A stretch of DNA of 64,000 nucleotides. Source: Aquirufa lenticrescens (GTDB taxonomy: Bacteria; Bacteroidota; Bacteroidia; Cytophagales; Spirosomataceae). Shown here in pieces: positions 1 through 64,000 of this stretch. Position 1 is the first letter of the stretch. Each line of letters begins with the position of its first letter. The position numbers and the translations under genes were made by a program. The notes under the pieces are model-generated. The model made no database searches. It was not told the origin of the DNA and saw only the letters and a program-made list of their open reading frames with translations. The stretch is taken from contig NZ_CP049834.1 in the NCBI RefSeq assembly GCF_019916085.1, positions 124,001-188,000 on the forward strand. Direction: 5' to 3'.

Positions 1-39
1 CGTGTTTTCTTTGCGGTTCAGAATTGAAAATCAAATCTA

Positions 40-1248
40 ATGAATTTCCCTCTTTTTGTCGCTAGGCGTATTCGGAAAACTCAGGACACCTCCTTTTCTA
101 AGACGGTGACCTATGTGGGTATCGGGACGGTGGCGGTAGGAACGGCGATTATTCTGGTGGCATTCGCTATTCTTTTTGGTTTTAAGACGACTATTCAAGA
201 CAAATTGACCAGCTTTTCAGGGGATGCGCGCATTTCTCAGATATCGGGTAATCGTTCTTTGGCAGAAAGTCCACTGACTCGTAATAGGGCATGGGAGTCC
301 AAGACAGCACAGCTCCCGGAGATTGATCACATTCAAGCCCACGTGCAAAGGCCTGGCATTATTGTGGGGAAAGAAGGATTAGCCGGCATTGTCGTAAAGG
401 GAATTGGGAAAGATCTTCCGGCAGAGCAATTACAAAAAAACATAAGCAGCGGTTCTAATAGCCTAAATGGCCCACAGGAGGTTATTTTAAGTGAGGCTTT
501 GGCCAAACAATTAAAGGTCAAAACAAATGGTTCACTAATTCTCTATTTCCTCAGCGCTCCAGAGAGACCGCGTAAAGTGAAAGTCGCCGGCATTTATGAA
601 ACGGGACTCGAAGAGCTGGACAAAATCTTTATCCTAGCTGATCGGGATTGGGTTCAAAAGATGAACGGTTGGACGGCGGACTCGCTGGGCACCTATGAGG
701 TGTTCTTTAAAAACAAGGAGAACCTCCAGGCAAAAACCGAAGCCTTAGCTAAAACGATGCCTCCTGAATGGCGTATTCAACCCGTGACCGAGATCTATCC
801 TGCGCTATTTGATTGGATGACGATGCTCGACCGAAATATCGTCATCTTCATTAGCCTCCTCTTTGTGGTGGCCTGCTTTAACCTCATCGCTACGCTTTGG
901 GTGCTTATCATGGAACGCGTTCCCATGGTAGGACTCTTAAAATCCATGGGTGCCTCCGCGGCTCAGATTCGCCGTATATTTTGGTGGAATGGCTTGTTCA
1001 TTTTAGTTCGTGGACTGCTTATTGGAAACGGACTTGCCTTCCTGTTTTGCTACCTGCAATCAAGCTACCACTTAATCCCATTGGATCCAGAAAGTTATTA
1101 TATGAATAGCGTGCCCATTGAATGGGATGCGGCCACTTGGGGAATCGTCAATGCGCTGACAATTGTGTTAGTGAGTTTTATGATGTCCATCCCTACCCTG
1201 TTGATTACTAAAATCCAGCCTTCTGAGGCACTGAACTTCAAGAATTAA
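40..1248 (+). CDS. FtsX/LolC-LolE-like ABC transporter permease
   Basis: Inner-membrane permease subunit of the MacB/FtsX class, the family that includes lipoprotein-releasing LolC/LolE. It is 402 aa with an N-terminal membrane segment at about residues 22-45, a periplasmic domain of about 220 residues, and three more membrane segments in the C-terminal FtsX domain (around 270-290, 315-340 and 365-385). The cytoplasmic loop 'MERVPMVGLLKSMGAS' is the coupling-helix region typical of FtsX permeases. The matching ATPase is not in this window. The stop codon overlaps the next start by one base (TAATG), so it is co-transcribed with the M61 peptidase. Lipoprotein release is the usual annotation for this type in Bacteroidota, but the substrate is inferred. 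Confidence 0.85.
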   Translation: MNFPLFVARRIRKTQDTSFSKTVTYVGIGTVAVGTAIILVAFAILFGFKTTIQDKLTSFSGDARISQISGNRSLAESPLTRNRAWESKTAQLPEIDHIQAHVQRPGIIVGKEGLAGIVVKGIGKDLPAEQLQKNISSGSNSLNGPQEVILSEALAKQLKVKTNGSLILYFLSAPERPRKVKVAGIYETGLEELDKIFILADRDWVQKMNGWTADSLGTYEVFFKNKENLQAKTEALAKTMPPEWRIQPVTEIYPALFDWMTMLDRNIVIFISLLFVVACFNLIATLWVLIMERVPMVGLLKSMGASAAQIRRIFWWNGLFILVRGLLIGNGLAFLFCYLQSSYHLIPLDPESYYMNSVPIEWDAATWGIVNALTIVLVSFMMSIPTLLITKIQPSEALNFKN

Positions 1249-2780
1249 TGTTGAAAAAACTACTATTTCTATTGTGCTTTGTTTACACTATAAATGCACA
1301 AGACAGCCTCCGCTATTCTATTGACTTGAATCGACTCAAAAATGATCGATTGACCGTAGAAGTTCAATTGCCAGCTGGTGCAAAGGAATACTGCTTTCCT
1401 AAAATCGTTCCAGGTACTTATGCTATTTATGATTTTGGCCGCTATGTGAGTAACCTGCAAGCCTTTGATGCTGCCGGTAAATCAGTTAAGTTGAAACAAA
1501 ATGACATCAATTCCTATGTCATTGGTGGGGCCTTTCGCCTCAGCTACGAGGTGGATGACACTTGGGATAGTCCTGAGATCGAGGGCAAATACATATTTGA
1601 GCCAGCAGGAACGAACTTTCAAGAAGATACGCTCTTTGCGCTGAACACTCATGCGCTTTTAGGCTATGTGAAAGGTGGGGAGAAAATGCCTGTTTCGCTT
1701 CATTTAACCGTCCCGTTCGGAATGACAGCTTCCAGCTCATTAGTAGATAATAACGGATTTTACAAAGCAGATAATTACCAAAGCCTAACGGATGCACCCA
1801 TTCTAGTCGCGCACCCAGATACAGCTATGCTGAAAGTGGGTGATGCTGACATTCTGATTTCAGTCTTTTCCCCTAATCAGGTGATTCGCGCCTCCCAAAT
1901 TGCGGAGAAAATCCTTCCGTTATTGAAGTCGCAGCAAGCCTATTTAGGAGGCACATTCCCAGTGAAGAACTACGCTTTCTTAGTCGTGATGTCGACTCAT
2001 CTGAAGAATGGCAGTTATGGGGCTTTGGAACATGCTAAATCCTCTTTTTACTACCTCCCAGAATATAATATTGCTACTATGAGCAGTACAATTCGTGATA
2101 TAAGTGCCCACGAATTTTTCCATATTCAGACACCACTTAACTTCCATTCAGAGGAGATTGGGAATTTTGATTTCCAAAAGCCCAAAATGTCCCGTCACCT
2201 TTGGCTCTATGAAGGTCTGACCGAATATACGGCACACCACACCCAATTGCAAGGAGGTCTTACTACATTAGAACAGTTTATGGAATCCATGACAGAGAAA
2301 GTGAACCGCGCGAATGATGACTATAATCCCAACCTAGCCTTTACTAAACTAAGCTTAGGCGCATTAGATAAATACAAGGATGAATATGGGAATGTATACC
2401 AAAAAGGGGCACTCATCGGCTTCTGCCTTGATTTACTCTTACGCAAGGAAACGAATGGCACCTACGGAACTCAACAGATGATGCGTGATTTAGCCGCACA
2501 ATACGGCCCCTCAAAATCCTTTAAGGATGAAGAGTTGTTTGAACTGATTGAAAAAACAACAAAAGTGCCAGCCGTAAAAGAATTCTTTGCCCGTTATGTG
2601 AGTAAAGGAGACAAATTACCCTTCAAAGAATTGGTATCCACGATCGGAATGGAATTCGGGGAATCCAACCCAGGCAATAATACAATTACCTACGGGTACA
2701 CAAACAATATTGAATTCAGGGCTTTGAAAAACCCAAGCCCATCTCAATTGAAGATGCGACAGGCTTGGTTGCATTTTTAG
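1248..2780 (+). CDS. M61 family metallopeptidase (glycyl-aminopeptidase type)
   Basis: Secreted or periplasmic zinc peptidase of family M61. A signal peptide spans residues 1-17 (MLKKLLFLLCFVYTINA). The zinc site is HEFFH at residues 288-292, with the third ligand Glu322 in 'WLYEGLTEY', 30 residues downstream as usual for gluzincins. The N-terminal half is the beta-rich domain characteristic of M61. At 510 aa it is shorter than M61 members with a C-terminal PDZ domain (about 600 aa), and I see no complete PDZ here. It overlaps the upstream permease by one base. Its stop overlaps the stop of the convergent malic enzyme by three bases. Confidence 0.88.
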   Translation: MLKKLLFLLCFVYTINAQDSLRYSIDLNRLKNDRLTVEVQLPAGAKEYCFPKIVPGTYAIYDFGRYVSNLQAFDAAGKSVKLKQNDINSYVIGGAFRLSYEVDDTWDSPEIEGKYIFEPAGTNFQEDTLFALNTHALLGYVKGGEKMPVSLHLTVPFGMTASSSLVDNNGFYKADNYQSLTDAPILVAHPDTAMLKVGDADILISVFSPNQVIRASQIAEKILPLLKSQQAYLGGTFPVKNYAFLVVMSTHLKNGSYGALEHAKSSFYYLPEYNIATMSSTIRDISAHEFFHIQTPLNFHSEEIGNFDFQKPKMSRHLWLYEGLTEYTAHHTQLQGGLTTLEQFMESMTEKVNRANDDYNPNLAFTKLSLGALDKYKDEYGNVYQKGALIGFCLDLLLRKETNGTYGTQQMMRDLAAQYGPSKSFKDEELFELIEKTTKVPAVKEFFARYVSKGDKLPFKELVSTIGMEFGESNPGNNTITYGYTNNIEFRALKNPSPSQLKMRQAWLHF

Positions 2781-5050
2781 ACCGTCTGCGCTTCTACCAC
2801 CGCAATCGCGACCATATTCACGATCTCGCGAACAGAGGCGCCTAGTTGCAATACGTGCACCGGTTTACGTAATCCTAATAAGATAGGACCGATGTATTCG
2901 ATATCTGCTGCTTCTTTCAACAAGTTATAGGCAATGTTCGCGGAAGATAGATTAGGGAAGATCAACGTATTGGCTGTGTCATTTCCTAAAGTGGCAAACG
3001 GATAATTTTGTTGTCTTAGTTCCTTATCAAACGCTAAGTGTGCCTGCATCTCCCCCTCAATCACCCAAGTCGGATGTTTTTCCTGTAGGATATGCGTTGC
3101 TGCTCGCATCTTTAACGCGTCGTCTCCATCGGCTGAACCAAAGTTCGAGTAAGACAGCATCGCGATTTTGGGCTTTAAATTAAAGCGCTCAACCGCCTCT
3201 GAAGTCAATTCTGTAATCTCCACTATATCTGCTACTGAAGGCGAGAAGTTGATCGTGGTATCCGAGAAGAACAAAGGTCCTTGCTTACTCAATAACAAGT
3301 ACATACCCGCCACCTTCGTTACTCCCGGCTTTTTACCGATAATCTGCAAGGCGGGACGAATAGCGTCTGGGTAGTTTTTGGTCAAACCAGAAATAACCCC
3401 ATCTGCGCGATTCGTTTCTAACATCATCGCCGCAAAATAATTACTCTTGCGTACCTGCTTCTCTGCCTCCCACTTCGTGAATCCACGGCGCTTACGCTTT
3501 TGGTAAAACAATTCTGCGAATTCGGCTAACAAGTCCGCATTATCCGGGTGTTTGAAATCAAAGATCTCGATATCCCCTAAATCAATGTGGTGCTCTTCAC
3601 AGATCGCATCGATATTTGCCTTACGCCCTAATAGAATTGGCTTAGCGATTCCTTCGTCTAATACCTCACGTACAGCTTTCAATACTTTCAAGTTCTCCGC
3701 CTCAGCGAATACAATCCGTTTCGGTTTCGACTTAGCCCGTTTTAAGATGAACTTCATCACTTGGTTATCTAGTCCCAGGCGCTTCGCTAGTTGATTCTCA
3801 TAGACATCCCAGTTCTTAATTGGCTTCGTTGCCACGCCGGATTCCATTGCCGCTTTAGCCACCGCCATCGAGATAGTTGTAATTAAACGTGGATCAACCG
3901 GTTTTGGAATAATGTATTCTGGGCCAAAGCTTAATGATTTCTCATTATAAGCTAAATTAACGATATCAGGTACAGGTTTCTTTGCTAAACAGGCCAAAGC
4001 CTTTGCCGCCGCCAATTTCATCTCATCATTAATCTCCGAGGCACGTACGTCCAAGGCTCCTCTAAAGATGAAAGGAAAACCTAACACATTATTCACTTGA
4101 TTAGGAAAATCAGAGCGACCTGTCGCCATAATCAAATCTTCACGTACCGCTTTGGCCTCTTCATAGCCAATCTCAGGCGTCGGATTCGCCATCGCAAACA
4201 CAATTGGATTAGGAGCCATCGTCGCCACCATCTCTGGTTTCAAGATCCCTCCTACGGAAAGACCTAAGAAAACATCCGCCCCTTTCATCGCCTCAGCTAA
4301 AGAGGTATTTCTACCCGCTTTGCCTGCTAATGGGGCTAAATAGCGATTCAGATCCGGACGGTCTTCTGATACTAACCCGTCCTTATCGAAGATATAGAAG
4401 TTCTCAATCCGCGCACCGAGTTTTAAATACAATTTAACACAAGAAATAGCCGCAGCCCCAGCGCCCGATATCACAAATCTCGTCTCCTCGATCTTCTTAT
4501 CTACGATTTCCAAAGCGTTCAACAGCGCCGCAGACGAAATAATCGCCGTCCCGTGCTGATCGTCGTGCATGATGGGAATCTTCAAACGCGCTTTTAATTT
4601 CTCTTCGATTTCAAAGCATTCTGGGGATTTGATATCCTCTAGATTAATCCCGCCAAAAGTCGGTTCCAAGCGCGCTACCGTATCCACAAAGTCATCTGGA
4701 TCCGTCACGGCTAATTCGATATCAAATACGTCGATATCGGAGAATACTTTAAAAAGAACTCCTTTTCCCTCCATCACTGGCTTACTAGCCTCTGGACCAA
4801 TGTTACCTAAACCTAAAACAGCCGTACCATTCGAGATAACGCCCACTAGGTTTCCTTTGGCCGTGTAATCGTATACTTTATCTACATTATTTGCAATTTC
4901 TAAACAAGGCTCAGCTACACCCGGCGAATACGCTAAGGACAAATCGCGCTGAGTTGCGGTTGATTTAGTGGGTTTTACTTCAATTTTGCCAGGTTTCCCT
5001 CCTGAATGATACTCGAGCGCATCTTCTCTTAAAATGGATGAAATAGACAT
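2777..5050 (-). CDS. maeB: NADP-dependent malic enzyme with phosphotransacetylase-like C-terminal domain (MaeB type)
   Basis: Oxidatively decarboxylates malate to pyruvate, giving NADPH. The 757-aa length is typical of MaeB-type fusions. Residues about 1-430 are the malic domain, with the conserved 'LAYSPGVAEPC' motif near the N terminus, the metal-binding 'MHDDQHGTA' region and a dinucleotide fold around 'VISGAGAAAISC'. Residues about 430-757 resemble phosphate acetyltransferase ('FAEAENLKVLKAVREVL', 'VQLGASVREIVNM'); in this family that domain is regulatory and not an active Pta. The neighbouring dicarboxylate symporter on the same strand, seven bases upstream, suggests a C4-dicarboxylate uptake and utilisation pair. 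Confidence 0.95.
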   Translation of the reverse strand: MSISSILREDALEYHSGGKPGKIEVKPTKSTATQRDLSLAYSPGVAEPCLEIANNVDKVYDYTAKGNLVGVISNGTAVLGLGNIGPEASKPVMEGKGVLFKVFSDIDVFDIELAVTDPDDFVDTVARLEPTFGGINLEDIKSPECFEIEEKLKARLKIPIMHDDQHGTAIISSAALLNALEIVDKKIEETRFVISGAGAAAISCVKLYLKLGARIENFYIFDKDGLVSEDRPDLNRYLAPLAGKAGRNTSLAEAMKGADVFLGLSVGGILKPEMVATMAPNPIVFAMANPTPEIGYEEAKAVREDLIMATGRSDFPNQVNNVLGFPFIFRGALDVRASEINDEMKLAAAKALACLAKKPVPDIVNLAYNEKSLSFGPEYIIPKPVDPRLITTISMAVAKAAMESGVATKPIKNWDVYENQLAKRLGLDNQVMKFILKRAKSKPKRIVFAEAENLKVLKAVREVLDEGIAKPILLGRKANIDAICEEHHIDLGDIEIFDFKHPDNADLLAEFAELFYQKRKRRGFTKWEAEKQVRKSNYFAAMMLETNRADGVISGLTKNYPDAIRPALQIIGKKPGVTKVAGMYLLLSKQGPLFFSDTTINFSPSVADIVEITELTSEAVERFNLKPKIAMLSYSNFGSADGDDALKMRAATHILQEKHPTWVIEGEMQAHLAFDKELRQQNYPFATLGNDTANTLIFPNLSSANIAYNLLKEAADIEYIGPILLGLRKPVHVLQLGASVREIVNMVAIAVVEAQTV

Positions 5051-5056
5051 ATATGA

Positions 5057-6319
5057 TTAATTTGTTGATTGTTCTTTTTCAAATTCCCCCTCGTGCTTCG
5101 CTATCCAAACCGTCGCCACTCCATTTCCTATAAAATTCGTGATCGCTCTTGCCTCTGACATGAAGCGATCCACTCCTAGTAATAAGGCCAAACCTTCCAC
5201 GGGGATCACTTGCAATGCACTTAAAGTGGATGCCAAAACGACAAAGCCACTGCCTGTCACGCCGGCAGCCCCTTTAGAGGTCACCATCAAAATACCCACG
5301 ATGGTCAGCATCTGTTCCCAGGACAAATGTACGCCATAAACTTGAGCTAAAAACAAGGTGGCCATGGATAAATAAATACTCGTACCATCCAGGTTAAACG
5401 AATAACCCGCCGGCACCACCAGACCTACCACGGACTTCGAACAGCCCATTTTCTCTAATTTATGCATCAATGATGGCAGGGCCGCCTCAGAAGAAGAAGT
5501 GCCTAACACAACCAATAATTCGTGTTTGATATAGCCCAAAAAGGCCCAAATCCGCTCTCCGCAGCTTCGCATAATAAAACCCAATACCACAAAAACGAAA
5601 ATGGCCATCGTCACATAGACGGTCAGCATGAGTTTCGCTAGCGGCACTAAAGAATGAATTCCAAACTTACCAATGGTAAACGCCATCCCTCCCAACGCTC
5701 CCAATGGTGCTAAATACATCACTATTTTCAAACCTTTAAATACCCAATGAGAAGCCTGCTGCATCCCCGCAATCATCTTCGCCTTTCCTTTAACATAATT
5801 CAAAAAGATCCCAAAGAAGATCGAGAACCCTAATACCTGAACCGTAAAGTTTTCTTTCAAAAAACCGATCCAAGAGAATCCTGCCGCTTTCTGCGTGTAT
5901 TTAGAAATGTCCCCTCCCGCAATATCGTCTCTGATGACTCCGATTCCGGGCTCAATGAAGGTAGAAACGGCTAATCCGATTAATAGGGCAACCGTTGTCA
6001 CCACCTCAAAATAGAGTAAGGCCTTACCACCCACACGACCCACCTTTTTCAGGTTTCCCATGTTCACGATCCCTAAAGAAATCGTCAAAAAGATGATAGG
6101 GTTGATAAAAAGCTTCACTAAACTGATAAAGACCCCACTGAATACTTCGCTTACCGTAGGCCCAAAGCTTAATTCAGCACCCAATAAATTATAGGTAAAC
6201 TTCGAATCTAACACCTTGAACAAGGCCAAATCAGGAACGAAATGGCCTACCAAAACACCTAAAAGAATGGACAATAAAACCCAAAAAGTTAGGTTCTGGA
6301 AAATATTTAGTTGCTTCAT
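5057..6319 (-). CDS. dicarboxylate/amino acid:cation symporter (DAACS family)
   Basis: Sodium- or proton-coupled symporter of the GltP/DctA family in the inner membrane. The protein is highly hydrophobic with about eight membrane helices. It has the serine-rich re-entrant loop 'LGTSSSEAALPSLM' and the 'FNLDGTSIYLSMATLFLAQ' segment that form the substrate and cation site. I start at Met 6319 (MKQLNIFQNL); an upstream in-frame Met at 6370 would add 17 polar residues that do not look like the family. It precedes the malic enzyme on the same strand, so malate, fumarate or glutamate are plausible substrates. The exact substrate cannot be read from sequence. Confidence 0.92.
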   Translation of the reverse strand: MKQLNIFQNLTFWVLLSILLGVLVGHFVPDLALFKVLDSKFTYNLLGAELSFGPTVSEVFSGVFISLVKLFINPIIFLTISLGIVNMGNLKKVGRVGGKALLYFEVVTTVALLIGLAVSTFIEPGIGVIRDDIAGGDISKYTQKAAGFSWIGFLKENFTVQVLGFSIFFGIFLNYVKGKAKMIAGMQQASHWVFKGLKIVMYLAPLGALGGMAFTIGKFGIHSLVPLAKLMLTVYVTMAIFVFVVLGFIMRSCGERIWAFLGYIKHELLVVLGTSSSEAALPSLMHKLEKMGCSKSVVGLVVPAGYSFNLDGTSIYLSMATLFLAQVYGVHLSWEQMLTIVGILMVTSKGAAGVTGSGFVVLASTLSALQVIPVEGLALLLGVDRFMSEARAITNFIGNGVATVWIAKHEGEFEKEQSTN

Positions 6320-6434
6320 TCGTTTAGCTTCGGTTGATAAACAAATGTAAGAATTATTAAGAAAAATCATCGCTTGTGATTCTGCCTATATTTCCCGAAT
6401 TTTGTAGGCTCATTCCCTTTCGATAAAAATACAG

Positions 6435-7373
6435 ATGTCAGAAAAAATCAAATGCCTTATTATCGGTTCTGGCCCAGCCGGATATACCGCTGCTATATAT
6501 GCTTCACGTGCTGGTTTACATCCAGTGATGTACCAAGGTGGACAACCTGGAGGACAATTAACTACTACGACTGAAGTTGATAATTTCCCTGGCTACCCGA
6601 ATGGCATTGATGGCCCGGCCATGATGATTGACTTAGAGAACCAGGCTAAGCGTTTTGGAACTGATGTTCGTTACGGAATGGCGACTAAAGTGGATTTCAC
6701 TTCCTCTCCTAAAAAGGTTTGGATTGATGAGTCGACAGAAATCGAAGCAGATGCTGTCATTATCGCGACTGGAGCTAGCGCGAAATGGTTAGGATTAGAG
6801 GGTGAAACGAAATTCAATGGTCTAGGCGTATCGGCTTGTGCGGTATGTGATGGTTTTTTCTATCGTAATCAAACAGTAGCCGTAGTTGGCGCAGGAGATA
6901 CAGCAGCTGAAGAGGCGAGTTATTTAGCGAATTTGTGTACCAAAGTACACTTAATCGTACGTCGTGGCGAAATGCGAGCTTCCTTGATTATGCAGGAACG
7001 CGTAAAGAATAACCCGAAGATCGAGATCCACTGGAACTCAGAAACAGAAGAAATTTTAGGCGATGCAAACGGGGTAACCGGCATTCGCATCGTGAATAAT
7101 GTGACTAAAGCGACTGAAGAAATTGCCTTAACTGGTTTCTTCGTTGCGATCGGACATCAGCCTAATACGTCAATTTTCAAAGGACAATTAGAGATGGATG
7201 CACAAGAGTATTTACTCACAGAAAAAGGGAGTGCTCGTACGAACATCGAAGGCGTTTTCGCTTGCGGTGACGTACAAGACACTATTTATCGCCAAGCGAT
7301 TACGGCTGCAGGTAGCGGTTGTATGGCGGCATTGGACGCGGAACGTTGGTTAGCCGCGAACAACTTACATTAA
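6435..7373 (+). CDS. trxB: thioredoxin reductase
   Basis: NADPH-dependent flavoprotein that reduces thioredoxin. At 312 aa it has the N-terminal FAD motif 'GSGPAGYTAAIYASRAG', the redox-active CAVC pair at residues 135-138, the NADPH motif 'GAGDTAAEEASYL' and the C-terminal FAD motif 'GVFACGDVQD'. Length and order match low-molecular-weight bacterial TrxB. Its substrates may include the thioredoxin at 37778-38077. It is divergent from the dicarboxylate symporter, with 115 bp between starts, and only 9 bp precede the next gene. Confidence 0.97.
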   Translation: MSEKIKCLIIGSGPAGYTAAIYASRAGLHPVMYQGGQPGGQLTTTTEVDNFPGYPNGIDGPAMMIDLENQAKRFGTDVRYGMATKVDFTSSPKKVWIDESTEIEADAVIIATGASAKWLGLEGETKFNGLGVSACAVCDGFFYRNQTVAVVGAGDTAAEEASYLANLCTKVHLIVRRGEMRASLIMQERVKNNPKIEIHWNSETEEILGDANGVTGIRIVNNVTKATEEIALTGFFVAIGHQPNTSIFKGQLEMDAQEYLLTEKGSARTNIEGVFACGDVQDTIYRQAITAAGSGCMAALDAERWLAANNLH

Positions 7374-7382
7374 TAGAAACAT

Positions 7383-8492
7383 ATGAGGTTAATCACCTAT
7401 ATTTTTGGATGTATTCTGTTGCTATCAGGCTTTAGTCTGAAGGCTCAAGAGCGGAATTTATTCAAGAAAAAAACAGAAATCGAAGTCAAATCCAATTCCC
7501 AACTTTTCCAAGAAAAGAACAAGAAGAAGGATGAACTAGATGAACTCCCACCTTTGCAATTCAGAAATGAGACGGAATCCGTAGGGGTTACGGCTGGCTC
7601 CGAATTACAGGAACGCAAGTTTGAGCCCATTAAAATGGTCAATGCGAGCATCAGTAATTTCGATACTACGTCCATCGACGAAGGCGAGAATCTGATCGTA
7701 GAGATTGAAGAAGAGGCTGCACCGGAAGGTACAGAGGATTTTGTTTCGGTGGCGTCTTATTACGCGATTTGGGATACAAAAATTATTGATCCTTATGATA
7801 TCGATGCTAAAGAATTCGACGAACCTGTTGACATCGAATTATACAATAAGGCAGCTGGACGTAACTGGGCAGCTCCTTTAGAGATAGTAAAGCAAACGAG
7901 TCCATTTGGACCACGCTGGGGTCGACTACATGCTGGGGTGGATTTAGACTTGGAAACTGGTTATCCTGTTTACTCTGTATTCGACGGAATTGTTCGCGTA
8001 AGTCATTACGACAGATCAGGTTATGGCAATTATGTATTAGTACGTCATTATAATGGGTTTGAAACGTTATATGCTCACCTTGCGTCTCCAGGTGCAGAAC
8101 CAGGAACTTTAGTAAAAGCGGGAGACCAAATCGGTGTAGGCGGAAGCACGGGCAGAAGTACGGGTTCTCACTTGCACTTTGAGACGCGTTATGAAGGTAA
8201 TCCCATGAACCCGAAGAACGTTTACAACTTCAGTCCTTTTGAACCCGTTTCGGATCACATTATTATTACCGCACGCTCTTTTGATATTCGCTCCTTATCG
8301 TTGAAAAACGAATATGGTGCTGTTGGAGATAAAGTGCGTTCCAGAACGAAGGCTTGGACTAAAGTGCGTCAAGGTGACACCCTTGGTGCCATCGCTAGAC
8401 GTACCGGTGTTTCGATTGCTAAATTGAAGAAGTTAAATGGAATGAAGAGCTCATCGGTCATCCGAGCTGGGCGCCGAATTCGCATCCATTAA
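7383..8492 (+). CDS. M23 family peptidoglycan endopeptidase with C-terminal LysM
   Basis: Cell-wall hydrolase or wall-remodelling factor acting in the periplasm. A signal peptide ends near residue 21 (LSGFSLKAQ). Residues about 22-160 are acidic and low in complexity. The M23/LytM domain lies at about 160-290 with the ligands visible in 'HAGVDLD' and 'SHLHFETRY', so it is predicted to be catalytically competent. A single LysM repeat (about 320-369: 'VRQGDTLGAIARRTGVSIAK') should bind peptidoglycan. It follows trxB by 9 bp and precedes bshB1 by 16 bp, so the three may be co-transcribed although their functions differ. Confidence 0.93.
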   Translation: MRLITYIFGCILLLSGFSLKAQERNLFKKKTEIEVKSNSQLFQEKNKKKDELDELPPLQFRNETESVGVTAGSELQERKFEPIKMVNASISNFDTTSIDEGENLIVEIEEEAAPEGTEDFVSVASYYAIWDTKIIDPYDIDAKEFDEPVDIELYNKAAGRNWAAPLEIVKQTSPFGPRWGRLHAGVDLDLETGYPVYSVFDGIVRVSHYDRSGYGNYVLVRHYNGFETLYAHLASPGAEPGTLVKAGDQIGVGGSTGRSTGSHLHFETRYEGNPMNPKNVYNFSPFEPVSDHIIITARSFDIRSLSLKNEYGAVGDKVRSRTKAWTKVRQGDTLGAIARRTGVSIAKLKKLNGMKSSSVIRAGRRIRIH

Positions 8493-8508
8493 TCGCCCAT
8501 TAATCGCC

Positions 8509-9204
8509 ATGAAATTAGATATCCTCGTGATGGCCGCTCACCCAGACGACGCTGAATTAAGCTGCGCTGGAACCATACTCTCCCACATTGCTGCCGGCAA
8601 AAAAGTAGGAATCGTCGATTTCACCCGTGGTGAATTAGGTACGCGAGGAACACCTGAAATACGTCTGCAAGAATCGGCTGATGCCACAAAAATCCTTGGC
8701 ATTCACGCACGAGAAAACTTGGCCATCCGGGATGGATTTTTCAGAAACGACGAAGAAACCCAGTTAAAACTTATCGAAGTCATTCGCAAATACCAACCAG
8801 AAGTAGTACTTGCGAACGCTTTAGAAGACCGGCATCCAGACCACGGCAAGGGAGCACAATTAGCGATTGATGCCTGTTTCTTATCAGGTTTACGCCAAAT
8901 CAAAACCGGCGACCTTCCTGCCTGGAGACCTAAACAAGTCTACCACTATATTCAAGATCGTTATTTAGAGCCAGATTTCGTGATTGACATCACTGCTCAC
9001 TGGGATCAAAAAGAAGCGGCTATTCGAGCATTTAAGAGTCAATTCTTTGACCCTAATTCTGCTGAACCGTCTTCCTATATCTCTAGCCCAGACTTCTTAA
9101 ACTTCATCCAAGCGCGAGCGATGGAGATGGGCCACAAGATTGGAGTGAAGTATGGGGAAGGGTTTCAGAGTCAGAAGACGTTAGAGAAGACGATATTAGA
9201 GTAG
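8509..9204 (+). CDS. bshB1: bacillithiol biosynthesis deacetylase BshB1 (LmbE family)
   Basis: Zinc-dependent N-deacetylase that converts GlcNAc-malate to GlcN-malate, the second step of bacillithiol synthesis. It has the N-terminal metal motif 'AHPDDAELSCAGT' (residues 10-22) and the 'DRHPDHGKGAQLA' motif with the other metal and catalytic residues. The 231-aa length and the 'RGELGTRGTPEIR' stretch are typical of BshB1, as opposed to the broader LmbE family. The YtxJ protein at 57980 independently supports a bacillithiol system. The last residues and stop fall in a GA-rich repeat that continues into the intergenic element. Confidence 0.93.
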   Translation: MKLDILVMAAHPDDAELSCAGTILSHIAAGKKVGIVDFTRGELGTRGTPEIRLQESADATKILGIHARENLAIRDGFFRNDEETQLKLIEVIRKYQPEVVLANALEDRHPDHGKGAQLAIDACFLSGLRQIKTGDLPAWRPKQVYHYIQDRYLEPDFVIDITAHWDQKEAAIRAFKSQFFDPNSAEPSSYISSPDFLNFIQARAMEMGHKIGVKYGEGFQSQKTLEKTILE

Positions 9205-9357
9205 AGATTATAGAGTGTAGAGTAGAGATTATAGAGTAGAGATAATTTAGTCCGGAGGAAATGAGTCCGATTAAACATCCACCATTTACCATTCACCATT
9301 TACCATTATCTATACTCTATCCTCTCCTATCTATACTCTATAAAAGCGACAGCGGCG
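9205..9357. repeat. composite intergenic repeat between convergent bshB1 and pdxH
   Basis: The left part (9184-9245) is a degenerate run of AGAGTAGAGATTAT units that begins inside the last codons of bshB1. It is followed by TTAGTCCGGAGG (9247-9258), a run of CCATTTACCATTCA units (9279-9307) and a TC-rich run (9308-9343) complementary to the first part. Transcribed, the outer arms can fold on each other. The position between convergent genes suggests termination. No gene is supported here; the short frame at 9261-9503 is made of repeat plus antisense pdxH. Confidence 0.75.
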
Positions 9358-9360
9358 CTT

Positions 9361-9996
9361 TTAAGGCGCTACTCGATAACACTCCCAACCTTCTTTCTCC
9401 CGAGCATCATACACCACACGGTCATGCAAACGAGACGGTCTGCCTTGCCAAAATTCAAAATAATCCGGCACTAGACGGTATCCGCCCCAATGATCTGGTT
9501 TAGGAATCGTTTTGCCTTCGTATTCTGCAGCTAATTGAGTGTATCGAGCTTGTAATACTTCTCGGGAATCTACGCGGGCACTTTGCTCCGATACCCAAGC
9601 ACCTAATTGAGATTCGCGCGGACGGGAATGAAAATAAGCAGTAGATAATTCAACAGAGAGTTTTTCGACGTGGCCTTCAATGCGGATTTGGCGTTCTAAT
9701 TCGCCCCAAAAAAAGGTAATAGATGCCTGCGAGGTAAAAGCTAATTCTTGGCCTTTGCGGGATTCATAATTCGTAAAAAAGCTAAATCCATGATCGACTG
9801 TTTTCAATAAAACGATGCGACCAGATGGGCGGCCTGTTGCACTTAATGTGCTTAAGAACATCGCGTTAGGCTCGGGAACCTCAGCTGATTGGGCTTCCTT
9901 AAACCAAATAGCAAATTGGGCAAAAGGATCTGGATGTACGTGTTGTTCATGCAATTCTCCTTTTTGGTAGTTTAAGCGTAGATCAGCTAAGTTCAT
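9361..9996 (-). CDS. pdxH: pyridoxamine/pyridoxine 5'-phosphate oxidase
   Basis: FMN-dependent cytosolic oxidase forming pyridoxal 5'-phosphate. At 211 aa it begins with the family-typical '[15 protein letters not shown]' and contains the FMN and substrate stretches '[20 protein letters not shown]' and '[15 protein letters not shown]'. It ends with the C-terminal PdxH signature '[12 protein letters not shown]'. I use the start at 9996; an open frame extends to 10116 but the extra 40 residues have no family counterpart and would overlap polA. It is divergent from polA, with 62 bp between starts. Confidence 0.96.
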
Positions 9997-10058
9997 AAGT
10001 CGATGATATTTATTATCTTTACAAAGGCACTCCTTATCCCCAAATATAGCTGAATTAC

Positions 10059-12884
10059 ATGAAAAAATTATTCCTTTTTGACGCGATGGCCTTGATTTAT
10101 CGCGCGCATTTTGCATTTGCTAAAACACCTCGAATTTCTTCGAAGGGAATTAATACTTCCGCCGTTTTTGGCTTTGCAAATACGATCCTAGAGGTCATTA
10201 ACAAGGAAAAACCAGACTATTTAGGGGTTGCTTTTGATACACCTAAACCTACCTTTCGTCACGTAGAATATACGCCCTATAAGGCGCAGCGCCAGGAACA
10301 GCCGGAGGATATTACGATTGCAATTCCTTACGTGAAACGATTAGTCGAGGCGATGGATATTCCGTTGCTTATTTTAGATGGCTATGAGGCGGATGATGTG
10401 ATTGGTACTATTGCCAAGAAAGCGGTGCGTGTGAACCCAGATATTGAGGTCTTCATGATGACGCCTGATAAGGATTATGGGCAATTAGTGGAGGAGCGCA
10501 TTAAGATGTACAAACCGGCCTTTATGGGCAAAGGTGTAGAGATTTTAGGGCCCAAGGAGGTATGCCAACGTTGGAACATCGCAAATGTCGACCAAGTAAT
10601 CGATATGCTGGGTTTGATGGGTGATGCGGTGGATAATATTCCGGGTATTCCGGGTGTGGGTGAAAAGACAGCCCAAAAGCTCATTGAGCAGTTTGGCTCG
10701 TTAGAAAACTTACTAGATAATACCGATCAACTGAAAGGCAAATTGCAAGAAAACTTGATCAATTTCCGCGAACAAGGGATTTTATCGAAGCATTTGGCCC
10801 GTATTATGCTCGAAGTACCTATCGAATATGAAGAGGAAAAATTAAAAGCAACGCCGCCTAACCGCGCGCTTTTAGAGCCTTTATTAGAAGAATTAGAATT
10901 CAGAACGCTGCGTAAGCGGATTTTGGGAGAGGACGAACCAGTGGTGGCGAAGGTGAAAGCCTCGCCTAAAGTGGATGCGAACCAGATGGATATGTTTGGA
11001 TCACCGGCTCCTTCTGTCGCTACAACTCCTGATACCGAGGTGGAAGAAGAGGTTAGCACAACCAGCTATTCAAATCTCAGTAATACTGCGCACCAATATC
11101 ATTTAGTGCAAGGCGAGAACGCGATTAAGTCATTGATTAGCTTCTTGGATCGCCAGGATTCCTTCTGTTTTGATACGGAGACAACGAGTTTGGTGGCGAT
11201 CGAAGCGGCATTAGTGGGGATGTCCTTCTCTTACCGCAAGGGCGAGGCCTTTTATGTGCCGTTCCCAGAAGATCCGGCGTCTTGCCAGGCGCAGGCTGAT
11301 TTATTTAAGGCTATTTTTGCCAAAGAATCGACCATCAAAATTGCCCAAAACATCAAGTACGATATGAGCGTCTTGCGTAATTACGGCATCGAAATCAAAG
11401 GGGCAACTTACGACACGATGCTTGCGCATTACTTGATCGAACCAGAGAAACGCCACGGGATGGACGCTTTGGCCCTCGCCTATTTAAGCTACGAACCGAT
11501 GTCCATCGAAAATTTGATTGGCAAAAAAGGCGCCAAACAAGGCAATATGCGTGAGGTGGAGTTAAACTTGATCAAAGAATATGCGGCAGAAGATGCAGAC
11601 ATAACCTTGCAATTAAAGCCATTCCTGGACAAACAATTAACGACGAATCCGAAAGCCGTTCAGTTACTTCACGAGGTAGAAATGCCGTTAGCGCGCGTTT
11701 TGTCCACGATCGAATGCGAAGGTGTGAATTTAGACGTGCCTTTCCTTCAAGAAATGTCGAAGACGTTGGAAGCAGATTCCAAAGCCGTACAAGAGAAGAT
11801 ATTCGCCACAGCTGGCCAAGAATTCAACATCGCCTCCCCTAAGCAATTAGGCGAGATTTTGTTCGAAAAACTGAAGCTCGACCCTAAGGCGAAAAAGACC
11901 AAAACCGGTCAATACATGACGGGCGAAGAAGTCTTATCTAAATTAGAAGCGGAACACGAAATCGCCTCCTTGATTCTCGACTTCCGCGAATTACAGAAAT
12001 TGAAATCTACTTATGTGGATGCCCTACCGGCCCTTATTTCGCCCAAAACAGGCCGCATCCACACGTCCTTCATGCAAGCAGTTACCGCAACTGGTCGTCT
12101 GTCTTCGAAGGATCCGAACTTACAAAACATCCCGATCCGTACCGTACGTGGTCGTGAGATCCGCAAGGCCTTCATCCCACGCGATGAAAACCACTTGATT
12201 TTATCAGCCGATTATTCCCAAATCGAATTGCGTATCATGGCCGCCTTCTCGAAGGATGAATCCATGCTGGATGCTTTCAATAACGGTTTGGACGTACACA
12301 AAGCAACCGCCGCAAAAGTGTTCCATGTACCTTTAGAGGAGGTCACATCCGACATGCGTCGCAAGGCGAAGACGGTGAATTTTGGGATTATCTATGGCGT
12401 TTCGGCCTTTGGCCTAGCGGCTCAATTAGCCATTTCCCGCACGGAAGCGAAGGAAATCATCGATCAATACTTCGTTGAATTCCCTAAAGTGAAGACCTTT
12501 ATGGACCAAAGTATCACCGACGCACGCGAAAACGGTTACGTCGAAACTGTTTTGGGTCGCCGCCGCTACCTACGCGATATTTTATCTGCTAATATGAACG
12601 AGCGTGGTTTTGCAGAACGCAATGCCATCAACGCCCCTATCCAGGGTTCTGCGGCGGATATGATCAAAGTAGCGATGATTCAAATCCAGGATTTCCTCGA
12701 AAGAGAAAACCTGAAATCGAAAATGATCTTAACCGTACATGATGAATTGGTGTTCGACGCACACAAAGATGAGGTCGACTACCTAAAAACCCAAATCAAC
12801 AAGATCATGTGCGAAGCGATGGATTTAGGCGTCGCGATGGAAACGGGAATTGGCGTGGGAGAGAATTGGCTGGAAGCGCATTAA
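10059..12884 (+). CDS. polA: DNA polymerase I
   Basis: Repair and Okazaki-fragment-processing polymerase of 941 aa. Three domains are visible: the N-terminal 5'-3' flap exonuclease (about 1-290, '[16 protein letters not shown]', '[18 protein letters not shown]'); a 3'-5' exonuclease (about 345-540, 'FDTETTSL' with Asp372, so the proofreading motif appears intact); and the family A polymerase ('[14 protein letters not shown]', '[14 protein letters not shown]', 'TVHDELVFD'). An acidic linker lies at about residues 295-340. The gene ends in a strong 32-bp stem structure (12887-12956). Confidence 0.98.
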
Positions 12885-12886
12885 TA

Positions 12887-12956
12887 AATGGTGAATGGTA
12901 AATGATGAATGGTGAATGTTTTTTCATTTACCACTTACCATTCACCATTTACCATT
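12887..12956. terminator. 32-bp bidirectional hairpin between convergent polA and C-N hydrolase
   Basis: Left arm 12887-12918 and right arm 12925-12956 are complementary over 32 positions with a T6 loop. There are 26 Watson-Crick pairs and six transition differences (three G-U, three A-C on the plus-strand RNA). Each arm is a run of GGTGAAT/GGTAAAT-like units, so several registers can pair. It begins 3 bp after the polA stop and ends 3 bp before the opposing stop. This is a likely bidirectional terminator and belongs to the repeat family described in the findings. Confidence 0.75.
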
Positions 12957-12959
12957 ACT

Positions 12960-13826
12960 TCAATCAATAAACCGCTCCGTAATCCCGCCATACGAATCAA
13001 TCCTTCGATCTCTAAAGAATGGCCAGGTTCTACGGTAATATTCGCTCGAATCGACATTCACATCTACTAGCGCAATTTCCTCTTGATCGTGAGAGGCTTG
13101 GAAGATCACGCGACCAAAGGCATTAGAGACAAAGCTTCCGCCCCAAAATTGTTGACCATTTTCGGTTCCTACGCGGTTCACAGAAACAACAGGAACGCCG
13201 TTAGCGACTGAATGTGAACGTTGGATGGTTTGCCAAGCTTGGTATTGTTCGCGGTTGATTTCACCGTCTTTTTCTTCCAAATCCCAACCGATAGCCGTTG
13301 GATATACTAACACCTCTGCTCCTTGAAGAGCCGTTAAGCGAGCTGCCTCAGGATACCATTGATCCCAGCAGATGAGCACCCCCATTTTGGCAAACTTCGT
13401 TTCAAAAACCTGATATCCTAAATCACCTGGCGTGAAATAATACTTCTCATAGTAGCCTGGATCATCTGGAATATGCATTTTACGGTACTTACCCAGGTAT
13501 TTCCCGTCTGCATCAATGACCGCAGTAGTGTTATGGTAAAGACCTGCCGCCCGCTTTTCGAAAAGAGATGCGACGATTACCACGTTTAATTCGGCTGCCA
13601 AAGCACCTAATTCATCTGTCGATGGACCGGGAATCGCCTCTGCCAAAGCAAAGAAATCCTGCTTTTCTTCGTAACAGAAATAGACCGACTTGAACAATTC
13701 TTGCAAGCAAATCACTTGGGCACCCTTAGAGGCGGCGTCGCGAATCGAGCTAATCGTTTTTTGCCAGTTTTCTGAAACAGTTGTGCTGCAGGATAGCTGA
13801 ATTAAGGCGAAGGAAACGTTTTTCAT
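12960..13826 (-). CDS. carbon-nitrogen hydrolase (N-carbamoylputrescine amidase-like)
   Basis: Nitrilase-superfamily hydrolase of 288 aa. The catalytic triad is visible as Glu in 'VICLQELFKSVYFC', Lys in 'GKYRKMHIPDD' and Cys in 'GVLICWDQWYPEAARL'. The last motif and the 'YEKYYFTPGD' stretch resemble AguB, which makes putrescine from N-carbamoylputrescine. The usual agmatine deiminase partner is not beside it. I start at 13826 (MKNVSFALIQLSC); the longer frame to 13877 adds an atypical tail. It is divergent from glyS. Confidence 0.88.
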   Translation of the reverse strand: MKNVSFALIQLSCSTTVSENWQKTISSIRDAASKGAQVICLQELFKSVYFCYEEKQDFFALAEAIPGPSTDELGALAAELNVVIVASLFEKRAAGLYHNTTAVIDADGKYLGKYRKMHIPDDPGYYEKYYFTPGDLGYQVFETKFAKMGVLICWDQWYPEAARLTALQGAEVLVYPTAIGWDLEEKDGEINREQYQAWQTIQRSHSVANGVPVVSVNRVGTENGQQFWGGSFVSNAFGRVIFQASHDQEEIALVDVNVDSSEYYRRTWPFFRDRRIDSYGGITERFID

Positions 13827-13946
13827 CAATATCTTGGTTTTTACCTTGTTAATCGAAGCAAAATTAAGAAAAAACACGTTGCAAGCCTCATTCTTTGATT
13901 CTTTTCGGTAAATTGCAATCTAATACGATTGAAAAAAATTGATTTA

Positions 13947-15428
13947 ATGGAAAATAAAAAACAGGATACCGCCTCGGCATTGAAGGATATTATTTCACAC
14001 GCGAAAGAATATGGTTTCGTATTTCCTTCTTCGGAGATTTATGATGGTTTGCAAGCGGTATATGATTACGGTCAAAACGGTGTCGAGTTAAAGAATAACT
14101 TAAAAACGGTTTGGTACAAGGCGATGACGATGTTGAATGACAACGTAGTAGGCCTTGATGCCTCCATTTTTATGCACCCATTGACTTGGAAGGCTTCTGG
14201 TCACGTGGATTCGTTTAACGATCCCATGATTGATAATAAGGATTCTAAAAAACGTTACCGTGCTGATACTTTATTAGAAGAAAGAGCAGCACAATTAGAA
14301 GACGAGGGAAAAGAGGCTGAGGCGAAGGCTTTATTACAAAAAATGGCGAAATGCTTAGATGCAGGGGATTTAGAGGGAGTTCGCCAGATCATTATCGATG
14401 AAAATATAAAGTGTCCGGTTTCGAACACGGCTAATTGGACCGAGGTTCGTCAATTCAATTTGATGTTCTCTACTCAGGTAGGCGCTGTTTCAGAGGATGC
14501 TAGTTTAATTTATTTACGTCCAGAGACGGCTCAGGGAATCTTTGTAAACTTCTTGAACGTACAAAAGACGGGCCGTATGAAGGTTCCTTTTGGCATTGCC
14601 CAAATCGGAAAAGCCTTCCGTAACGAGATCGTTGCGCGTAATTTCATCTTCCGTATGCGGGAATTCGAACAAATGGAGATGCAATTCTTCGTTCGTCCTG
14701 GCACAGAAATGGAATGGTATTCGAAGTGGAAAGAAACACGTATGAAGTTCCACTTAGCGTTAGGAATTCCGGCTACTTCCTTGAAATTCCATGATCACGA
14801 TAAACTTGCACACTACGCGAATGCGGCGGTGGATATTGAGTACAAATTCCCATTTGGCTTTAAAGAAATGGAAGGAATCCACTCGAGAACGGATTTTGAC
14901 TTGAAAGCGCACCAAGATTTATCAAGAAAAAAACAACAATATTTTGACCCAGAAATAAACGAAAATTACATACCTTATGTGGTAGAAACGTCCGTAGGGG
15001 CTGATCGTTTATTCTTAGCCATTCTTTGCAATGCCTATACAGAAGAGACTGTGGGAGAAGGAGAACAAGAGAAACAACGTGTTTTCTTGAATTTCCACCC
15101 GGCTTTAGCTCCTGTAAAAGTGGCCGTTCTTCCATTAGTGAAAAAGGATGGTTTAGCAGAGAAAGCACAAGAGATTGTTAACAGCATTAAATTTGCCTTC
15201 AATACAACTTACGACGATGGTGGCGCCATAGGCAAGCGTTATACCCGTCAAGATTTAATTGGAACACCGTATTGTGTGGTGGTTGATTACCAAACCATGG
15301 AAGACAACACAGTGACCGTTCGCGATCGCAATACGATGACCCAAGAGCGCATTTCTATAGCAGACCTAAAAGAGAAAATTGGTTATGCTGTATCGATGGA
15401 GCGTATTTTTGAAAAACTTTTAAGTTAA
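13947..15428 (+). CDS. glyS: glycine--tRNA ligase (homodimeric class II)
   Basis: Charges tRNA-Gly in the cytoplasm. This is the single-chain homodimeric form (493 aa), not the alpha2-beta2 form. Class II motifs are visible: 'YLRPETAQGIFVNF' and 'AQIGKAFRNEIVARNFIFRMREFEQMEM' (cited in part), then 'VETSVGADRLFLAIL'. A C-terminal anticodon-binding domain follows ('VAVLPLVKKDGLAEKAQEIV'). I start at the ATG at 13947; an in-frame TTG at 13929 is possible but unnecessary. DUF349 follows 19 bp downstream. Confidence 0.96.
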   Translation: MENKKQDTASALKDIISHAKEYGFVFPSSEIYDGLQAVYDYGQNGVELKNNLKTVWYKAMTMLNDNVVGLDASIFMHPLTWKASGHVDSFNDPMIDNKDSKKRYRADTLLEERAAQLEDEGKEAEAKALLQKMAKCLDAGDLEGVRQIIIDENIKCPVSNTANWTEVRQFNLMFSTQVGAVSEDASLIYLRPETAQGIFVNFLNVQKTGRMKVPFGIAQIGKAFRNEIVARNFIFRMREFEQMEMQFFVRPGTEMEWYSKWKETRMKFHLALGIPATSLKFHDHDKLAHYANAAVDIEYKFPFGFKEMEGIHSRTDFDLKAHQDLSRKKQQYFDPEINENYIPYVVETSVGADRLFLAILCNAYTEETVGEGEQEKQRVFLNFHPALAPVKVAVLPLVKKDGLAEKAQEIVNSIKFAFNTTYDDGGAIGKRYTRQDLIGTPYCVVVDYQTMEDNTVTVRDRNTMTQERISIADLKEKIGYAVSMERIFEKLLS

Positions 15429-15447
15429 CACGCAAACAACGACGATT

Positions 15448-17355
15448 ATGATCACCGAAGAGAGCAATCCAGCAGAAGAATTGGAAACTACTCCTACTCC
15501 AGAAGAAACACCGACAGAAGCTATTGTTGAAACAGCAGCTCCGTCTGAGGTGGCAGCTCCGGCAGAAGTAGTTTTTCCTGTAGTGGAAGAAAAGGCCGTA
15601 GAATTTCCGGTTTTAGACCTTTCAAAAGCAACTAAAGAGAGCATTCTTGCTTTCTATGAGCAATTGAAAGCCATTCTTCAAGCGAGCGCCTCATCGGCGA
15701 ACTTCAAAAAAGTAGACGAATTAACCAAGGAAGTTAGAACCGCTTGGGAAGCAATCAAGCAAGGCGAACGCGCTGAGGCTTTAGCCGCTTTCAAGGCAAC
15801 TAACGAAGATTCAGAAGAAGGATTCTCGTTCAAAGGAGATGAAATCTCGCAACAAATCGACGCCATTTCAGCCTTTATCCGTACGGAAAGAGGCGCATTC
15901 TTCTCTAATTTGGAGAAATTAAGAGAGAAGGCTCTTGAAGGGAAAACGCGTTTAATTAATGAACTAAGAACTTTAGTGGACTCGGATGACAATTCAGATC
16001 CGGCACACGTGAATGCAAGCTTTAAAGCCTTCAAGAAAATTCAAGAAGAGTGGAAAGGATTAGGCAGTGTGCAGGGACCGATGAATCAAACACTTTGGCA
16101 GAGTTACCACGCCTTAGTGGACCGTTTCTACAGCAATAGAAGTATTTTCTTCGAACTATTAGAGTTAGATCGCAAGAAGAATTTACAGGCCAAAGAAGGT
16201 ATTGCCACTAAACTAGAAGCTTTAGCAGCGGAAATTTCTAAAGGCGGCGCTTTACAGAAGTTATTAAAAGAGGCGGAAGAGCTGTTTGAGGAGTACAAGC
16301 ACATTGGACCAGCAAACAGAGAAGATAATGAGTCACTTTGGACGCGCGTGAAGAAATCTTTAGATGTACTTTTTGAACAAAAAAGAGCTGTCCAAGATGC
16401 CCAAAAGCACGTTTTCGAAGAAAACCTGAAAGTAAAACGCGAGATCGGCGACTTAATGAAGCATTATGCTAGTTTCACTGCCGCGAACATCAGCGAATGG
16501 AACCAAGCTTCCAAAGCGGTATTAGCGCTACAAGAGCAATGGAATAACTTGAAAGGCGGATTGCCACGTGATGGAGGAAAAGAAGTGAGTCACAACTTTT
16601 GGTCTGACTTAAAAACCTTCTTCAAACACAAGAGCGAATTCTTCTCTAAGATCGACGCAGAGCGCAAGGCTAACTTAGCTGCGAAGCAATTGTTGATTGA
16701 CCAGGTGAACGGTATCGTAGAAACAGGTACCATCACTCCTGAAGTGACCCAAATGGTTATCGAAACACAGAAAAAGTGGAAAGAGATCGGTCACGTACCA
16801 GAAAAGCAGAAGGATTCTATCTACGCAAAATTCAAGGCTGCATGCGATGCCTACTTTAATTTAACTCGCGAGAAAGGCAAGAATGCGAAGGATGTGGAAT
16901 TCGAAGGCAATTTAGAGGCTAAACAAGCGATATTGAAGGAGATGGAGGCTATGCTTAAGGATCCTAGCCTTTTAGCTACTTTAGGCGAAAAGAAAGCAGC
17001 ATGGGATGCCATCGGCTTTGTACCTCGCAACAATGTGAAAGCGATCCAAGAAAGTTTCCGCACGACGTGGAATGCTTTAATCGATTTAGCACGAACACAA
17101 CCGAAAGAGCAGCTAGCTGCTTGGGGCTTTGAATTAAAATCATTGGCTTCGGAAGCAAATGCAGGAGGAGAAGATAAAAAATCAGCTTCCCCAGATGCGC
17201 GCAAGAAAATCCAAGCCTTGGAAAATGATATCGCCGTGTTAACCAATAACTTAGAATTCTTCGCGAAGTCTAAAAACAGCGATAAGCTGCGTGCTGAGGT
17301 AGAAAAGAAAATTGAAGCCGCTGAAAAAGAATTAGAAAAACTGAAAAAAAGTTAA
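15448..17355 (+). CDS. DUF349 domain-containing protein
   Basis: A 635-aa acidic, mostly helical cytoplasmic protein. Residues 1-55 are a low-complexity Glu/Pro/Thr/Ala tail. The rest contains several DUF349-like repeats of about 70 residues, recognisable by 'W..I......L...Y..' patterns such as 'AFKKIQEEWKGLGSVQGPMN', 'QKKWKEIGHVPEKQKDSIYA' and 'KKAAWDAIGFVPRNNVKAIQ'. The C terminus is a coiled coil. The function of the family is not established. The sequence gives no enzyme motif, and the link with glyS is only positional. Confidence 0.88.
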   Translation: MITEESNPAEELETTPTPEETPTEAIVETAAPSEVAAPAEVVFPVVEEKAVEFPVLDLSKATKESILAFYEQLKAILQASASSANFKKVDELTKEVRTAWEAIKQGERAEALAAFKATNEDSEEGFSFKGDEISQQIDAISAFIRTERGAFFSNLEKLREKALEGKTRLINELRTLVDSDDNSDPAHVNASFKAFKKIQEEWKGLGSVQGPMNQTLWQSYHALVDRFYSNRSIFFELLELDRKKNLQAKEGIATKLEALAAEISKGGALQKLLKEAEELFEEYKHIGPANREDNESLWTRVKKSLDVLFEQKRAVQDAQKHVFEENLKVKREIGDLMKHYASFTAANISEWNQASKAVLALQEQWNNLKGGLPRDGGKEVSHNFWSDLKTFFKHKSEFFSKIDAERKANLAAKQLLIDQVNGIVETGTITPEVTQMVIETQKKWKEIGHVPEKQKDSIYAKFKAACDAYFNLTREKGKNAKDVEFEGNLEAKQAILKEMEAMLKDPSLLATLGEKKAAWDAIGFVPRNNVKAIQESFRTTWNALIDLARTQPKEQLAAWGFELKSLASEANAGGEDKKSASPDARKKIQALENDIAVLTNNLEFFAKSKNSDKLRAEVEKKIEAAEKELEKLKKS

Positions 17356-17372
17356 TTTTTTTCACACTCGGT

Positions 17373-17403
17373 TTTGCGATTTAGGAGAATAACACTACTT
17401 TTG
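17373..17403 (+). promoter_or_regulatory. Bacteroidota-type promoter of tRNA-Thr
   Basis: A -33 TTTG (17373-17376) and a -7 TACTTTTG (17396-17403), separated by 19 bp, match the Bacteroidota housekeeping consensus TTTG-N19-21-TAnnTTTG exactly. The tRNA begins 14 bp downstream. Confidence 0.8.
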
Positions 17404-17416
17404 TAAACCGAAATGC

Positions 17417-17489
17417 GCCTCCTTAGCTCAGCTGGTAGAGCAACTGATTTGTAATCAGTAGGTCATTGGTTCGATCCCGATAGGAGGCT
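17417..17489 (+). tRNA. tRNA-Thr (anticodon UGU)
   Basis: A 73-nt cloverleaf read by eye. The acceptor stem is GCCTCCT/AGGAGGC with discriminator T. The D arm is GCTC-AGCTGGTA-GAGC, and the anticodon stem ACTGA/TCAGT has loop TTTGTAA, placing TGT at 17450-17452. The T arm contains GGTTCGATCC. The 3' CCA is not encoded. A Rho-independent terminator follows 7 bp later. Confidence 0.97.
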
Positions 17490-17495
17490 CAATAA

Positions 17496-17521
17496 GCTCG
17501 ACAGTAATGTCGGGCTTTTTT
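17496..17521 (+). terminator. Rho-independent terminator after tRNA-Thr
   Basis: The stem GCTCGAC (17496-17502) pairs with GTCGGGC (17509-17515; one G-T pair) around a 6-nt loop, followed by six T residues. The sequence and position are what is expected at the end of a single-tRNA transcript. Confidence 0.9.
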
Positions 17522-17593
17522 GTTGCCCTGCCCCCCTGATAATTTCCCCTATAAACTGATTATTTTCATATAAATCCACAATTACAGCTAAAA

Positions 17594-17671
17594 GTGCATT
17601 ATATTGCACAAATCTGCCTAAATCAGCCTATAGTAATCATTAATTACAAGCAAAAGAGCAATATAATGCAC
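17594..17671 (+). promoter_or_regulatory. inverted-repeat operator region of the hipBST module
   Basis: Two perfect 14-bp inverted copies, GTGCATTATATTGC (17594-17607) and GCAATATAATGCAC (17658-17671), are 50 bp apart. Each extended copy is itself nearly palindromic (GTGCA-N6-TGCAC in the left one). The right copy covers the hipB start codon (17666-17668). This is the arrangement expected for autorepression by the HTH antitoxin. Binding is inferred. Confidence 0.75.
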
Positions 17672-17905
17672 CAACAGGACATCATAGAAACACTAAAAAA
17701 GCGACGAATTATGCTTCAAGTGAACCAAGAGACCCTTGCTATGCTGTCAGGTGTAGGTCTACGAACGGTCAAACAATTTGAAAGCGGCAAAGGAAATCCT
17801 ACCTTGGAGACGATTCAAAAACTAGCCGACGTACTAGGACTTGAAATGCAATTAGCCATTAAAAAAATAGCAACTGAAAATGAGGACAGCGACGATATTG
17901 TATAA
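17666..17905 (+). CDS. hipB: HipB-like XRE antitoxin/regulator of a HipBST module
   Basis: A 79-aa DNA-binding protein with one XRE helix-turn-helix at about residues 10-65 ('NQETLAMLSGVGLRTVKQFE', 'PTLETIQKLADVLGLEMQLA'). It is the first gene of a three-gene set and overlaps the next by 26 bp. I start at 17666 (MHQQDIIETL); an upstream in-frame ATG at 17594 lies inside the left operator and would add 24 residues unrelated to the family. By analogy with HipB it should bind the flanking inverted repeats and repress the module. Confidence 0.88.
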   Translation: MHQQDIIETLKKRRIMLQVNQETLAMLSGVGLRTVKQFESGKGNPTLETIQKLADVLGLEMQLAIKKIATENEDSDDIV

Positions 17906-18203
17906 GACTGAACCTGCAGGAATTTTGAGTCAACTGAATAATGGAAGTTTTCATTTTCAGTATTTAGATACTTGGATAGAGGATAAAAAAAAGCCGGCCA
18001 TTAGCTTAACCATGCCTAAGTCAAAAAAGGAATTTAAGTCCCCTCACCTATTTCCAGTTTTCTTTCACTTGTTACCAGAGGGAGCAAATAAGCAGGCGGT
18101 TTGCAAGTTCAAGAAGATTGATCCATCGGATCATTTTGGCATACTATTACATACCGCTCAATTCGATACGATAGGTGCGATAACGATTGAACAAATAGAC
18201 TGA
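17880..18203 (+). CDS. hipS: HipS-like small antitoxin (HipA N-terminal subdomain as a separate protein)
   Basis: A 107-aa protein corresponding to the N-terminal subdomain of HipA kinases ('AGILSQLNNGSFHFQYL', 'HLFPVFFHLLPEGANK', 'DHFGILLHTAQFDTIGAITI'). In the E. coli O127 HipBST system the separate HipS neutralises the HipT kinase, and I infer the same role here. It overlaps hipB by 26 bp and ends three bases before the hipT start. It is in the same frame as hipT, separated by two consecutive stops (TGA TAA at 18201-18206). The proper order and the intact kinase argue against a frameshifted hipA. Confidence 0.85.
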   Translation: MRTATILYKTEPAGILSQLNNGSFHFQYLDTWIEDKKKPAISLTMPKSKKEFKSPHLFPVFFHLLPEGANKQAVCKFKKIDPSDHFGILLHTAQFDTIGAITIEQID

Positions 18204-18206
18204 TAA

Positions 18207-19193
18207 GTGAATATACCACTGCTTTCCTACTGCCCAAGTACACTAGCTGAAGGTCATTCCAGTTACTGCCGATCTGCGATTCAGCGACTATTCTCGAATC
18301 ACAAGGTGCATCATGTGCTGCCCTATGATTCAACGGCGAGTTCAGATGCGGTTTCTGGTATTTTCTTTGAGAATAGAACGATTATGTCTATTTCTGGAGT
18401 ACAGGAAAAGTTTTCACTCCTACTAGAGAAGAATAAGCTTCGATTAGCAAAGCCCGGGGAAAGTGGTCATTATTTACTAAAACCGATTCCTACTTTGGGC
18501 AAGAATAAGCATCTGATGCCTGCAAATGAGCATTTGACGATGCAGATAGCTAAACAGGTTTTTCAAATAGATACGGCAGAGAATGCGATTGTTTTCTTCC
18601 AAAATGGGGAAATGGCCTATTTGACGAAACGATTTGATCGGGATGAAGCTGGACTGAAACGGGGGAAAGAGGACTTTGCGGTTTTGGCAAACAGAACACC
18701 ACAAACACACGGGGCGAATTACAAATACGAAGGAAATTACCTCGAATTGTTCCAAATCATGCAGCAATATGTGCCTGCCTATGCCATCGAGGCTCCTAAA
18801 CTATTTAAAATCATCTTGTTTAATTACCTGTTTTCGAATGGAGATGCCCATTTAAAGAATTTCTCCCTACTAGAAACAATCGATGGAGATTTCATCCTGA
18901 GCCCCGCCTATGATTTATTGAATTCTCAATTACATATCGCAGATAGCGATTTTGCCTTACTAGGTGGCTTATATCCGAAGGCGCAATACCAGGGAAAATT
19001 AATCAATCAGTTTATACACTTGGGTAAAATGGCGAATATCCCTGAAATAATGGTGGAACGAATTCTCGAACAAATGCAGGCGAATTCGACTGAGATTGAA
19101 ACGTTAATTCGACGCTCCTTTCTAGAAGAAAGCGCTCAGAAAAACTATTATCAAAGTTACCAGGGAAGGTTGAAACGATTAAAATATACCTAA
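18207..19193 (+). CDS. hipT: HipT-like serine/threonine kinase toxin
   Basis: A 328-aa HipA-family kinase lacking the N-terminal subdomain, as in HipT. The Gly-rich-loop Ser-Ile-Ser motif at residues 61-63 ('SISGVQEKFSL') matches the SxS autophosphorylation motif described for HipT. The catalytic loop 'NGDAHLKNF' places the catalytic Asp at 213 and the metal-binding Asn at 218. 'SPAYDLL' supplies Asp236 of the DFG-equivalent. All key residues are present, so the toxin should be active. The start is GTG at 18207. Known HipA/HipT targets are aminoacyl-tRNA synthetases (GltX for HipA, TrpS for HipT); the target here is unknown. Its last bases overlap the convergent GT9 gene. Confidence 0.88.
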   Translation: MNIPLLSYCPSTLAEGHSSYCRSAIQRLFSNHKVHHVLPYDSTASSDAVSGIFFENRTIMSISGVQEKFSLLLEKNKLRLAKPGESGHYLLKPIPTLGKNKHLMPANEHLTMQIAKQVFQIDTAENAIVFFQNGEMAYLTKRFDRDEAGLKRGKEDFAVLANRTPQTHGANYKYEGNYLELFQIMQQYVPAYAIEAPKLFKIILFNYLFSNGDAHLKNFSLLETIDGDFILSPAYDLLNSQLHIADSDFALLGGLYPKAQYQGKLINQFIHLGKMANIPEIMVERILEQMQANSTEIETLIRRSFLEESAQKNYYQSYQGRLKRLKYT

Positions 19194-20164
19194 TTCCACA
19201 TTTTCTCCACCTGCCTTACAATCTCCGGTAAATCCTGCTTTTTCATACAAGCAAAATGGCCTTTAGGACAGGTCTTCGTACCAAAATTCGAACACGGCTG
19301 ACAGCTCAAATCAGGGACAATGGATTGAAATATCTGAGCTTTCGAATCTGAAGGCATCAAAGGCTCGACCTGCAAAGCGGGGGAAGTAGCTCCCCAGATC
19401 GCGATTACATTCTTTTCAAAGGCACAGGCGATGTATAACATGCCGGTATCGTGTGAGATGACGACACGGGCTTTGGCAACCATCAAAGCGGATTCATGTA
19501 GAGAATAAGTGCCACAAGTATTAACGATTCTTGAAGGATCCTGCGAGGCTAATTGATCTCCATCTTCCTTCTCCTCCTTGCCGCCTACCAAAACAATCGG
19601 ATGCGGAATTTGCGTACACAAGACCTTCAGAGACTCCAAAGGCAATTTTTTAGTAGCATATGAAGCACCTATGACTAAAGCCACATAGCCTTCTGTGAAA
19701 AAAGTGGGCTCTTTGACTTCAGAGGGCACAAAAAAGTCCAAACCTTTTCCATCGTAGACAACCCCTAAAGATGCTAAGGTATCCACACTGCGCAAGGAAA
19801 TGTGGCGATCGGCCATTTTATTCAGGTGGAATTTAGTCAACAAAAACTTCTCAACACTGAGCTTATTATAGGATAAATAGGGAACGCCCAAGGCCAAACG
19901 AATCCGCAAACTGCGCAGATTCTTGTGTAGGTCAATGATGTAATCGAATTTGTAGGACTTTAATTCCTGGATGGTGGCAGCAAGATCTTTGTCAAAATAA
20001 TGAAACTGGTCCACGTAAGGATTCGCTTCAGAAACGGCTTTCATCGACTTCTTTGTCAAGAAATGAATCTCCACACCGGGAATCTGCTGCCTCGCACAAC
20101 GCAAGGCTGGAGAAGCTAAAACGATGTCGCCAATGGCCGAGAAACGAATAAAAAGTAGCCGCAT
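19190..20164 (-). CDS. glycosyltransferase family 9 (ADP-heptose:LPS heptosyltransferase-like)
   Basis: Cytoplasmic-face glycosyltransferase of the GT9/GT-B fold, probably adding heptose to the lipopolysaccharide core. At 324 aa it has the family N terminus 'RFSAIGDIVLASPALR', a middle 'YVALVIGASYATKKLP' start of the nucleotide-sugar domain, and the C-terminal 'ISHDTGMLYIACAFEKNVIA' donor-binding region. The acceptor and exact sugar cannot be inferred. It stands alone on this strand; its 3' end overlaps hipT by 4 bp. Confidence 0.9.
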   Translation of the reverse strand: MRLLFIRFSAIGDIVLASPALRCARQQIPGVEIHFLTKKSMKAVSEANPYVDQFHYFDKDLAATIQELKSYKFDYIIDLHKNLRSLRIRLALGVPYLSYNKLSVEKFLLTKFHLNKMADRHISLRSVDTLASLGVVYDGKGLDFFVPSEVKEPTFFTEGYVALVIGASYATKKLPLESLKVLCTQIPHPIVLVGGKEEKEDGDQLASQDPSRIVNTCGTYSLHESALMVAKARVVISHDTGMLYIACAFEKNVIAIWGATSPALQVEPLMPSDSKAQIFQSIVPDLSCQPCSNFGTKTCPKGHFACMKKQDLPEIVRQVEKMWN

Positions 20165-20238
20165 AGGTAAATTCCGAATCTAAAGTTAATTCATCCCGGG
20201 AGAATTTCTATTGTAAATGTTTTATTTTAAATTTAGCT

Positions 20239-21456
20239 ATGCAACGTAGAAACTTCATTAAAGGAGGCCTTTTGGCTTCTACCCTTTCTTTAAAATCCTC
20301 CATTCCAGCTTTAGCGCCTATCGAATTTACGCCCATCAGTGCGGAAGAACGCAAGATGCGCGTAGCTAAGGCGCAGAAATTGATGGCGGAGAAGCAAATT
20401 CAGTCTATTATTTTAGATGCAGGGATAAATATGAATTATTTCACGGGCATCAGCTGGCATCCATCGGAGCGCTCGATGTTAGCGGTTATTCCGGTGAAAG
20501 GTGAAATAAACTTCATTTGTCCGGCTTTTGAGGAAGATCGGTTTCTAGAAATGGCTCCAGCAGGAACTAAGGTGTCCATCTGGGAGGAAGATGAGAATCC
20601 TTTTGCGCTAGCCACTTGTGTCCTGAAAGGTATTGGAATTGAGAAGGGCCAAATAGGTATCGACGAATTCTGTCGTTTCTTCATCTTCGATGGATTACGC
20701 AAATCAGACGCTAGCTTTCAATTCGTGAGCGCAGATCCGATTACCATTCCATGTAGAATAATCAAATCAGCCGCTGAAATTTCCTTGATGCAAAAAGCAA
20801 ATGATGCGACGGTTAAGGCGATTCAGGCCGGAATTGCGGCTTTATCAATAGGTTGCACGCCTCGCCAAATCTCTCAAAAGATTGCTCAAGCTCACGCAGA
20901 GCAAGGTACGATGCACGGTTTTGCATCAGTGACTTTTGGGGTGGCGACTTCGTTTCCCCACGGAAGTTCGAGAAAACAGATTTTGAAATCAGGCGATGTC
21001 GTGATGTTAGATTGCGGTTGTAGCGTGGGAGGATATGAGTCGGATATAACAAGGACCGTTGTTTTTGGGGAGCCTAGCGCGAAACAAAAACAGATCTGGG
21101 ATCTAGAGAAAAAGGCGCAACAAGCAGGTTTTGAGGCGGCTAAATTAGGAGCACCAGCTGAAAACGTAGATTTTGCCGCGCGTAAAGTATTGATTGACGC
21201 AGGTTTTGGCCCAGATTATAAACTACCGGGTCTACCTCACCGGACCGGTCACGGAATCGGAATGAGTGGACACGAATGGGGAAATATGGTCAAAGGGAAC
21301 AAAGCACCGCTAGAAATAGGCATGTGCTTCAGTATTGAACCGACGATTGCGATTCCAGGGGAATTTGGGGTACGATTAGAAGATTGTGCCTATATGACGG
21401 CAGATGGACCTAAATGGTTCTCAAATCCAAGCCCTTCGATCTCAGAGCCGTTTTAA
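20239..21456 (+). CDS. M24 family metallopeptidase (Xaa-Pro aminopeptidase-like), exported
   Basis: Pita-bread-fold dinuclear metallopeptidase of 405 aa. The five metal ligands are visible in 'VMLDCGC', 'YESDITRTV', 'HRTGHGIGM', 'FSIEPTI' and 'VRLEDCAY'. Residues about 35-170 form the creatinase/prolidase N-terminal domain. The N terminus 'MQRRNFIKGGLLASTLSL' looks like a twin-arginine signal (RRNFIK followed by a hydrophobic stretch), implying export of a folded metalloenzyme. Proline-specific dipeptidase activity is inferred from the family. The 3' end overlaps the convergent ABC gene by 15 bp. Confidence 0.9.
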   Translation: MQRRNFIKGGLLASTLSLKSSIPALAPIEFTPISAEERKMRVAKAQKLMAEKQIQSIILDAGINMNYFTGISWHPSERSMLAVIPVKGEINFICPAFEEDRFLEMAPAGTKVSIWEEDENPFALATCVLKGIGIEKGQIGIDEFCRFFIFDGLRKSDASFQFVSADPITIPCRIIKSAAEISLMQKANDATVKAIQAGIAALSIGCTPRQISQKIAQAHAEQGTMHGFASVTFGVATSFPHGSSRKQILKSGDVVMLDCGCSVGGYESDITRTVVFGEPSAKQKQIWDLEKKAQQAGFEAAKLGAPAENVDFAARKVLIDAGFGPDYKLPGLPHRTGHGIGMSGHEWGNMVKGNKAPLEIGMCFSIEPTIAIPGEFGVRLEDCAYMTADGPKWFSNPSPSISEPF

Positions 21457-22791
21457 TTCCAACACCTGATTCACGCAAGACGGAATATCGCGGTCATAGT
21501 GACTGACGTAGAGCAAGGTCATTTCAGAGTTTTCCGCTAAATAATCGAGCACCGACTTCAGATGCTCTGTTTGAACTCTATCAAGTCCTTGGCAAGGTTC
21601 ATCGAGTATTAACAATTCTGGATTCTTTACTAAGGCCCGCGTAATCAACACCATCCGCTGCTCTCCACTAGAAATCTGTAAGAAGGATCTTTCTTTCAAA
21701 TGAGCAATGCCCATCACTTGCATCCAATGATTCACTTGATCTGTTTGCTCGTCCGTTAAGCGCTTGAACAAACCCAGTGTATCAAACAACCCAGAGGCCA
21801 CCACCGAAAAACAAGATCCACCCTCCTTAAAATATAGATGCAACTCCGGACTCAAATACCCAATTTTGCGTTTAATATCCCAAATACTCTCCCCCGTGCC
21901 TCTTTTTCGATCAAACAAGGTAATATCCTGCGAATATGCCTGCGGATTATCCGCCGTAATTAAACTAATCAAAGTCGACTTCCCTGCCCCATTTGGACCT
22001 TTGATCGCCCACCGCTCTCCCCTATTCACTTTCCAGCTGAAATCGCTTAAGATGGTTTTCGAACCGTATTTTATCTGTACCTTTTCCATCTTAACAGCTG
22101 TTTCAAACAGATCTAATAGTCGAAGCAAAGGCGCTGGTTTAGCTTTAACAACTCGCGCCAATGGCAATTCAATCACCTGATTAATGAAATCAGGCACATC
22201 GCCAGGCGAAGAAACGAGGATGAATTGTATACCTTTCGAGTCTAGCGATAACAATCCTTTTGTAAGTATTTCCCGGCCTTTTACATCCAAACCCACATAG
22301 GGATTGTCTAGAATCAACCAATCCGGCTGGTAAGCCAATGATTTAACGATTTGCAGGCGTTTGTTCTCACCATTGGACAGTTGAATTAAGGGGCGTTTCA
22401 GAAGTCCCTCTAGCTCAAAAACCGACACCCAATTCCCTAATTCTAATCCAGCTAATTCCTCTTCCACCGTGTAAGCATCCTCGCAATCCGACGAATTAAA
22501 GCGCTGTTGTAAATAAAATTCGGAGAGGTTACTGCGATTCTTAAATTGATGTTGTTGCTCCACGAGCATTACATAGGCTCGTTTATCTGGATTTAGCGAA
22601 GAAAAAAAGACCTCGCCCGTTCGGAACAATCGTCCTGCTAAAGCTTTCGCCAAAGAGGTCTTCCCTGATCCCATCGGTCCTACTATGGCCGTTTTTTGAC
22701 CAGATAAAATCTGAAAAGAGATCGATGAGACGACAGGTTTAGCTCCAAGGGATACCGAAACGTCTGAAATTTTAGCGAGGCAATTATCCAA
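21442..22791 (-). CDS. ABC protein with two ATPase domains (ModF/PhrA-like)
   Basis: A soluble 449-aa protein with two ABC ATPase domains and no membrane segment. Domain 1 has Walker A 'GPMGSGKTSL', signature 'LSNGENKR' and Walker B 'WLILDNPYVGLD', where Asn replaces the usual catalytic Glu. Domain 2 has 'GPNGAGKSTL', 'ISSGEQRM' and 'LLILDEPCQGLD' with the Glu intact. One composite site may therefore be hydrolytically weak, a common asymmetry. The layout resembles E. coli ModF. No permease or binding protein is nearby, so the role is unknown. Confidence 0.85.
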   Translation of the reverse strand: MDNCLAKISDVSVSLGAKPVVSSISFQILSGQKTAIVGPMGSGKTSLAKALAGRLFRTGEVFFSSLNPDKRAYVMLVEQQHQFKNRSNLSEFYLQQRFNSSDCEDAYTVEEELAGLELGNWVSVFELEGLLKRPLIQLSNGENKRLQIVKSLAYQPDWLILDNPYVGLDVKGREILTKGLLSLDSKGIQFILVSSPGDVPDFINQVIELPLARVVKAKPAPLLRLLDLFETAVKMEKVQIKYGSKTILSDFSWKVNRGERWAIKGPNGAGKSTLISLITADNPQAYSQDITLFDRKRGTGESIWDIKRKIGYLSPELHLYFKEGGSCFSVVASGLFDTLGLFKRLTDEQTDQVNHWMQVMGIAHLKERSFLQISSGEQRMVLITRALVKNPELLILDEPCQGLDRVQTEHLKSVLDYLAENSEMTLLYVSHYDRDIPSCVNQVLELKRL

Positions 22792-22828
22792 GAATATTTC
22801 CTATTTTTAACAAAAATAAACCTATTCG

Positions 22829-24337
22829 ATGAAAAAAGCCTCATTCCTCGCCGGACTCTTGTTCCTGTGTAGTTTTACTATCCTTGCCCAATCTTTACCA
22901 CACAGCACACCAGAAGCAGAAGGCGTGTCGTCCGAAGCCATCATCAAATTCATTGAGGGCTATTCCGCAGATAAACACGAATTGCATTCGTATATGCTGA
23001 TACGCCATGGAAAAGTAATTTCTGAGGCTTGGTGGAAGCCATTTGCCGCAGATAAAAAACACAGTATGTATAGTGTTTCCAAAAGCTGGACCTCCACCGC
23101 CATCGGTTTCGCCGTGGCTGAAAAGCGCCTTACCGTACAAGATAAAGTCCTTTCTTTTTTTCCAGAACACGCTGATTTGAAAGACAAACCCTTTCTAGCC
23201 GACCTATGCGTACAAGACCTCTTAACCATGTCGGCTGGTCACGAAAAAGAGCCTCTACGTAGTGTGATTGTCTTTTCACCAGATTGGGTTCGCGGCTTTT
23301 TGAACTACCCTATCGCTCATAAACCTGCCACTAAGTTTTTATACAATACGTTAGCCACCTATATGTTGTCTGCGATTATCCAAAAAGTGACTGGAATGAC
23401 GACCTTGGACTATTTAAAACCACGCTTATTGGATCCATTGCACATCAGCGGCATCGACTGGGAATCAGACCAAAAAGGTATCAATGTGGGTGGCTGGGGC
23501 ATTCGAGTAAAGACGGAGGATATGGCGAAACTGGGTTTATTGTATCTAAACAAAGGTAAATTCGAGGGCAAGCAGATTTTGCCAGCAGCCTGGGTAGAGG
23601 AAGCGACCAGTAAACACATCGACCAAGAACCGGATGCGAGCGAGGATAAAAAGGCCAATGGACAATACGCGGATTGGTTGCAAGGATATGGCTATCAGTT
23701 TTGGCGTTCTAGAAATGGGGCTTTTAGAGGCGATGGGGCCTTTGGTCAGTATATTTTGATGATGCCAGCCCAAGATGCGGTGCTTATTATCACATCAGAA
23801 TCTCAGGATTTGCCTGATGATTTGAACCAGGTTTGGAAAAACTTATTGCCAGCATTTAAGGCCAAAGCCTTACCAGCTAATCCTGTTGGGTTAAAAGCGC
23901 TTGCCGCATTTAACACTAGCAGGCAAATTAAAGCACCGGTTTCTAGCCTACAAGCTGCATTACCTACAAAAAGCTATTCTTTAGGGACTAACCCACTGGA
24001 TTTCCGCCAGTTCAATGTCGACTCAAAAGGAACGTTTACCATCACAACTAAAGATTCCACACAGCACGAATTTAGACTGGCTCAGGGTGCTTGGGCTACG
24101 GGAAAATCAAATTTAGTAGGTCCCTATATGCTGAGAGCTGCTAGAGTTGATTTAGCCAAAAAAGCCCCATTTGATTACGCTGGATCGTATCGCTGGGTGG
24201 ATTCGGAGACGTTGGAGATCACCTTATTGTATTTCGAAAGTCCACACCACTGGACGATTAAGTTGAAAGGCGATCAAGTGAGTGTGTTTAATTCCTTCGA
24301 ACCCAAAACCGAAATCAAGATCCCACAACGGAAATAG
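22829..24337 (+). CDS. secreted serine hydrolase of the beta-lactamase/DD-peptidase (class C) family
   Basis: A 502-aa exported protein with a signal peptide (residues 1-20, ending SFTILAQ). The catalytic SxxK is 'SVSK' in 'YSVSKSWTSTAIG', and the YxN motif is 'YNT' in 'TKFLYNTLATYML'. Residues about 370-502 form an extra C-terminal beta domain seen in esterase-like members. In Bacteroidota such proteins are usually esterases or peptidases, not resistance enzymes, and the substrate is unknown. It is divergent from the ABC gene with 37 bp between starts. Confidence 0.88.
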   Translation: MKKASFLAGLLFLCSFTILAQSLPHSTPEAEGVSSEAIIKFIEGYSADKHELHSYMLIRHGKVISEAWWKPFAADKKHSMYSVSKSWTSTAIGFAVAEKRLTVQDKVLSFFPEHADLKDKPFLADLCVQDLLTMSAGHEKEPLRSVIVFSPDWVRGFLNYPIAHKPATKFLYNTLATYMLSAIIQKVTGMTTLDYLKPRLLDPLHISGIDWESDQKGINVGGWGIRVKTEDMAKLGLLYLNKGKFEGKQILPAAWVEEATSKHIDQEPDASEDKKANGQYADWLQGYGYQFWRSRNGAFRGDGAFGQYILMMPAQDAVLIITSESQDLPDDLNQVWKNLLPAFKAKALPANPVGLKALAAFNTSRQIKAPVSSLQAALPTKSYSLGTNPLDFRQFNVDSKGTFTITTKDSTQHEFRLAQGAWATGKSNLVGPYMLRAARVDLAKKAPFDYAGSYRWVDSETLEITLLYFESPHHWTIKLKGDQVSVFNSFEPKTEIKIPQRK

Positions 24338-24422
24338 GTGGGATTTCGTCGCAAAATTTGACCACAAGGATATGATTTTAAAGATATATTCGTAAAATGA
24401 ACTCAGAAACCTATTCTTACCT

Positions 24423-25415
24423 ATGAAAAATAACAAAAACACATCGCGTCGTCAGTTTTTGGCGGCGGGCTCACTAGCCTCCTTAGGTCTTTTGTGGGCA
24501 TCGAATTCGTCCTTTAGTTTCGCAAAACCAAACTCCGTTTTTGGTGGCGTTCAAATAGGCACCATTACCTATTCTTTCCGCGGCATGCCGGGAGACATCA
24601 AACAAATCATCCAATACTGTGTAGAATCAGGCGTTTCAGCAATTGAATTAATGGGAGATGCTGTGGAAGATTATGCAGGACGTCCGGCAAATCCGGTTCC
24701 GATGCGTTGGACTCCAGGTCAACCCCGCCCTACCTTAACTGACGAACAAAAGGCAGCACTTGCACAATACCAAAAAGATGTGGCTGCTTGGCGCGAATCT
24801 GTTTCCATGGATAAATTCAAGGAAGTGCGCAAGATGCTTGATGACGCGGGCATCTCTGTTTATGCTTACAAGCCGAATGCCTTTGGCGAGAAAAACTCGG
24901 ATGCTGAGGTGGAGTCAGCCTTACGCGCAGCTAAAGTGTTAGGTGCCAAATCGGTTACCTTAGAATTACCCTCTGCTGCTCAAACACAACGTTTGGGTGC
25001 TTTAGGAGAGAAACATAAGATTTACTTTGGCTACCATACCCATACACAGGTGAAAGATACCGTGTATGATGAGGCTTTGGCCCAAAACAAATACAATTCC
25101 ATCAACCTTGATGCAGGTCACTACATCGCCGTGGGAGCGCCTCACACGACTGCTTCCTTGATTGCGTTTATTGAAGCGAAACACGACCGCATCTCCAGCA
25201 TGCATATTAAAGACCGCACATCGAAAGAACATGGCGCTGGAAACCTAGCTTGGGGCAATGGCGACACTCCTTTGAAAGAGTTGTTGACGTTAATGAAGAA
25301 AAATAAGTATAAATTCCCTGCGACTGTTGAACTAGAATATGAAGTTCCGGCAGGATCTACAGCAGTAGAAGAAGTGAAGAAATGCGTGGCGTATGCTAAG
25401 AATATCTTAGCCTAA
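24423..25415 (+). CDS. sugar phosphate isomerase/epimerase-like TIM-barrel protein, exported
   Basis: A 330-aa xylose-isomerase-like TIM barrel (AP endonuclease 2 superfamily). The barrel carries 'SAIELMGDAVEDYAG', 'TLELPSAAQTQRLGALGEKH', 'GYHTHTQV', 'NLDAGHYIAVG' and 'SSMHIKDRTSKEHG', whose His, Asp and Glu residues are likely metal ligands. The N terminus 'NTSRRQFLAAGSLASLGLLW' is a probable twin-arginine signal. It is convergent with the GH43 gene, sharing a terminator. A sugar or polyol epimerase role is inferred; the substrate is unknown. Confidence 0.87.
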   Translation: MKNNKNTSRRQFLAAGSLASLGLLWASNSSFSFAKPNSVFGGVQIGTITYSFRGMPGDIKQIIQYCVESGVSAIELMGDAVEDYAGRPANPVPMRWTPGQPRPTLTDEQKAALAQYQKDVAAWRESVSMDKFKEVRKMLDDAGISVYAYKPNAFGEKNSDAEVESALRAAKVLGAKSVTLELPSAAQTQRLGALGEKHKIYFGYHTHTQVKDTVYDEALAQNKYNSINLDAGHYIAVGAPHTTASLIAFIEAKHDRISSMHIKDRTSKEHGAGNLAWGNGDTPLKELLTLMKKNKYKFPATVELEYEVPAGSTAVEEVKKCVAYAKNILA

Positions 25416-25429
25416 TTTAGAAGTAAAAG

Positions 25430-25463
25430 AAAGGCCGCTCACAAAAATGAGCGGCCTTTCTTT
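25430..25463. terminator. bidirectional terminator between convergent genes
   Basis: A perfect 12-bp stem, AAAGGCCGCTCA (25430-25441) and TGAGCGGCCTTT (25448-25459), with loop CAAAAA. T residues follow on the plus strand and A residues precede, so it can work in both directions, serving the isomerase gene and the GH43 gene. Confidence 0.92.
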
Positions 25464-26474
25464 TTATTTATAAGCATCTATCGTCTCAATACTACCATCT
25501 GGTCGGTATTTCAACTCAGTCACTTTGATATTTCTTAAGTGAGTCTTACCTGAGATTTCTACGTCATGGTAATATAAATACCATTTGCCATTTTGTTCTA
25601 CGATCGAGTGGTGGTTCGTCCAGCCTTTCACTGGTCTTAGGATGACACCCTGGTAGGTAAATGGACCATAAGGACTAGTTCCTGTGGCATAAGCGATGTT
25701 ATGCGTATCGCCAGTAGAATAAGAGAAATAGTATTTCCCTTGGTAGTGGTGCACGAAAGCAGCTTCGAAGAAACGGCGATCATGGTCTTCAGATAATAAT
25801 ATTTTCCCGTTTGCATCTAAAATCTGTACGTTTCGCGGAGCTTCTGCCATCTGCTTCATGTTCGCATCTAAACGAGCTACTTTGGCCATCAAAGCAGGCT
25901 GACCATTGGCTGGTTGCGACTCATCTGTAGCGCCATAAGTACCCGACTTCCAGCGTTGCAATTGACCACCCCAGATTCCACCAAAATATAGATAATAAGA
26001 TCCATCTGCATCCTTAAACACACAAGGATCAATACTGAATGAGCCTTTCATGTACTCTTTTTCTGCTTTGAATGGACCCTCTGGCTTAGAGGAAGAGGCT
26101 ACTCCTATGCGGAAAACTCCCTCCTTATCCTTTGCTGGGAAATATAAATAGTAGGATCCTTTCGATTCAGCAGCATCCGGAGCCCAAAGCATCTTGGATG
26201 CCCAAGCCACATCTTCCAATTTCAAAGCCACACCGTGGTCTACCACCGGGCTAGCTGGCGTCTTTTGAGATAACACATGGTAATCACGCATCGCAAAATG
26301 ACTTCCTAAATCATCCTCTTTTACGCCCGCATCGATGTCATGCGATGGATAAATATAGATTTGTCCTTGAAATAGATGCGCGGATGGATCTGCGGTAAAC
26401 ATGTGCGAAACTAAGGGTTTCGACTGCCCCAGCGCAGTTAAACTTAATAAGCTTAAAGCAAGTATTTTTTTCAT
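25464..26474 (-). CDS. glycoside hydrolase family 43 protein (xylosidase/arabinofuranosidase-like)
   Basis: A secreted five-bladed beta-propeller glycosidase of 336 aa with a signal peptide (residues 1-16). The three acidic catalytic residues of GH43 can be placed: Asp29 in 'FTADPSAHLF', Asp in 'GSFSIDPCVFKDADGSYYLY' and Glu in 'RRFFEAAFVHHYQGKYYFSY'. Blade-like repeats with 'YYLYF' recur. Plant-type xylan or arabinan oligosaccharides are the usual substrates; specificity cannot be fixed here. It sits between the TIM-barrel isomerase and a Gfo/Idh/MocA oxidoreductase, suggesting a small sugar-use group. Confidence 0.9.
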   Translation of the reverse strand: MKKILALSLLSLTALGQSKPLVSHMFTADPSAHLFQGQIYIYPSHDIDAGVKEDDLGSHFAMRDYHVLSQKTPASPVVDHGVALKLEDVAWASKMLWAPDAAESKGSYYLYFPAKDKEGVFRIGVASSSKPEGPFKAEKEYMKGSFSIDPCVFKDADGSYYLYFGGIWGGQLQRWKSGTYGATDESQPANGQPALMAKVARLDANMKQMAEAPRNVQILDANGKILLSEDHDRRFFEAAFVHHYQGKYYFSYSTGDTHNIAYATGTSPYGPFTYQGVILRPVKGWTNHHSIVEQNGKWYLYYHDVEISGKTHLRNIKVTELKYRPDGSIETIDAYK

Positions 26475-26521
26475 GTTAAATCGTTTATGTTTAAAGGTCT
26501 GAATTGATTATTTTTACTTCT

Positions 26522-27556
26522 ATGAAACAGATCGAAACCGCTTTACTGTCTTTTGGAATGTCTGGCCGCGTTTTTCACGCACCGTTCATCCAACTTCATC
26601 CTGGATTCAATTTACGAGGATCTTGGGAACGCTCCAAGAAAACGATTGAGAATGCCTATCCTGATTCCACCTCTTTCGATTCGATGGAAGCTGTTTTAGC
26701 AGACCCTTCGATTGAATTAGTGATTGTCAACACCCCCATCTATTCTCACTTCGAATATGCTACAGCCGCCTTAAAAGCAGGAAAGCACATTGTGGTGGAG
26801 AAAGCGTTTACTTGCAACGCAACCGAGGCAGAAATGCTCGTATCGTTAGCTAAAGAGGTGAATAGAAAGATATTTGTTTACCAAAACCGCCGCTGGGATT
26901 CCGATTTCCTAACCTTGAAAAAGGTTCACGAATCAGGTGTTTTAGGCGATATCGTAGAAGCTGAGTTTCATTTTGACCGCTACAACCCACTCATGTCCCC
27001 TAAAAGACATAAAGAAGATGCAGGTCCTGGAGCTGGAATCGTGACCGATTTAGGACCTCATTTAATCGATCAAGCTTTACACTTATTTGGAAAACCTACT
27101 CATGTATTTGCGGATTTACGCAAGACTAGACCGGGCACAGAGGTCATCGACTTGTTCGAGATTCTCTTGTATTATCCGTCCCTGCGTGTTCGCTTAAAAA
27201 GTGGCTATTACTTCAAAGAACCCATCCCTGCCTTTCAGTTACATGGTACAAAAGGTAGCTTCATCAAAACGCGCTCTGATCGCCAAGAAGTCGATTTAGA
27301 CAAAGGTCTCGTACCAATGGGCGAAAACTGGGGAGTTGATGCTCCTAGCGAAAACGGTATATTACACGTGGAAGGAAGTAGTCCTGAACGCATTCCATCT
27401 GAAAAAGGGGAGTATATGGCATTCTATGAAAATGTTTTCCAATCTTTGCGTTCCGGAGCAGCACCAGCAGTACCCGGTGAAGATGGAATCGCGAGTATGC
27501 GCGTCATTGATGCCGCCTACGAAAGTTTAGAAAAACAAGCAGTTATCAGTTACTAA
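26522..27556 (+). CDS. Gfo/Idh/MocA family oxidoreductase (YdgJ/IolW-like)
   Basis: NAD(P)-dependent sugar or inositol dehydrogenase of 344 aa. The Rossmann region is at the N terminus ('LLSFGMSGRVFHAPF'). The GFO signature is 'GKHIVVEKAFTCNATEAEML', with the catalytic-type Lys in VEKAF. The substrate side has 'YQNRRWDSDFLTLKK' and 'GIVTDLGPHLIDQALHLFG' containing the conserved Asp and His. It is closest by eye to scyllo-inositol dehydrogenase (NADP) YdgJ. I start at 26522 (MKQIETALLS). It is one base from the Crp/Fnr regulator gene, so the two may be co-transcribed. Confidence 0.9.
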   Translation: MKQIETALLSFGMSGRVFHAPFIQLHPGFNLRGSWERSKKTIENAYPDSTSFDSMEAVLADPSIELVIVNTPIYSHFEYATAALKAGKHIVVEKAFTCNATEAEMLVSLAKEVNRKIFVYQNRRWDSDFLTLKKVHESGVLGDIVEAEFHFDRYNPLMSPKRHKEDAGPGAGIVTDLGPHLIDQALHLFGKPTHVFADLRKTRPGTEVIDLFEILLYYPSLRVRLKSGYYFKEPIPAFQLHGTKGSFIKTRSDRQEVDLDKGLVPMGENWGVDAPSENGILHVEGSSPERIPSEKGEYMAFYENVFQSLRSGAAPAVPGEDGIASMRVIDAAYESLEKQAVISY

Positions 27557-27557
27557 A

Positions 27558-28181
27558 ATGGAATTATTCAATCAGTTTGAGCCTGAATTAAGCAAAAAAA
27601 TTCAACAAGTAGGCGTAGTTCGAAAATTCAAAACGGACGACTATTTGATGAAAACAGGGCAATCCATTCGATCAGCTGTCTTGGTAACGAAAGGAATCAT
27701 CAAAGTATTCCGCGAAGACGAGGAGGGCAACGAGGTATTTATGTACAATCTGCATCCTGGAGAAGCTTGTGCCATTTCGATGACTTGCGCAGCGAGACAA
27801 TTATCGTCTCAGATTATGGCCAAAGCCCTAGTAGACACCGAAGTCATCGCCATCCCAGCCGAATTAATGGACGAATGGGGCGCTAAATACAAATCTTGGT
27901 ACCAATTCGTGCTAGAGACCTACCGATCTCGGTTCGAAGAATTACTAGATACCTTAGATCAAATTGCGTTTAGAAATCTAGATGAGCGCTTACTTTGGTA
28001 CTTAAAACAACACCAAAAAAGCTTAAAAACGAACATTTTAAAGGCTTCCTTCACTGATATCGCCCAAGAATTAAACTCCTCCCGTGAAGTCATTTCCCGA
28101 TTGATGAAAAAGTTAGCAGAGAAAGGATTCATCAAAATCAACAAAAACCAGATTGAGATTGTGGATTTAAGGGGACTGTGA
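27558..28181 (+). CDS. Crp/Fnr family regulator, candidate activator of the sulfur island
   Basis: A 207-aa regulator with an N-terminal cNMP-binding-like beta roll (about 10-125) and a C-terminal winged helix (about 140-205). The recognition helix 'NSSREVISRLMKKL' has Arg176, Glu177 and Arg181 in the same R-E-x-x-x-R pattern as E. coli CRP (180, 181, 185), which reads GTGA half-sites. GTGAT-N4-ATCAC-type sites occur upstream of four nearby transcription units, the first overlapping this gene's own stop codon. The conserved cAMP-pocket motif is not evident. Cys71 and Cys77 in 'GEACAISMTCAAR' could sense persulfide or redox state, which is speculation. Confidence 0.85.
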   Translation: MELFNQFEPELSKKIQQVGVVRKFKTDDYLMKTGQSIRSAVLVTKGIIKVFREDEEGNEVFMYNLHPGEACAISMTCAARQLSSQIMAKALVDTEVIAIPAELMDEWGAKYKSWYQFVLETYRSRFEELLDTLDQIAFRNLDERLLWYLKQHQKSLKTNILKASFTDIAQELNSSREVISRLMKKLAEKGFIKINKNQIEIVDLRGL

Positions 28182-28221
28182 TTTTCATCACGGAAAAGCT
28201 AAACTAAATAAGGGAATTTTG
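28178..28221 (+). promoter_or_regulatory. Crp/Fnr-type site and -7 element upstream of the porin gene
   Basis: The palindrome GTGAT-TTTC-ATCAC (28178-28191) overlaps the regulator's stop codon. A -7-like GAATTTTG lies at 28214-28221, its TTTG starting 33.5 bp after the palindrome centre. Identical spacing is seen at 29499, 34840 and 37171. This fits class II activation (centre near -41.5). The binding protein is inferred. Confidence 0.72.
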
Positions 28222-28225
28222 TCCT

Positions 28226-29485
28226 ATGATGAAATTCCTTTTTACCTTATTGCTTAGCATTCCACTACTCGCTCAAAAGCCCTTTTACGCCCAATTCCGC
28301 TACTTTCACTTAGAAACGGATAACGAAAAAGTATTGCCTGATTATGGGGCTAATGCGTTAGGAGTTGAATTGGGTTACACAAAAAACGTAGGCAAGCACT
28401 TTAAAGTAGACCTTTCGGGATCCCTAAGCACCTCCTTTCTAAATTCTTCTAACCTTGCTTCGAGTCGCTATGAAATTGGTCTATTGGACCAAGCAAATAC
28501 CTCTAATTTGGATTTTTTAACACGGATTGAAAAAGCATCTCTGACTTATCAAAACAAGAAAATGAAAGTCAAACTAGGACGCCAAGTGCTAAATACCCCC
28601 TTTATTAATCCACAAGATGGCCGAATGAGGCCAAGCGCTGAGGGAGGAATTTATGCAGAATTAGGCCCTCTTAGTCTAGGCTACTTATATGAAATGGCTC
28701 CTAGAGGAACCATGGGCTGGTCACCTGTAGCAGAGTCCATTGGCTATTTTCCCGTGGGTGTTGCCATTGATGGTAAAAAATCGACCTATGCTGGACATTT
28801 AACGAGTGCTGGAATACTGATGGCAGGACTCGACCAAAAATGGAAAGGGCTAAGCTATAAATTCCATAACCTTTTCGTCGAAAATTTACTGCAAACTGCC
28901 TTGATTTCTGCAGAATTCGCCCATCCCATCCGAGGTGGAAAATGGGTAAGTGGAATTCAATTTATCAAGCAACACTCTCTCAGTGATAACCAGTACATAG
29001 AAAAAAATACCCATGCTTCTGTCATCAGTTTAAAAACTGGGCTAGAATACAAGCGCTGGAATGGAAGTTTAAACGTTACAAACATCAGTGCAGAAGGCAG
29101 ATATCTCATGCCACGCGAATGGGGAAAGGATCCTTTTTATACATTTATGCCAAGAGAAAGAAACGAGGGTTTGGGCGATGTGAAAGCCTATGTGGCTAAA
29201 TTTAGTTACGCGATTCCAAACTGGAAAATGAAAATTAATCCCAGTGTAGGCTATTTTGATCTACCATCAGTAACTAATTTTAATCTGAATAAATATGGAA
29301 TGCCTTCTTATTCGCAAGTGAATTTGGAAATCCTGATCGATGCCTCAAAAATTGCCAAAGGGCTTGATTTTCAATTTCTTCTAGCTAACAAAACGAATCA
29401 AGGGGACACGATGGAGAACTCAAAGTATATCCAAAATAAAGTGAATATGAACTCCTGGAATTTCGTCGTAAATTATCGCTTATAA
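28226..29485 (+). CDS. OprD-like outer-membrane porin
   Basis: A 419-aa outer-membrane beta-barrel with a signal peptide (residues 1-16, 'LLLSIPLLAQ') and alternating amphipathic strands throughout, ending in the C-terminal aromatic/Leu strand 'WNFVVNYRL'. The OprD-family stretch 'KVKLGRQVLNTPFINPQDGR' is present. OprD-type channels pass small anions or peptides. Its place at the head of the sulfur island, behind a predicted Crp/Fnr site, suggests entry of thiosulfate or another small sulfur anion, which is an inference from context. Confidence 0.8.
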   Translation: MMKFLFTLLLSIPLLAQKPFYAQFRYFHLETDNEKVLPDYGANALGVELGYTKNVGKHFKVDLSGSLSTSFLNSSNLASSRYEIGLLDQANTSNLDFLTRIEKASLTYQNKKMKVKLGRQVLNTPFINPQDGRMRPSAEGGIYAELGPLSLGYLYEMAPRGTMGWSPVAESIGYFPVGVAIDGKKSTYAGHLTSAGILMAGLDQKWKGLSYKFHNLFVENLLQTALISAEFAHPIRGGKWVSGIQFIKQHSLSDNQYIEKNTHASVISLKTGLEYKRWNGSLNVTNISAEGRYLMPREWGKDPFYTFMPRERNEGLGDVKAYVAKFSYAIPNWKMKINPSVGYFDLPSVTNFNLNKYGMPSYSQVNLEILIDASKIAKGLDFQFLLANKTNQGDTMENSKYIQNKVNMNSWNFVVNYRL

Positions 29486-29498
29486 ATTTTCGAACCTT

Positions 29499-29542
29499 GT
29501 GATAAAAATCACGAATAAGGTCTAGCAAAAGGTTGAAATTTG
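29499..29542 (+). promoter_or_regulatory. Crp/Fnr-type site and -7 element upstream of the TauE/CstB operon
   Basis: The perfect palindrome GTGAT-AAAA-ATCAC (29499-29512) is followed by TTTG at 29539-29542, 33.5 bp after the palindrome centre. It drives the run of closely spaced genes 29567-33707 if the operon reading is right. It is the best match of the four sites. Confidence 0.78.
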
Positions 29543-29566
29543 TATCAACAATAACAAAAACACAAC

Positions 29567-30388
29567 ATGGAAATTATTGGTTATTTCGCATCCTTGTTAA
29601 TCGGAGTCTCTTTGGGACTTATCGGGGGTGGCGGATCCATTTTAACAGTACCGGTGCTAGTTTACCTATTTGGGGTGAATCCTATTTTAGCAACCGCCTA
29701 TTCCTTATTTGTCGTAGGTGCAAGTTCTTTAGTAGGCGCTATTCCCAAATACAGACAAGGGTTAATTAACCTTAAAACCGCCGTCATTTTCGGAATACCT
29801 TCGATTGCTGCCGTTTATGCCACCCGCAAATTCATTGTTCCTTTAATACCATCAGAGGTATGTATGGTGGGCGATTTTGTCGTAACTAAATCCATCTTGA
29901 TGATGGTTCTGTTCGCAATCTTGATGGTTGCCGCTTCGATATCGATGATCAGAGGCAAATGTGAGCAATGTGAAAAAGAAAAATTAGGCACTTACGTAGA
30001 AGAAGCTCAAGTATTTAACTACCCAATGATCTTGTTAGAGGGAGCGATTGTAGGAACTTTAACAGGCTTAGTAGGCGCTGGTGGCGGATTTTTAATCATC
30101 CCAGCCTTAGTTATGCTCTCTAAATTATCTATGAAACAGGCGGTAGGTACTTCCCTATTAATCATTGCAGCGAAGTCCTTAATTGGTTTCACAGGTGATC
30201 TTGGTCATGCAATCATTGACTGGAACTTATTATTAACCGTGACAGGTTTAGCCATTGTCGGGATTTTCTTCGGCGATATTTTGAGTAAAAAAGTAGACGG
30301 TAACAAACTAAAAGTAGGTTTTGGCTGGTTCGTATTAGTGATGGGAATGTACATTCTAATCCAACAATTGGCCTTCCCTTTAAAATAA
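29567..30388 (+). CDS. TauE/SafE family sulfite/sulfur-compound exporter
   Basis: Inner-membrane transporter of 273 aa with about eight membrane helices in two similar halves. Each half opens with a glycine-rich helix ('GVSLGLIGGGGSILTVPVLV' and 'GTLTGLVGAGGGFLIIPALV'), the hallmark of the family. Between the halves is a cytoplasmic loop with 'CEQCEK', a possible metal or redox site. It is the first gene of the predicted operon with CstB-like dioxygenase, rhodanese and YeeE/YedE genes. The likely job is export of sulfite formed by persulfide oxidation. Confidence 0.9.
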   Translation: MEIIGYFASLLIGVSLGLIGGGGSILTVPVLVYLFGVNPILATAYSLFVVGASSLVGAIPKYRQGLINLKTAVIFGIPSIAAVYATRKFIVPLIPSEVCMVGDFVVTKSILMMVLFAILMVAASISMIRGKCEQCEKEKLGTYVEEAQVFNYPMILLEGAIVGTLTGLVGAGGGFLIIPALVMLSKLSMKQAVGTSLLIIAAKSLIGFTGDLGHAIIDWNLLLTVTGLAIVGIFFGDILSKKVDGNKLKVGFGWFVLVMGMYILIQQLAFPLK

Positions 30389-30406
30389 TCTTAACAGAAA
30401 AATAGT

Positions 30407-31825
30407 ATGAAAGTAGAACAAATTTACACGGGATGTTTAGCACAAGGTGCCTATTACATCGAAAGCAATGGCGAAGCTGCGATCATTGATCCACTTCGCG
30501 AGGTGCAGCCGTATATCGAGAAAGCGGAACGTAATGGCGCTAAAATAAAGTATGTTTTCGAAACACACTTCCACGCGGACTTCGTTTCAGGACATATTGA
30601 TTTGTCTGCCAAAACAGGTGCACCCATCGTTTACGGCCCAAATGCCGCTTGTGCTTTTGATTGCATTTCAGCGACAGATGGCCAAGAATTCAAATTAGGC
30701 AATGTAACCATCCGCGTGATCCACACCCCGGGTCATACGATGGAATCAACCTGTTTCCTCTTAATCGACGAAAACGGAAAAGAAACTAGCTTATTCTCCG
30801 GTGACACCCTATTTATTGGGGATGTGGGACGTCCTGATTTGGCACAAAAAGTAATCGCTGATCTAACACAAGACATTTTAGCAGGACATTTATATGATTC
30901 CCTTCGAAACAAAATCATGCCATTAGCGGACGATATCATCGTTTATCCTGCACACGGAGCTGGTTCTGCCTGCGGAAAAAACATGAGCAAGGAAACAACT
31001 GATACCTTAGGCAACCAAAAGAAAGTAAACTATGCTTTGAACCCTGCTTTAACGAAAGAGGAATTCAAAAAAGAAGTTTTAACAGGATTAGTTGCTCCTC
31101 CCGCTTATTTCCCTTTGAACGTATTGATGAATATCCAAGGATATGATTCTATTGACAAAGTATTAGAGCGTGGCCAACATGCCTTAAGTCCAGAAGGATT
31201 TGAAGCGGCAGCAAACGAAACAAGTGCACTCATCTTAGATACGCGTGATCCACAGACTTTTGCAGCTGGATTTGTACCTAATTCAATTAACATCGGTATC
31301 GACGGATCATTTGCTCCGTGGGTAGGTGCTATGATTCCAGATATCAAACAGGAAATCTTGTTAGTGACGGATGAGGGCCGCGAAGAAGAAGTCATCACTC
31401 GTCTTGCTCGTGTAGGTTATGATTTCACCATTGGATATTTGAAAGGTGGATTCGCATCTTGGAAAGCATCAGGCATGGAAATCGATCGCATTGAATCAAT
31501 TGATGCTGCTGAATTATTGAAGCGTGTCAATGCTGGTGAAGGAGAAATTCTGGACGTTCGCAAGAACAGCGAATACCTTTCAGAGCACGTGATTGATGTG
31601 GAAAATGCACCTTTGGACTTCATTAATGACAGTATGTTAAAAATCAACAAAGACAAAACCTACTTCGTACATTGTGCGAGTGGATACCGCTCTATGATTT
31701 TTAATTCAACCTTAAGAGCCCGCGGATTTGATAACTTAATCGATGTAAAAGGTGGATTCAAAGCCATTAAAGAATCGGAGAAATTCAAATTAACAGAATA
31801 CGTTTGTCCATCAACCCTATTGTAA
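30407..31825 (+). CDS. CstB-like persulfide dioxygenase-rhodanese fusion (MBL fold)
   Basis: A 472-aa fusion. Residues about 1-245 are an ETHE1-like metallo-beta-lactamase domain with the iron site 'THFHADFVSGH' and further His in 'HTPGHTMES' and 'YPAHGAGS'. Residues about 255-360 are a rhodanese-like domain whose active-site loop ('LLVTDEGREEE') lacks Cys. Residues about 365-472 are a second rhodanese with Cys in 'YFVHCASGYRSM'. This order, with a degenerate middle rhodanese, is that of Staphylococcus CstB, which converts low-molecular-weight thiol persulfide to sulfite and then thiosulfate. Bacillithiol persulfide is a likely substrate given bshB1 and ytxJ. Confidence 0.9.
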   Translation: MKVEQIYTGCLAQGAYYIESNGEAAIIDPLREVQPYIEKAERNGAKIKYVFETHFHADFVSGHIDLSAKTGAPIVYGPNAACAFDCISATDGQEFKLGNVTIRVIHTPGHTMESTCFLLIDENGKETSLFSGDTLFIGDVGRPDLAQKVIADLTQDILAGHLYDSLRNKIMPLADDIIVYPAHGAGSACGKNMSKETTDTLGNQKKVNYALNPALTKEEFKKEVLTGLVAPPAYFPLNVLMNIQGYDSIDKVLERGQHALSPEGFEAAANETSALILDTRDPQTFAAGFVPNSINIGIDGSFAPWVGAMIPDIKQEILLVTDEGREEEVITRLARVGYDFTIGYLKGGFASWKASGMEIDRIESIDAAELLKRVNAGEGEILDVRKNSEYLSEHVIDVENAPLDFINDSMLKINKDKTYFVHCASGYRSMIFNSTLRARGFDNLIDVKGGFKAIKESEKFKLTEYVCPSTLL

Positions 31826-31827
31826 TC

Positions 31828-32100
31828 ATGGAAGAATTATTAGCTAATCCAGCGACTACGGTCGTTGATGTAAGAGAAACAGGAGAATTTGCAGGTGGAC
31901 ATTTCGATGGTGCCATTAATATTCCTTTAGGAATCATTCCATTGCGCTTAGACGAATTTAAGGCTATGTCTGGACCCATCGTGGTTTATTGCAGAAGCGG
32001 CAATCGTTCAGGTATGGCTCAAATGCTTTTAAAGCAAGCAGGATTAGCAGAGGTATATAACGGTGGAGGTTTACACGATATGTTGATTTACCAAAACTAA
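31828..32100 (+). CDS. single-domain rhodanese
   Basis: A 90-aa sulfurtransferase domain with active-site loop 'VVYCRSGNRSG' (catalytic Cys present) and the 'VDVRETGEFAGGH' CH2-type motif. No signal peptide, so cytoplasmic. It starts at 31828, two bases after the CstB-like gene stop. It probably moves sulfane sulfur between the persulfide enzymes and other acceptors. A longer frame from 31804 overlaps the CstB gene and is less likely. Confidence 0.88.
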   Translation: MEELLANPATTVVDVRETGEFAGGHFDGAINIPLGIIPLRLDEFKAMSGPIVVYCRSGNRSGMAQMLLKQAGLAEVYNGGGLHDMLIYQN

Positions 32101-32101
32101 T

Positions 32102-32344
32102 ATGCTAGCTAACCTAACACAAAATTGGGGTTTCATGCGCATTATCCGCCTACTTGTAGGTGGATATGCGCTTGTAGAGGCCCATCGTGCATCTGATATT
32201 TTAATCGGAATGATGGGAGCCGTTCTGGTTGGAATGGCCTTATTGAACGCAGGCTGCGGATCCCAAGGCTGCGGTATCCCAGCATCTCGCAACAACCATA
32301 CCACAACAGAAGAAGTAGAATATGAAGAAATTCATTCAAAATAG
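32102..32344 (+). CDS. DUF2892-type small membrane protein
   Basis: An 80-aa protein with a DUF2892/YgaP-like membrane hairpin at about residues 10-50 ('IRLLVGGYALVEA', 'GMMGAVLVGMALLNAGCG'). In other bacteria this domain is fused to or beside rhodaneses (YgaP). The second helix ends in a 'CGSQGCG' pair of cysteines that may carry sulfane sulfur. One base separates it from the rhodanese stop, and it overlaps the next gene by 23 bp, so translation is probably coupled. Confidence 0.82.
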   Translation: MLANLTQNWGFMRIIRLLVGGYALVEAHRASDILIGMMGAVLVGMALLNAGCGSQGCGIPASRNNHTTTEEVEYEEIHSK

Positions 32345-32540
32345 ATTCTGGCAAATCCTAGGAGGAATATTCGGCGGAATAGCCGGATATTTCTATTGGA
32401 GAGATATAGGGTGTGCCAGTGGCACGTGTCCCATAACGAGTAAACCCCTGAATAGCATTGTATATTTTGCTGTTTTGGGGTATTTTGTGTTGGGAACGAT
32501 TAGTGGGTTTAGAGCACAAAGAATAAAGCATAAAGAATAA
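32322..32540 (+). CDS. DUF6132-type small membrane protein with CxxxxC
   Basis: A 72-aa protein with two predicted membrane segments (about 9-24 and 47-62) and the cysteine-containing segment 'DIGCASGTCPITS' between them. It is found in sulfur gene neighbourhoods of Bacteroidota. No biochemical function is known to me. The last seven residues (QRIKHKE) and the stop are written in an AAAGAATAAAGCATAA-type repeat that recurs at 37530-37560, so the native C terminus may have been replaced by repeat sequence. Confidence 0.75.
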   Translation: MKKFIQNRFWQILGGIFGGIAGYFYWRDIGCASGTCPITSKPLNSIVYFAVLGYFVLGTISGFRAQRIKHKE

Positions 32541-32641
32541 AGATGGTGAATGGTAAGTGGTGAATGGTGAATTTTTCCTCCGGACTTATTACTGTCTACT
32601 GATTACTGACTACTGATAACTAACAATTAAATACCAAATAA
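32541..32641. repeat. composite intergenic repeat inside the sulfur operon
   Basis: The order is: AAAGAATAAAG run (from about 32517, inside the previous gene), ATGGTGAATGGTAAGTGGTGAATGG (two blocks at 32542-32572, cited in part), TCCTCCGGACTTA (32574-32586), then a CTACTGATTACTGACTACTG run (about 32594-32620). This is the reverse-oriented module order of the element at 37541-37777. It separates two co-directional genes that otherwise look like one operon. Confidence 0.7.
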
Positions 32642-33205
32642 ATGATGGAAACTATTACACAACCTTGGCCCTGGTATGTCGCCGGAGCTTTAATTGGACT
32701 GATTGTCCCAGCCCTACTCTTGTTAGGCAACAAACACTTTGGCATTTCAGCTAATCTGCGTCACATGTGTGCCGCCTGTATTCCGAGCGACATTCCCTTT
32801 TTCAAATACGATTGGAAAAAAGAATCTTGGAATCTATTTTTCATCGGTGGAATTTTCATCGGCGGCTTCATCGCTGCCCATTTTTTGGGCTCAGATGCTC
32901 CCATCATCATACATCCAGATTTAGCCAAAGAACTTGCCGGTTATGGCATAACTGACCTTTCAGGAATGGTTCCTGTTCAATTATTCGAACTTCATGACGT
33001 ATTTACTTTACGTGGGTTCGTTATGATGGTAGGCGGAGGATTCCTCGTGGGATTTGGCACTCGCTATGCGGGTGGATGCACCTCTGGCCACGCTATAATG
33101 GGCCTAAGCGATCTACAATGGCCCTCTCTTGTAGCTACAATCTGCTTTATGATAGGTGGATTTGTGATGGCCAATTTAATTCTTCCTTACATTTTAGCTC
33201 TTTAA
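32642..33205 (+). CDS. YeeE/YedE family transporter, first half
   Basis: A 187-aa inner-membrane protein, one half of the YeeE/YedE (TsuA-type) sulfur-compound transporter. It has four to five membrane helices and the conserved '[13 protein letters not shown]' motif, whose Cys lies in the thiosulfate path of YeeE. The partner half follows 4 bp downstream. Separate halves are a known form of the family (PmpA/PmpB-like), so this is not a split pseudogene. Import of thiosulfate or a related anion is inferred. Confidence 0.88.
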
Positions 33206-33209
33206 TCCG

Positions 33210-33707
33210 ATGAATACGCAAGAAAAAGAAACTGATTTTGAAGTACGTTCATTAGACACCATGTGTTTGAACGAGTCTAATTTGAGCCATCCTTGGTGGT
33301 ATAATTTTAAATATTTAGCGGTTGGAATCGTGTTTGGCGTGGTATTTGTGAAAGCAGAAATCATCTCGTGGTTCCGCATTCAGGAAATGTTCCGACTACA
33401 AAGTTTCCATATGTATGGTGTCATAGGCACTGCAGTAGTCGTGGGCGCAATCTCCGTTTTCCTGATTAAAAAGTTCAAGGTAAAGACGATTCACGGAGAA
33501 GAAATTACGTTTACAGACAAAAAGTTTAATATGGGCCAAATCTACGGCGGCTTAATCTTTGGATTAGGATGGGCAGTAACAGGCGCTTGCCCAGGCCCAC
33601 TTTTCGCTCAATTAGGAACGGGAGTCTTAGCTATTTCGGTTGTTATTTTAAGCTCGATTGCCGGTACCTGGGTATATGGAAAGTTTAGAGATAAGCTTCC
33701 TCACTAA
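33210..33707 (+). CDS. YeeE/YedE family transporter, second half (DUF6691 type)
   Basis: A 165-aa membrane protein completing the pair with the preceding gene. It has about four membrane segments and the family motif 'GWAVTGACPGPLFAQLG', with Cys followed by PGP. An N-terminal cytoplasmic tail of about 28 residues carries one extra Cys. The 4-bp spacing implies co-translation. It ends before a strong terminator at 33736-33766. Confidence 0.88.
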   Translation: MNTQEKETDFEVRSLDTMCLNESNLSHPWWYNFKYLAVGIVFGVVFVKAEIISWFRIQEMFRLQSFHMYGVIGTAVVVGAISVFLIKKFKVKTIHGEEITFTDKKFNMGQIYGGLIFGLGWAVTGACPGPLFAQLGTGVLAISVVILSSIAGTWVYGKFRDKLPH

Positions 33708-33735
33708 TAGATAAGAGAGTAGAGAGTAGAGAAAT

Positions 33736-33766
33736 GGATGTCGATTAGGTTCGGCATCCTTTTTTT
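33736..33766 (+). terminator. terminator of the TauE/CstB/YeeE operon
   Basis: A 9-bp stem, GGATGTCGA (33736-33744) with TCGGCATCC (33751-33759; one G-T pair), a 6-nt loop and seven T residues. The preceding GAGAGTAGAGAGTAGAGA (33714-33731) is a fragment of the GA-rich repeat family. Confidence 0.88.
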
Positions 33767-34787
33767 ATTGATGCTTTTCAGCCCAGACCTTAATGGGCTT
33801 ATAAGGTCCGTACTTATGCTGCTCTTCAGAAAAAGGGTCTGCATACGGTCCAAAGGGATGATCAAATGGTTTCTTTTCTATTTTAGGCCAATCTTTCGAT
33901 AAATCTTTCGCCGGGCGAGGCATCGAATTCACGTACGCTGCCACATCCCACGCTTCCTCGTCTGTTAATTGCGGCTTTTCATACGTAGTCCCCTGGGGCA
34001 TATTGTATTTCACATAGCCTGCAAAATTCGAAATACGGTATAATCCTGCGCCATTATTATAGCTATGAGCACCCCACAAAGGTGGGTAAATGTAAGACTT
34101 GCCATTTTCTGCTAACAAGCCACCCCCATCTGCTTGGTGACACGACTGGCATTTTGTGGTATAAACCTCTGCACCTTTGACTGGATCACAGGCCCTTTTC
34201 ATCCCCTTTAGTTTAAATATACCAGAGCCTTTGGGCACCTTGCCTTTTTCGACATCGGAACCCAGCCATTTAATATAGGCCAAAATCGCGCGCATTTCCC
34301 GACTCGTAGAATCTAACGCCTTGCCATTTAAGCTACGCTCAAAACAATCATTTACACGTTTAATTTGATTTTCTTTAGTTCCAGACCGAGCTCTGAACTT
34401 AGGGTAAGTCGATTGAACGGCGAAGTAATTATTTCCCCAAGGTTGGGTACCCGCATTTAAGTGACAGTTTTGACAATTCATCCCGTTGGAAATGACTTTC
34501 ACTGAACCTTTGGGACCCAAATAATCTGACGTGTGGGCAATGAGTTCTTTTCCATATTCCACTAATTCTTTCTCTTCCGGCTGCAAATACATCATTCGCC
34601 AATCAGACGGAGCTGTCCACAAATGCGTAAAATTGGAATCAGGTGCGGCATAAATCGAAGTCGAATCAGTTTGAGTCGACCCCATGCTTTGATAGGTTCG
34701 AAAACCTAAAAATCCAAAAAGAAATAGGAGTAATCCGAACAAAAAGGTGGTTAATATCTGGTAACGGGGCTGAAATGGTGCGCTCAA
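33765..34787 (-). CDS. tsdA: TsdA-like di-haem cytochrome c (thiosulfate dehydrogenase)
   Basis: A periplasmic di-haem c-type cytochrome, 340 aa, anchored by an N-terminal membrane segment (about 10-30). The two haem sites are 'CQNCH' and 'CQSCH'. Between them lies 'NDCFERSLNG', matching the conserved TsdA segment whose Cys is the axial ligand of haem 1. After haem 2, 'YNMPQG' offers the Met ligand. TsdA interconverts thiosulfate and tetrathionate. It is divergent from sqr, and the Crp/Fnr-type site at 34840 lies between the two. The direction of the reaction and the electron partner are unknown. Confidence 0.85.
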   Translation of the reverse strand: MSAPFQPRYQILTTFLFGLLLFLFGFLGFRTYQSMGSTQTDSTSIYAAPDSNFTHLWTAPSDWRMMYLQPEEKELVEYGKELIAHTSDYLGPKGSVKVISNGMNCQNCHLNAGTQPWGNNYFAVQSTYPKFRARSGTKENQIKRVNDCFERSLNGKALDSTSREMRAILAYIKWLGSDVEKGKVPKGSGIFKLKGMKRACDPVKGAEVYTTKCQSCHQADGGGLLAENGKSYIYPPLWGAHSYNNGAGLYRISNFAGYVKYNMPQGTTYEKPQLTDEEAWDVAAYVNSMPRPAKDLSKDWPKIEKKPFDHPFGPYADPFSEEQHKYGPYKPIKVWAEKHQ

Positions 34788-34839
34788 AATTTTACTATTT
34801 AATGGAACCGCAATTTACGAGAAGAATAAAAAGGTACAA

Positions 34840-34883
34840 GTGACATTTATCACGACTTCTATCTATTCTATCCTCTAATATTA
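34840..34883 (+). promoter_or_regulatory. Crp/Fnr-type site between divergent tsdA and sqr
   Basis: GTGAC-ATTT-ATCAC (34840-34853), nine of ten arm positions symmetric. On the plus strand TAATATTA (34876-34883) occupies the -7 position with the same 33.5-bp spacing as the three other sites. On the minus strand a weaker TAAATTGC at 34817-34810 could serve tsdA, so one site may control both genes. Confidence 0.68.
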
Positions 34884-34908
34884 CAACATATTCTTTAAAT
34901 CGTTAACC

Positions 34909-36099
34909 ATGAAAACACAGCATCAAATAGTCATCGTAGGCGGTGGAAATGCCGGCATTTCGATCGCAGCACAGTTATTACGTAAAGATTCATCTTTGGA
35001 TATCACAATCGTTGATGGCGCAAAGAAACATTATTACCAACCCGCCTGGACCTTAGTAGGTGGTGGAGAATTCGATATTCAAGATACAGAGCGCGATGAA
35101 GCATCTGTTATTCCTTCAGGAGCCACTTGGATTCAACAAATGGTAGCAGGTTTTAAGCCTGAAGAGAATAAAATCACCTTAGCTGATGGAACAGATTTAG
35201 GTTATGACTATTTAATAGCAGCTCCTGGAATCCAATTGAATTGGGGAGAGATAAAAGGCTTAAAAGAAAATCTAGGTAAAAATGGTGTGTGCTCTAACTA
35301 TAGTTTTGCAACGGCACCCTATACTTGGGAATGTATTCAAAAGACCAAAGGGGGCAAAGCTATATTCACAAATCCACACACCCCCATCAAGTGCGGTGGT
35401 GCTCCTCAAAAGATTATGTACTTAGCGGCTGATTATTTCAAAAAACAGGGTATTGATAGCCAGGTGGAATTTTGGAGTGGAGGTACGCGCGTTTTTGGCG
35501 TAGAAAAATATGAAAATACGTTAAAAAAGGTCATTGCTCGATACGGTATAAATACGCAATTCTTTGTTAAACTCGATGAAATCGATGGCCCGAACAAAAA
35601 AGCGAAATTTGTGGGAATAGGTGAATCCAACAAAGATCAAGAATATTGGGTTGAATACGATATGATACATGTCACACCACCACAATCTGCTCCGGACTTC
35701 ATTAAGACTAGTCCTCTTGCCAATGCAGCAGGTTGGTTAGATGTGGAAAAACACACCTTACAACATATTAAATTCAATAATATATTCGGGTGTGGTGATG
35801 CAGCTAATCTTCCCGCATCACGAACTGGAGCAGCTATTCGAAAGCAGGCCCCTGTTTTAGTAAGCAATTTATTAGCTGTAATGAAGGGCAAATCGATGAC
35901 TGCCTCCTATGATGGTTATTCTTCTTGTCCCATTATCACTGGTTACGACAAATTGGTATTAGCAGAATTTGATTATAATAATAAACCGGTAGAGACATTC
36001 CCATTTGATCAATCGAAAGAGCGCTGGTCTATGTACCAAATGAAGAAATACCTACTTCCCTATTTATATTGGAATCAAATCTTACCAGGAAAGATGTAA
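34909..36099 (+). CDS. sqr: sulfide:quinone oxidoreductase
   Basis: A 396-aa flavoprotein that oxidises sulfide and passes electrons to the quinone pool, peripheral to the inner membrane. The FAD motif is 'IVIVGGGNAGISIAAQLL', the second is 'NNIFGCGDAANLPASRTGAA'. Three cysteines, at residues 128 ('GVCSNYS'), 162 ('PIKCGGAPQK') and 340 ('SSCPIITGYDK'), match the spacing of the SQR redox cysteines, which supports SQR over a generic NADH dehydrogenase. The C terminus 'YQMKKYLLPYLYWNQIL' is an amphipathic membrane anchor. A terminator follows at 36104. Confidence 0.93.
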   Translation: MKTQHQIVIVGGGNAGISIAAQLLRKDSSLDITIVDGAKKHYYQPAWTLVGGGEFDIQDTERDEASVIPSGATWIQQMVAGFKPEENKITLADGTDLGYDYLIAAPGIQLNWGEIKGLKENLGKNGVCSNYSFATAPYTWECIQKTKGGKAIFTNPHTPIKCGGAPQKIMYLAADYFKKQGIDSQVEFWSGGTRVFGVEKYENTLKKVIARYGINTQFFVKLDEIDGPNKKAKFVGIGESNKDQEYWVEYDMIHVTPPQSAPDFIKTSPLANAAGWLDVEKHTLQHIKFNNIFGCGDAANLPASRTGAAIRKQAPVLVSNLLAVMKGKSMTASYDGYSSCPIITGYDKLVLAEFDYNNKPVETFPFDQSKERWSMYQMKKYLLPYLYWNQILPGKM

Positions 36100-36103
36100 G
36101 TAA

Positions 36104-36128
36104 AAAGGCCGCTGCTAAAGCGGCCTTT
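36104..36128. terminator. bidirectional terminator between sqr and dsrE-like gene
   Basis: A 10-bp perfect stem AAAGGCCGCT (36104-36113) and AGCGGCCTTT (36119-36128) with loop GCTAA, lying between convergent genes. A-rich and T-rich flanks favour activity in both directions. The core is the same as in the terminator at 25430. Confidence 0.9.
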
Positions 36129-36132
36129 CAAC

Positions 36133-36537
36133 TTAATATTTGAGATAGGCCCAGCCGGCCTCTTGCTTAAGGACGACTTCAGCTACACCAGAGGGAACAG
36201 TGCCCGCTTGTGTTAAAATAGTAGAGCGATCGATTTTGCGTTCGCGAATCGTATTTTCACAGGCTTTGAACAAAACACCTGTAGCTGCTAATTCTGCAAT
36301 TTTGGCTTTTTGCGTCGTTTTGCCATCGATTAAAATACCGATACCAGAACCATGAGCGACTAATTCAATTTGTGTAGTAGGTCCCAGTGCGGTTTGAAGG
36401 TTAGAAATATTCTTCAACGCTCCGTGCCATACCAAGGTATCTGAAGTATTTAATTGCACAACCACTTTGTGTGTTTGTGCGTTAGCTGCGAAAGAAATTA
36501 AAGCAACAAATAAGGTTAACAGTAAGGTTTTCTTCAT
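36133..36537 (-). CDS. periplasmic DsrE-family protein
   Basis: A 134-aa protein with a signal peptide (residues 1-20, ending AANAQ) and a DsrE/DsrF-like alpha/beta domain ('HKVVVQLNTSDTLVWHGALK', 'IELVAHGSGIGILIDGK', 'GVLFKACENTIRER'). A single conserved Cys in 'FKACENT' is the likely persulfide-carrying residue. DsrE-family proteins pass sulfane sulfur between enzymes. A periplasmic member beside SQR and TsdA could accept sulfur there, which is inferred from context. Confidence 0.85.
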   Translation of the reverse strand: MKKTLLLTLFVALISFAANAQTHKVVVQLNTSDTLVWHGALKNISNLQTALGPTTQIELVAHGSGIGILIDGKTTQKAKIAELAATGVLFKACENTIRERKIDRSTILTQAGTVPSGVAEVVLKQEAGWAYLKY

Positions 36538-36572
36538 GATTATATTTTTTTACTAAACTACAAATTTTACAA

Positions 36573-37166
36573 ATGAAAGCAATGTGGAACGAGCGTTATC
36601 AAGCGGATGAATACCAATATGGAATAGATCCAAATGATTTTATGAAAGAGCAAATCTCACCCCTACCCGCGGGCCGCATTTTATTTCCGGGTGCTGGAGA
36701 GGGACGAGATGCCGTTTTTGCTGCCAAAAAAGGATGGGAAGTCCACGCCTTTGACCTAAGTGAACAAGGAAAAGCAAAGGCGGAAAAATTAGCCTCAGCC
36801 GAAAAAACACGGATTCACTTTAAGGTTGCAGATGCCACAAACGTTAAATTCCCTTTGGAATCTTTTGACGTCATTGCCTTAACCTATTTCCATCTGCCCT
36901 TAGAGACTCGATTACATTTTTACAAGCAATGTGTTTCTTGGCTTAAACCTGGCGGCTTACTTTTATTGGAAGGATTCAATCAGCGTCAACTGGGATTAAG
37001 TTCTGGAGGACCTAAAAACGCAGATTGGTTATTTTCCTCTGCGACCATAGCTACCGAATTCCCTGGCTTAAAGATTATCCTTAATGAAGAGAAGCAACGC
37101 ACATTGAACGAAGGACCACTCCACCAAGGTTTAGCAGAGGTCGTACAGTTAGTGGGTCAAAAATAA
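36573..37166 (+). CDS. class I SAM-dependent methyltransferase
   Basis: A 197-aa Rossmann-fold methyltransferase. SAM motif I is 'RILFPGAGEGRDAVFAAKKG', followed by 'VHAFDLSEQGKAKAEKLA' and 'VADATNVKFP'. The start 'MWNERYQADEYQYGIDPNDF' resembles thiopurine/thiol or tellurite-type (TehB-like) methyltransferases. Its place in the sulfur island suggests thiol or sulfide methylation as one option. The substrate cannot be decided by sequence alone. Confidence 0.85.
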   Translation: MKAMWNERYQADEYQYGIDPNDFMKEQISPLPAGRILFPGAGEGRDAVFAAKKGWEVHAFDLSEQGKAKAEKLASAEKTRIHFKVADATNVKFPLESFDVIALTYFHLPLETRLHFYKQCVSWLKPGGLLLLEGFNQRQLGLSSGGPKNADWLFSSATIATEFPGLKIILNEEKQRTLNEGPLHQGLAEVVQLVGQK

Positions 37167-37170
37167 GGAG

Positions 37171-37214
37171 GGGACAAATGTCACGTTCAAGCTATATTCA
37201 TTGACCTATATTTG
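37171..37214 (+). promoter_or_regulatory. degenerate Crp/Fnr-type site plus consensus -7 box
   Basis: GGGAC-AAAT-GTCAC (37171-37184) reads on the other strand as GTGAC-ATTT-GTCCC, close to the site at 34840. A consensus -7 box TATATTTG (37207-37214) follows; its TTTG starts 33.5 bp from the palindrome centre, exactly as at the other three sites. It would drive the rhodanese at 37235. Confidence 0.65.
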
Positions 37215-37234
37215 CCTATATAAACACAGAAATT

Positions 37235-37540
37235 ATGTTAGAATTACTCAAGAATTTATTCGGATTTGGCCCAAAGGTTGACTTCAAGGCACTTTTAGCG
37301 GATGGTGCGACATTAGTTGATGTCCGTACTCCTGCTGAATTTAAAGATGGACACATTACAGGAGCTATCAACTTGCCATTACAAACTTTAGGTTCTAATT
37401 TGAACAAACTAAAGAAAGATCAGGTTATTATCACATGTTGCCGCTCGGGAAGCCGCAGTGGCATGGCACGCCGCCAGTTGCAAGCTGCCGGTTATACGCA
37501 GGTGTACAATGGAGGGCCGTGGACTTCACTTAAAGCATAA
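37235..37540 (+). CDS. single-domain rhodanese
   Basis: A 101-aa sulfurtransferase with catalytic loop 'ITCCRSGSRSG' (two adjacent Cys; the second is in the active position) and 'VDVRTPAEFKDGH'. The N-terminal 15 residues ('MLELLKNLFGFGPKV') are hydrophobic but too short for a clear signal peptide, so cytoplasmic location is assumed. The stop and following bases lie in the AAAGCATAAAGAATAAAGC repeat, like the ends of the genes at 32322 and 63208. Confidence 0.88.
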   Translation: MLELLKNLFGFGPKVDFKALLADGATLVDVRTPAEFKDGHITGAINLPLQTLGSNLNKLKKDQVIITCCRSGSRSGMARRQLQAAGYTQVYNGGPWTSLKA

Positions 37541-37777
37541 AGAATAAAGCACAAAGAATAAAGAAGATTAGAGATAGTAGAGTATAGAGAGGAGATGTGG
37601 TGAATGGTAAATGGTGGATGGTAAATGTTCCCACCGGACTATTGACTAGCGACTATCGACTAAATCGCGCAGCGATGACCAAACGACAAAGTCGTGACTA
37701 AATCGCACAGCGATGACTAAGTCGCGTAGCGACTGATTACTGACTACTGACTACTGATTACTAGATACTGAATACTT
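37541..37777. repeat. composite intergenic element with a four-unit hairpin array
   Basis: Modules in order: AAAGAATAAAGCACA run (37530-37566), AGAGTATAGAGAGGAG run (37568-37597), GGTGAATGGTAAATGGTGG run (37599-37627), CCACCGGACTATTGACTA (37630-37646), the hairpin array (37657-37732), then a GATTACTGACTACTG run (37733-37765). It separates the rhodanese from the thioredoxin. No open gene is supported. Confidence 0.78.
37657..37732. repeat. 19-bp triloop-hairpin array, four perfect units
   Basis: Four consecutive 19-bp units, each GACTAA (GACCAA once) plus a 5-bp stem, 3-nt loop and 5-bp stem. Stems and loops are ATCGC-gca-GCGAT (37663-37675), ACGAC-aaa-GTCGT (37682-37694), ATCGC-aca-GCGAT (37701-37713) and GTCGC-gta-GCGAC (37720-37732). 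Arms stay complementary although their sequence differs between units. Confidence 0.92.
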
Positions 37778-38077
37778 ATGAGCAAATTCGCCGACCTATT
37801 GAAATCGCCAGAACCCGTTTTAGTTGACTTTTCAGCTGAATGGTGTGGCCCCTGCAAGCAATTAAAACCTATTTTAGAGCAATTAAAGGCTAAAATTGGT
37901 AATTCTGCCAAAATCATTAAAATCGATGTCGACAAGAATCGTACCTTAGCAGATAAATTCCAAATCCGTTCAGTACCCACGATGATCCTTTTTAAGGATG
38001 GCAAGTCGGTTTGGCGTCAATCAGGGGTAATTCCTGCGAGTACTTTGGAAGGCATTATTAAACAACATTCAAAATGA
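37778..38077 (+). CDS. thioredoxin
   Basis: A 99-aa cytoplasmic thioredoxin with active site WCGPC in 'FSAEWCGPCKQLKPILEQ' and the cis-Pro loop 'IRSVPTMILFKDG'. No signal peptide. It overlaps the next gene (rhodanese-thioredoxin lipoprotein) by 4 bp. It can be reduced by TrxB (6435-7373) and regenerate rhodaneses or sulfurtransferases of the island. Confidence 0.93.
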   Translation: MSKFADLLKSPEPVLVDFSAEWCGPCKQLKPILEQLKAKIGNSAKIIKIDVDKNRTLADKFQIRSVPTMILFKDGKSVWRQSGVIPASTLEGIIKQHSK

Positions 38078-38781
38078 GAAACGTTTTATATTCATTTTTA
38101 GTCCTTGGACTTTTGTTTTCTTGTGGTCCAAAAGAAGGGCAACAAGATTTAGGTGCATCCGAATTCCAAACAGCATTAACGGCTGAATCTAAGGCTCAGA
38201 TTTTAGATGTCAGAACCATCGATGAATTCCAAAACGGTCATATCGAAGGCGCACTTAACGCAGATATTAGTTCATCCGCTTTCCAACAAATTGCATCTGG
38301 CCTAGATAAAGACAAAACTGTTTTCGTTTACTGCCTTTCTGGGGCAAGATCTGCTTCAGCTGCTGGGATGCTCAAAGAAATGGGCTTCAAATCTATCGTC
38401 AATTTAACAGGCGGTATGTTAGCTTGGCAATCAGCCAATCTTCCCGTAGCAACTGGCGAAGCGAAACCTGCAGGTTCTGCCGGACTAACAGAGGCAACTT
38501 TTGCCGAAAAAATCAAAGGCAAACCGATGGTCATCATCGATTACAATGCCACTTGGTGCGGCCCTTGCAAGCAATTAAGCCCTATCTTAAAAGAATGGGT
38601 AAAAGCGCAAAACGGTAAAGTCGAACTAATCGAAATAGATGTGGATGAAAACCAAGAGCTTGCAAAATCCAAGAAAATCGAAGCTATCCCTTACCTTGAA
38701 ATGTACAAGAACGGTGTTAAGACGTGGTCTAGCGTGGGATTGATTGGGAAAGAGGAATTAGATAAGTCGCTTCGCGACTAA
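38074..38781 (+). CDS. rhodanese-thioredoxin fusion lipoprotein
   Basis: A 235-aa exported lipoprotein with lipobox 'LLFSCG' (Cys17). Residues about 25-125 are a rhodanese ('LDVRTIDEFQNGH', catalytic Cys in 'VFVYCLSGARSAS'). Residues about 135-235 are a thioredoxin with 'ATWCGPCKQLSP'. Both active sites are intact, so the protein could form a persulfide and resolve it by an attached dithiol in the periplasm. It overlaps the cytoplasmic thioredoxin by 4 bp. The last codons and the stop (KSLRD) are the first hairpin unit of the array at 38766. Confidence 0.9.
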   Translation: MRNVLYSFLVLGLLFSCGPKEGQQDLGASEFQTALTAESKAQILDVRTIDEFQNGHIEGALNADISSSAFQQIASGLDKDKTVFVYCLSGARSASAAGMLKEMGFKSIVNLTGGMLAWQSANLPVATGEAKPAGSAGLTEATFAEKIKGKPMVIIDYNATWCGPCKQLSPILKEWVKAQNGKVELIEIDVDENQELAKSKKIEAIPYLEMYKNGVKTWSSVGLIGKEELDKSLRD

Positions 38782-38837
38782 GTCATCGCGTCGCGATTTA
38801 GTCGCCTTCGGCTAAGTCGTCGCTGCGCGACTTAGTC
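38766..38837. repeat. triloop-hairpin array, four units, starting in a coding end
   Basis: Units: GTCGC-ttc-GCGAC (38766-38778), ATCGC-gtc-GCGAT (38785-38797), GCC-ttc-GGC (38804-38812) and GTCGC-tgc-GCGAC (38819-38831), separated by TAAGTC or TTAGTC. The first unit encodes residues of the preceding lipoprotein, whose stop is in the spacer. CGGAG follows at once, then a GA-rich run and CATTTACCATCCACC blocks to about 38906. Confidence 0.9.
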
Positions 38838-38915
38838 CGGAGTAAAGAGTAGAGAGTAGAGAGCATAGAGAAAACATTTACCATTTACCATCCACCATTT
38901 ACCATCTTCCCTCCC
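38838..38915. repeat. GA-rich and CATTTACC repeat block
   Basis: CGGAGTAAAGAGTAGAGAGTA (38838-38857, cited in part), then GAGCATAGAGAAAA (38861-38874) and CATTTACCATTTACCATCC units (38875-38903). The GAGCATAGAGAAAACATT junction recurs at 40799-40816. It lies between convergent genes and has no gene of its own. Confidence 0.72.
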
Positions 38916-40112
38916 TTAACAAATCATCCTCCACTTAATCACCCCCGCGGAACCCAAAGTCAATAATCCAATGACGATTACACTTACTTCTAGTTCGAAA
39001 TAGTCCGATAAAATTCCAGTTAATATAGCTCCAAAGGCATAGCCTAAATCACGCCACAAGCGAAAAGTGCCTAAACTAGCAGCCCGATCAGCTGGGTGTG
39101 TATTTTCAGCGATGGATGCTAAAAAAGTCGGATAGACAATCGCTGTTCCTACTCCTATCACAAAGGATAGGATGGCGAAAGCGGCGAATGTTTGAGCCCA
39201 AATAAGACCTAATATGGCAAAGGCTTGAAGAAGCATGCCAATAAACAACAAATCTTTTTGGCAAATAAAATCAGATAAACGACCTGTCCCTAATTGCGCT
39301 AGACCCCAAACAAGGGGATATATGGCCGTTATAATCCCTATTTGGCCTAAATCAAAACCTTTGCTAGCTAATAAAAGGGGAAATAGCCCCCATATCATCC
39401 CATCATTCAGATTATTGACGAGCCCTGCTTGAGAGATAGCTCCTAAATTTCGATGCAATAAAGAAGTATCCCAAAAGGGTTTTTTAAGCAAAGGAAGTGA
39501 ACTTTCCTGGGCCGCTTTTTGGACGAATGACCGAGTATCTTTCACCCAAATCCAAGAAATCAACAGGCCCAAAAACACAAATACAATCCCTATATAAAAG
39601 GGATAAGGCCTAATTCCGTATGTATTCGCAATCCAGGCCGTTAAAAGCGCCACTAAACCGACAGATAAATAACCCGCAAATTCATTAATTCCCATGGCTA
39701 AACCCCGCTGCTTATCCCCCACTAGATCAATTTTCATAGTCACGGTACTAGACCAAGCGAGGCCCTGATTAATTCCCAAAAGTACATTAGCAGCCACAAT
39801 CCAATTCCAAGTGGGCGCCCACATCAACAAGAATGGAATGGGAATCGCAAAAAGCCAACCGAAAATTAACAAACGCCTTCTGCCTAACGCATTCGCAAAA
39901 TGACCAGCGAAGTAATTTGTTAAGGCTTTGACAATACCAAAAACGACGATAAAGGAAAAGATGGCCGAATTAGAGGCAATATGAAATTCCTGAGCCGCTA
40001 ATTGAGGCAAAATAGAACGCTCTAGGCCGACCATCCCACCCACAAAGGCATTCACTAAAACCAACAAACTGAACTGCTGCCAATTCTCTTTCAATCCGAA
40101 CCGAACTTCCAT
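38916..40112 (-). CDS. major facilitator superfamily transporter
   Basis: An inner-membrane transporter of about 398 aa with 12 predicted helices. The MFS loop motif between helices 2 and 3 is 'FAGHFANALGRRRLLIFGW', and its second-half counterpart is 'GTGRLSDFICQKDLLF'. The substrate is unknown; export of a sulfur compound or metal is possible from context. I prefer Met at 40112 (MEVRFGLKENW), because an 8-bp inverted repeat (40112-40134) covers the two upstream candidate starts (40121, 40133) and looks like an operator in the leader. A Crp/Fnr gene lies directly upstream on the same strand. Confidence 0.85.
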   Translation of the reverse strand: MEVRFGLKENWQQFSLLVLVNAFVGGMVGLERSILPQLAAQEFHIASNSAIFSFIVVFGIVKALTNYFAGHFANALGRRRLLIFGWLFAIPIPFLLMWAPTWNWIVAANVLLGINQGLAWSSTVTMKIDLVGDKQRGLAMGINEFAGYLSVGLVALLTAWIANTYGIRPYPFYIGIVFVFLGLLISWIWVKDTRSFVQKAAQESSLPLLKKPFWDTSLLHRNLGAISQAGLVNNLNDGMIWGLFPLLLASKGFDLGQIGIITAIYPLVWGLAQLGTGRLSDFICQKDLLFIGMLLQAFAILGLIWAQTFAAFAILSFVIGVGTAIVYPTFLASIAENTHPADRAASLGTFRLWRDLGYAFGAILTGILSDYFELEVSVIVIGLLTLGSAGVIKWRMIC

Positions 40113-40134
40113 TTGTGTCATATTTAGACACAAA
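40112..40134. promoter_or_regulatory. palindrome before the MFS gene
   Basis: TTTGTGTC (40112-40119), a 7-bp spacer and GACACAAA (40127-40134) form a perfect inverted repeat next to the MFS start. A second palindrome, TTAACA-AA-TGTTAA (40161-40174), lies just beyond the stop of the upstream regulator. Both are candidate operators for the Crp/Fnr protein at 40176, which lacks the CRP-type R-E recognition helix and should read a different sequence from GTGAT. This is an inference. Confidence 0.55.
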
Positions 40135-40175
40135 GGTGCTCAGCTGAACGCCAAAAGCACTTAACAAATGTTAAA

Positions 40176-40742
40176 TTAGGATTTCTTCGCGCGAATGCGA
40201 CTCAAACTTACCTGTGTGATTCCTAGATAGGATGCAATAAATTTCAATGGAGCCCTCTTTAATACCTCAGGCTGCTCTTTCTCTAATAAGTGATAGCGTT
40301 CCTCTGCCGCATGAAACTGCAAATTTTCTATCCGTTGTATAGTCTCCACATAGGCCTTTTCAAACAATTTCGAGAACAATCGCTCAATATCACGGCGCTC
40401 TTCATAAAGAGAAGTTAAAGCAGACGTATCAATGGACCAAAGCTCCGAATCCTCCAAAACCTGTATGCCTTTTTGACTAGGCTTACCCGCAAAAAGGCTT
40501 TCAGCCCGCGCAATCAAGTTGAATTCGCCATAAAATCCCTCTGTCACATCTGTTCCATCTTTGACGTAATAAATACGTGCCATTCCTTTTTTCAAAAAAT
40601 AAAGGGTCTTGCAGGTTTGGCCGATGGATTGTAAATCCTGGTTTTTAACAATACTAATCTCCTGGCAAATACCTGCCAATGCCTCTTGAGAAGCTACGCT
40701 CAGAGGATAAATAGACTGGAAATAAGTGATGATGGGGGACAT
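40176..40742 (-). CDS. Crp/Fnr-family transcriptional regulator
   Basis: A 188-aa protein with a cNMP-binding-like domain (about 20-120, 'LYFLKKGMARIYYVKDGTDV') and a short C-terminal winged helix ('FIASYLGITQVSLSRIRAKK'). The recognition helix differs from that of the regulator at 27558 (no R-E pair). It lies 63 bp upstream of the MFS gene on the same strand, so the two may be co-transcribed, with the MFS gene a likely target. The signal is unknown. Confidence 0.87.
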   Translation of the reverse strand: MSPIITYFQSIYPLSVASQEALAGICQEISIVKNQDLQSIGQTCKTLYFLKKGMARIYYVKDGTDVTEGFYGEFNLIARAESLFAGKPSQKGIQVLEDSELWSIDTSALTSLYEERRDIERLFSKLFEKAYVETIQRIENLQFHAAEERYHLLEKEQPEVLKRAPLKFIASYLGITQVSLSRIRAKKS

Positions 40743-40849
40743 AGTTAACAGTTGTCAGTGGACAGTAGGCAGTGGAGAGTATAGATTATAGAGTAGAGAG
40801 CATAGAGAAAACATTCACCGCTTACCATTCACCATTTACCATCTATTCT
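40743..40849. repeat. composite repeat between msrB and the Crp/Fnr gene
   Basis: Starts with CAGTTGTCAGTGGACAGTAGG-like units (40747-40771), then a GAGTATAGATTATAGAG run (40776-40800), GAGCATAGAGAAAACATTC and CACCGCTTACCATTCACC units (about 40797-40842). The module order matches the element at 38838. No gene is supported. Confidence 0.7.
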
Positions 40850-41356
40850 CTATTTCTTCACTGCTTCAAATCCTATCGACACCGAATTCACGCAATAGCG
40901 TAATCCCGTATCCGTAGGGCCATCGTCAAAAACGTGGCCTAAATGGCCTCCGCATTTTGCACAGGTGATTTCTGTGCGGCGCATGCCTAAGGTATTGTCT
41001 ACCGTTTCTTTGATAACGCCTGCCTTTACTTCCTTGTCAAAACTAGGCCAACCGCAATGCGAATCAAATTTAGAATCAGAGCTGAAAAGGGGGGCTCCGC
41101 AGCCTCTGCACGTATACATCCCTTTCTCGTTGTGCATTAAGAATTTACCGGTGTAGGGATGTTCGGTGCCTTTTTGGCGTAAAATATAATATTCTTCCTC
41201 TGTCAATTTAGCCTTCCATTCGGCTTCTGTCTTAGGCAAATTTTCCATCGTCTTTGTTGCTGTAGTTGCTATCGTTTTTGTAGGCGTTTGTTTGGGTTGT
41301 TGTCCACAAGCCTGCAGGCTTATGAATACGAGTACTAATCCTAGAATCTTTTTCAT
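40850..41356 (-). CDS. msrB: peptide-methionine (R)-S-oxide reductase, lipoprotein form
   Basis: Reduces methionine-R-sulfoxide in oxidised proteins. It is 168 aa with a lipoprotein signal ('VFISLQACGQ'), so it acts at the periplasmic face. The zinc site is formed by 'CRGC' and 'CAKCGGHLGH', and the catalytic Cys is in 'GLRYCVNSVSI'. I start at 41356 (MKKILGLVLV); an upstream in-frame Met at 41383 adds nine polar residues before the signal. It is flanked by repeat elements on both sides. Confidence 0.95.
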   Translation of the reverse strand: MKKILGLVLVFISLQACGQQPKQTPTKTIATTATKTMENLPKTEAEWKAKLTEEEYYILRQKGTEHPYTGKFLMHNEKGMYTCRGCGAPLFSSDSKFDSHCGWPSFDKEVKAGVIKETVDNTLGMRRTEITCAKCGGHLGHVFDDGPTDTGLRYCVNSVSIGFEAVKK

Positions 41357-41403
41357 GTGATTATTATTTATAGCATAACGCAAGATAAGGGAAAAAGGTT
41401 TAA

Positions 41404-41539
41404 GCTGCTATGCAGCAGTCGTCCTTCGGACTTAGTCGACTTCGTCTTAGTCATCGCTTCGCGATTTAGTCCGGAGTCAAAGTTCAAAGTAGTTTTTTGA
41501 CTAAGTCACGAAGTGACGACTAGGCCGCTTGCGGCGACC
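41404..41539. repeat. triloop-hairpin array, two oppositely oriented blocks
   Basis: First block: GCTGC-tat-GCAGC (41404-41416), GTCC-ttc-GGAC (41421-41431), GAC-ttc-GTC (41438-41446) and ATCGC-ttc-GCGAT (41453-41465), with AGTC/TTAGTC spacers, then CCGGAG. Second block, opposite orientation: GACTAA, GTCAC-gaa-GTGAC (41505-41517), GACTAG, GCCGC-tt-GCGGC (41524-41535). Flanking CAAAGTTCA and TGAACTTTG stretches bracket the second block as an inverted repeat. The rest of the gap between msrB and the DnaE-type gene holds no gene. Confidence 0.88.
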
Positions 41540-41578
41540 TCTTGACTACCTCTGAACTTTGGTCTTTGAAATTTTAAA

Positions 41579-44497
41579 TTATGAATACCGCGGATCCACC
41601 CGCCACGCTAACTTCCGCAATTGTTGCACGCGCAGGGTTCGATGGCCAAAATCGTCCATCGACACGCCCTGCATCCAATAGATTCCACTACCGCGGAAAG
41701 AATAGTTTTTTAGATCCGATGGAAAATGGACGGTATCAAAGAACTCTCCTTGCAGGTCCACAAAGTAGCCAAAATACATTCGTTCGCCCTGCTTAGTTCG
41801 CGTAGACTTTAAAGTGACGAGATAGCCGATGATATCGCCTTTAGGCAATACCAAATCCGCATTCAATAAGGTCTCTGGTAATTCCTCTAGCAATAAAAAG
41901 GGTGAACAGAGGGGGAAACCGAGAATCTCCCATTGGTCGAAAGCATCCTCCTCCGGTTCGTGGATAAGCGGTGGCAAGACCCCGATGTCAGGGGAAAGCT
42001 CCTCAAACATCTCCATCGAGACCACCGTAGAGACTTTGCCTTGGAAACGGGCGTGCGCCTCCCATAATAGGGGCTTTTTGGCCTGACCTAGGTTGCGAAA
42101 GGCGCCTATGCGAATCAACAAAATCGATTGCTCTAGCCCGATGGACACGCGGTGCACGAAATCCTCCCAAGAACGGAAAGGCCCAGACTGCCTCCGCGCC
42201 TCGAGTATTTCTTGGATGACCCGCTTCTCTAGGCCTTTGATATGTACCCAGCCCAAATAAATGCGCTTGCCTTCGATCCGGGTTAGGTAGTCGCTCTCAT
42301 TAATTTCCGGTGCCTCCACCTCTGCTCCACAGCGCCGAGCCTCGTGCACGTAAAATTCAGTCCGGTAGAATCCCCCAAAATTATTGATCACCGCCACCAT
42401 AAATTCAAGCGGGTAATAGGTCTTGAGATAAAGGCTTTGGTAGCTTTCTACGGCAAATGATGCCGAGTGCGCCTTCGAAAAGGAATAGCCCGAAAAACTT
42501 TCCATCTGCCTCCACACCTCGCGTGAAACGGCTTCTGGGTAGCCTTTGGCAGCACAATTCTCGAAAAAAGCCTGCCTAATGCGATCAAATTCAGCTCTAG
42601 AACGGTATTTACCCGACATTCCGCGGCGCAGCACATCGGCTTCCGCTAAGGTTAATCCGGCAAAATAGTGCGCCACCTTGATCACATCTTCCTGGTACAC
42701 CATCACGCCATAGGTTTCCTTCATCAGCTCCCCCATCAGCGGATGCACCGGCTCATAGGAATCCGGGGCGTGGAAACGCTCGATGTAGGCCTTCATCATC
42801 CCGGACGAGGAGACGCCGGGGCGAATAATGGAGGATGCGGCGACTAGGGTGATGTAATCTTGGCAACGTAACTTCTTTAAGAGCGAACGCATCGCGGGCG
42901 ATTCGATATAGAAACAGCCCATCGTCTCGTGGCGCATCAGCTGTTTGCGCACGCCTTCGTCTTTCATAAAGTCCTGCACGCGGTGAATGTCTACATCGAC
43001 TCCGCGGTTTGCGCGGATGATGTCGACGGACTCTTTGATGTGGCCGAGGCCTCGTTGGGATAAAATATCAAACTTCGCAAAGCCGATCTCCTCCGCCACG
43101 TACATATCGAACTGGCAGATGGGGAAACCTTTCGGCATTCCCTCTAGAGCCGTGTAAGCGGATAAAGGGGCGTCTGAAATCAGGATGCCGCCCGCGTGAA
43201 TGCTGAGGTAATTAGGAAAATCGAGCAAGAGCTGGCCGTATTTGACGATCAGCGCCTGTATTTCGGACGTCACCTCCCGCATGGCGGTGGCGGGATCGAG
43301 CCAGGCGTCTATCTCGGCTTTGGGAAGACCAAAAACCTTCGCTAACTCCCGGTAAATCGACTTATCCCGAAACGTAACATAGGTCGCTAGCAGACACACA
43401 TGCTTCGCCCCATAGCGCTTAAAGATGTAATCGATGATGTCATCCCGCTCATCCCAGGAGAAATCTATGTCAAAATCCGGTGGACTCGTCCGGTGTTTGT
43501 TGATGAAACGCTCGAAATAGAGGTCTAATTCGACCGGATCCACGTCTGTAATCCCGATGCAATAGGCCACGATGGAATTCGCACCGGAGCCTCGCCCCAC
43601 GTGAAAATAGCCCCTAGATCGTGCATAGCGAATAATATCCCAGGTAATCAGGAAATAGGCATTAAAATCTAGCTCGTGAATAATCTTCAATTCCTTCTCC
43701 ACCCGCGCCTTAGCCTCGCGATCCCCACGCGGATAACGGTAACGCAAACCCTCGTAAGCTAGCTTGGTGAGGAGGGCTAAATCGTCTTCTTTGGAAGAAC
43801 TAAATAGCGAGCGGTTCTTTGGCTTTTTAAAATCAAAACTAAAAGAGCAATCAGCTAAGATCTGATCCGCCTCCGCTAATAGTTGCGGGTAATCCGCGCA
43901 AGAGGCCGCTATTTCAGCAGGAGTATAGAAACGTTCATCTGCCTGCGCCTGGTCTTTGGGTGAAAGTTTGCTCAATAAGGTATTCAAATCGATCGCCCGC
44001 AGCAATCGGTGCATCGAAAATCCGCGCTGATCCAGAAAGGTAAAAGGTTGGCACCAGACAAAATCACGCAGGTCTTTTTCTTTCCAAAGCAAATTCCGGT
44101 CACTCGCCCGCACGCCCCAGCGCTCCCGCGGACCAGCCAGCGTCTTGATCTTTTTCCGCATGGCTAGCGGATAAATCGTCCACACATCGTCTGAAACGGG
44201 AGGTCGCTCTGGCCAGGGATCTTTGGAGACTAAATACTTCGTCGCAAAATCATTAATCTGCAAAAAACCACGTTCATTTCGCGCTAAACACACATAGCCT
44301 GCCTCGAACTCCATCCCCACCACGGGCTTAATCCCCTCCTGCTGACACGCCTGAACGAAATCAAAGACACCAGAACTCCGGTGGATATCCGTTAAGGCTA
44401 ACGACGTGATGCCACGCGCTTTCGCCTCCTGAACTAATTGCTCAGGCGAAAGCGTACCATAGCGCAAGCTGTAGTAAGAATGGCAATTCAAATACAT
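41579..44497 (-). CDS. DnaE-type DNA polymerase III alpha subunit (DnaE2/ImuC-like)
   Basis: A family C polymerase of 972 aa, clearly shorter than replicative DnaE (about 1150-1200). It has an N-terminal PHP domain ('NCHSYYSLRYGTLSPEQLVQ', 'ITSLALTDIH'), the catalytic palm motif 'PPDFDIDFSWDERDDIIDYI', 'GRGSGANSIVAYCIGIT', and a C-terminal OB-like region. Position directly after a Y-family polymerase (TAG and ATG adjacent, no spacing) and divergent from a LexA-like repressor marks it as an inducible, error-prone lesion-bypass polymerase. The replicative dnaE is expected elsewhere in the genome. Confidence 0.9.
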   Translation of the reverse strand: MYLNCHSYYSLRYGTLSPEQLVQEAKARGITSLALTDIHRSSGVFDFVQACQQEGIKPVVGMEFEAGYVCLARNERGFLQINDFATKYLVSKDPWPERPPVSDDVWTIYPLAMRKKIKTLAGPRERWGVRASDRNLLWKEKDLRDFVWCQPFTFLDQRGFSMHRLLRAIDLNTLLSKLSPKDQAQADERFYTPAEIAASCADYPQLLAEADQILADCSFSFDFKKPKNRSLFSSSKEDDLALLTKLAYEGLRYRYPRGDREAKARVEKELKIIHELDFNAYFLITWDIIRYARSRGYFHVGRGSGANSIVAYCIGITDVDPVELDLYFERFINKHRTSPPDFDIDFSWDERDDIIDYIFKRYGAKHVCLLATYVTFRDKSIYRELAKVFGLPKAEIDAWLDPATAMREVTSEIQALIVKYGQLLLDFPNYLSIHAGGILISDAPLSAYTALEGMPKGFPICQFDMYVAEEIGFAKFDILSQRGLGHIKESVDIIRANRGVDVDIHRVQDFMKDEGVRKQLMRHETMGCFYIESPAMRSLLKKLRCQDYITLVAASSIIRPGVSSSGMMKAYIERFHAPDSYEPVHPLMGELMKETYGVMVYQEDVIKVAHYFAGLTLAEADVLRRGMSGKYRSRAEFDRIRQAFFENCAAKGYPEAVSREVWRQMESFSGYSFSKAHSASFAVESYQSLYLKTYYPLEFMVAVINNFGGFYRTEFYVHEARRCGAEVEAPEINESDYLTRIEGKRIYLGWVHIKGLEKRVIQEILEARRQSGPFRSWEDFVHRVSIGLEQSILLIRIGAFRNLGQAKKPLLWEAHARFQGKVSTVVSMEMFEELSPDIGVLPPLIHEPEEDAFDQWEILGFPLCSPFLLLEELPETLLNADLVLPKGDIIGYLVTLKSTRTKQGERMYFGYFVDLQGEFFDTVHFPSDLKNYSFRGSGIYWMQGVSMDDFGHRTLRVQQLRKLAWRVDPRYS

Positions 44498-45718
44498 CTA
44501 TTCGTCGTTTTTTGCGGGTAAAGAAGCGTGTGCCGCACCAGCAGCAGGCAGTCTATTTCTCCGTTCGGCACTCCCCATCAATCCGCTCGCGCGCAAGATG
44601 GAAAACTCGCCGTAGCGGTTCTTCAGGGAATCCATCGCCTGGTACAGCGGCACTAGCTTAGCCCCGTCATCAAACAGGTTCAATTGCTCTTGCCCTTGCA
44701 ATAGCTTAGAGAAGCGCACGCCTATCAGCCGAATCAAGAGCCTCCGGTCATACAGCTTCTCGAACAATTCGTAGACCGCCGGAATCAGACGGTGGTCGCT
44801 GGCGGAAGCGGGGATACTGATTTGGCGGGTATGGGTGTCAAAATTCGAGTAACGCACCTTCACCGTAATACAGGAGGTACATTGCCCCAGCTTGCGCAAA
44901 TCATAGCTCAGCTGCTCTGTCAACGAACCCAGGATCCTTCGTAATAAAATCACATCCGTACTATCCTGCTCAAACGTTATCTCCTTAGACAAGGACTTCT
45001 GCTCAGAATAAGGCACGACGGGACGCAGATCGATGCCATTAGCTCTTTCCCAAAGCATCGTCCCCGACTTCCCAAAGGTTCGCTCTAACACCCGCTGCGG
45101 CATTTGGCTAAGCGTTCCTACGTGGACGATGCCCATATTACGCAAGGTCTGGGCCGTGACGGCACCGATCATCGGGATCTTATTCACCGTCATCGGCGCT
45201 AAAAAGGCTTTCTCTTGACCGGCGGGCACCTGGTATTCCCCGGCGGGCTTGACGTGATTCGTCGCGACTTTGGACACCGTCTTATTCACCGATAAACCAA
45301 ACGACATCTGCAATCCAATCTGCTTTTTAATCCGATCCCGCAGATCCTGGGCAAAGGCATAGGAACCAAAAAAGCGCTCCATCCCCGTCATATCTAAATA
45401 AAACTCATCAATCGAGGCTTTCTCTACTAGCGGCGCCCGCTCCATAATCAGCGAAGTCACCATCTCAGAATGCTGGACATAGGCTTCGTAATCTCCTCGT
45501 AACACAATCGCATCCGGACACAATTTCAACGCCATCTTCATGGGCATCGCGGAACGCACCCCAAAGGCCCTGGTCTCATAACTACACGCCGCCACCACGC
45601 CTCGATCCGAGCCACCGCCCACAATGACCGGCTGGCCCACGAGTCGCGTATCTCGGAGTCGCTCTACCGAGACAAAGAAACTGTCTAAATCCATGTGCAC
45701 AATCGCGCGCTCCTGCAT
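44498..45718 (-). CDS. Y-family DNA polymerase (DinB/UmuC-like)
   Basis: Translesion polymerase of 406 aa. The metal-binding residues are intact: 'MDLDSFFVSVE' (Asp10) and 'ASIDEFYLDMTG' (Asp104, Glu105). This separates it from ImuB, which has lost them. HhH and little-finger domains follow, and 'QEQLNLFDDG' near residue 350 is a good beta-clamp-binding motif (QLxLF). It is directly followed by the DnaE-type gene with no intervening base. Control by the divergent XRE-S24 protein through the palindromes at 45737-45778 is inferred. Confidence 0.92.
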   Translation of the reverse strand: MQERAIVHMDLDSFFVSVERLRDTRLVGQPVIVGGGSDRGVVAACSYETRAFGVRSAMPMKMALKLCPDAIVLRGDYEAYVQHSEMVTSLIMERAPLVEKASIDEFYLDMTGMERFFGSYAFAQDLRDRIKKQIGLQMSFGLSVNKTVSKVATNHVKPAGEYQVPAGQEKAFLAPMTVNKIPMIGAVTAQTLRNMGIVHVGTLSQMPQRVLERTFGKSGTMLWERANGIDLRPVVPYSEQKSLSKEITFEQDSTDVILLRRILGSLTEQLSYDLRKLGQCTSCITVKVRYSNFDTHTRQISIPASASDHRLIPAVYELFEKLYDRRLLIRLIGVRFSKLLQGQEQLNLFDDGAKLVPLYQAMDSLKNRYGEFSILRASGLMGSAERRNRLPAAGAAHASLPAKNDE

Positions 45719-45736
45719 AAAATTGGTAGATATTTG

Positions 45737-45778
45737 GGTATTTTGAATACCTTTCGTAACTTCGAAAAGTATACGAAG
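45737..45778. promoter_or_regulatory. palindromic operator candidates between the polymerase operon and the LexA-like gene
   Basis: GGTATT-TTG-AATACC (45737-45751) and CTTCG-N9-CGAAG (45760-45778) lie in the 108-bp divergent promoter region. Either could be the binding site of the XRE-S24 repressor. The two share little sequence, so which one is the operator is open. Confidence 0.5.
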
Positions 45779-45826
45779 AAATTTTAGATACGAATTTTAT
45801 TCATTTTCCTTTAATAAGCAAATCGC

Positions 45827-46525
45827 ATGAGCACTTTTTTTAGTCAGAATTTACGTTTTTTACGCAGCAAGATGTCGGAGAAAACTTCGCAGGAAAAACT
45901 GGCGGAATTACTGAATATTAAGAAGCCGACCTTGGGCTCGTATGAGTCGGGAAGAGCGGAGCCTAAATATGCGGATTTAATCTCCCTAGCGGAGTTTTTT
46001 AAGGTTGAAGTGGATGAATTATTGAAGGAGGATTTGTCCAAAAGAATCCCCGGACTTTCGAACAAGCCTAAGCTACGAATTTTAGCTACGACGGTCGATG
46101 CGAACAATGAGGAGAATATCGAGATGGTACCGGTCAAAGCTTTGGCAGGATACACCGCCTCTTACGACGACCTCGACTTCATCCGCGATCTCCCTACCTT
46201 CCAAGTACCTTTCCTACCTAAAGACAAGAAATACCGCGTTTTCCCCATCAAAGGCGAATCGATGTTACCCCTACAACCGGGCTCTTTAGTCTTCGCAGAA
46301 TACGTGGAAGACTGGACCCAAATCAAGGACGGCACCATCTGCATCGTCGTGACCCGCGAGGACGGCGTCGTATTAAAGCAGGTCATCAACCACCTCGCAG
46401 AACGCAAAGTCTTGATCCTGAACTCGACGAACAAGACCTACGATCCTTACCCGATTTTGGGCTCTGAAATCCAGGAAATCTGGAAGTTCGCGGGGTATTT
46501 TTATAATGAATTTCCTGAAAAATAG
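45827..46525 (+). CDS. XRE-S24 (LexA/CI-like) self-cleaving repressor
   Basis: A 232-aa regulator. Residues 5-65 form an XRE helix-turn-helix ('SQEKLAELLNIKKPTLGSYE'); residues about 100-232 are an S24 peptidase domain. The self-cleavage elements are all present: Ala107-Gly108 in 'KALAGYT', nucleophile Ser145 in 'KGESMLP' and Lys184 in 'GVVLKQV'. Spacing is close to LexA and UmuD. It is divergent from the Y-family/DnaE pair, so it is the likely SOS-type repressor of that cassette. It could also be phage-derived, but no phage genes are nearby. Confidence 0.9.
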   Translation: MSTFFSQNLRFLRSKMSEKTSQEKLAELLNIKKPTLGSYESGRAEPKYADLISLAEFFKVEVDELLKEDLSKRIPGLSNKPKLRILATTVDANNEENIEMVPVKALAGYTASYDDLDFIRDLPTFQVPFLPKDKKYRVFPIKGESMLPLQPGSLVFAEYVEDWTQIKDGTICIVVTREDGVVLKQVINHLAERKVLILNSTNKTYDPYPILGSEIQEIWKFAGYFYNEFPEK

Positions 46526-46624
46526 ATAAGAGAGCAAAGAGTATAGAGTAGAGATAAAAATGAACATCTCTACTCTATAATCTCTTATCTATGCTCTATT
46601 ATCTATACTCTCTACTCTACTACC
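46526..46624. repeat. GA/TC repeat hairpin before tex
   Basis: TATAGAGTAGAGAT (46542-46555) and ATCTCTACTCTATA (46566-46579) form a perfect 14-bp stem with a 10-nt loop. More TC-rich units (ATCTCTTATCTATGCTCTA and similar) continue to 46620. It probably separates the repressor transcript from tex. It belongs to the AGAGTATAGAG module family. Confidence 0.72.
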
Positions 46625-48721
46625 ATGTACCACAAAATATCCACCACCCTTTCCATTTCCGAAAACCAAGTTCGCAAAACCATCGCCCTATTGGACGAAG
46701 GCGCCACGATTCCCTTTATTTCCCGTTACCGCAAAGAGGCTACGGGGAGTTTAGATGAAGTACAGGTAGCGGCAATTCGGGACCTAAGGGACCAATACGT
46801 GGAATTAGAGAAGCGCCGCGAGGCTATCTTGAAGTCCTTACAGGAACTCGAGAAATTGACGCCAGAACTGGAGAAGGCAGTTAGAGGGGCTGAGACTTTG
46901 GCCAAATTAGAAGACACCTACCTGCCCTACAAACCCAAGCGCAAAACACGCGCGATGGCGGCCCGCGAAAAAGGACTACAAGAACTCGCAAACCAGATCC
47001 GATTGCAAGGTCTAAAAGACCCAGAGGTCTTAGCAGCTGAATACCTAGACAACGTAGAGGAAGCTCTAGCTGGCGCTCGGGATATTTTAGCCGAGGAGAT
47101 GATGGAAACGGCTGAAGCCAGAGAGGAAGCGAGAAATCTATTTACGCGCAAAACGACGGTTAAATCAACGGTTGCAAAAGGCAAAAAAGACGAGGGAATT
47201 AAATACAAAGATTATTTCGACTGGTCGGAATCCTTAGCGCAAGCACCATCTCACCGTATTTTGGCCCTTTTCAGAGGCGAAAACGAGGGGATTTTGAACC
47301 TGAACTTAACCGGTCCAGACGAGGAGGTTTTAACTAAACTAGAGCGCCGCTTCCTGACTGGAAACAACGCCTGCGCGAAACAAGTGGGATTAGCCATTCA
47401 AGATGGGTATAAACGCTTGCTGATGCCAGCCATGGAAACCGAGATGCGAGCTGAGGCGAAGAAACGCGCAGACGAGGAAGCTATTCGCGTATTCGCAGAA
47501 AATATCAGACAACTGTTATTAGCCGCACCATTAGGCCAAAAACGCGTCTTAGCCCTCGATCCTGGATTCAGAACTGGCTGCAAAGTAGTTTGCCTAGATG
47601 AACAAGGAACACTGTTAGACAACACCGCGGTTTATCCGCACACCGGACCTGGGCAAGCTGCAGAGGCAGCTCACACCATCCAAGCTTGGGTGAAACAATA
47701 TAAAGTACAAGCGATTGCCATCGGTAACGGAACGGCAGGTCGTGAGACCGAATCCTTTGTACGTGGACTTAAGTTGGAGGGGATTACCATCATCATGGTG
47801 AACGAAAGTGGAGCATCCATCTATTCTGCTTCTGAAGCGGCGCGCGACGAGTTTCCGGATAAGGATGTAACGGTACGTGGGGCGGTTTCAATCGGTAGAC
47901 GATTGATGGATCCTTTGGCAGAACTGGTAAAAATCGATCCTAAATCCATTGGTGTGGGACAATACCAGCATGATGTAGACCAAAAGAAATTACAAGCCTC
48001 TCTCGACGACACAGTTATCTCATGTGTAAACTCGGTAGGCGTGGAATTAAACACAGCCTCTAAACAGATTCTATCTTACGTTTCAGGCTTAGGTCCGCAA
48101 TTAGCCCAAAACATCATCGATTACCGCACCAAAAACGGACCATTCTTAAAACGCTCTGACTTGAAAAAGGTCACGCGTTTAGGCGAAAAGGCTTTCGAAC
48201 AAGCGGCTGCTTTCTTGCGCATTCGCAACGCAAAAAACCCATTAGACGCCAGTGCAGTTCACCCAGAACGTTATGAAATCGTCGAAAAGATGGCGAAAGA
48301 TTTGAACTGCAAAGTGTCTGATCTATTAGCGAACGAATCCTTACGCAAACAAATTCGCTTAAGTCAATATGTGAATGCAGAAGTAGGTATGCCTACGTTG
48401 ACAGACATTATGGAGGAATTAGCGAAGCCAGGTCGTGACCCTCGAGAGCAATTCGAAGCCTTTGAATTCACGGAGGGAGTAAACTCCATTAAAGATCTTC
48501 GCGTAGGAATGATGCTTCCGGGAATTGTGACGAATATTACGAATTTTGGCGCCTTTGTCGATATCGGCGTTCACCAAGACGGATTAGTGCATGTTAGCCA
48601 ATTAGCCGATAAGTTTGTGAAAGACCCTAATGAAGTAGTGAAAGTGGCACAAAAAGTGCAAGTCCGAGTGACGGAGGTGGATGAAGTAAGGAAGCGGATT
48701 GCGCTGAGTATGAAGAAATAA
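46625..48721 (+). CDS. tex: Tex-family RNA-binding transcription accessory protein
   Basis: A 698-aa cytoplasmic protein. It has the Tex N-terminal helical region ('GATIPFISRYRKEATGSLDE'), a YqgF-like RNase H fold ('RVLALDPGFRTGCKVVCLDE'), helix-hairpin-helix motifs ('LAQNIIDYRTKNGPFLKRSD') and a C-terminal S1 domain ('GIVTNITNFGAFVDIGVHQD'). It ends close after the S1 domain, a little shorter than the roughly 720-780 aa of many homologues. It binds nucleic acid and affects transcription or ribosome-related processes; the exact role is not established. Confidence 0.95.
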   Translation: MYHKISTTLSISENQVRKTIALLDEGATIPFISRYRKEATGSLDEVQVAAIRDLRDQYVELEKRREAILKSLQELEKLTPELEKAVRGAETLAKLEDTYLPYKPKRKTRAMAAREKGLQELANQIRLQGLKDPEVLAAEYLDNVEEALAGARDILAEEMMETAEAREEARNLFTRKTTVKSTVAKGKKDEGIKYKDYFDWSESLAQAPSHRILALFRGENEGILNLNLTGPDEEVLTKLERRFLTGNNACAKQVGLAIQDGYKRLLMPAMETEMRAEAKKRADEEAIRVFAENIRQLLLAAPLGQKRVLALDPGFRTGCKVVCLDEQGTLLDNTAVYPHTGPGQAAEAAHTIQAWVKQYKVQAIAIGNGTAGRETESFVRGLKLEGITIIMVNESGASIYSASEAARDEFPDKDVTVRGAVSIGRRLMDPLAELVKIDPKSIGVGQYQHDVDQKKLQASLDDTVISCVNSVGVELNTASKQILSYVSGLGPQLAQNIIDYRTKNGPFLKRSDLKKVTRLGEKAFEQAAAFLRIRNAKNPLDASAVHPERYEIVEKMAKDLNCKVSDLLANESLRKQIRLSQYVNAEVGMPTLTDIMEELAKPGRDPREQFEAFEFTEGVNSIKDLRVGMMLPGIVTNITNFGAFVDIGVHQDGLVHVSQLADKFVKDPNEVVKVAQKVQVRVTEVDEVRKRIALSMKK

Positions 48722-48880
48722 TAATAAATGATGAATGATAAATGGTAAATTAAATGGTGAGTGGTAAGTGGTGAATGAGGAATTTCGTGTTATTAATCCA
48801 CGAAGTGGATACCAACTTTATTGTTTATACTCTATAAATATACATTTACCATTCACCATTTACCACTTACCATCTTTACT
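48722..48880. repeat. composite repeat between convergent tex and the HMA gene
   Basis: Left arm (48725-48776) is a run of AATGATGAATGATAAATGG and GGTGAGTGGTAAGTGG units. Right arm (48841-48875) is the complementary CATTTACCATTCACC run. Between them lies a 6-bp triloop hairpin ATCCAC-gaa-GTGGAT (48796-48810). A likely bidirectional terminator, like 12887-12956 but longer and more degenerate. No gene is supported. Confidence 0.72.
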
Positions 48881-49198
48881 TTAATCTTTTTTCTTGCAGC
48901 AATTAGGCAACTTAGCATAGTCCTTTGCTATCGCCTTCACCTCATCAGCATCATATCCCGTTTCCGAGATCGCTTTTCTGATACCAGCTGCGTCGATTTT
49001 CGCTGCATCGTATTCCACCGTGATTACCTTATCATCAAGATTCAAATCGGATTTAGCCACGCCTTTTGTCAAAGCTAAATTCTTCTCAATTCGCTCTTTG
49101 CACATTTCGCAAATCGCAGAAGTCTTAATCTTTACTGTTTCCTTAGGACCAGCAAGAGCCAAAAACGGCAAAATCAATAAAAATAGGATCTTTTTCAT
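48881..49198 (-). CDS. exported heavy-metal-associated (HMA) domain protein
   Basis: A 105-aa protein with a signal peptide (about 1-16, ending FLALA) and one HMA ferredoxin-like domain. The metal motif is CEMC in 'SAICEMCKERIEKN', a variant of MxCxxC. The C terminus carries 'PNCCKKKD', two more Cys. A probable periplasmic copper (or similar soft metal) chaperone. It is the last gene of a four-gene minus-strand operon with a CPMKC protein and a TonB receptor. Confidence 0.85.
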   Translation of the reverse strand: MKKILFLLILPFLALAGPKETVKIKTSAICEMCKERIEKNLALTKGVAKSDLNLDDKVITVEYDAAKIDAAGIRKAISETGYDADEVKAIAKDYAKLPNCCKKKD

Positions 49199-49202
49199 CG
49201 CT

Positions 49203-49406
49203 TTATCTTTTAACTACTTTCAAATCCATTGTGCAAGCAGGGCATTTACCTTTCTTCGAATAGGTCTTTTTACCTTCACACTTCATTGGACACGCATATT
49301 CTTCTTTTTTGCTCTCTTTGGCAGCTTTTTGATCAGCTTGAGTAGTGGACGCGAAGGCCCCAAACATTCCCATTACTAGGGTCGAAACTAAGATGTACTT
49401 TTTCAT
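49203..49406 (-). CDS. small exported heavy-metal-binding domain protein
   Basis: A 67-aa protein with a signal peptide (about 1-24) and a compact cysteine domain: 'YACPMKCEGKKTYSKKGKCP' followed by 'ACTMDLKVV'. The CPM-x-C and CPxCxM pattern is that of the heavy-metal-binding domain found in CusB/CopA-associated proteins. It lies 4 bp upstream of the HMA gene and 1 bp after the TonB receptor. Copper or silver binding is the most likely role, inferred from the motif. Confidence 0.82.
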   Translation of the reverse strand: MKKYILVSTLVMGMFGAFASTTQADQKAAKESKKEEYACPMKCEGKKTYSKKGKCPACTMDLKVVKR

Positions 49407-49407
49407 A

Positions 49408-51411
49408 TTAATTGATTTTAAAACGGATTCCTGTGTAAACCATGGTACCTACAATAGGCCCCCAAACCATCGAGGCATCAAAACCCATCGCAAATGGATC
49501 TTTAGCACTCATAATTGGATTGGCTTGAGTAAAATTAAAAAGATTTTCCACACCTAGGTATAATTCCCACTTTTTAAATTGTCGCGTTACTTGAGCATTT
49601 ACGGTCGAAAATGCAGGAGCCTGAACTTCGGAAGAAGAAGCGGTATGAAGATGCCCTACCGTCGCATCCGGAATCCGTCTTGTTCCATTCCATTGCCATG
49701 TCAGGTCATATTTCCAAATTTCATAAGGTGTCGCATAGGCCAAATTGACTAAAACCCGATCGCGATTCAAAAATGGCTTTGACAATCGATTCAAGGCCCC
49801 AGATTCGGTTAAATAGTCTGCTTGCACATCTTGAAAACGATAAGCAGCTTTGAATTCAAATCGCTTAAATGGACTGTAATTAAACTCGGCCTGTAAACTG
49901 GTCGAGTAAGATGCTCCCGGACTCGAGTAAAACCGAACACTGGAGGCAGACTCCATATCCACCATCCATTGGTGGGTAAAATCAGTCTGAAAGGCATCAA
50001 TCACCAGATTTGCCTTGCGGGACCCGATGTTCATATTTTTCGTCAGTGTGATTCCGTAATTCCAAGATACTTCCAGTGGATTTAGATTCCCGACTAATTT
50101 CAAGGCCCGGTTATTTATTAAATAGCCCATATTTTCTGCCAAAGGATTCACCCGTCTCCACCCCTTTCCGGCAGATAAACGAACAATCCAATCCGGGGCT
50201 ACATCCCATTTTACATGCAAGCGAGGCACCCATTGTGTACCTAATTGATTATGAAAGTCAACTCTTTGGCCTAAAACCACTGTTAATTTAGTAGGAATCG
50301 TCCACGTATATTCCCCATAAACACCAGGTACTATTTCGGTTCTAGCATAAGCAGAGTCTATATAGGACTCCTGATAGGAATCTAGTAAAAAACTGGCACC
50401 GGTCTTCCAAGTATGGTTGGTGTTGCCAATGATGGATTGAAAAATCAAATTGCCATAAACACTTTGTTCTCGTCCTGTATAATTCTTAGTGGAGAAATAA
50501 GAATCATTTGCATGGTTAGCTGTGCTTACAATTAGGGCCAAACCCTGGTAAGGCTTGTTAGGAAATAATCGGGCTATTTTTGCAAAGGTCTCCAAGCGCT
50601 CTGTCTTGCTGCCAAAGCCATAAATTTGCGAACGATCTGCTTCAGAAGTAAACGATTTTTGACCCCCTAAACGATCCTCATTCAAGTAATTTGCTCCCCA
50701 CTGGATCATCCAACGATCGGTGGCATATTTCCATCGGTTGAGGACATTCATTAAATTAAATAAGGGCAAATCCAGAAAGCCATCCCCATTTCCATCCAGT
50801 CGAGCCGCCTGCTGAGAATAGTGTGTAAATACGCCCGTAGATAAACGCGAATTGAAGCGATGAGCACCTTGTTGATTGACCTCAAAACGCCCCTGCGAGT
50901 TCGTGTAAGTATTTAAATAATATACTTCGGAGGTGTCTGGCTTTGCCAGTTCAACATTGATCGCGCCGGTCATAGATTCATATCCATTCACAACGGAGAT
51001 GGTTCCTTTGGCCAAATCAATCGATTTAATCCACGTTCCTGGTAAATAATTCAAGCCATAAGTGGATTTCAGTCCACGGATCGATGGAATATTTTCCACA
51101 TTCGTTTGAACATAATTTCCAGATAAACCCAACATTTGGATTTGCTTAGATCCCGTCACGGCATCCGCATAACTCACAGAAACAGAGGCATTGGTTTCAA
51201 AACTCTCCGATAGGTTACAGCAAGCCGCTTTTCCCAAGGTTTTGATCGTCATTATTTCCGTGGAGAGAATGGCGTTATCGTCTTTTTGGCCAGGATTAGC
51301 CACTATCCGAAATTCTTTTAATTCTGTGTCACGCTCAATACTATCTTTTCGCACAACTTGTTGAGCCTGCAAAAGCGTAGAAAAACAGAGTAAAATAAGT
51401 AATTTATACAT
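49408..51411 (-). CDS. TonB-dependent receptor, likely metal or metallophore uptake
   Basis: A 667-aa outer-membrane receptor with a signal peptide (residues 1-16). The plug domain spans about 40-165 ('SVSVSYADAVTGSKQIQMLG', 'GYESMTGAINVELAKP') and is followed by a 22-strand-type barrel ending in 'VYTGIRFKIN'. There is no carboxypeptidase-like N-terminal repeat, unlike many SusC-type proteins. The plug contains 'GKAACCNLSESFE', an adjacent Cys pair, in line with a soft-metal substrate. It is co-transcribed with the two metal-binding proteins. Confidence 0.88.
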   Translation of the reverse strand: MYKLLILLCFSTLLQAQQVVRKDSIERDTELKEFRIVANPGQKDDNAILSTEIMTIKTLGKAACCNLSESFETNASVSVSYADAVTGSKQIQMLGLSGNYVQTNVENIPSIRGLKSTYGLNYLPGTWIKSIDLAKGTISVVNGYESMTGAINVELAKPDTSEVYYLNTYTNSQGRFEVNQQGAHRFNSRLSTGVFTHYSQQAARLDGNGDGFLDLPLFNLMNVLNRWKYATDRWMIQWGANYLNEDRLGGQKSFTSEADRSQIYGFGSKTERLETFAKIARLFPNKPYQGLALIVSTANHANDSYFSTKNYTGREQSVYGNLIFQSIIGNTNHTWKTGASFLLDSYQESYIDSAYARTEIVPGVYGEYTWTIPTKLTVVLGQRVDFHNQLGTQWVPRLHVKWDVAPDWIVRLSAGKGWRRVNPLAENMGYLINNRALKLVGNLNPLEVSWNYGITLTKNMNIGSRKANLVIDAFQTDFTHQWMVDMESASSVRFYSSPGASYSTSLQAEFNYSPFKRFEFKAAYRFQDVQADYLTESGALNRLSKPFLNRDRVLVNLAYATPYEIWKYDLTWQWNGTRRIPDATVGHLHTASSSEVQAPAFSTVNAQVTRQFKKWELYLGVENLFNFTQANPIMSAKDPFAMGFDASMVWGPIVGTMVYTGIRFKIN

Positions 51412-51453
51412 CGTTGTTTGGTTTTATATGATAGAAAAAAACTTCCTATCTTC

Positions 51454-51852
51454 TTAAATCAAATACGACTGTAATTGGGCTAAGCGAGCCTGCCGAGTGA
51501 GTGGAGGGGCATTCGAGGTGTACGAAAAATAATCAAGCTCTTGGATATAAAAATCAAGTGAATTAACTGTCGATGTGCTCAAAATAGGAGAAAAAGCGAA
51601 TACCAGTGATTGACTTCCTTTGCTTAAGTCGAAATTAAACTTCACTTGGTACTTACTTAACAAACAGCATTTTGATCTTGAAATATGAGCTTCTGCTGTT
51701 TTTTGACAGCAGGATTCCGCTTTTGTGATCGTTGTTTTCTTTGCCCCAGTATAGATGCAAGTGGCTTCGGTCCACGAAATACCTAAACTCCCAAAAAGAA
51801 TCCAGGCGGCGAGGAAAATGGACGTGAAGCTTTTGGCAAAGAATTTCATCAA
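51454..51852 (-). CDS. HYC_CC_PP-type cysteine-rich membrane-associated protein
   Basis: A 132-aa protein with an N-terminal membrane segment or signal (about 8-27). Cysteines are arranged as 'TCIYTG', 'ESCCQKT' and 'SKCCLLS', and the C-terminal region has 'APPLTRQ'. This matches the HYC_CC_PP family, named for such motifs and found next to metal TonB receptors in Bacteroidota. It is 42 bp upstream of the receptor and is probably the first gene of the operon. Molecular function is unknown; metal sensing or binding is suggested. Confidence 0.75.
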   Translation of the reverse strand: MMKFFAKSFTSIFLAAWILFGSLGISWTEATCIYTGAKKTTITKAESCCQKTAEAHISRSKCCLLSKYQVKFNFDLSKGSQSLVFAFSPILSTSTVNSLDFYIQELDYFSYTSNAPPLTRQARLAQLQSYLI

Positions 51853-51884
51853 ACGAATTTAGTTACAATTCACTAATTTGCTGT

Positions 51885-53483
51885 ATGATTCAGCGGTTAA
51901 TCTTTCTATTCCTTTTCAGTGCTAGCCTTTCTATGCAGGCTCAGACCTACCGCTACCTCATTCTATTCAAAGACAAGGCTTCGAATAGTTATTCAATAAA
52001 CAATCCGGGCGCTTTTTTAAGTTCCAAAAGCCTGGAACGCCGCCGCAAAAACCGCCTCGCCATTTCACTGCAAGACTTGCCTGTAAGCTCTACTTACTTA
52101 GACCAAGTAAAAACCACCGGTGCGCGCATTTTGTTTCCTCTAAAATGGATTAACGGTGCATTGATCGCGCAAAAACCGAGTGAGCTCAAGAAAACACTTG
52201 CCCTCAGCTGTGCTAAAGGCCTTTATTGGGATTTTCCTGCTGATTCCAGTGCGGCCTTTCAAATTCAATCGGGGACACAATCCACTGTGATTAGTCCTGA
52301 TTATGGGAATTCATCCTACCAAATCAACCAGCTCGGCATCGACCAAATGCACGCAAAAAATATTCGCGGAGATGGTGTTCTAATTACTCTGCTAGATGAT
52401 GGATTTAAAAACGCGAATTCAGTGCCTTATCTTCAAAATACTTTCAGCGAAAAACGAATCACCGCCACTCTGACCACGGATCCATCTGTTACCTCTGTAT
52501 ACACCAGCGGTGGTCACGGCACTAACGTTCTTTCCTCCATCGCAGGATATGAACCGGGTAAATTAATTGGAACAGCTTACAAAGCCTCCTTTGCTTTGGC
52601 CCAAACCGAAGAAAGCGGTCACGAATTAATCGTAGAGGAAGCGAATTGGCTAAGAGGCGCAGAATGGGCTGATAGCTTGGGGACAGACATCATTTCATCC
52701 TCATTGGGCTATTCCACCTTTGACAATCCGCTGCATAATCACACCTATGCGGACATGAATGGAAAGTCTACCCTCGTATCAAAAGCTGCCGCCTGGGCAA
52801 CTAGCAAAGGAATTCTATGCACCATCAGCGCCGGAAACGAGGGTGCGAATGAATGGAAATATATCACCGCGCCCGCCGATGCTGATTCCATTTTAACGGT
52901 AGGAGCTGTAAATGCGCTGGGTGGATTATCCTCATTTAGCTCGATAGGACCCAGTTTTGATGGAAGAATCAAACCAGATGTCGTAGCCATGGGTTCCAAT
53001 ACCGTCGTGGGTAAAACAGATGGGACGGTAGGAATTTCTAATGGAACCTCCTTTTCAGCCCCTCTTGTGGCTGGACTTGCGGCAGGTTTGATACAAACTT
53101 TTCCGAACCATACCGCCCAACAAATCAGAAATGCCATCTTAAAATCGGGATCACAATTTTCTAGAACAGATATGTTGCTGGGATTTGGCCTACCTACTTT
53201 TGACAAAGCGAGCACCGCAATAGAACTTATTCTAAGTAATTTAGAAGAGCCCACTTTACGTATTTATCCAAACCCGGTAAACCCTGGAGATGCTTTGCAC
53301 ATCTCCATTCCATTCCATTCAGCGGAAGTCGAAATGCTAAATAGTACCGGAATCGTGGTCCACACTTTTTACCTAGCGCAATCAGAATCAACAATTTACC
53401 TCGGACCTTTCGTTTCCGGGAAATATTATTTTAGATTTACCACAGAATCGACCTCTATTATAAAACCTATCTTAATACGATGA
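51885..53483 (+). CDS. S8 subtilisin-like protease with T9SS type A sorting domain
   Basis: A 532-aa secreted serine protease. Signal peptide residues 1-19 (ending SMQAQ). Catalytic residues: Asp in 'TLLDDGFK' (about 171), His in 'SGGHGTNVLSS' and Ser in 'NGTSFSAPLVAG'; the oxyanion Asn is in 'ISAGNEGANE'. Residues about 455-532 are a type A C-terminal sorting domain beginning 'LRIYPNPVNPGD', so export is through the type IX system and the tail is removed at the surface. It overlaps the next gene by 4 bp (ATGA). Confidence 0.94.
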   Translation: MIQRLIFLFLFSASLSMQAQTYRYLILFKDKASNSYSINNPGAFLSSKSLERRRKNRLAISLQDLPVSSTYLDQVKTTGARILFPLKWINGALIAQKPSELKKTLALSCAKGLYWDFPADSSAAFQIQSGTQSTVISPDYGNSSYQINQLGIDQMHAKNIRGDGVLITLLDDGFKNANSVPYLQNTFSEKRITATLTTDPSVTSVYTSGGHGTNVLSSIAGYEPGKLIGTAYKASFALAQTEESGHELIVEEANWLRGAEWADSLGTDIISSSLGYSTFDNPLHNHTYADMNGKSTLVSKAAAWATSKGILCTISAGNEGANEWKYITAPADADSILTVGAVNALGGLSSFSSIGPSFDGRIKPDVVAMGSNTVVGKTDGTVGISNGTSFSAPLVAGLAAGLIQTFPNHTAQQIRNAILKSGSQFSRTDMLLGFGLPTFDKASTAIELILSNLEEPTLRIYPNPVNPGDALHISIPFHSAEVEMLNSTGIVVHTFYLAQSESTIYLGPFVSGKYYFRFTTESTSIIKPILIR

Positions 53484-54589
53484 AAACACGCTTTCTTTCG
53501 CTTGATATCCTTCGAGGAATCACCCTTGCAGGGATGATTCTTGTCAATAATAACGGCAATGGCGATTTTACCTACGGTCCCTTATTGCACGCCCAATGGA
53601 ATGGATTTACGCCCACAGACCTTGTTTTTCCTAGTTTCCTTTTCATGGTCGGAGTAGCCATGCGCTTTTCCTTCAAGGCATTCAACTACGAATTAACTCC
53701 CTCGGTACGAAACAAAATTTTAAAGCGAACGATATATCTTTTTTTAATTAATTACTTCGTTTTCTATTTCCCCTTCACCGATTTCTCCTTCGAAAAACTG
53801 CGTTTTTTGAACGTTTTACCGCGCATCGCTCTTTCCTACTGTGCCGTTTCCTTTTTAACACTTCAGGTCCCATCGAAATGGTTAACATGGATTAATGCCG
53901 GTATTTTACTCTCATTTTGGGGTATTTTATATTTCTCTGGCGATGCTGGACTTTGGATGGATATTAGTTCGAATGCGGTCAGGAAACTAGATTTATTTTT
54001 ATTCGGAGAATCGCATTTATACCATGGAAATGTGGTGAATGGCATCGCTCTTGCTTTCGACCCGGAAGGTTTTCTAAGTACATTGCCTGCCATTTCTACC
54101 TGCCTTTTTGGATATCAAGTGAGTTTGTATTTAGAGAATCAGGCCAAAGAAAACAAGTCGGCTTTACTCGGTCTTCTAGGCTGGGGCACGGCATTGATTT
54201 TGGTGGCTATGATATGGGATCAGGCGTTTCCCATTAACAAAAAGCTTTGGACAAGTTCATTTGTGCTACTATGTGCCGGCATTGATTTTATCTTGATCGG
54301 ATTATTAAACTGGTGGATAGAGACTAAAGAACGCCACTTTGGAAACACATTCTTCCTTGTATTAGGTACAAATTCCATACTTGCCTACGGGATTTCTGAA
54401 ATCATTGCTATCCAATTAGGAAATGTGCAAATCCAAGACATGTCAGCTAGTCAATGGCTGTATTGGCATCTCTTCGAACCCATCTTTGGTAAATACAATG
54501 GCTCCCTCGCTTATGCGATCACTTTCGTATTAGTATGCTGGGGAGTATGTTGGGTGTTTTGGAAGAAGAAAATATTCTTGAAAGTTTAG
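53480..54589 (+). CDS. acyltransferase-family membrane protein (heparan-alpha-glucosaminide N-acetyltransferase/DUF5009-like)
   Basis: A 369-aa inner-membrane protein with about ten helices. The N terminus 'RFLSLDILRGITLAGMILVN' and 'DLVFPSFLFMVGVAMRFS' are signatures of the HGSNAT/YeiB-like acyltransferase group. The conserved region around 'LLHAQWNGFTPTD' carries the probable catalytic His. It likely transfers an acetyl group to a sugar in the envelope or periplasm; the acceptor is unknown. Its stop codon (54587-54589) forms part of the first TTAGTC unit of the hairpin array downstream. Confidence 0.87.
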   Translation: MKTRFLSLDILRGITLAGMILVNNNGNGDFTYGPLLHAQWNGFTPTDLVFPSFLFMVGVAMRFSFKAFNYELTPSVRNKILKRTIYLFLINYFVFYFPFTDFSFEKLRFLNVLPRIALSYCAVSFLTLQVPSKWLTWINAGILLSFWGILYFSGDAGLWMDISSNAVRKLDLFLFGESHLYHGNVVNGIALAFDPEGFLSTLPAISTCLFGYQVSLYLENQAKENKSALLGLLGWGTALILVAMIWDQAFPINKKLWTSSFVLLCAGIDFILIGLLNWWIETKERHFGNTFFLVLGTNSILAYGISEIIAIQLGNVQIQDMSASQWLYWHLFEPIFGKYNGSLAYAITFVLVCWGVCWVFWKKKIFLKV

Positions 54590-54745
54590 TCGGCGCATAG
54601 CGCCTTAGTCGCTGGGTCGCCACTTCGTGGCTTAGTCACTGCTTCGCAGCTTAGTCAACTTTGTTTTAGTCAATGAGTCACAAATAACGACCGAGTCCGC
54701 AGGACGACTAAATCGCGAAGCGATGACTAAGTTCGCAGGACGACT
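54586..54745. repeat. triloop-hairpin array with two orientations
   Basis: Forward units after TTAGTC: GGCGC-ata-GCGCC (54592-54604), GCCAC-ttc-GTGGC (54619-54631), CTGC-ttc-GCAG (54639-54649) and AAC-ttt-GTT (54657-54665). Reverse units before GACTAA/GACT: GTCC-gca-GGAC (54695-54705), ATCGC-gaa-GCGAT (54712-54724) and GTTC-gca-GGAC (54731-54741; one G-T pair). Two head-to-head blocks. The array starts on the stop codon of the upstream gene. Confidence 0.88.
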
Positions 54746-54773
54746 CATTTTCGCAAGCAATTTTTAGCAGAGA

Positions 54774-54840
54774 GCTGTTTAGTTGAGGGATTTTAGAAAT
54801 TATGGCGTAGACCAATTTGAAAATCCCTCAACTAAATAGC
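54774..54840. repeat. 21-bp inverted repeat overlapping the 3' end of the ROK gene
   Basis: The arms 54774-54794 and 54820-54840 match over 21 bp with one mismatch (GCTGTTTAGTTGAGGG and the complement of GCTATTTAGTTGAGGG), with 25 nt between. The right arm covers the last three codons and stop of the ROK kinase. It may be the terminator for that operon, though the large loop is unusual. Confidence 0.75.
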
Positions 54841-55761
54841 CTCAGAATGAAAAAGAAGCGCAGCCCCAAAAACCCCTGCCGAATCACCCAACTTAGGCTT
54901 CACAATAGGCGTCAGCACTTCTCCTGAATTGAAAATGTATTTCTTGATGCGTTCGATTCCCTCTGTATATAGCAAATCGATATTCCCCACTCCTCCACCG
55001 ATGACGATGACTTGAGGGTCTAAGACATTAATTAAGGTGGAAACGGCACGACCAAAATTCTCCAGCATTCGCTCAATAGTGGCAGAGGCGTGAATATCTG
55101 TACCAGCAAGATGAGCTTGAAGGATTTGTGGCATGCGGAGTTTTTGGCCTGATTCAGTTAAATAGAATTCCTCTAAAGCTGGTCCGGATATAACGTGTTC
55201 CACACAACCCGATTTACCACAATAGCACGCTTTCCCGCCTTCTTCTAGAATATTGTGTCCCCATTCGCCACCGATTCCGTGCAAGCCATTGACAACTTGA
55301 CCGTGAACGACTAATCCACCACCTACACCGGTTCCCATGATGATGCCAAAAACGACTTCAGCCTTCGGATTCACGTCTTGCACCGCACCCAAATGGGTTT
55401 CTGCCAACGCAAAGCAATTCGCATCATTTGCAAGACGTACTTCAACTCCTAAGGCTTTGGTTAAATCAGCTGCCATCGGACGACCATTCATGGAGGTCGT
55501 GTTGCAGTTTTTCATCGTTTGGGTAGCTGGATTCAAGACGCCAGGAGTGGCAAAACCAATTCGGGTAGGTGAAACACCTAGCTGTTCAGAGACCCTTGAA
55601 ACTAAACGGGCTACTTGTGAAATGATGTGTTCGTAGCCTTTCGATGCTTCGGTATCGATGCGTTCTCGGGCAATGACTTGCGTTAAATCAGCGGCAGACA
55701 ATACGGCGCATTCGATCTTGGTTCCCCCTAAATCGATGCCCCATACATAGGATTTTTCCAT
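54832..55761 (-). CDS. ROK family sugar kinase (glucokinase-like)
   Basis: A 309-aa kinase that probably phosphorylates glucose or an amino sugar. ATP motif 'GIDLGGTKIECAVL', sugar/catalytic region 'NDANCFALAETHLGA', 'GIIMGTGVGGGLVVHGQVVN', and the ROK zinc motif 'CYCGKSGCVEHVISGPAL'. No DNA-binding domain, so it is an enzyme and not a ROK repressor. I start at 55761 (MEKSYVWGIDL), four bases after the rsgA stop; a longer frame to 55791 would overlap rsgA. It is last in the waaA-rsgA-ROK operon. Confidence 0.92.
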   Translation of the reverse strand: MEKSYVWGIDLGGTKIECAVLSAADLTQVIARERIDTEASKGYEHIISQVARLVSRVSEQLGVSPTRIGFATPGVLNPATQTMKNCNTTSMNGRPMAADLTKALGVEVRLANDANCFALAETHLGAVQDVNPKAEVVFGIIMGTGVGGGLVVHGQVVNGLHGIGGEWGHNILEEGGKACYCGKSGCVEHVISGPALEEFYLTESGQKLRMPQILQAHLAGTDIHASATIERMLENFGRAVSTLINVLDPQVIVIGGGVGNIDLLYTEGIERIKKYIFNSGEVLTPIVKPKLGDSAGVFGAALLFHSEAI

Positions 55762-55765
55762 AGGT

Positions 55766-56698
55766 TTAGCGACGGTTGTCGTTGTTCTCAAAAATACTCA
55801 AATAACTCAAATAGCGACTATGTGCAATATCTCCCGCCTCAAAGGCCTTTAATACAGCGCAGGCTGGCTCCGAAATATGCAAGCAATTGTTGAATTTACA
55901 TTCGCCTATCAGCGCGCGCATTTCAGGGAAATAATGCGATAATTCTTCTTTCTCGATCTCCATCACACCTAATTCATTAATGCCAGGACTATCGATCAAA
56001 TAGGTCTCTGGCCCTAATTCCCACATGGTGGTATAGGTGGTAGTATGGACGCCTTTTTGGGCAAAATCCGAAATCTCTTTCACTTTGATATTCAAATGGG
56101 GAGATACCAAATTCAATAAACTGGATTTCCCTACGCCTGAATGGCCTGCTAAAAGCGACACCTTTCCGGCAAACATCGCCTTGAATTCATCCACGCCTTG
56201 GCTGCGTGGAATAGAGGTAAACAAGATGCCATAGCCTAATTCTTGGTAAAGTGCGGCATATTCAAAGATTTGGTCCTCTTCCTCCTCATTCAATAAATCC
56301 ATCTTGTTAAACACGATAGTGACTGGGATTCGAAAAGCTTCGGCAGTGACTAAAAAACGATCTAAAAAACCCAAAGAGGTTTTAGGGGATTTCAAGGTCA
56401 TCACGAAGATGGCTTGATCCACATTCGCAGCCATTAACTGACCCTGCCCCGTTTTATGGACAGATTTTCGGATGATGTAATTCGTACGCGGGATGATTTC
56501 TTCGATGACAACCGTCTCATTCGCTTCATCTTCGACCGCATAAATGACGCGGTCGCCCACCGTAACGGGGTTCGAGGTTTTAGGTCCTTTTAACTTAAAT
56601 TTACCTTTCAAACGTCCTTTAAAGACCTTTCCTGACTCGGAACGAATTTCGTACCAAGATCCGGTTGAACGCATAATTAAGCCTTTACTTCCTTCCAT
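55766..56698 (-). CDS. rsgA: ribosome small-subunit maturation GTPase RsgA
   Basis: A circularly permuted GTPase of 310 aa that checks 30S maturation. An N-terminal OB domain (about 1-75, 'GLIMRSTGSWYEIRSESG') is followed by the permuted G motifs: G4 'VFNKMDLL', G1 'GHSGVGKSSLLN', G3 'DSPGINELG'. The C-terminal zinc site is 'CKFNNCLHISEPACAV'. The start at 56698 overlaps the waaA 3' end by 14 bp; Met 56674 would cut into the OB strand. Confidence 0.96.
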   Translation of the reverse strand: MEGSKGLIMRSTGSWYEIRSESGKVFKGRLKGKFKLKGPKTSNPVTVGDRVIYAVEDEANETVVIEEIIPRTNYIIRKSVHKTGQGQLMAANVDQAIFVMTLKSPKTSLGFLDRFLVTAEAFRIPVTIVFNKMDLLNEEEEDQIFEYAALYQELGYGILFTSIPRSQGVDEFKAMFAGKVSLLAGHSGVGKSSLLNLVSPHLNIKVKEISDFAQKGVHTTTYTTMWELGPETYLIDSPGINELGVMEIEKEELSHYFPEMRALIGECKFNNCLHISEPACAVLKAFEAGDIAHSRYLSYLSIFENNDNRR

Positions 56699-57926
56699 CG
56701 ATTGCTAAATTACGCACAAATTGACTGATTCTTTCCGTTGCACCCGCTTGTAATTGGACAAAAGCACGCGATTGCACCTGTTTATTTACAAAAACATCGT
56801 CTACATCGTATATCACTCGCATCGCCTGATCTAATTCTTCCGTGGAAGCAATTGGAAAAGCCAGACCTAATTCGATTAAATCCCGCGCCTCCCGAAATTT
56901 CAAGTAGTTTTTATTGCCAAAAAAGACCGTGGGACCAAACACCGCCGCCTCCAACGTATTATGCAAACCATCTCCAAAAGCACCTCCAATGTAAGCAAAC
57001 GAAGCACCTCTGTATAGATTCGCTAAACGACCTACCTCGTTCACAAAAAGAACATCGGCCTTTTCACGCGCTGGACCTTTGGAATAAGTTACCGGCAATG
57101 CAATCTTTTCTTCCCATGCTTTCAATTCTTCTGAATGAATTTCATGCGGCGCAATGACCCATTTAAAAGGGTATTTCTTCGAATTGATAAGCGGAATCAA
57201 CACATCCATATCGGCCTGCCAGGCAGAACCCACCACCATAAATTCTTTATTATCTAAAAACGTTGTTAATAAATCCCAAGATACCGGATGACGTAACGTA
57301 TCCAATACACGATCAAATCGCGTATCCCCCGCCACCGTCACATTCGACCGCTGCAATAAATCCGCTGATGCCTGGTCTTGCACGAAAAGGTGTGCAAAAC
57401 AGTCTAATAGGCGACGGTAAAAACCACCATACCAGCGGAAGAATACTTGATTAGGGCGAAAAATGGCAGAAACTAAAATCGTAGGAACGCCTCGTTTTTT
57501 CAGTCCAGTCAAGTAATAATGCCAAAATTCATACTTCACGAACACTGCCAACGATGGCTTCACCAAATCTAGAAAACGAGCACTATTGAAAAAACCATCC
57601 AAAGGCAAATAACTGACATAATCCGCTCCAGCATAGTTCTTTCGCACTTCATAACCCGAGGGCGAGAAGAAGGTAACCAAAATAAAATGAGTTGGATTTT
57701 CCTTTTTATGGGCTTCAATGATGGGTCTTCCTTGCTCAAATTCACCCATCGAGGCGGTGTGAAACCAAGCTACTGGTTTTTCATTCGTTTTGAAATGCTG
57801 CTCGAGACCGGACCAAACCTGATTTTGGCCCTCATTCATCAATGCTGCTTTTGATTGAAACAATGCCGCGAATCGAATCAGTCCCCGATATAAAAACAAG
57901 ACAAAAGAATAGAGGCAAACCCTCAT
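56685..57926 (-). CDS. waaA: 3-deoxy-D-manno-octulosonic acid (Kdo) transferase
   Basis: Membrane-anchored GT30 glycosyltransferase of 413 aa that adds Kdo to lipid IVA in LPS assembly. An N-terminal membrane segment (about 5-25) precedes the N-domain with 'FHTASMGEFEQGRPIIEAHK' (the conserved Glu lies in GEFEQ) and the C-domain with 'GGAFGDGLHNTLEAAVFGPT'. It is the first gene of the rsgA/ROK operon and divergent from ytxJ (53 bp between starts). Confidence 0.94.
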   Translation of the reverse strand: MRVCLYSFVLFLYRGLIRFAALFQSKAALMNEGQNQVWSGLEQHFKTNEKPVAWFHTASMGEFEQGRPIIEAHKKENPTHFILVTFFSPSGYEVRKNYAGADYVSYLPLDGFFNSARFLDLVKPSLAVFVKYEFWHYYLTGLKKRGVPTILVSAIFRPNQVFFRWYGGFYRRLLDCFAHLFVQDQASADLLQRSNVTVAGDTRFDRVLDTLRHPVSWDLLTTFLDNKEFMVVGSAWQADMDVLIPLINSKKYPFKWVIAPHEIHSEELKAWEEKIALPVTYSKGPAREKADVLFVNEVGRLANLYRGASFAYIGGAFGDGLHNTLEAAVFGPTVFFGNKNYLKFREARDLIELGLAFPIASTEELDQAMRVIYDVDDVFVNKQVQSRAFVQLQAGATERISQFVRNLAIDGRK

Positions 57927-57979
57927 TTTTTACTAAATTTGATGTTGAATTGTTAAAATTACGAAAAAGGCAGGTGAAT

Positions 57980-58312
57980 ATGAATTGGATACCCTTGACA
58001 GACGAAAAACAACTGGCGGAAATTGTGGAAACATCACAAGAAAAACCGGTAGTCATTTTCAAACACAGTACACGTTGTTCCATCTCATCGACTGCGTTAA
58101 ATCGCTTTGAAAGAGCTTGGGATTCGGAAAATACACCGGCCTATTATTTGGATTTAATCGCCTATAGACCTATTTCAGGTCAAATTGCAGAACAATTCGC
58201 TGTTGAACACCAATCACCTCAAGTGTTAGTGATTGATAAAGGCGCTTGCCCCTATTCTGCTACGCATTGGGACATTTCAGTGGACGATATTAAACCTTAC
58301 TTGAATGCCTAG
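57980..58312 (+). CDS. ytxJ: bacillithiol system redox-active protein YtxJ
   Basis: A 110-aa thioredoxin-like protein (monothiol type) with the family active-site stretch 'IFKHSTRCSISSTALNRFE'. It is thought to act as a bacilliredoxin, removing bacillithiol from mixed disulfides. I start at 57980 (MNWIPLTDEKQ), because the longer frame from 57842 is antisense to waaA. Together with bshB1 at 8509 it shows the organism uses bacillithiol. It overlaps the next gene by 8 bp. Confidence 0.92.
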   Translation: MNWIPLTDEKQLAEIVETSQEKPVVIFKHSTRCSISSTALNRFERAWDSENTPAYYLDLIAYRPISGQIAEQFAVEHQSPQVLVIDKGACPYSATHWDISVDDIKPYLNA

Positions 58313-59051
58313 ATTTTTTTTCTTGTGGGTGATTTTAGGGGTACCGTTTTTGATGATGGGCCAAAGAAAATCAGCAACACCCCAGAAAAAAGAAACGCAA
58401 ACGCAATCTTCGTCTTGGGGATTTGGCGTTAATACGAATACCAACTCCGGAATTTTAGGTGGGTTTAGCTTCTTGAAAACCTTTAAGAATCGCTCATTTG
58501 TCAATCTTGACCTAACTAATACAAAAGATTACCGCGAGTTTGATTCCCCCTATTCATATAATGGGAAAAGCTTTGTGGAAGGAAAGTTGAACTATTTAAT
58601 AAACTTCAGGCCTGAATACGGACGCCAATGGAGCTTATTGAAACAAGCTAGCGATGGTGGAACGAGTTTAAATGGCCGAATCGCTACGGGACCCACAATT
58701 GGAATACAAAAGCCTTATTTTGTGGATATCGTATATACAGAAGCTGGAGGCAAAACCCTAACTACTTCAGTCCCAATGGCAAAAGCCTTAGACAACAGCT
58801 ATAATAAGTCTATTATCAGCGGAGAAGGAAGTATCTTTTCTGGCTTTTCAGAGGCCAAATTTATTCCCGGATGGCATCTAAAAACAGCTCTCGAGTTTAA
58901 ATTTGAGACCTTAAAACAAAATTACCTAGCTGTAGAAACTGGTTTTATTGTGGATTATTTTAGCCAACCCGTTGAAATTTTAAACCAAACGGCCCCTCGC
59001 TCTGTTTATACGACGGGTTATGTGACCTTTTTCTTTGGAAAAAGTAAATAA
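58305..59051 (+). CDS. hypothetical outer-membrane beta-barrel protein
   Basis: A 248-aa exported protein with a signal peptide (about 1-19, ending LMMGQ) and a Thr/Gln/Lys-rich linker (20-35). The following sequence alternates aromatic and polar residues in the manner of an 8-10-strand outer-membrane barrel, ending '[14 protein letters not shown]'. I do not recognise a named family beyond a general Bacteroidota beta-barrel. It overlaps ytxJ by 8 bp and precedes lipA by 7 bp. Confidence 0.78.
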
Positions 59052-59058
59052 AAAAAAG

Positions 59059-59928
59059 ATGATTGAATTACCTCAAGTAAGTCCAGCCGCTAATTCTCGC
59101 AAACCAGATTGGTTACGCGTTAAATTGCCTATTGGCGAAAAATATACGAACGTTCGCAAAATCGTAGACGAATACAAATTGCACACAATTTGCCAATCCG
59201 GCAATTGCCCTAACATGGGGGAATGCTGGGGCGAGGGCACAGCAACCTTCATGATTTTAGGAAATGTCTGCACGCGCTCTTGTACCTTCTGCGCCGTAGC
59301 AACCGGCCGTCCAAACGAATACGATGAAGACGAACCACGCCGCGTAGCAGATGCCATCAAATTGATGCAGGTAAAACACGCTGTAATCACATCGGTGAAC
59401 CGCGACGAATTGAAAGATAAAGGAGCAGAAATTTGGTACCAAACGGTTCGCGCTGTTAAAGAAACCACACCTGCCACGACCATCGAAACCTTGATTCCAG
59501 ACGTGAAAGCGAATTGGGATGCCTTGATTCGCATGATCGAAGGTGGACAAGAAGTCGTTTCTCACAACATGGAAACAGTAGAACGTTTGTACCGCTACGT
59601 TCGGCCACAAGCGAAATATGCGCGTAGTTTGGAGCAAATCAAGCGGACGAAAGAGTTTGGAAAACGCAATAAATCCGGCATTATGCTAGGTCTAGGCGAA
59701 ACCCAAGACGAAGTATTAAAAGCAATGGATGATTTAGTGGAGAACGGCTTGGATGTATTGACTTTAGGCCAATATTTACAGCCTACGAAAATGCACCATG
59801 AGGTCATCGAGTGGATCCACCCGGACACCTTCGCGATGTACAAGGAGGAAGGATTGAAACGCGGGCTTGCTTACGTAGAATCTGGAGCCTTAGTTCGTTC
59901 GAGTTATCACGCGGAAAAGCACATCTAG
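59059..59928 (+). CDS. lipA: lipoyl synthase
   Basis: Radical SAM enzyme of 289 aa that inserts two sulfurs into protein-bound octanoate. The radical cluster motif is '[15 protein letters not shown]'. The auxiliary cluster cysteines are in '[16 protein letters not shown]', and the C-terminal 'RSSYH' supplies the serine ligand typical of LipA. I start at 59059 ([12 protein letters not shown]); the frame from 59035 overlaps the upstream gene. Three bases separate it from crtY. Confidence 0.97.
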
Positions 59929-59931
59929 TTT

Positions 59932-61113
59932 ATGCAATTACCCGGCCCAGCCTATCGAGAATACGATTTCATCCTGGCGGGAGGGGGAATGGCCGGTTTA
60001 TCTTTTGCCTATTATGTAGGCCAAAGTAGTCTCAGCGACAAGCGAATTTTGATCATCGATCGGGGCGTTCGAAATGAACAAACGTTTTGTTATTGGTCGG
60101 ATGAGCCGTCGGAATTTGATGCCTTGGCGGAAAAATCCTGGGATTCTCTCTATTTCCACAGCGCGAGACCGTCCTCTTTAAAGATCGATATCGAGCCTTA
60201 TTCCTATCGGAAGATAAACGGTAATGCGTGGTTTTCACACTTAGAGACCGAACTCAGCAAACACTCAAACATTCACTACCTTCAGGCTGAAATTAAATCA
60301 ATCAGCTATCAGGGAATAGGATCTTGTGTTAATACTTCAGAAGGCTCCTTTTATGCCTCAGAAAAAATCATCGATAGCTTCAGCCCATTTCCTTGTGATA
60401 ATGCAAATCCCAAACACCTCAAGCAACATTTTTTAGGTTGGGTGGTCGAATGCAATTTTAATAACTTTGAAACGGATGCGGCTCATTTATTTGACTTCCG
60501 CGTAGCATTTGAGAAGGAATGTGAGTTTATGTACGTCTTACCCACAAGTCCCAGAAAAGCCTTATTTGAATACACTTTTTTCTCTGGTACCTTGCGCGAG
60601 CCTGATTATTACCGTGACAAAATCAAATCCTATCTTTTCGCTTATTATGGTCTAACTGAGGATGATTACCTATTGAAAGAGGAAGAAAGTGGTGTGATTC
60701 CCATGCGCAATAATCCGAATAAACCGGCCAATTTATATGAAAAACACCTTAAAATAGGTACAAGTGGTGGCTTCGTAAAATCCACAACCGGCTATAGTTT
60801 TTACCGAACCCAAAAATTCTGCAAAGACCTTGTAGCAATGCTTGAAAAAGGCCCATCTACCTCACTTGTTATTCCTGTTAATTCTTGGAAGATTTGGCTA
60901 GACGAAGTTTTCTTGCAAGTGCTGATCGATCAAAAAATAGCCGGTTCTAAAGTGTTTGAAAGCCTTTTTTACAATAACAAGCCTGGACTTCTTTTGAAGT
61001 TTTTACAAGAAGACACCTCCTGGAAGGAAGACCTTCGCTTGATGTGGTCTGTACCTACTTTACCTTTTGTAAAAGCAGCACTGAAAACTATTTACCGGTC
61101 AAAAATTAAATGA
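59932..61113 (+). CDS. crtY: lycopene beta-cyclase (CrtY-type)
   Basis: A 393-aa FAD-dependent cyclase that converts lycopene to beta-carotene. N-terminal dinucleotide motif 'FILAGGGMAGLSFAYYVG', followed by 'ILIIDRGVRNEQTFCYWSDE'; later 'LFDFRVAF', 'MYVLPTSPRKALFEYTFFSG' and 'GTSGGFVKSTTGYSFYRTQK' match the CrtY family. No other carotenoid genes are in the window. It is part of a run ytxJ-barrel-lipA-crtY on one strand. Confidence 0.92.
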   Translation: MQLPGPAYREYDFILAGGGMAGLSFAYYVGQSSLSDKRILIIDRGVRNEQTFCYWSDEPSEFDALAEKSWDSLYFHSARPSSLKIDIEPYSYRKINGNAWFSHLETELSKHSNIHYLQAEIKSISYQGIGSCVNTSEGSFYASEKIIDSFSPFPCDNANPKHLKQHFLGWVVECNFNNFETDAAHLFDFRVAFEKECEFMYVLPTSPRKALFEYTFFSGTLREPDYYRDKIKSYLFAYYGLTEDDYLLKEEESGVIPMRNNPNKPANLYEKHLKIGTSGGFVKSTTGYSFYRTQKFCKDLVAMLEKGPSTSLVIPVNSWKIWLDEVFLQVLIDQKIAGSKVFESLFYNNKPGLLLKFLQEDTSWKEDLRLMWSVPTLPFVKAALKTIYRSKIK

Positions 61114-61120
61114 ATGGAAC

Positions 61121-61151
61121 TTGCGGGTTCCTTGGAATAATCGTATTTTTG
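61121..61151 (+). promoter_or_regulatory. Bacteroidota-type promoter of metK
   Basis: TTG (61121-61123) and TATTTTTG (61144-61151) separated by 20 bp fit the -33/-7 consensus. The metK start is 37 bp downstream. No SAM-responsive leader fits in the 74-bp gap. Confidence 0.65.
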
Positions 61152-61187
61152 CCCTGATTTTAATCTCAAAACAAATAATATTCGCCC

Positions 61188-62444
61188 ATGGCTTATCTAT
61201 TCACCTCTGAGTCGGTTTCTGAAGGACACCCAGATAAAGTAGCTGATCAAATCTCTGATGCGTTAATTGACCATTTTATGGCCTTTGACCCCACTTCTAA
61301 AGTAGCTTGCGAAACGCTTGTAACCACAGGTCAAGTCGTTTTAGCTGGAGAGGTGAACACAACTACGTATTTAGACGTGCAAGCCATTACACGTGAAGTG
61401 ATTCGCAAGATTGGCTATACGAAGTCAGAATATATGTTTGAGGCAAATTCTTGCGGGATTTTATCTGCGATTCACGAGCAATCAGCGGATATCAACCAAG
61501 GAGTGGATCGCAAGAACCCAGAAGAGCAAGGTGCAGGTGACCAAGGAATGATGTTCGGTTTCGCTACAAAGGAGACTGACAACTTCATGCCTTTGGCCTT
61601 AGATTTAGCTCACAAAATCTTACAAGAACTTTCCGCTATCAGAAATAACGAGCCCTCGTTAATTGGATACCTTCGTCCTGATGCAAAATCTCAGGTAACG
61701 ATCGAATACAGTGATAATCACGTACCTCAACGCATCGACACAATCGTTGTTTCTACTCAGCACGATGATTTCGCGTCAGAAGCAGAGATGTTAGCGAAAA
61801 TCAACAAGGACATCGTAGAAATCGTTATCCCTCGCGTTAAGGCTAAATTAAAGCCAGAATTGCAAGCCTTATTCAACGATGCGATCACTTATCACATTAA
61901 CCCAACAGGTAAATTTGTGATCGGTGGTCCACACGGAGATACGGGTTTAACAGGTCGTAAGATCATCGTAGATACGTACGGAGGAAAAGGTGCACACGGT
62001 GGTGGTGCCTTCTCTGGTAAGGATCCTTCCAAAGTAGACCGTTCAGCTGCCTATGCAACACGTCATATCGCGAAAAACTTAGTTGCTTCTGGTTTATGTG
62101 ACCAAGTATTGGTACAAGTTTCTTACGCGATCGGTGTAGCTAAACCTTGCGGTTTATTCATCGATACGTATGGTACTGCCAAAGTAGACATGACAGACGG
62201 CGAAATCGCCCGTAAAGTAGAAGCTATCTTCGATATGCGTCCTTACTTTATCGAGCAACGCTTGAAATTACGTAACCCAATCTATTCTGAGACGGCAGCT
62301 TATGGACACATGGGACGTAAGAACGAGATCGTTACGAAACACTTCACTGGTCCTAACGGCCAAAAAGTAAGCAAAGAAGTGGAATTATTCACTTGGGAAA
62401 AATTAGACTACGTAGATGCAGTTAAGTCTGCTTTCGGAATCTAA
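61188..62444 (+). CDS. metK: S-adenosylmethionine synthetase
   Basis: Forms SAM from methionine and ATP. At 418 aa it has the start '[20 protein letters not shown]', the signature '[16 protein letters not shown]' and the phosphate loop '[19 protein letters not shown]'. All core motifs are intact. It is convergent with hpf and ends at a strong bidirectional terminator. Confidence 0.98.
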
Positions 62445-62463
62445 TCTGAATTACTTTGATATG

Positions 62464-62492
62464 AAAAAAGGCGACCTTCGGTCGCCTTTTTT
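62464..62492. terminator. bidirectional terminator between metK and hpf
   Basis: A perfect 12-bp stem, AAAAAAGGCGAC (62464-62475) and GTCGCCTTTTTT (62481-62492), with loop CTTCG. A- and T-tracts on either side allow use from both directions. Confidence 0.94.
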
Positions 62493-62505
62493 ATTGCATT
62501 TTTTT

Positions 62506-62847
62506 TTAAAATTCCTCGCTCTCTAAATCTTCTGCTCGAAGCGCCTTTACGGAATTGTTTTTCGATTTAAATCGCTTAATCTGTTCTGCGATGGCATTCA
62601 ACGCTAAGTCCAATGCCTCTTCAAATGATTTCGCTGTTTCTTTGACAAATAACACTGCCCCGGGGACCGTGATCTTAATTTCTAACATTTTCTCCTTTAC
62701 CTTTCCTAGACTTGTCGCCACTTTCAGGAACACCTCACCTCCGGTTATTCGGTCATAAAAGGTATCTAACTTGTTTAACTTTTCTTGAATGCTTTCTACC
62801 AATTTGCGGTCCGCAGTAAAGTGGATCGCGTGAACTTGCACTTTCAT
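62506..62847 (-). CDS. hpf: ribosome hibernation-promoting factor (HPF/RaiA family)
   Basis: A 113-aa protein that binds the 30S decoding site in stationary phase. The beta-alpha-beta-beta-beta-alpha core is visible from 'VQVHAIHFTADRKLVESIQE' to 'EEALDLALNAIAEQIKRFKS'. It is the short form with an acidic tail (EDLESEEF) and lacks the C-terminal dimerisation domain of long HPF. I start at 62847 (MKVQVHAIHF); the frame to 62892 adds 15 residues without family support. Confidence 0.93.
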   Translation of the reverse strand: MKVQVHAIHFTADRKLVESIQEKLNKLDTFYDRITGGEVFLKVATSLGKVKEKMLEIKITVPGAVLFVKETAKSFEEALDLALNAIAEQIKRFKSKNNSVKALRAEDLESEEF

Positions 62848-62958
62848 AAGCTTAAAATTTAATGGTGAAACACGCTTTGGGAATCTTAGCAAAGCTGACA
62901 GAAAAAAGAACGTTTTAGATTCGTTATAAACGTATTGTATTTTTGAAAGGATGTCAAG

Positions 62959-63007
62959 TTTTTAACAGAATTTATTTGGGCGGAGCCCAAATAAATTCTG
63001 TTAAAAA
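62959..63007. repeat. perfect 23-bp hairpin with GGA triloop
   Basis: Arms 62959-62981 and 62985-63007 are exactly complementary (TTTTTAACAGAATTTATT... and its reverse complement) around loop GGA. It runs directly into the triloop array. It is much longer than a normal terminator stem and has T/A tracts at both outer ends. Confidence 0.92.
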
Positions 63008-63064
63008 AGTCGCAGCTTCGCTGCCTAGTCGCCTGAGGCTTAGTCGCAACTGTGTCGCTTAGTC
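63008..63064. repeat. triloop-hairpin array, three units
   Basis: Units GCAGC-ttc-GCTGC (63012-63024), GCC-tga-GGC (63031-63039) and GCAAC-tgt-GTCGC (63046-63058; one A-C mismatch), separated by CTAGTC and TTAGTC. The same architecture as the arrays at 37657, 38766, 41404 and 54586. Confidence 0.88.
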
Positions 63065-63207
63065 AGTAGACACTAGTCAGTAATCAGTAAATGAGGCCGG
63101 AGGCCGCACCACTATACTCATCGCCGCAGGCGATTCCATCTTTATTCTTTATGCTCTATGCTTTAAAAACCATCGCCCAGGCGATTCCACCATTCACCAT
63201 CCCTACT

Positions 63208-64000
63208 TTAAGCTTTATACTTTAAACGTACCAACCTCACCTTCACCCCATTCCTTCTCATAAAATCGTGCCAAAAATGCTGAATAGCGGATAAATGATC
63301 ATTCGGAGACTTCACTTCGACAAAGGCAAATTCATCGCCTTTTTGGATAAATAAATCAGGGAAGCCCTTGACATGTGTACCTAAATGTTCCCATAAGTAT
63401 TGAGATATTGCTGCTAACCCATCTGGAGGCATCACTTGCAAAAACCGCTCCATCAGTTCAAAATCGAGAGAATACCAATCAACCAAAGGATTCATGGCGC
63501 CTTGATTTGCCTCAGCACGAGAGCGCAAAAGTGAAAGAAGCGTAGAACGATCTTCTAATAAATGCAAAGGCAATTCCCCCGCAAAACTCTCCTTTCCATA
63601 ATGACTCGGAGCCCATTGAAAAGGATGATGAAAGCCTTCTTTACGATCTGCAAAAATCAAATCCCAGGCGAAAAGACCGAGGAAATTACGCCAAATCTGG
63701 TTCTCGGTAAAAGCTGCATAATAGCCCTCCGCTTGAAAATGGGCCACCACTCCTGCTTCTACTTGACCGATGTATTCCGGTGAAATTTCAATTAATTCAG
63801 CCTGCTTTAGCGAGGCAGTCACTTGCTTGATGGATTTTTTAGAGGCTTGTTTGGCCAAAAAGTCTTCAAAAAAATGAATCTCCGTAGGCGAAACACACAC
63901 TTCTAATCCCACCCGAGCCCATGCAATGGCTTCGTCTAACTCCCCCATTTTCTGCAAAACACGAACTCGACGCTCTAGCGAGGCACCTGTTAAGGAAACC
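63208..64000 (-). CDS. FAN1-like VRR-NUC domain nuclease, 5' end beyond the window
   Basis: Only the C-terminal part (about 264 residues) is present; the frame is open to the window edge with no start. The VRR-NUC domain holds the PD-(D/E)xK residues in 'GFPDLFIQKGDEFAFVEVKS' followed by 'PNDHLSAIQ'. Upstream 'ENQIWRNFLGLFAWDLIF' and the helical 'ERRVRVLQKMGELDEAIAWA' (TPR-like) resemble FAN1 structure-specific nucleases involved in DNA interstrand crosslink repair. The last residues (RLKYKA) and stop lie in an AAAGTATAAAGCTTAAAG repeat, so the native C terminus may be altered. Confidence 0.85.
   Translation of the reverse strand, partial: VSLTGASLERRVRVLQKMGELDEAIAWARVGLEVCVSPTEIHFFEDFLAKQASKKSIKQVTASLKQAELIEISPEYIGQVEAGVVAHFQAEGYYAAFTENQIWRNFLGLFAWDLIFADRKEGFHHPFQWAPSHYGKESFAGELPLHLLEDRSTLLSLLRSRAEANQGAMNPLVDWYSLDFELMERFLQVMPPDGLAAISQYLWEHLGTHVKGFPDLFIQKGDEFAFVEVKSPNDHLSAIQHFWHDFMRRNGVKVRLVRLKYKA

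Follow-up and report, generated by a model that had tools for sequence, protein, structure and literature searches.

Which regulator controls the sulfur genes gathered in this stretch of Aquirufa lenticrescens DNA, and by what promoter architecture? Within the window (the whole analysed stretch of 64,000 nucleotides) the Crp/Fnr-family protein at the head of the island is the main candidate, and with a probability of roughly four in five it would be a class II activator of genes for sulfide and sulfane-sulfur handling. In the proposed mechanism this protein, as a dimer, occupies GTGA(C/T)-N4-(G/A)TCAC with the site centre at -41.5 and brings in sigma-A RNA polymerase. The promoters served in this way would have no -33 TTG element but retain A at -11 and, from -8 to -5, TTTG (or TTGC/ATTA). 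The predicted targets are sqr, the persulfide-dioxygenase-like and rhodanese enzymes, tsdA, the TauE exporter, the porin-like protein and a distant HMA-domain protein. Reactive sulfur species would probably be the signal, acting on C71/C77, where CRP binds cAMP.

The genes and control elements are collected in Table 1. The porin-like protein carries the label of the initial annotation, and Pfam and NCBIfam searches gave a single match for it, below cut-off. The product of 30407..31825 is presumably CstB or a persulfide-dioxygenase-like enzyme. The sqr product scores 234 bits with the NCBIfam model of type III SQR, under its 525-bit cut-off. The two yeeE halves have no operator of their own in the Aquirufa rows; in some other genera they do have one.

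Table 1. Genes, operators and predicted -7 boxes of the sulfur island (positions in the window)
Feature	Position	Strand	Details
Crp/Fnr-family regulator, 207 aa	27558..28181	+	Pfam cNMP_binding 39.2 bits (cut-off 27.5), HTH_Crp_2 42.5 bits (cut-off 27)
Operator GTGATTTTCATCAC	28178-28191	+	precedes porin-like gene; exact GTGA-N6-TCAC; centre at predicted -41.5
Predicted -7 box GAATTTTG	28214..28221	+	porin promoter; position rule from excerpts of PMC9723704
Porin-like outer-membrane protein	28226..29485	+
Operator GTGATAAAAATCAC	29499-29512	+	precedes tauE-cstB-rhodanese run; exact GTGA-N6-TCAC
Predicted -7 box GAAATTTG	29535..29542	+	tauE promoter; predicted start 29547, 20-nt leader
TauE/SafE-family exporter	29567..30388	+	Pfam TauE 142.6 bits (cut-off 32.6)
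Metallo-beta-lactamase fold + rhodanese protein	30407..31825	+	Pfam Lactamase_B 57.9 bits, Rhodanese 92.4 bits
Rhodanese-domain protein	31828..32100	+	Pfam Rhodanese 54.7 bits
Two YeeE/YedE-like halves, thiosulfate-transport family	32642-33205, 33210-33707	+	Pfam Sulf_transp 64.9, 38.9 bits
TsdA-like cytochrome c	33765..34787	-	Pfam SoxA-TsdA_cyt-c 33.9 bits (cut-off 27), Cytochrom_C 54.9 bits
Predicted tsdA-side -7 box TAAATTGC	34810..34817	-	same 33.5-bp distance from shared site; predicted start 34805
Operator GTGACATTTATCAC	34840-34853	.	common to divergent tsdA and sqr promoters; exact GTGA-N6-TCAC
Predicted sqr-side box TAATATTA	34876..34883	+	predicted start 34888, 21-nt leader
Sulfide:quinone oxidoreductase-like flavoprotein	34909..36099	+	Pfam Pyr_redox_2 46.7 bits
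Degenerate operator GGGACAAATGTCAC	37171-37184	+	precedes rhodanese gene; one half-site mismatch
Predicted -7 box TATATTTG	37207..37214	+	rhodanese promoter; predicted start 37219, 16-nt leader
Small rhodanese-domain protein	37235..37540	+	rhodanese-family matches below cut-offs
Thioredoxin-like ORFs	37778-38781		downstream of small rhodanese gene

The four operators and their fixed distance to the -7 element can be read directly from the DNA, as the initial annotation had described them. TTTG begins 33.5 bp past the palindrome centre at the porin (28218), tauE (29539) and rhodanese (37211) promoters, and at sqr the ATTA that stands in its place, also recorded earlier, begins at 34880 with the same spacing. 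In start-site-mapped promoters of Bacteroidota the box TAnnTTTG lies at -12 to -5, and that of F. psychrophilum, TAnnTTGY, occupies the same positions (both from the available excerpts of PMC9723704). The box at -12 to -5 and the fixed 33.5-bp spacing together place the site centre at -41.5, where class II activators sit, given starts that we infer from the F. psychrophilum promoters. The spacing is constant across genomes and the excerpts of PMC9723704 place the box where the initial annotation had assumed it, so a position of the centre near -41.5 is supported. Bacteroidota sigma-A, its unusual -7 box notwithstanding, thus appears to fit the textbook class II register. At the porin promoter the predicted start coincides with the A of the ATG (28226), and the porin mRNA would be leaderless, a point absent from the earlier description. 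The tsdA gene is most probably a target in its own right, sharing its site with sqr in the opposite direction; a single palindrome would drive two divergent class II promoters.

The composition of these promoters bears on the direction of control. A TTG within -38 to -29 is found in only 4 of 79 promoters (counted without L256), and the T of TA at -12 is kept in only 36% of them, as expected of activator-dependent promoters. A repressor released by sulfide would be in line with CstR and SqrR/BigR, the best-known sulfide regulators, which repress according to the available part of PMC8148161. A repressor, however, needs no fixed register, whereas a single exact centre at -41.5, shared by many promoters, is the mark of an activator, and repression is therefore improbable. 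Class II activation is very probably the mode of action.

Allowing up to 2 mismatches, the pattern with fixed geometry has 13 matches within the window against 5.46 ± 2.16 in shuffled sequences, and none of 100 shuffles reaches 13. A fourth exact palindrome of the window (at 8980) has no -7 box at the 33.5-bp distance. The scan of the genome under the spacing rule, proposed together with the original claim, gave 23 occurrences of GTGAN6TCAC followed by TTTG 12-42 bases on in 2.505 Mb (9 for the reversed-pattern control); a gap of 26 bases is seen in three of the 23, of which two lie in the island and one precedes a different gene. When the -7 box is relaxed to A at -11 and TT at -8/-7, the fixed spacing occurs at five places against one in the control, namely porin, tauE, tsdA, a distant gene and a position inside an ftsQ-like coding sequence. 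A fixed-gap scan of the genome with one mismatch finds 12 places versus 13 in the control, i.e. no enrichment, and weak sites therefore need conservation to be called. The degenerate 37171 site is such a case: it is not callable from its own genome alone and its candidacy comes from the rhd2 promoter, where 24 of 27 rows have TTTG 33.5 bp away from their best site. The palindrome without spacing (up to one mismatch) occurs at 229 places in the genome (control, 106), and the motif without its geometry was rejected as a predictor of targets.

These own-genome numbers are small, and three of 23 matches at gap 26 might suit a chance or inherited similarity without function. In our judgement this explanation is already refuted by the cross-genome gap counts and the unsupervised palindrome count, and its residual probability is negligible. 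In the 78 regulator loci of other genera, TTTG follows 59 exact sites at gap 26, versus a mean of 1.59 (about 1.6) and a maximum of 4 at the other 41 gaps; none of the four control dyads yields a match at gap 26. (Counts for other genera omit nine Aquirufa loci of 80, L133-L141, and the 1.5-kb-flank duplicates L213-L242.) Perfect palindromes with 5-bp arms, counted unsupervised, occur 74 times at gap 26 and 6-18 times at each of eight other gaps, the commonest arms being GTGAC (36), GTGAT (13) and GTAAC (5). Site and box are constrained, whereas the sequence between them varies freely.

All 31 tauE rows (the window, 28 Aquirufa loci and two other families) have TTTG at 33.5 bp and 8/8 half-site letters, the sqr promoter has an 8/8 site in 15 of 15 rows, and the operator precedes the porin-like gene in 15 Aquirufa loci. 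On the tsdA side a TAnnTTTG or TAnnTTGC box lies at the mirror position in 8 of 12 Aquirufa rows. A smaller second peak in Aquirufa, 22 at gap 25 against 54 at gap 26, is formed mostly by conserved AATTTG strings, which lie largely at tauE sites, on the reverse side. Outside the genus, sites with at most one mismatch are present in 63 of the 78 loci; the other 15 have no site at the gap-26 geometry, but in five of these a 7/8 or 8/8 site keeps A..TT in register. A phylum-wide motif search that ignored the regulator found the pattern at 46 places across 198 genomes (5 for the control), with island homologues at 11 of the 29 loci examined. Comparative evidence thus supports the site, the spacing and the targets, as well as the recognition helix and cysteine conservation considered below.

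The genes downstream of the 128 sites outside Aquirufa are mostly cstB (46) and tauE (33). A sulfur regulon, as originally predicted, is upheld by the cross-genome tests, but a purely local one is not: a gene for an HMA-domain protein ~500 kb from the island has the same arrangement of site and spacing. In other genomes sites also precede a peroxiredoxin-like and two ferredoxin/thioredoxin-reductase-like ORFs (names from sequence). The rule GTGA-N6-TCAC, 26 bases, A..TTTG may serve to predict targets genome-wide.

The regulator has both Pfam domains of the Crp/Fnr superfamily, and no other domain above cut-off, and its fold agrees. Its recognition helix is SREVISRL, with R176, E177 and R181 present as annotated; this R-E-x3-R helix and the GTGA half-sites next to it point to DNA recognition of the CRP type. 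R176 and R181 are kept in 138 of 138 homologues, while residue 177 is E in 114 and V in 24. In CRP genetics the E181V substitution goes with GTAA (Ebright). Loci with E177 have 82 GTGA/GTGA, 61 mixed and 2 GTAA/GTAA sites, those with V177 have 0, 2 and 8; V177 homologues thus stand beside GTAA instead of GTGA sites, in agreement with CRP genetics, as probably about one evolutionary event. The tree, which took 134 of 139 regulator rows, shows one independent pair, and the association was rejected as independent statistics. An alignment of regulators covered 53 sequences, 52 picked from the 138 and that of the window.

Could another Crp/Fnr protein of the genome read these sites? The genome encodes two proteins with HTH_Crp_2 above cut-off, the second being a receiver-cNMP-HTH fusion, but only the 27558-28181 protein has R-E-x3-R; the helix of the fusion (GTATESVIRTL) lacks the CRP-type arginine, and a third and a fourth cNMP protein have no Crp HTH above cut-off. 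Moreover, the sites track loci of the CX5C regulator in other genera and residue 177 co-varies with the site, so a different reader is very unlikely and the candidate regulator almost certainly acts at these sites. The window encodes one more Crp-like protein (40176-40742), in which Pfam finds a cNMP domain only, and it was rejected as reader. In Aquirufa the regulator's own promoter shows no conserved site, so we make no claim of autoregulation; at one distant locus (L129) a GTAAC site precedes the regulator gene.

The only cysteines of the regulator, C71 and C77, form a CX5C motif in the effector-pocket segment of the cNMP-binding-like domain. Of the whole structure model, this segment has the lowest confidence (mean pLDDT 69 for residues 71-80). 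C71 is kept in 138/138 homologues; C77 is found in 118 and missing in 20, so a C71-C77 disulfide is not a universal mechanism. This so far undescribed candidate activator, widespread in Bacteroidota, is probably a thiol or persulfide sensor, such a signal being somewhat better than an even bet; sulfide or thiosulfate may be the inducer. Even if regulator, sites and class II mechanism are as proposed, the signal might instead be Cu(I), general thiol oxidation or oxygen at the cysteines, or a bound ligand, with the sulfur genes as mere output. The CX5C motif could bind metal, the HMA (metal-chaperone-type) gene belongs to the predicted regulon, and the peroxiredoxin- and reductase-like ORFs mentioned above fit as well. 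The available part of PMC8148161 describes the cst operon of S. aureus as copper-sensing and, for a different bacterium, an induction of copper-chaperone genes by sulfide, so copper and sulfide signals are hard to separate. Against such a signal, 104 of the 128 sites outside Aquirufa are followed by a homologue of one of the query genes (the queries being sulfur-island genes, not metal-transport genes), and many of the loci without C77 still have sulfur neighbours. These other signals are possible but unlikely. The preferred sensing of reactive sulfur is directly testable, the candidate sensor being a two-cysteine motif in a small protein.

Taken jointly, the data might be read as a CRP-type cyclic-nucleotide pocket turned into a reactive-sulfur sensor (invariant C71, usually with C77) in the master activator of sulfide and sulfane-sulfur detoxification of the phylum, with an invariant -41.5 position, palindromes firing in two directions, and an E177V switch from GTGA to GTAA that retuned a branch of the regulon. 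This wider picture is tentative, its chances being slightly short of even. It would give a candidate master regulator of sulfide and persulfide handling to a phylum for which the available parts of reviews list none.

Among known systems, the Crp/Fnr proteins HcpR and PgRsp share superfamily, phylum and stress-gene targets with the regulator but are described, in the available excerpts, as heme-binding and under nitrosative and redox stress conditions, with no sulfur regulon there. The accessible portions of open-licence PMC literature (including PMC9723704, PMC13370916, PMC8148161, PMC9774590 and PMC6955866) yielded no Crp/Fnr sulfur regulator in Bacteroidota. Open-licence PMC literature gave nothing useful on CRP Glu181. 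CstR, SqrR/BigR and FisR, whose modes of action are described in the accessible part of PMC8148161, have targets of the same kind (sqr, persulfide dioxygenase, rhodanese, TauE). None of them is a Crp/Fnr protein, and by its Pfam domains the regulator is not a member of their families. CstR is a CsoR-type, SqrR/BigR an ArsR-type and FisR a sigma-54-dependent regulator. FNR, a 4Fe-4S sensor, has four cluster-binding cysteines, and the regulator with its two was rejected as an FNR. The best match both by sequence profile (E 1.1e-38) and by fold (Foldseek) is 3dv8, the structure of the Crp/Fnr-family EUBREC_1222 of Eubacterium rectale, which shares the CX5C motif (DMCLLSASC) but comes from another phylum; we know of no described function or regulon for it. 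E. coli CRP resembles the regulator in fold (Foldseek TM ~0.8), in R-E-x3-R reading GTGA and in the predicted centre at -41.5. The regulator nevertheless scores 37.3 bits on the NCBIfam equivalog model of CRP (PRK11753.1, cut-off 266), too low for a cAMP-responsive orthologue by that model. In the profile alignment the columns that we take for the cAMP contacts of CRP do not show its Glu and Arg, a CX5C motif lying there instead, and the -7 box at the targets is of the Bacteroidota type.

The initial annotation had proposed that four promoters of the sulfur-gene island (porin-like, tauE, cstB, rhodanese, yeeE, tsdA and sqr genes) carry a GTGAT-N4-ATCAC palindrome centred 33.5 bp from the TTTG (ATTA at sqr) of the -7 box, and that the adjacent Crp/Fnr-family protein reads it. 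Read directly from bases 124001-188000 of the single-contig Aquirufa genome (2.505 Mb), the sequence bears out that description for all four sites, for the spacing and for the letters of the recognition helix. The spacing leaves 26 bases between site and box (gap 26). Sequence comparison points to a real regulon of sulfur genes, of class II type and belonging to a Crp/Fnr subfamily that bears cysteines. On these grounds both the regulon and its geometry are nearly certain; the signal proposed for the regulator is a good guess. Searches of the open-licence PMC literature returned no description of such a regulon.

Coordinates of the regulator, its proposed sites and other features (window numbering unless marked otherwise)
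Feature	Position	Strand	Remark
Regulator (Crp/Fnr family)	27558-28181		C71/C77
Porin site	28178-28191		
tauE site	29499-29512		
tsdA/sqr site	34840-34853		shared
Site of rhd2 (rhodanese gene)	37171-37184		degenerate
Exact palindrome	8980-8993		GTGATTGACATCAC
Short imperfect repeats	32542-32620, 33706-33740, 37531-37775		TGGTGAATGGTAAG, ACTGATTACTGACTACTGACT, GACTAAATCGCGCAGCGATGACCAA; recur in intergenic stretches of the island
HMA-protein gene	L039/L303; genome 654658-654774	-	shortened in frame from ~87 to 39 codons; promoter and operator kept
Receiver + cNMP + Crp-HTH fusion	L328:1027-2082; genome ~2198.1-2199.2 kb		adjoins histidine kinase and TauE-like/FixH-like pair

Genome-wide, GTGAN6TCAC is followed by TTTG 12-42 bases on at 23 places, three of them with gap 26. 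A relaxed -7 box (A at -11, TT at -8/-7) gives five places: porin, tauE, tsdA (minus strand), the gene at 654.8 kb and a match inside an ftsQ-like coding sequence. With one mismatch allowed, the fixed-gap pattern shows no excess in this genome (12 versus 13 in the control). The exact palindrome outside the island lacks a correctly spaced -7 box on both strands and is probably due to chance. Four proteins of the genome contain a cNMP domain, and two exceed the HTH_Crp_2 cut-off: the regulator and the receiver fusion. The recognition helix of the latter lacks the CRP-type arginine; it is perhaps a phosphorylation-linked FNR-type regulator.

Within the genus, 33 Aquirufa stretches were fetched; regulator identity is 83-85% in A. 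nivalisilvae, A. beregesia and A. ecclesiirivi. Upstream of tauE, all 31 rows (window, 28 Aquirufa, and L127 and L128 from other families) keep 8/8 half-site letters and TTTG at 33.5, while the 26 bases separating them vary freely. The sqr site is 8/8 in 15 of 15 rows, its box position usually reading TAATATTA. For rhd2, 24 of 27 rows have TTTG at 33.5, and five of these 24 reach just 6/8 half-site letters. A stricter scan finds the site at tauE in 28 loci, rhd2 in 18, porin-like in 15, sqr in 14, tsdA in 8, dsrE in 6 and cstB in 2. A lesser peak at gap 25 in Aquirufa (22 versus 54 at gap 26) consists almost throughout of AATTTG strings, most of which lie at the tauE site, on its reverse side; we read it as common ancestry of one stretch. 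Some sites face both ways. Of 12 Aquirufa rows, eight have TAATTTTG, TAAATTTG or TAAATTGC at the mirrored spacing where the sqr site faces tsdA, and in two (L106, L107) the box is displaced by one base; L119, one of the remaining two, has no tsdA match. dsrE and rhd2 share one two-way site in six loci lacking sqr. Two Aquirufa genomes (L094, L100) carry tandem palindromes, GTGATATTACTCAC and GTGACTTTTATCAC, upstream of sqr.

Downstream of the 654.8-kb site lies an ORF of 39 aa. Its other Aquirufa orthologues are mostly 87-88 aa with an HMA domain (Pfam 39.3 bits, cut-off 24.8), thus this ORF is a shortened version. The gene occurs in 20 of 38 genus genomes; the 8/8 site is kept in 17 of 20 rows, and in 18 of 20 loci an 8/8 site has a correctly spaced -7-like box (TACATTT-type in eight, mainly TAnnTTGC in the rest).

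A regulator-alignment scan of named genomes gave 80 loci, 71 of them outside Aquirufa (Flavobacterium, Pedobacter, Niastella, Lacibacter, Pontibacter, Rufibacter, Dyadobacter and MAGs); seven from further genomes bring the non-Aquirufa set to 78. Here 59 exact sites with TTTG, from 33 loci, fall at gap 26; the other 41 gaps average 1.59 (largest 4), and four control dyads give 0 matches at gap 26. With at most one mismatch the site is present in 63 of 78 loci and not found in 15, five of which (L149, L151, L152, L156, L159) show A..TT, without TTTG, in register with a site of 7/8 or 8/8 letters. The 128 sites precede cstB-like genes (46), tauE (33), rhd2 (11), yeeE (4), rhodanese-thioredoxin (4) and others (6), and in 24 cases none of the query genes. 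In an unsupervised count across 118 loci, perfect palindromes with A..TTTG number 74 at gap 26 versus 6-18 at eight other gaps, the leading arms being GTGAC, GTGAT and GTAAC. A motif-only search of 198 genomes of the phylum returned 46 places versus 5 for the control; island homologues occur in 11 of 29 loci examined, of which at least four (L357-L360) seem to be a single match within coding sequence.

The sigma-A box of F. psychrophilum is given in PMC9723704 as TAnnTTTG at -12 to -5, with a second box, TAnnTTGY, in the same position and 5.5% leaderless mRNAs. TTTG at -8 to -5 would place the palindrome centre at -41.5. T occupies -12 in just 36% of 79 site promoters, and TTG lies within -38 to -29 in four of them (5-13 in other windows), so the protein seems to replace the usual upstream element. 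Predicted leaders range from 0 to 80 nt; five are of 0 nt and thus parallel the predicted leaderless porin mRNA. In L169, L171, L172 and L158, too, the rule predicts a leaderless mRNA, with transcription beginning at the first base of the tauE ATG.

The Crp/Fnr domains of the regulator exceed their cut-offs, and its predicted model (pLDDT 88.8, pTM 0.79) matches 3dv8, NtcA and CRP. C71, Y63, R176 and R181 are invariant in 138 homologues, and C77 is retained in 118. A subgroup of six loci (L270, L271, L274, L277, L278, L279) combines GESCIMSF (C71 kept, C77 to Gly) with V177; sulfur genes are nearby in four, and a site of the expected kind was not found. Position 177 is E in 114 homologues and V in 24. 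Sites in E loci are GTGA/GTGA (82), mixed (61) or GTAA/GTAA (2), and those in V loci 0, 2 and 8, respectively (Fisher 4.8e-10 per site, uncorrected for kinship). No such site was found in 17 of the 24 V loci, two of which (L262, L266) show GTAA-like sites in register when the search is relaxed. The CRP recognition code relates the residue matching position 177 to GTGA versus GTAA half-sites. Because the regulator tree, with three changes needed at this position, yields one independent pair, the E177V/GTAA pattern is no independent proof and is best taken as agreement with the CRP code.
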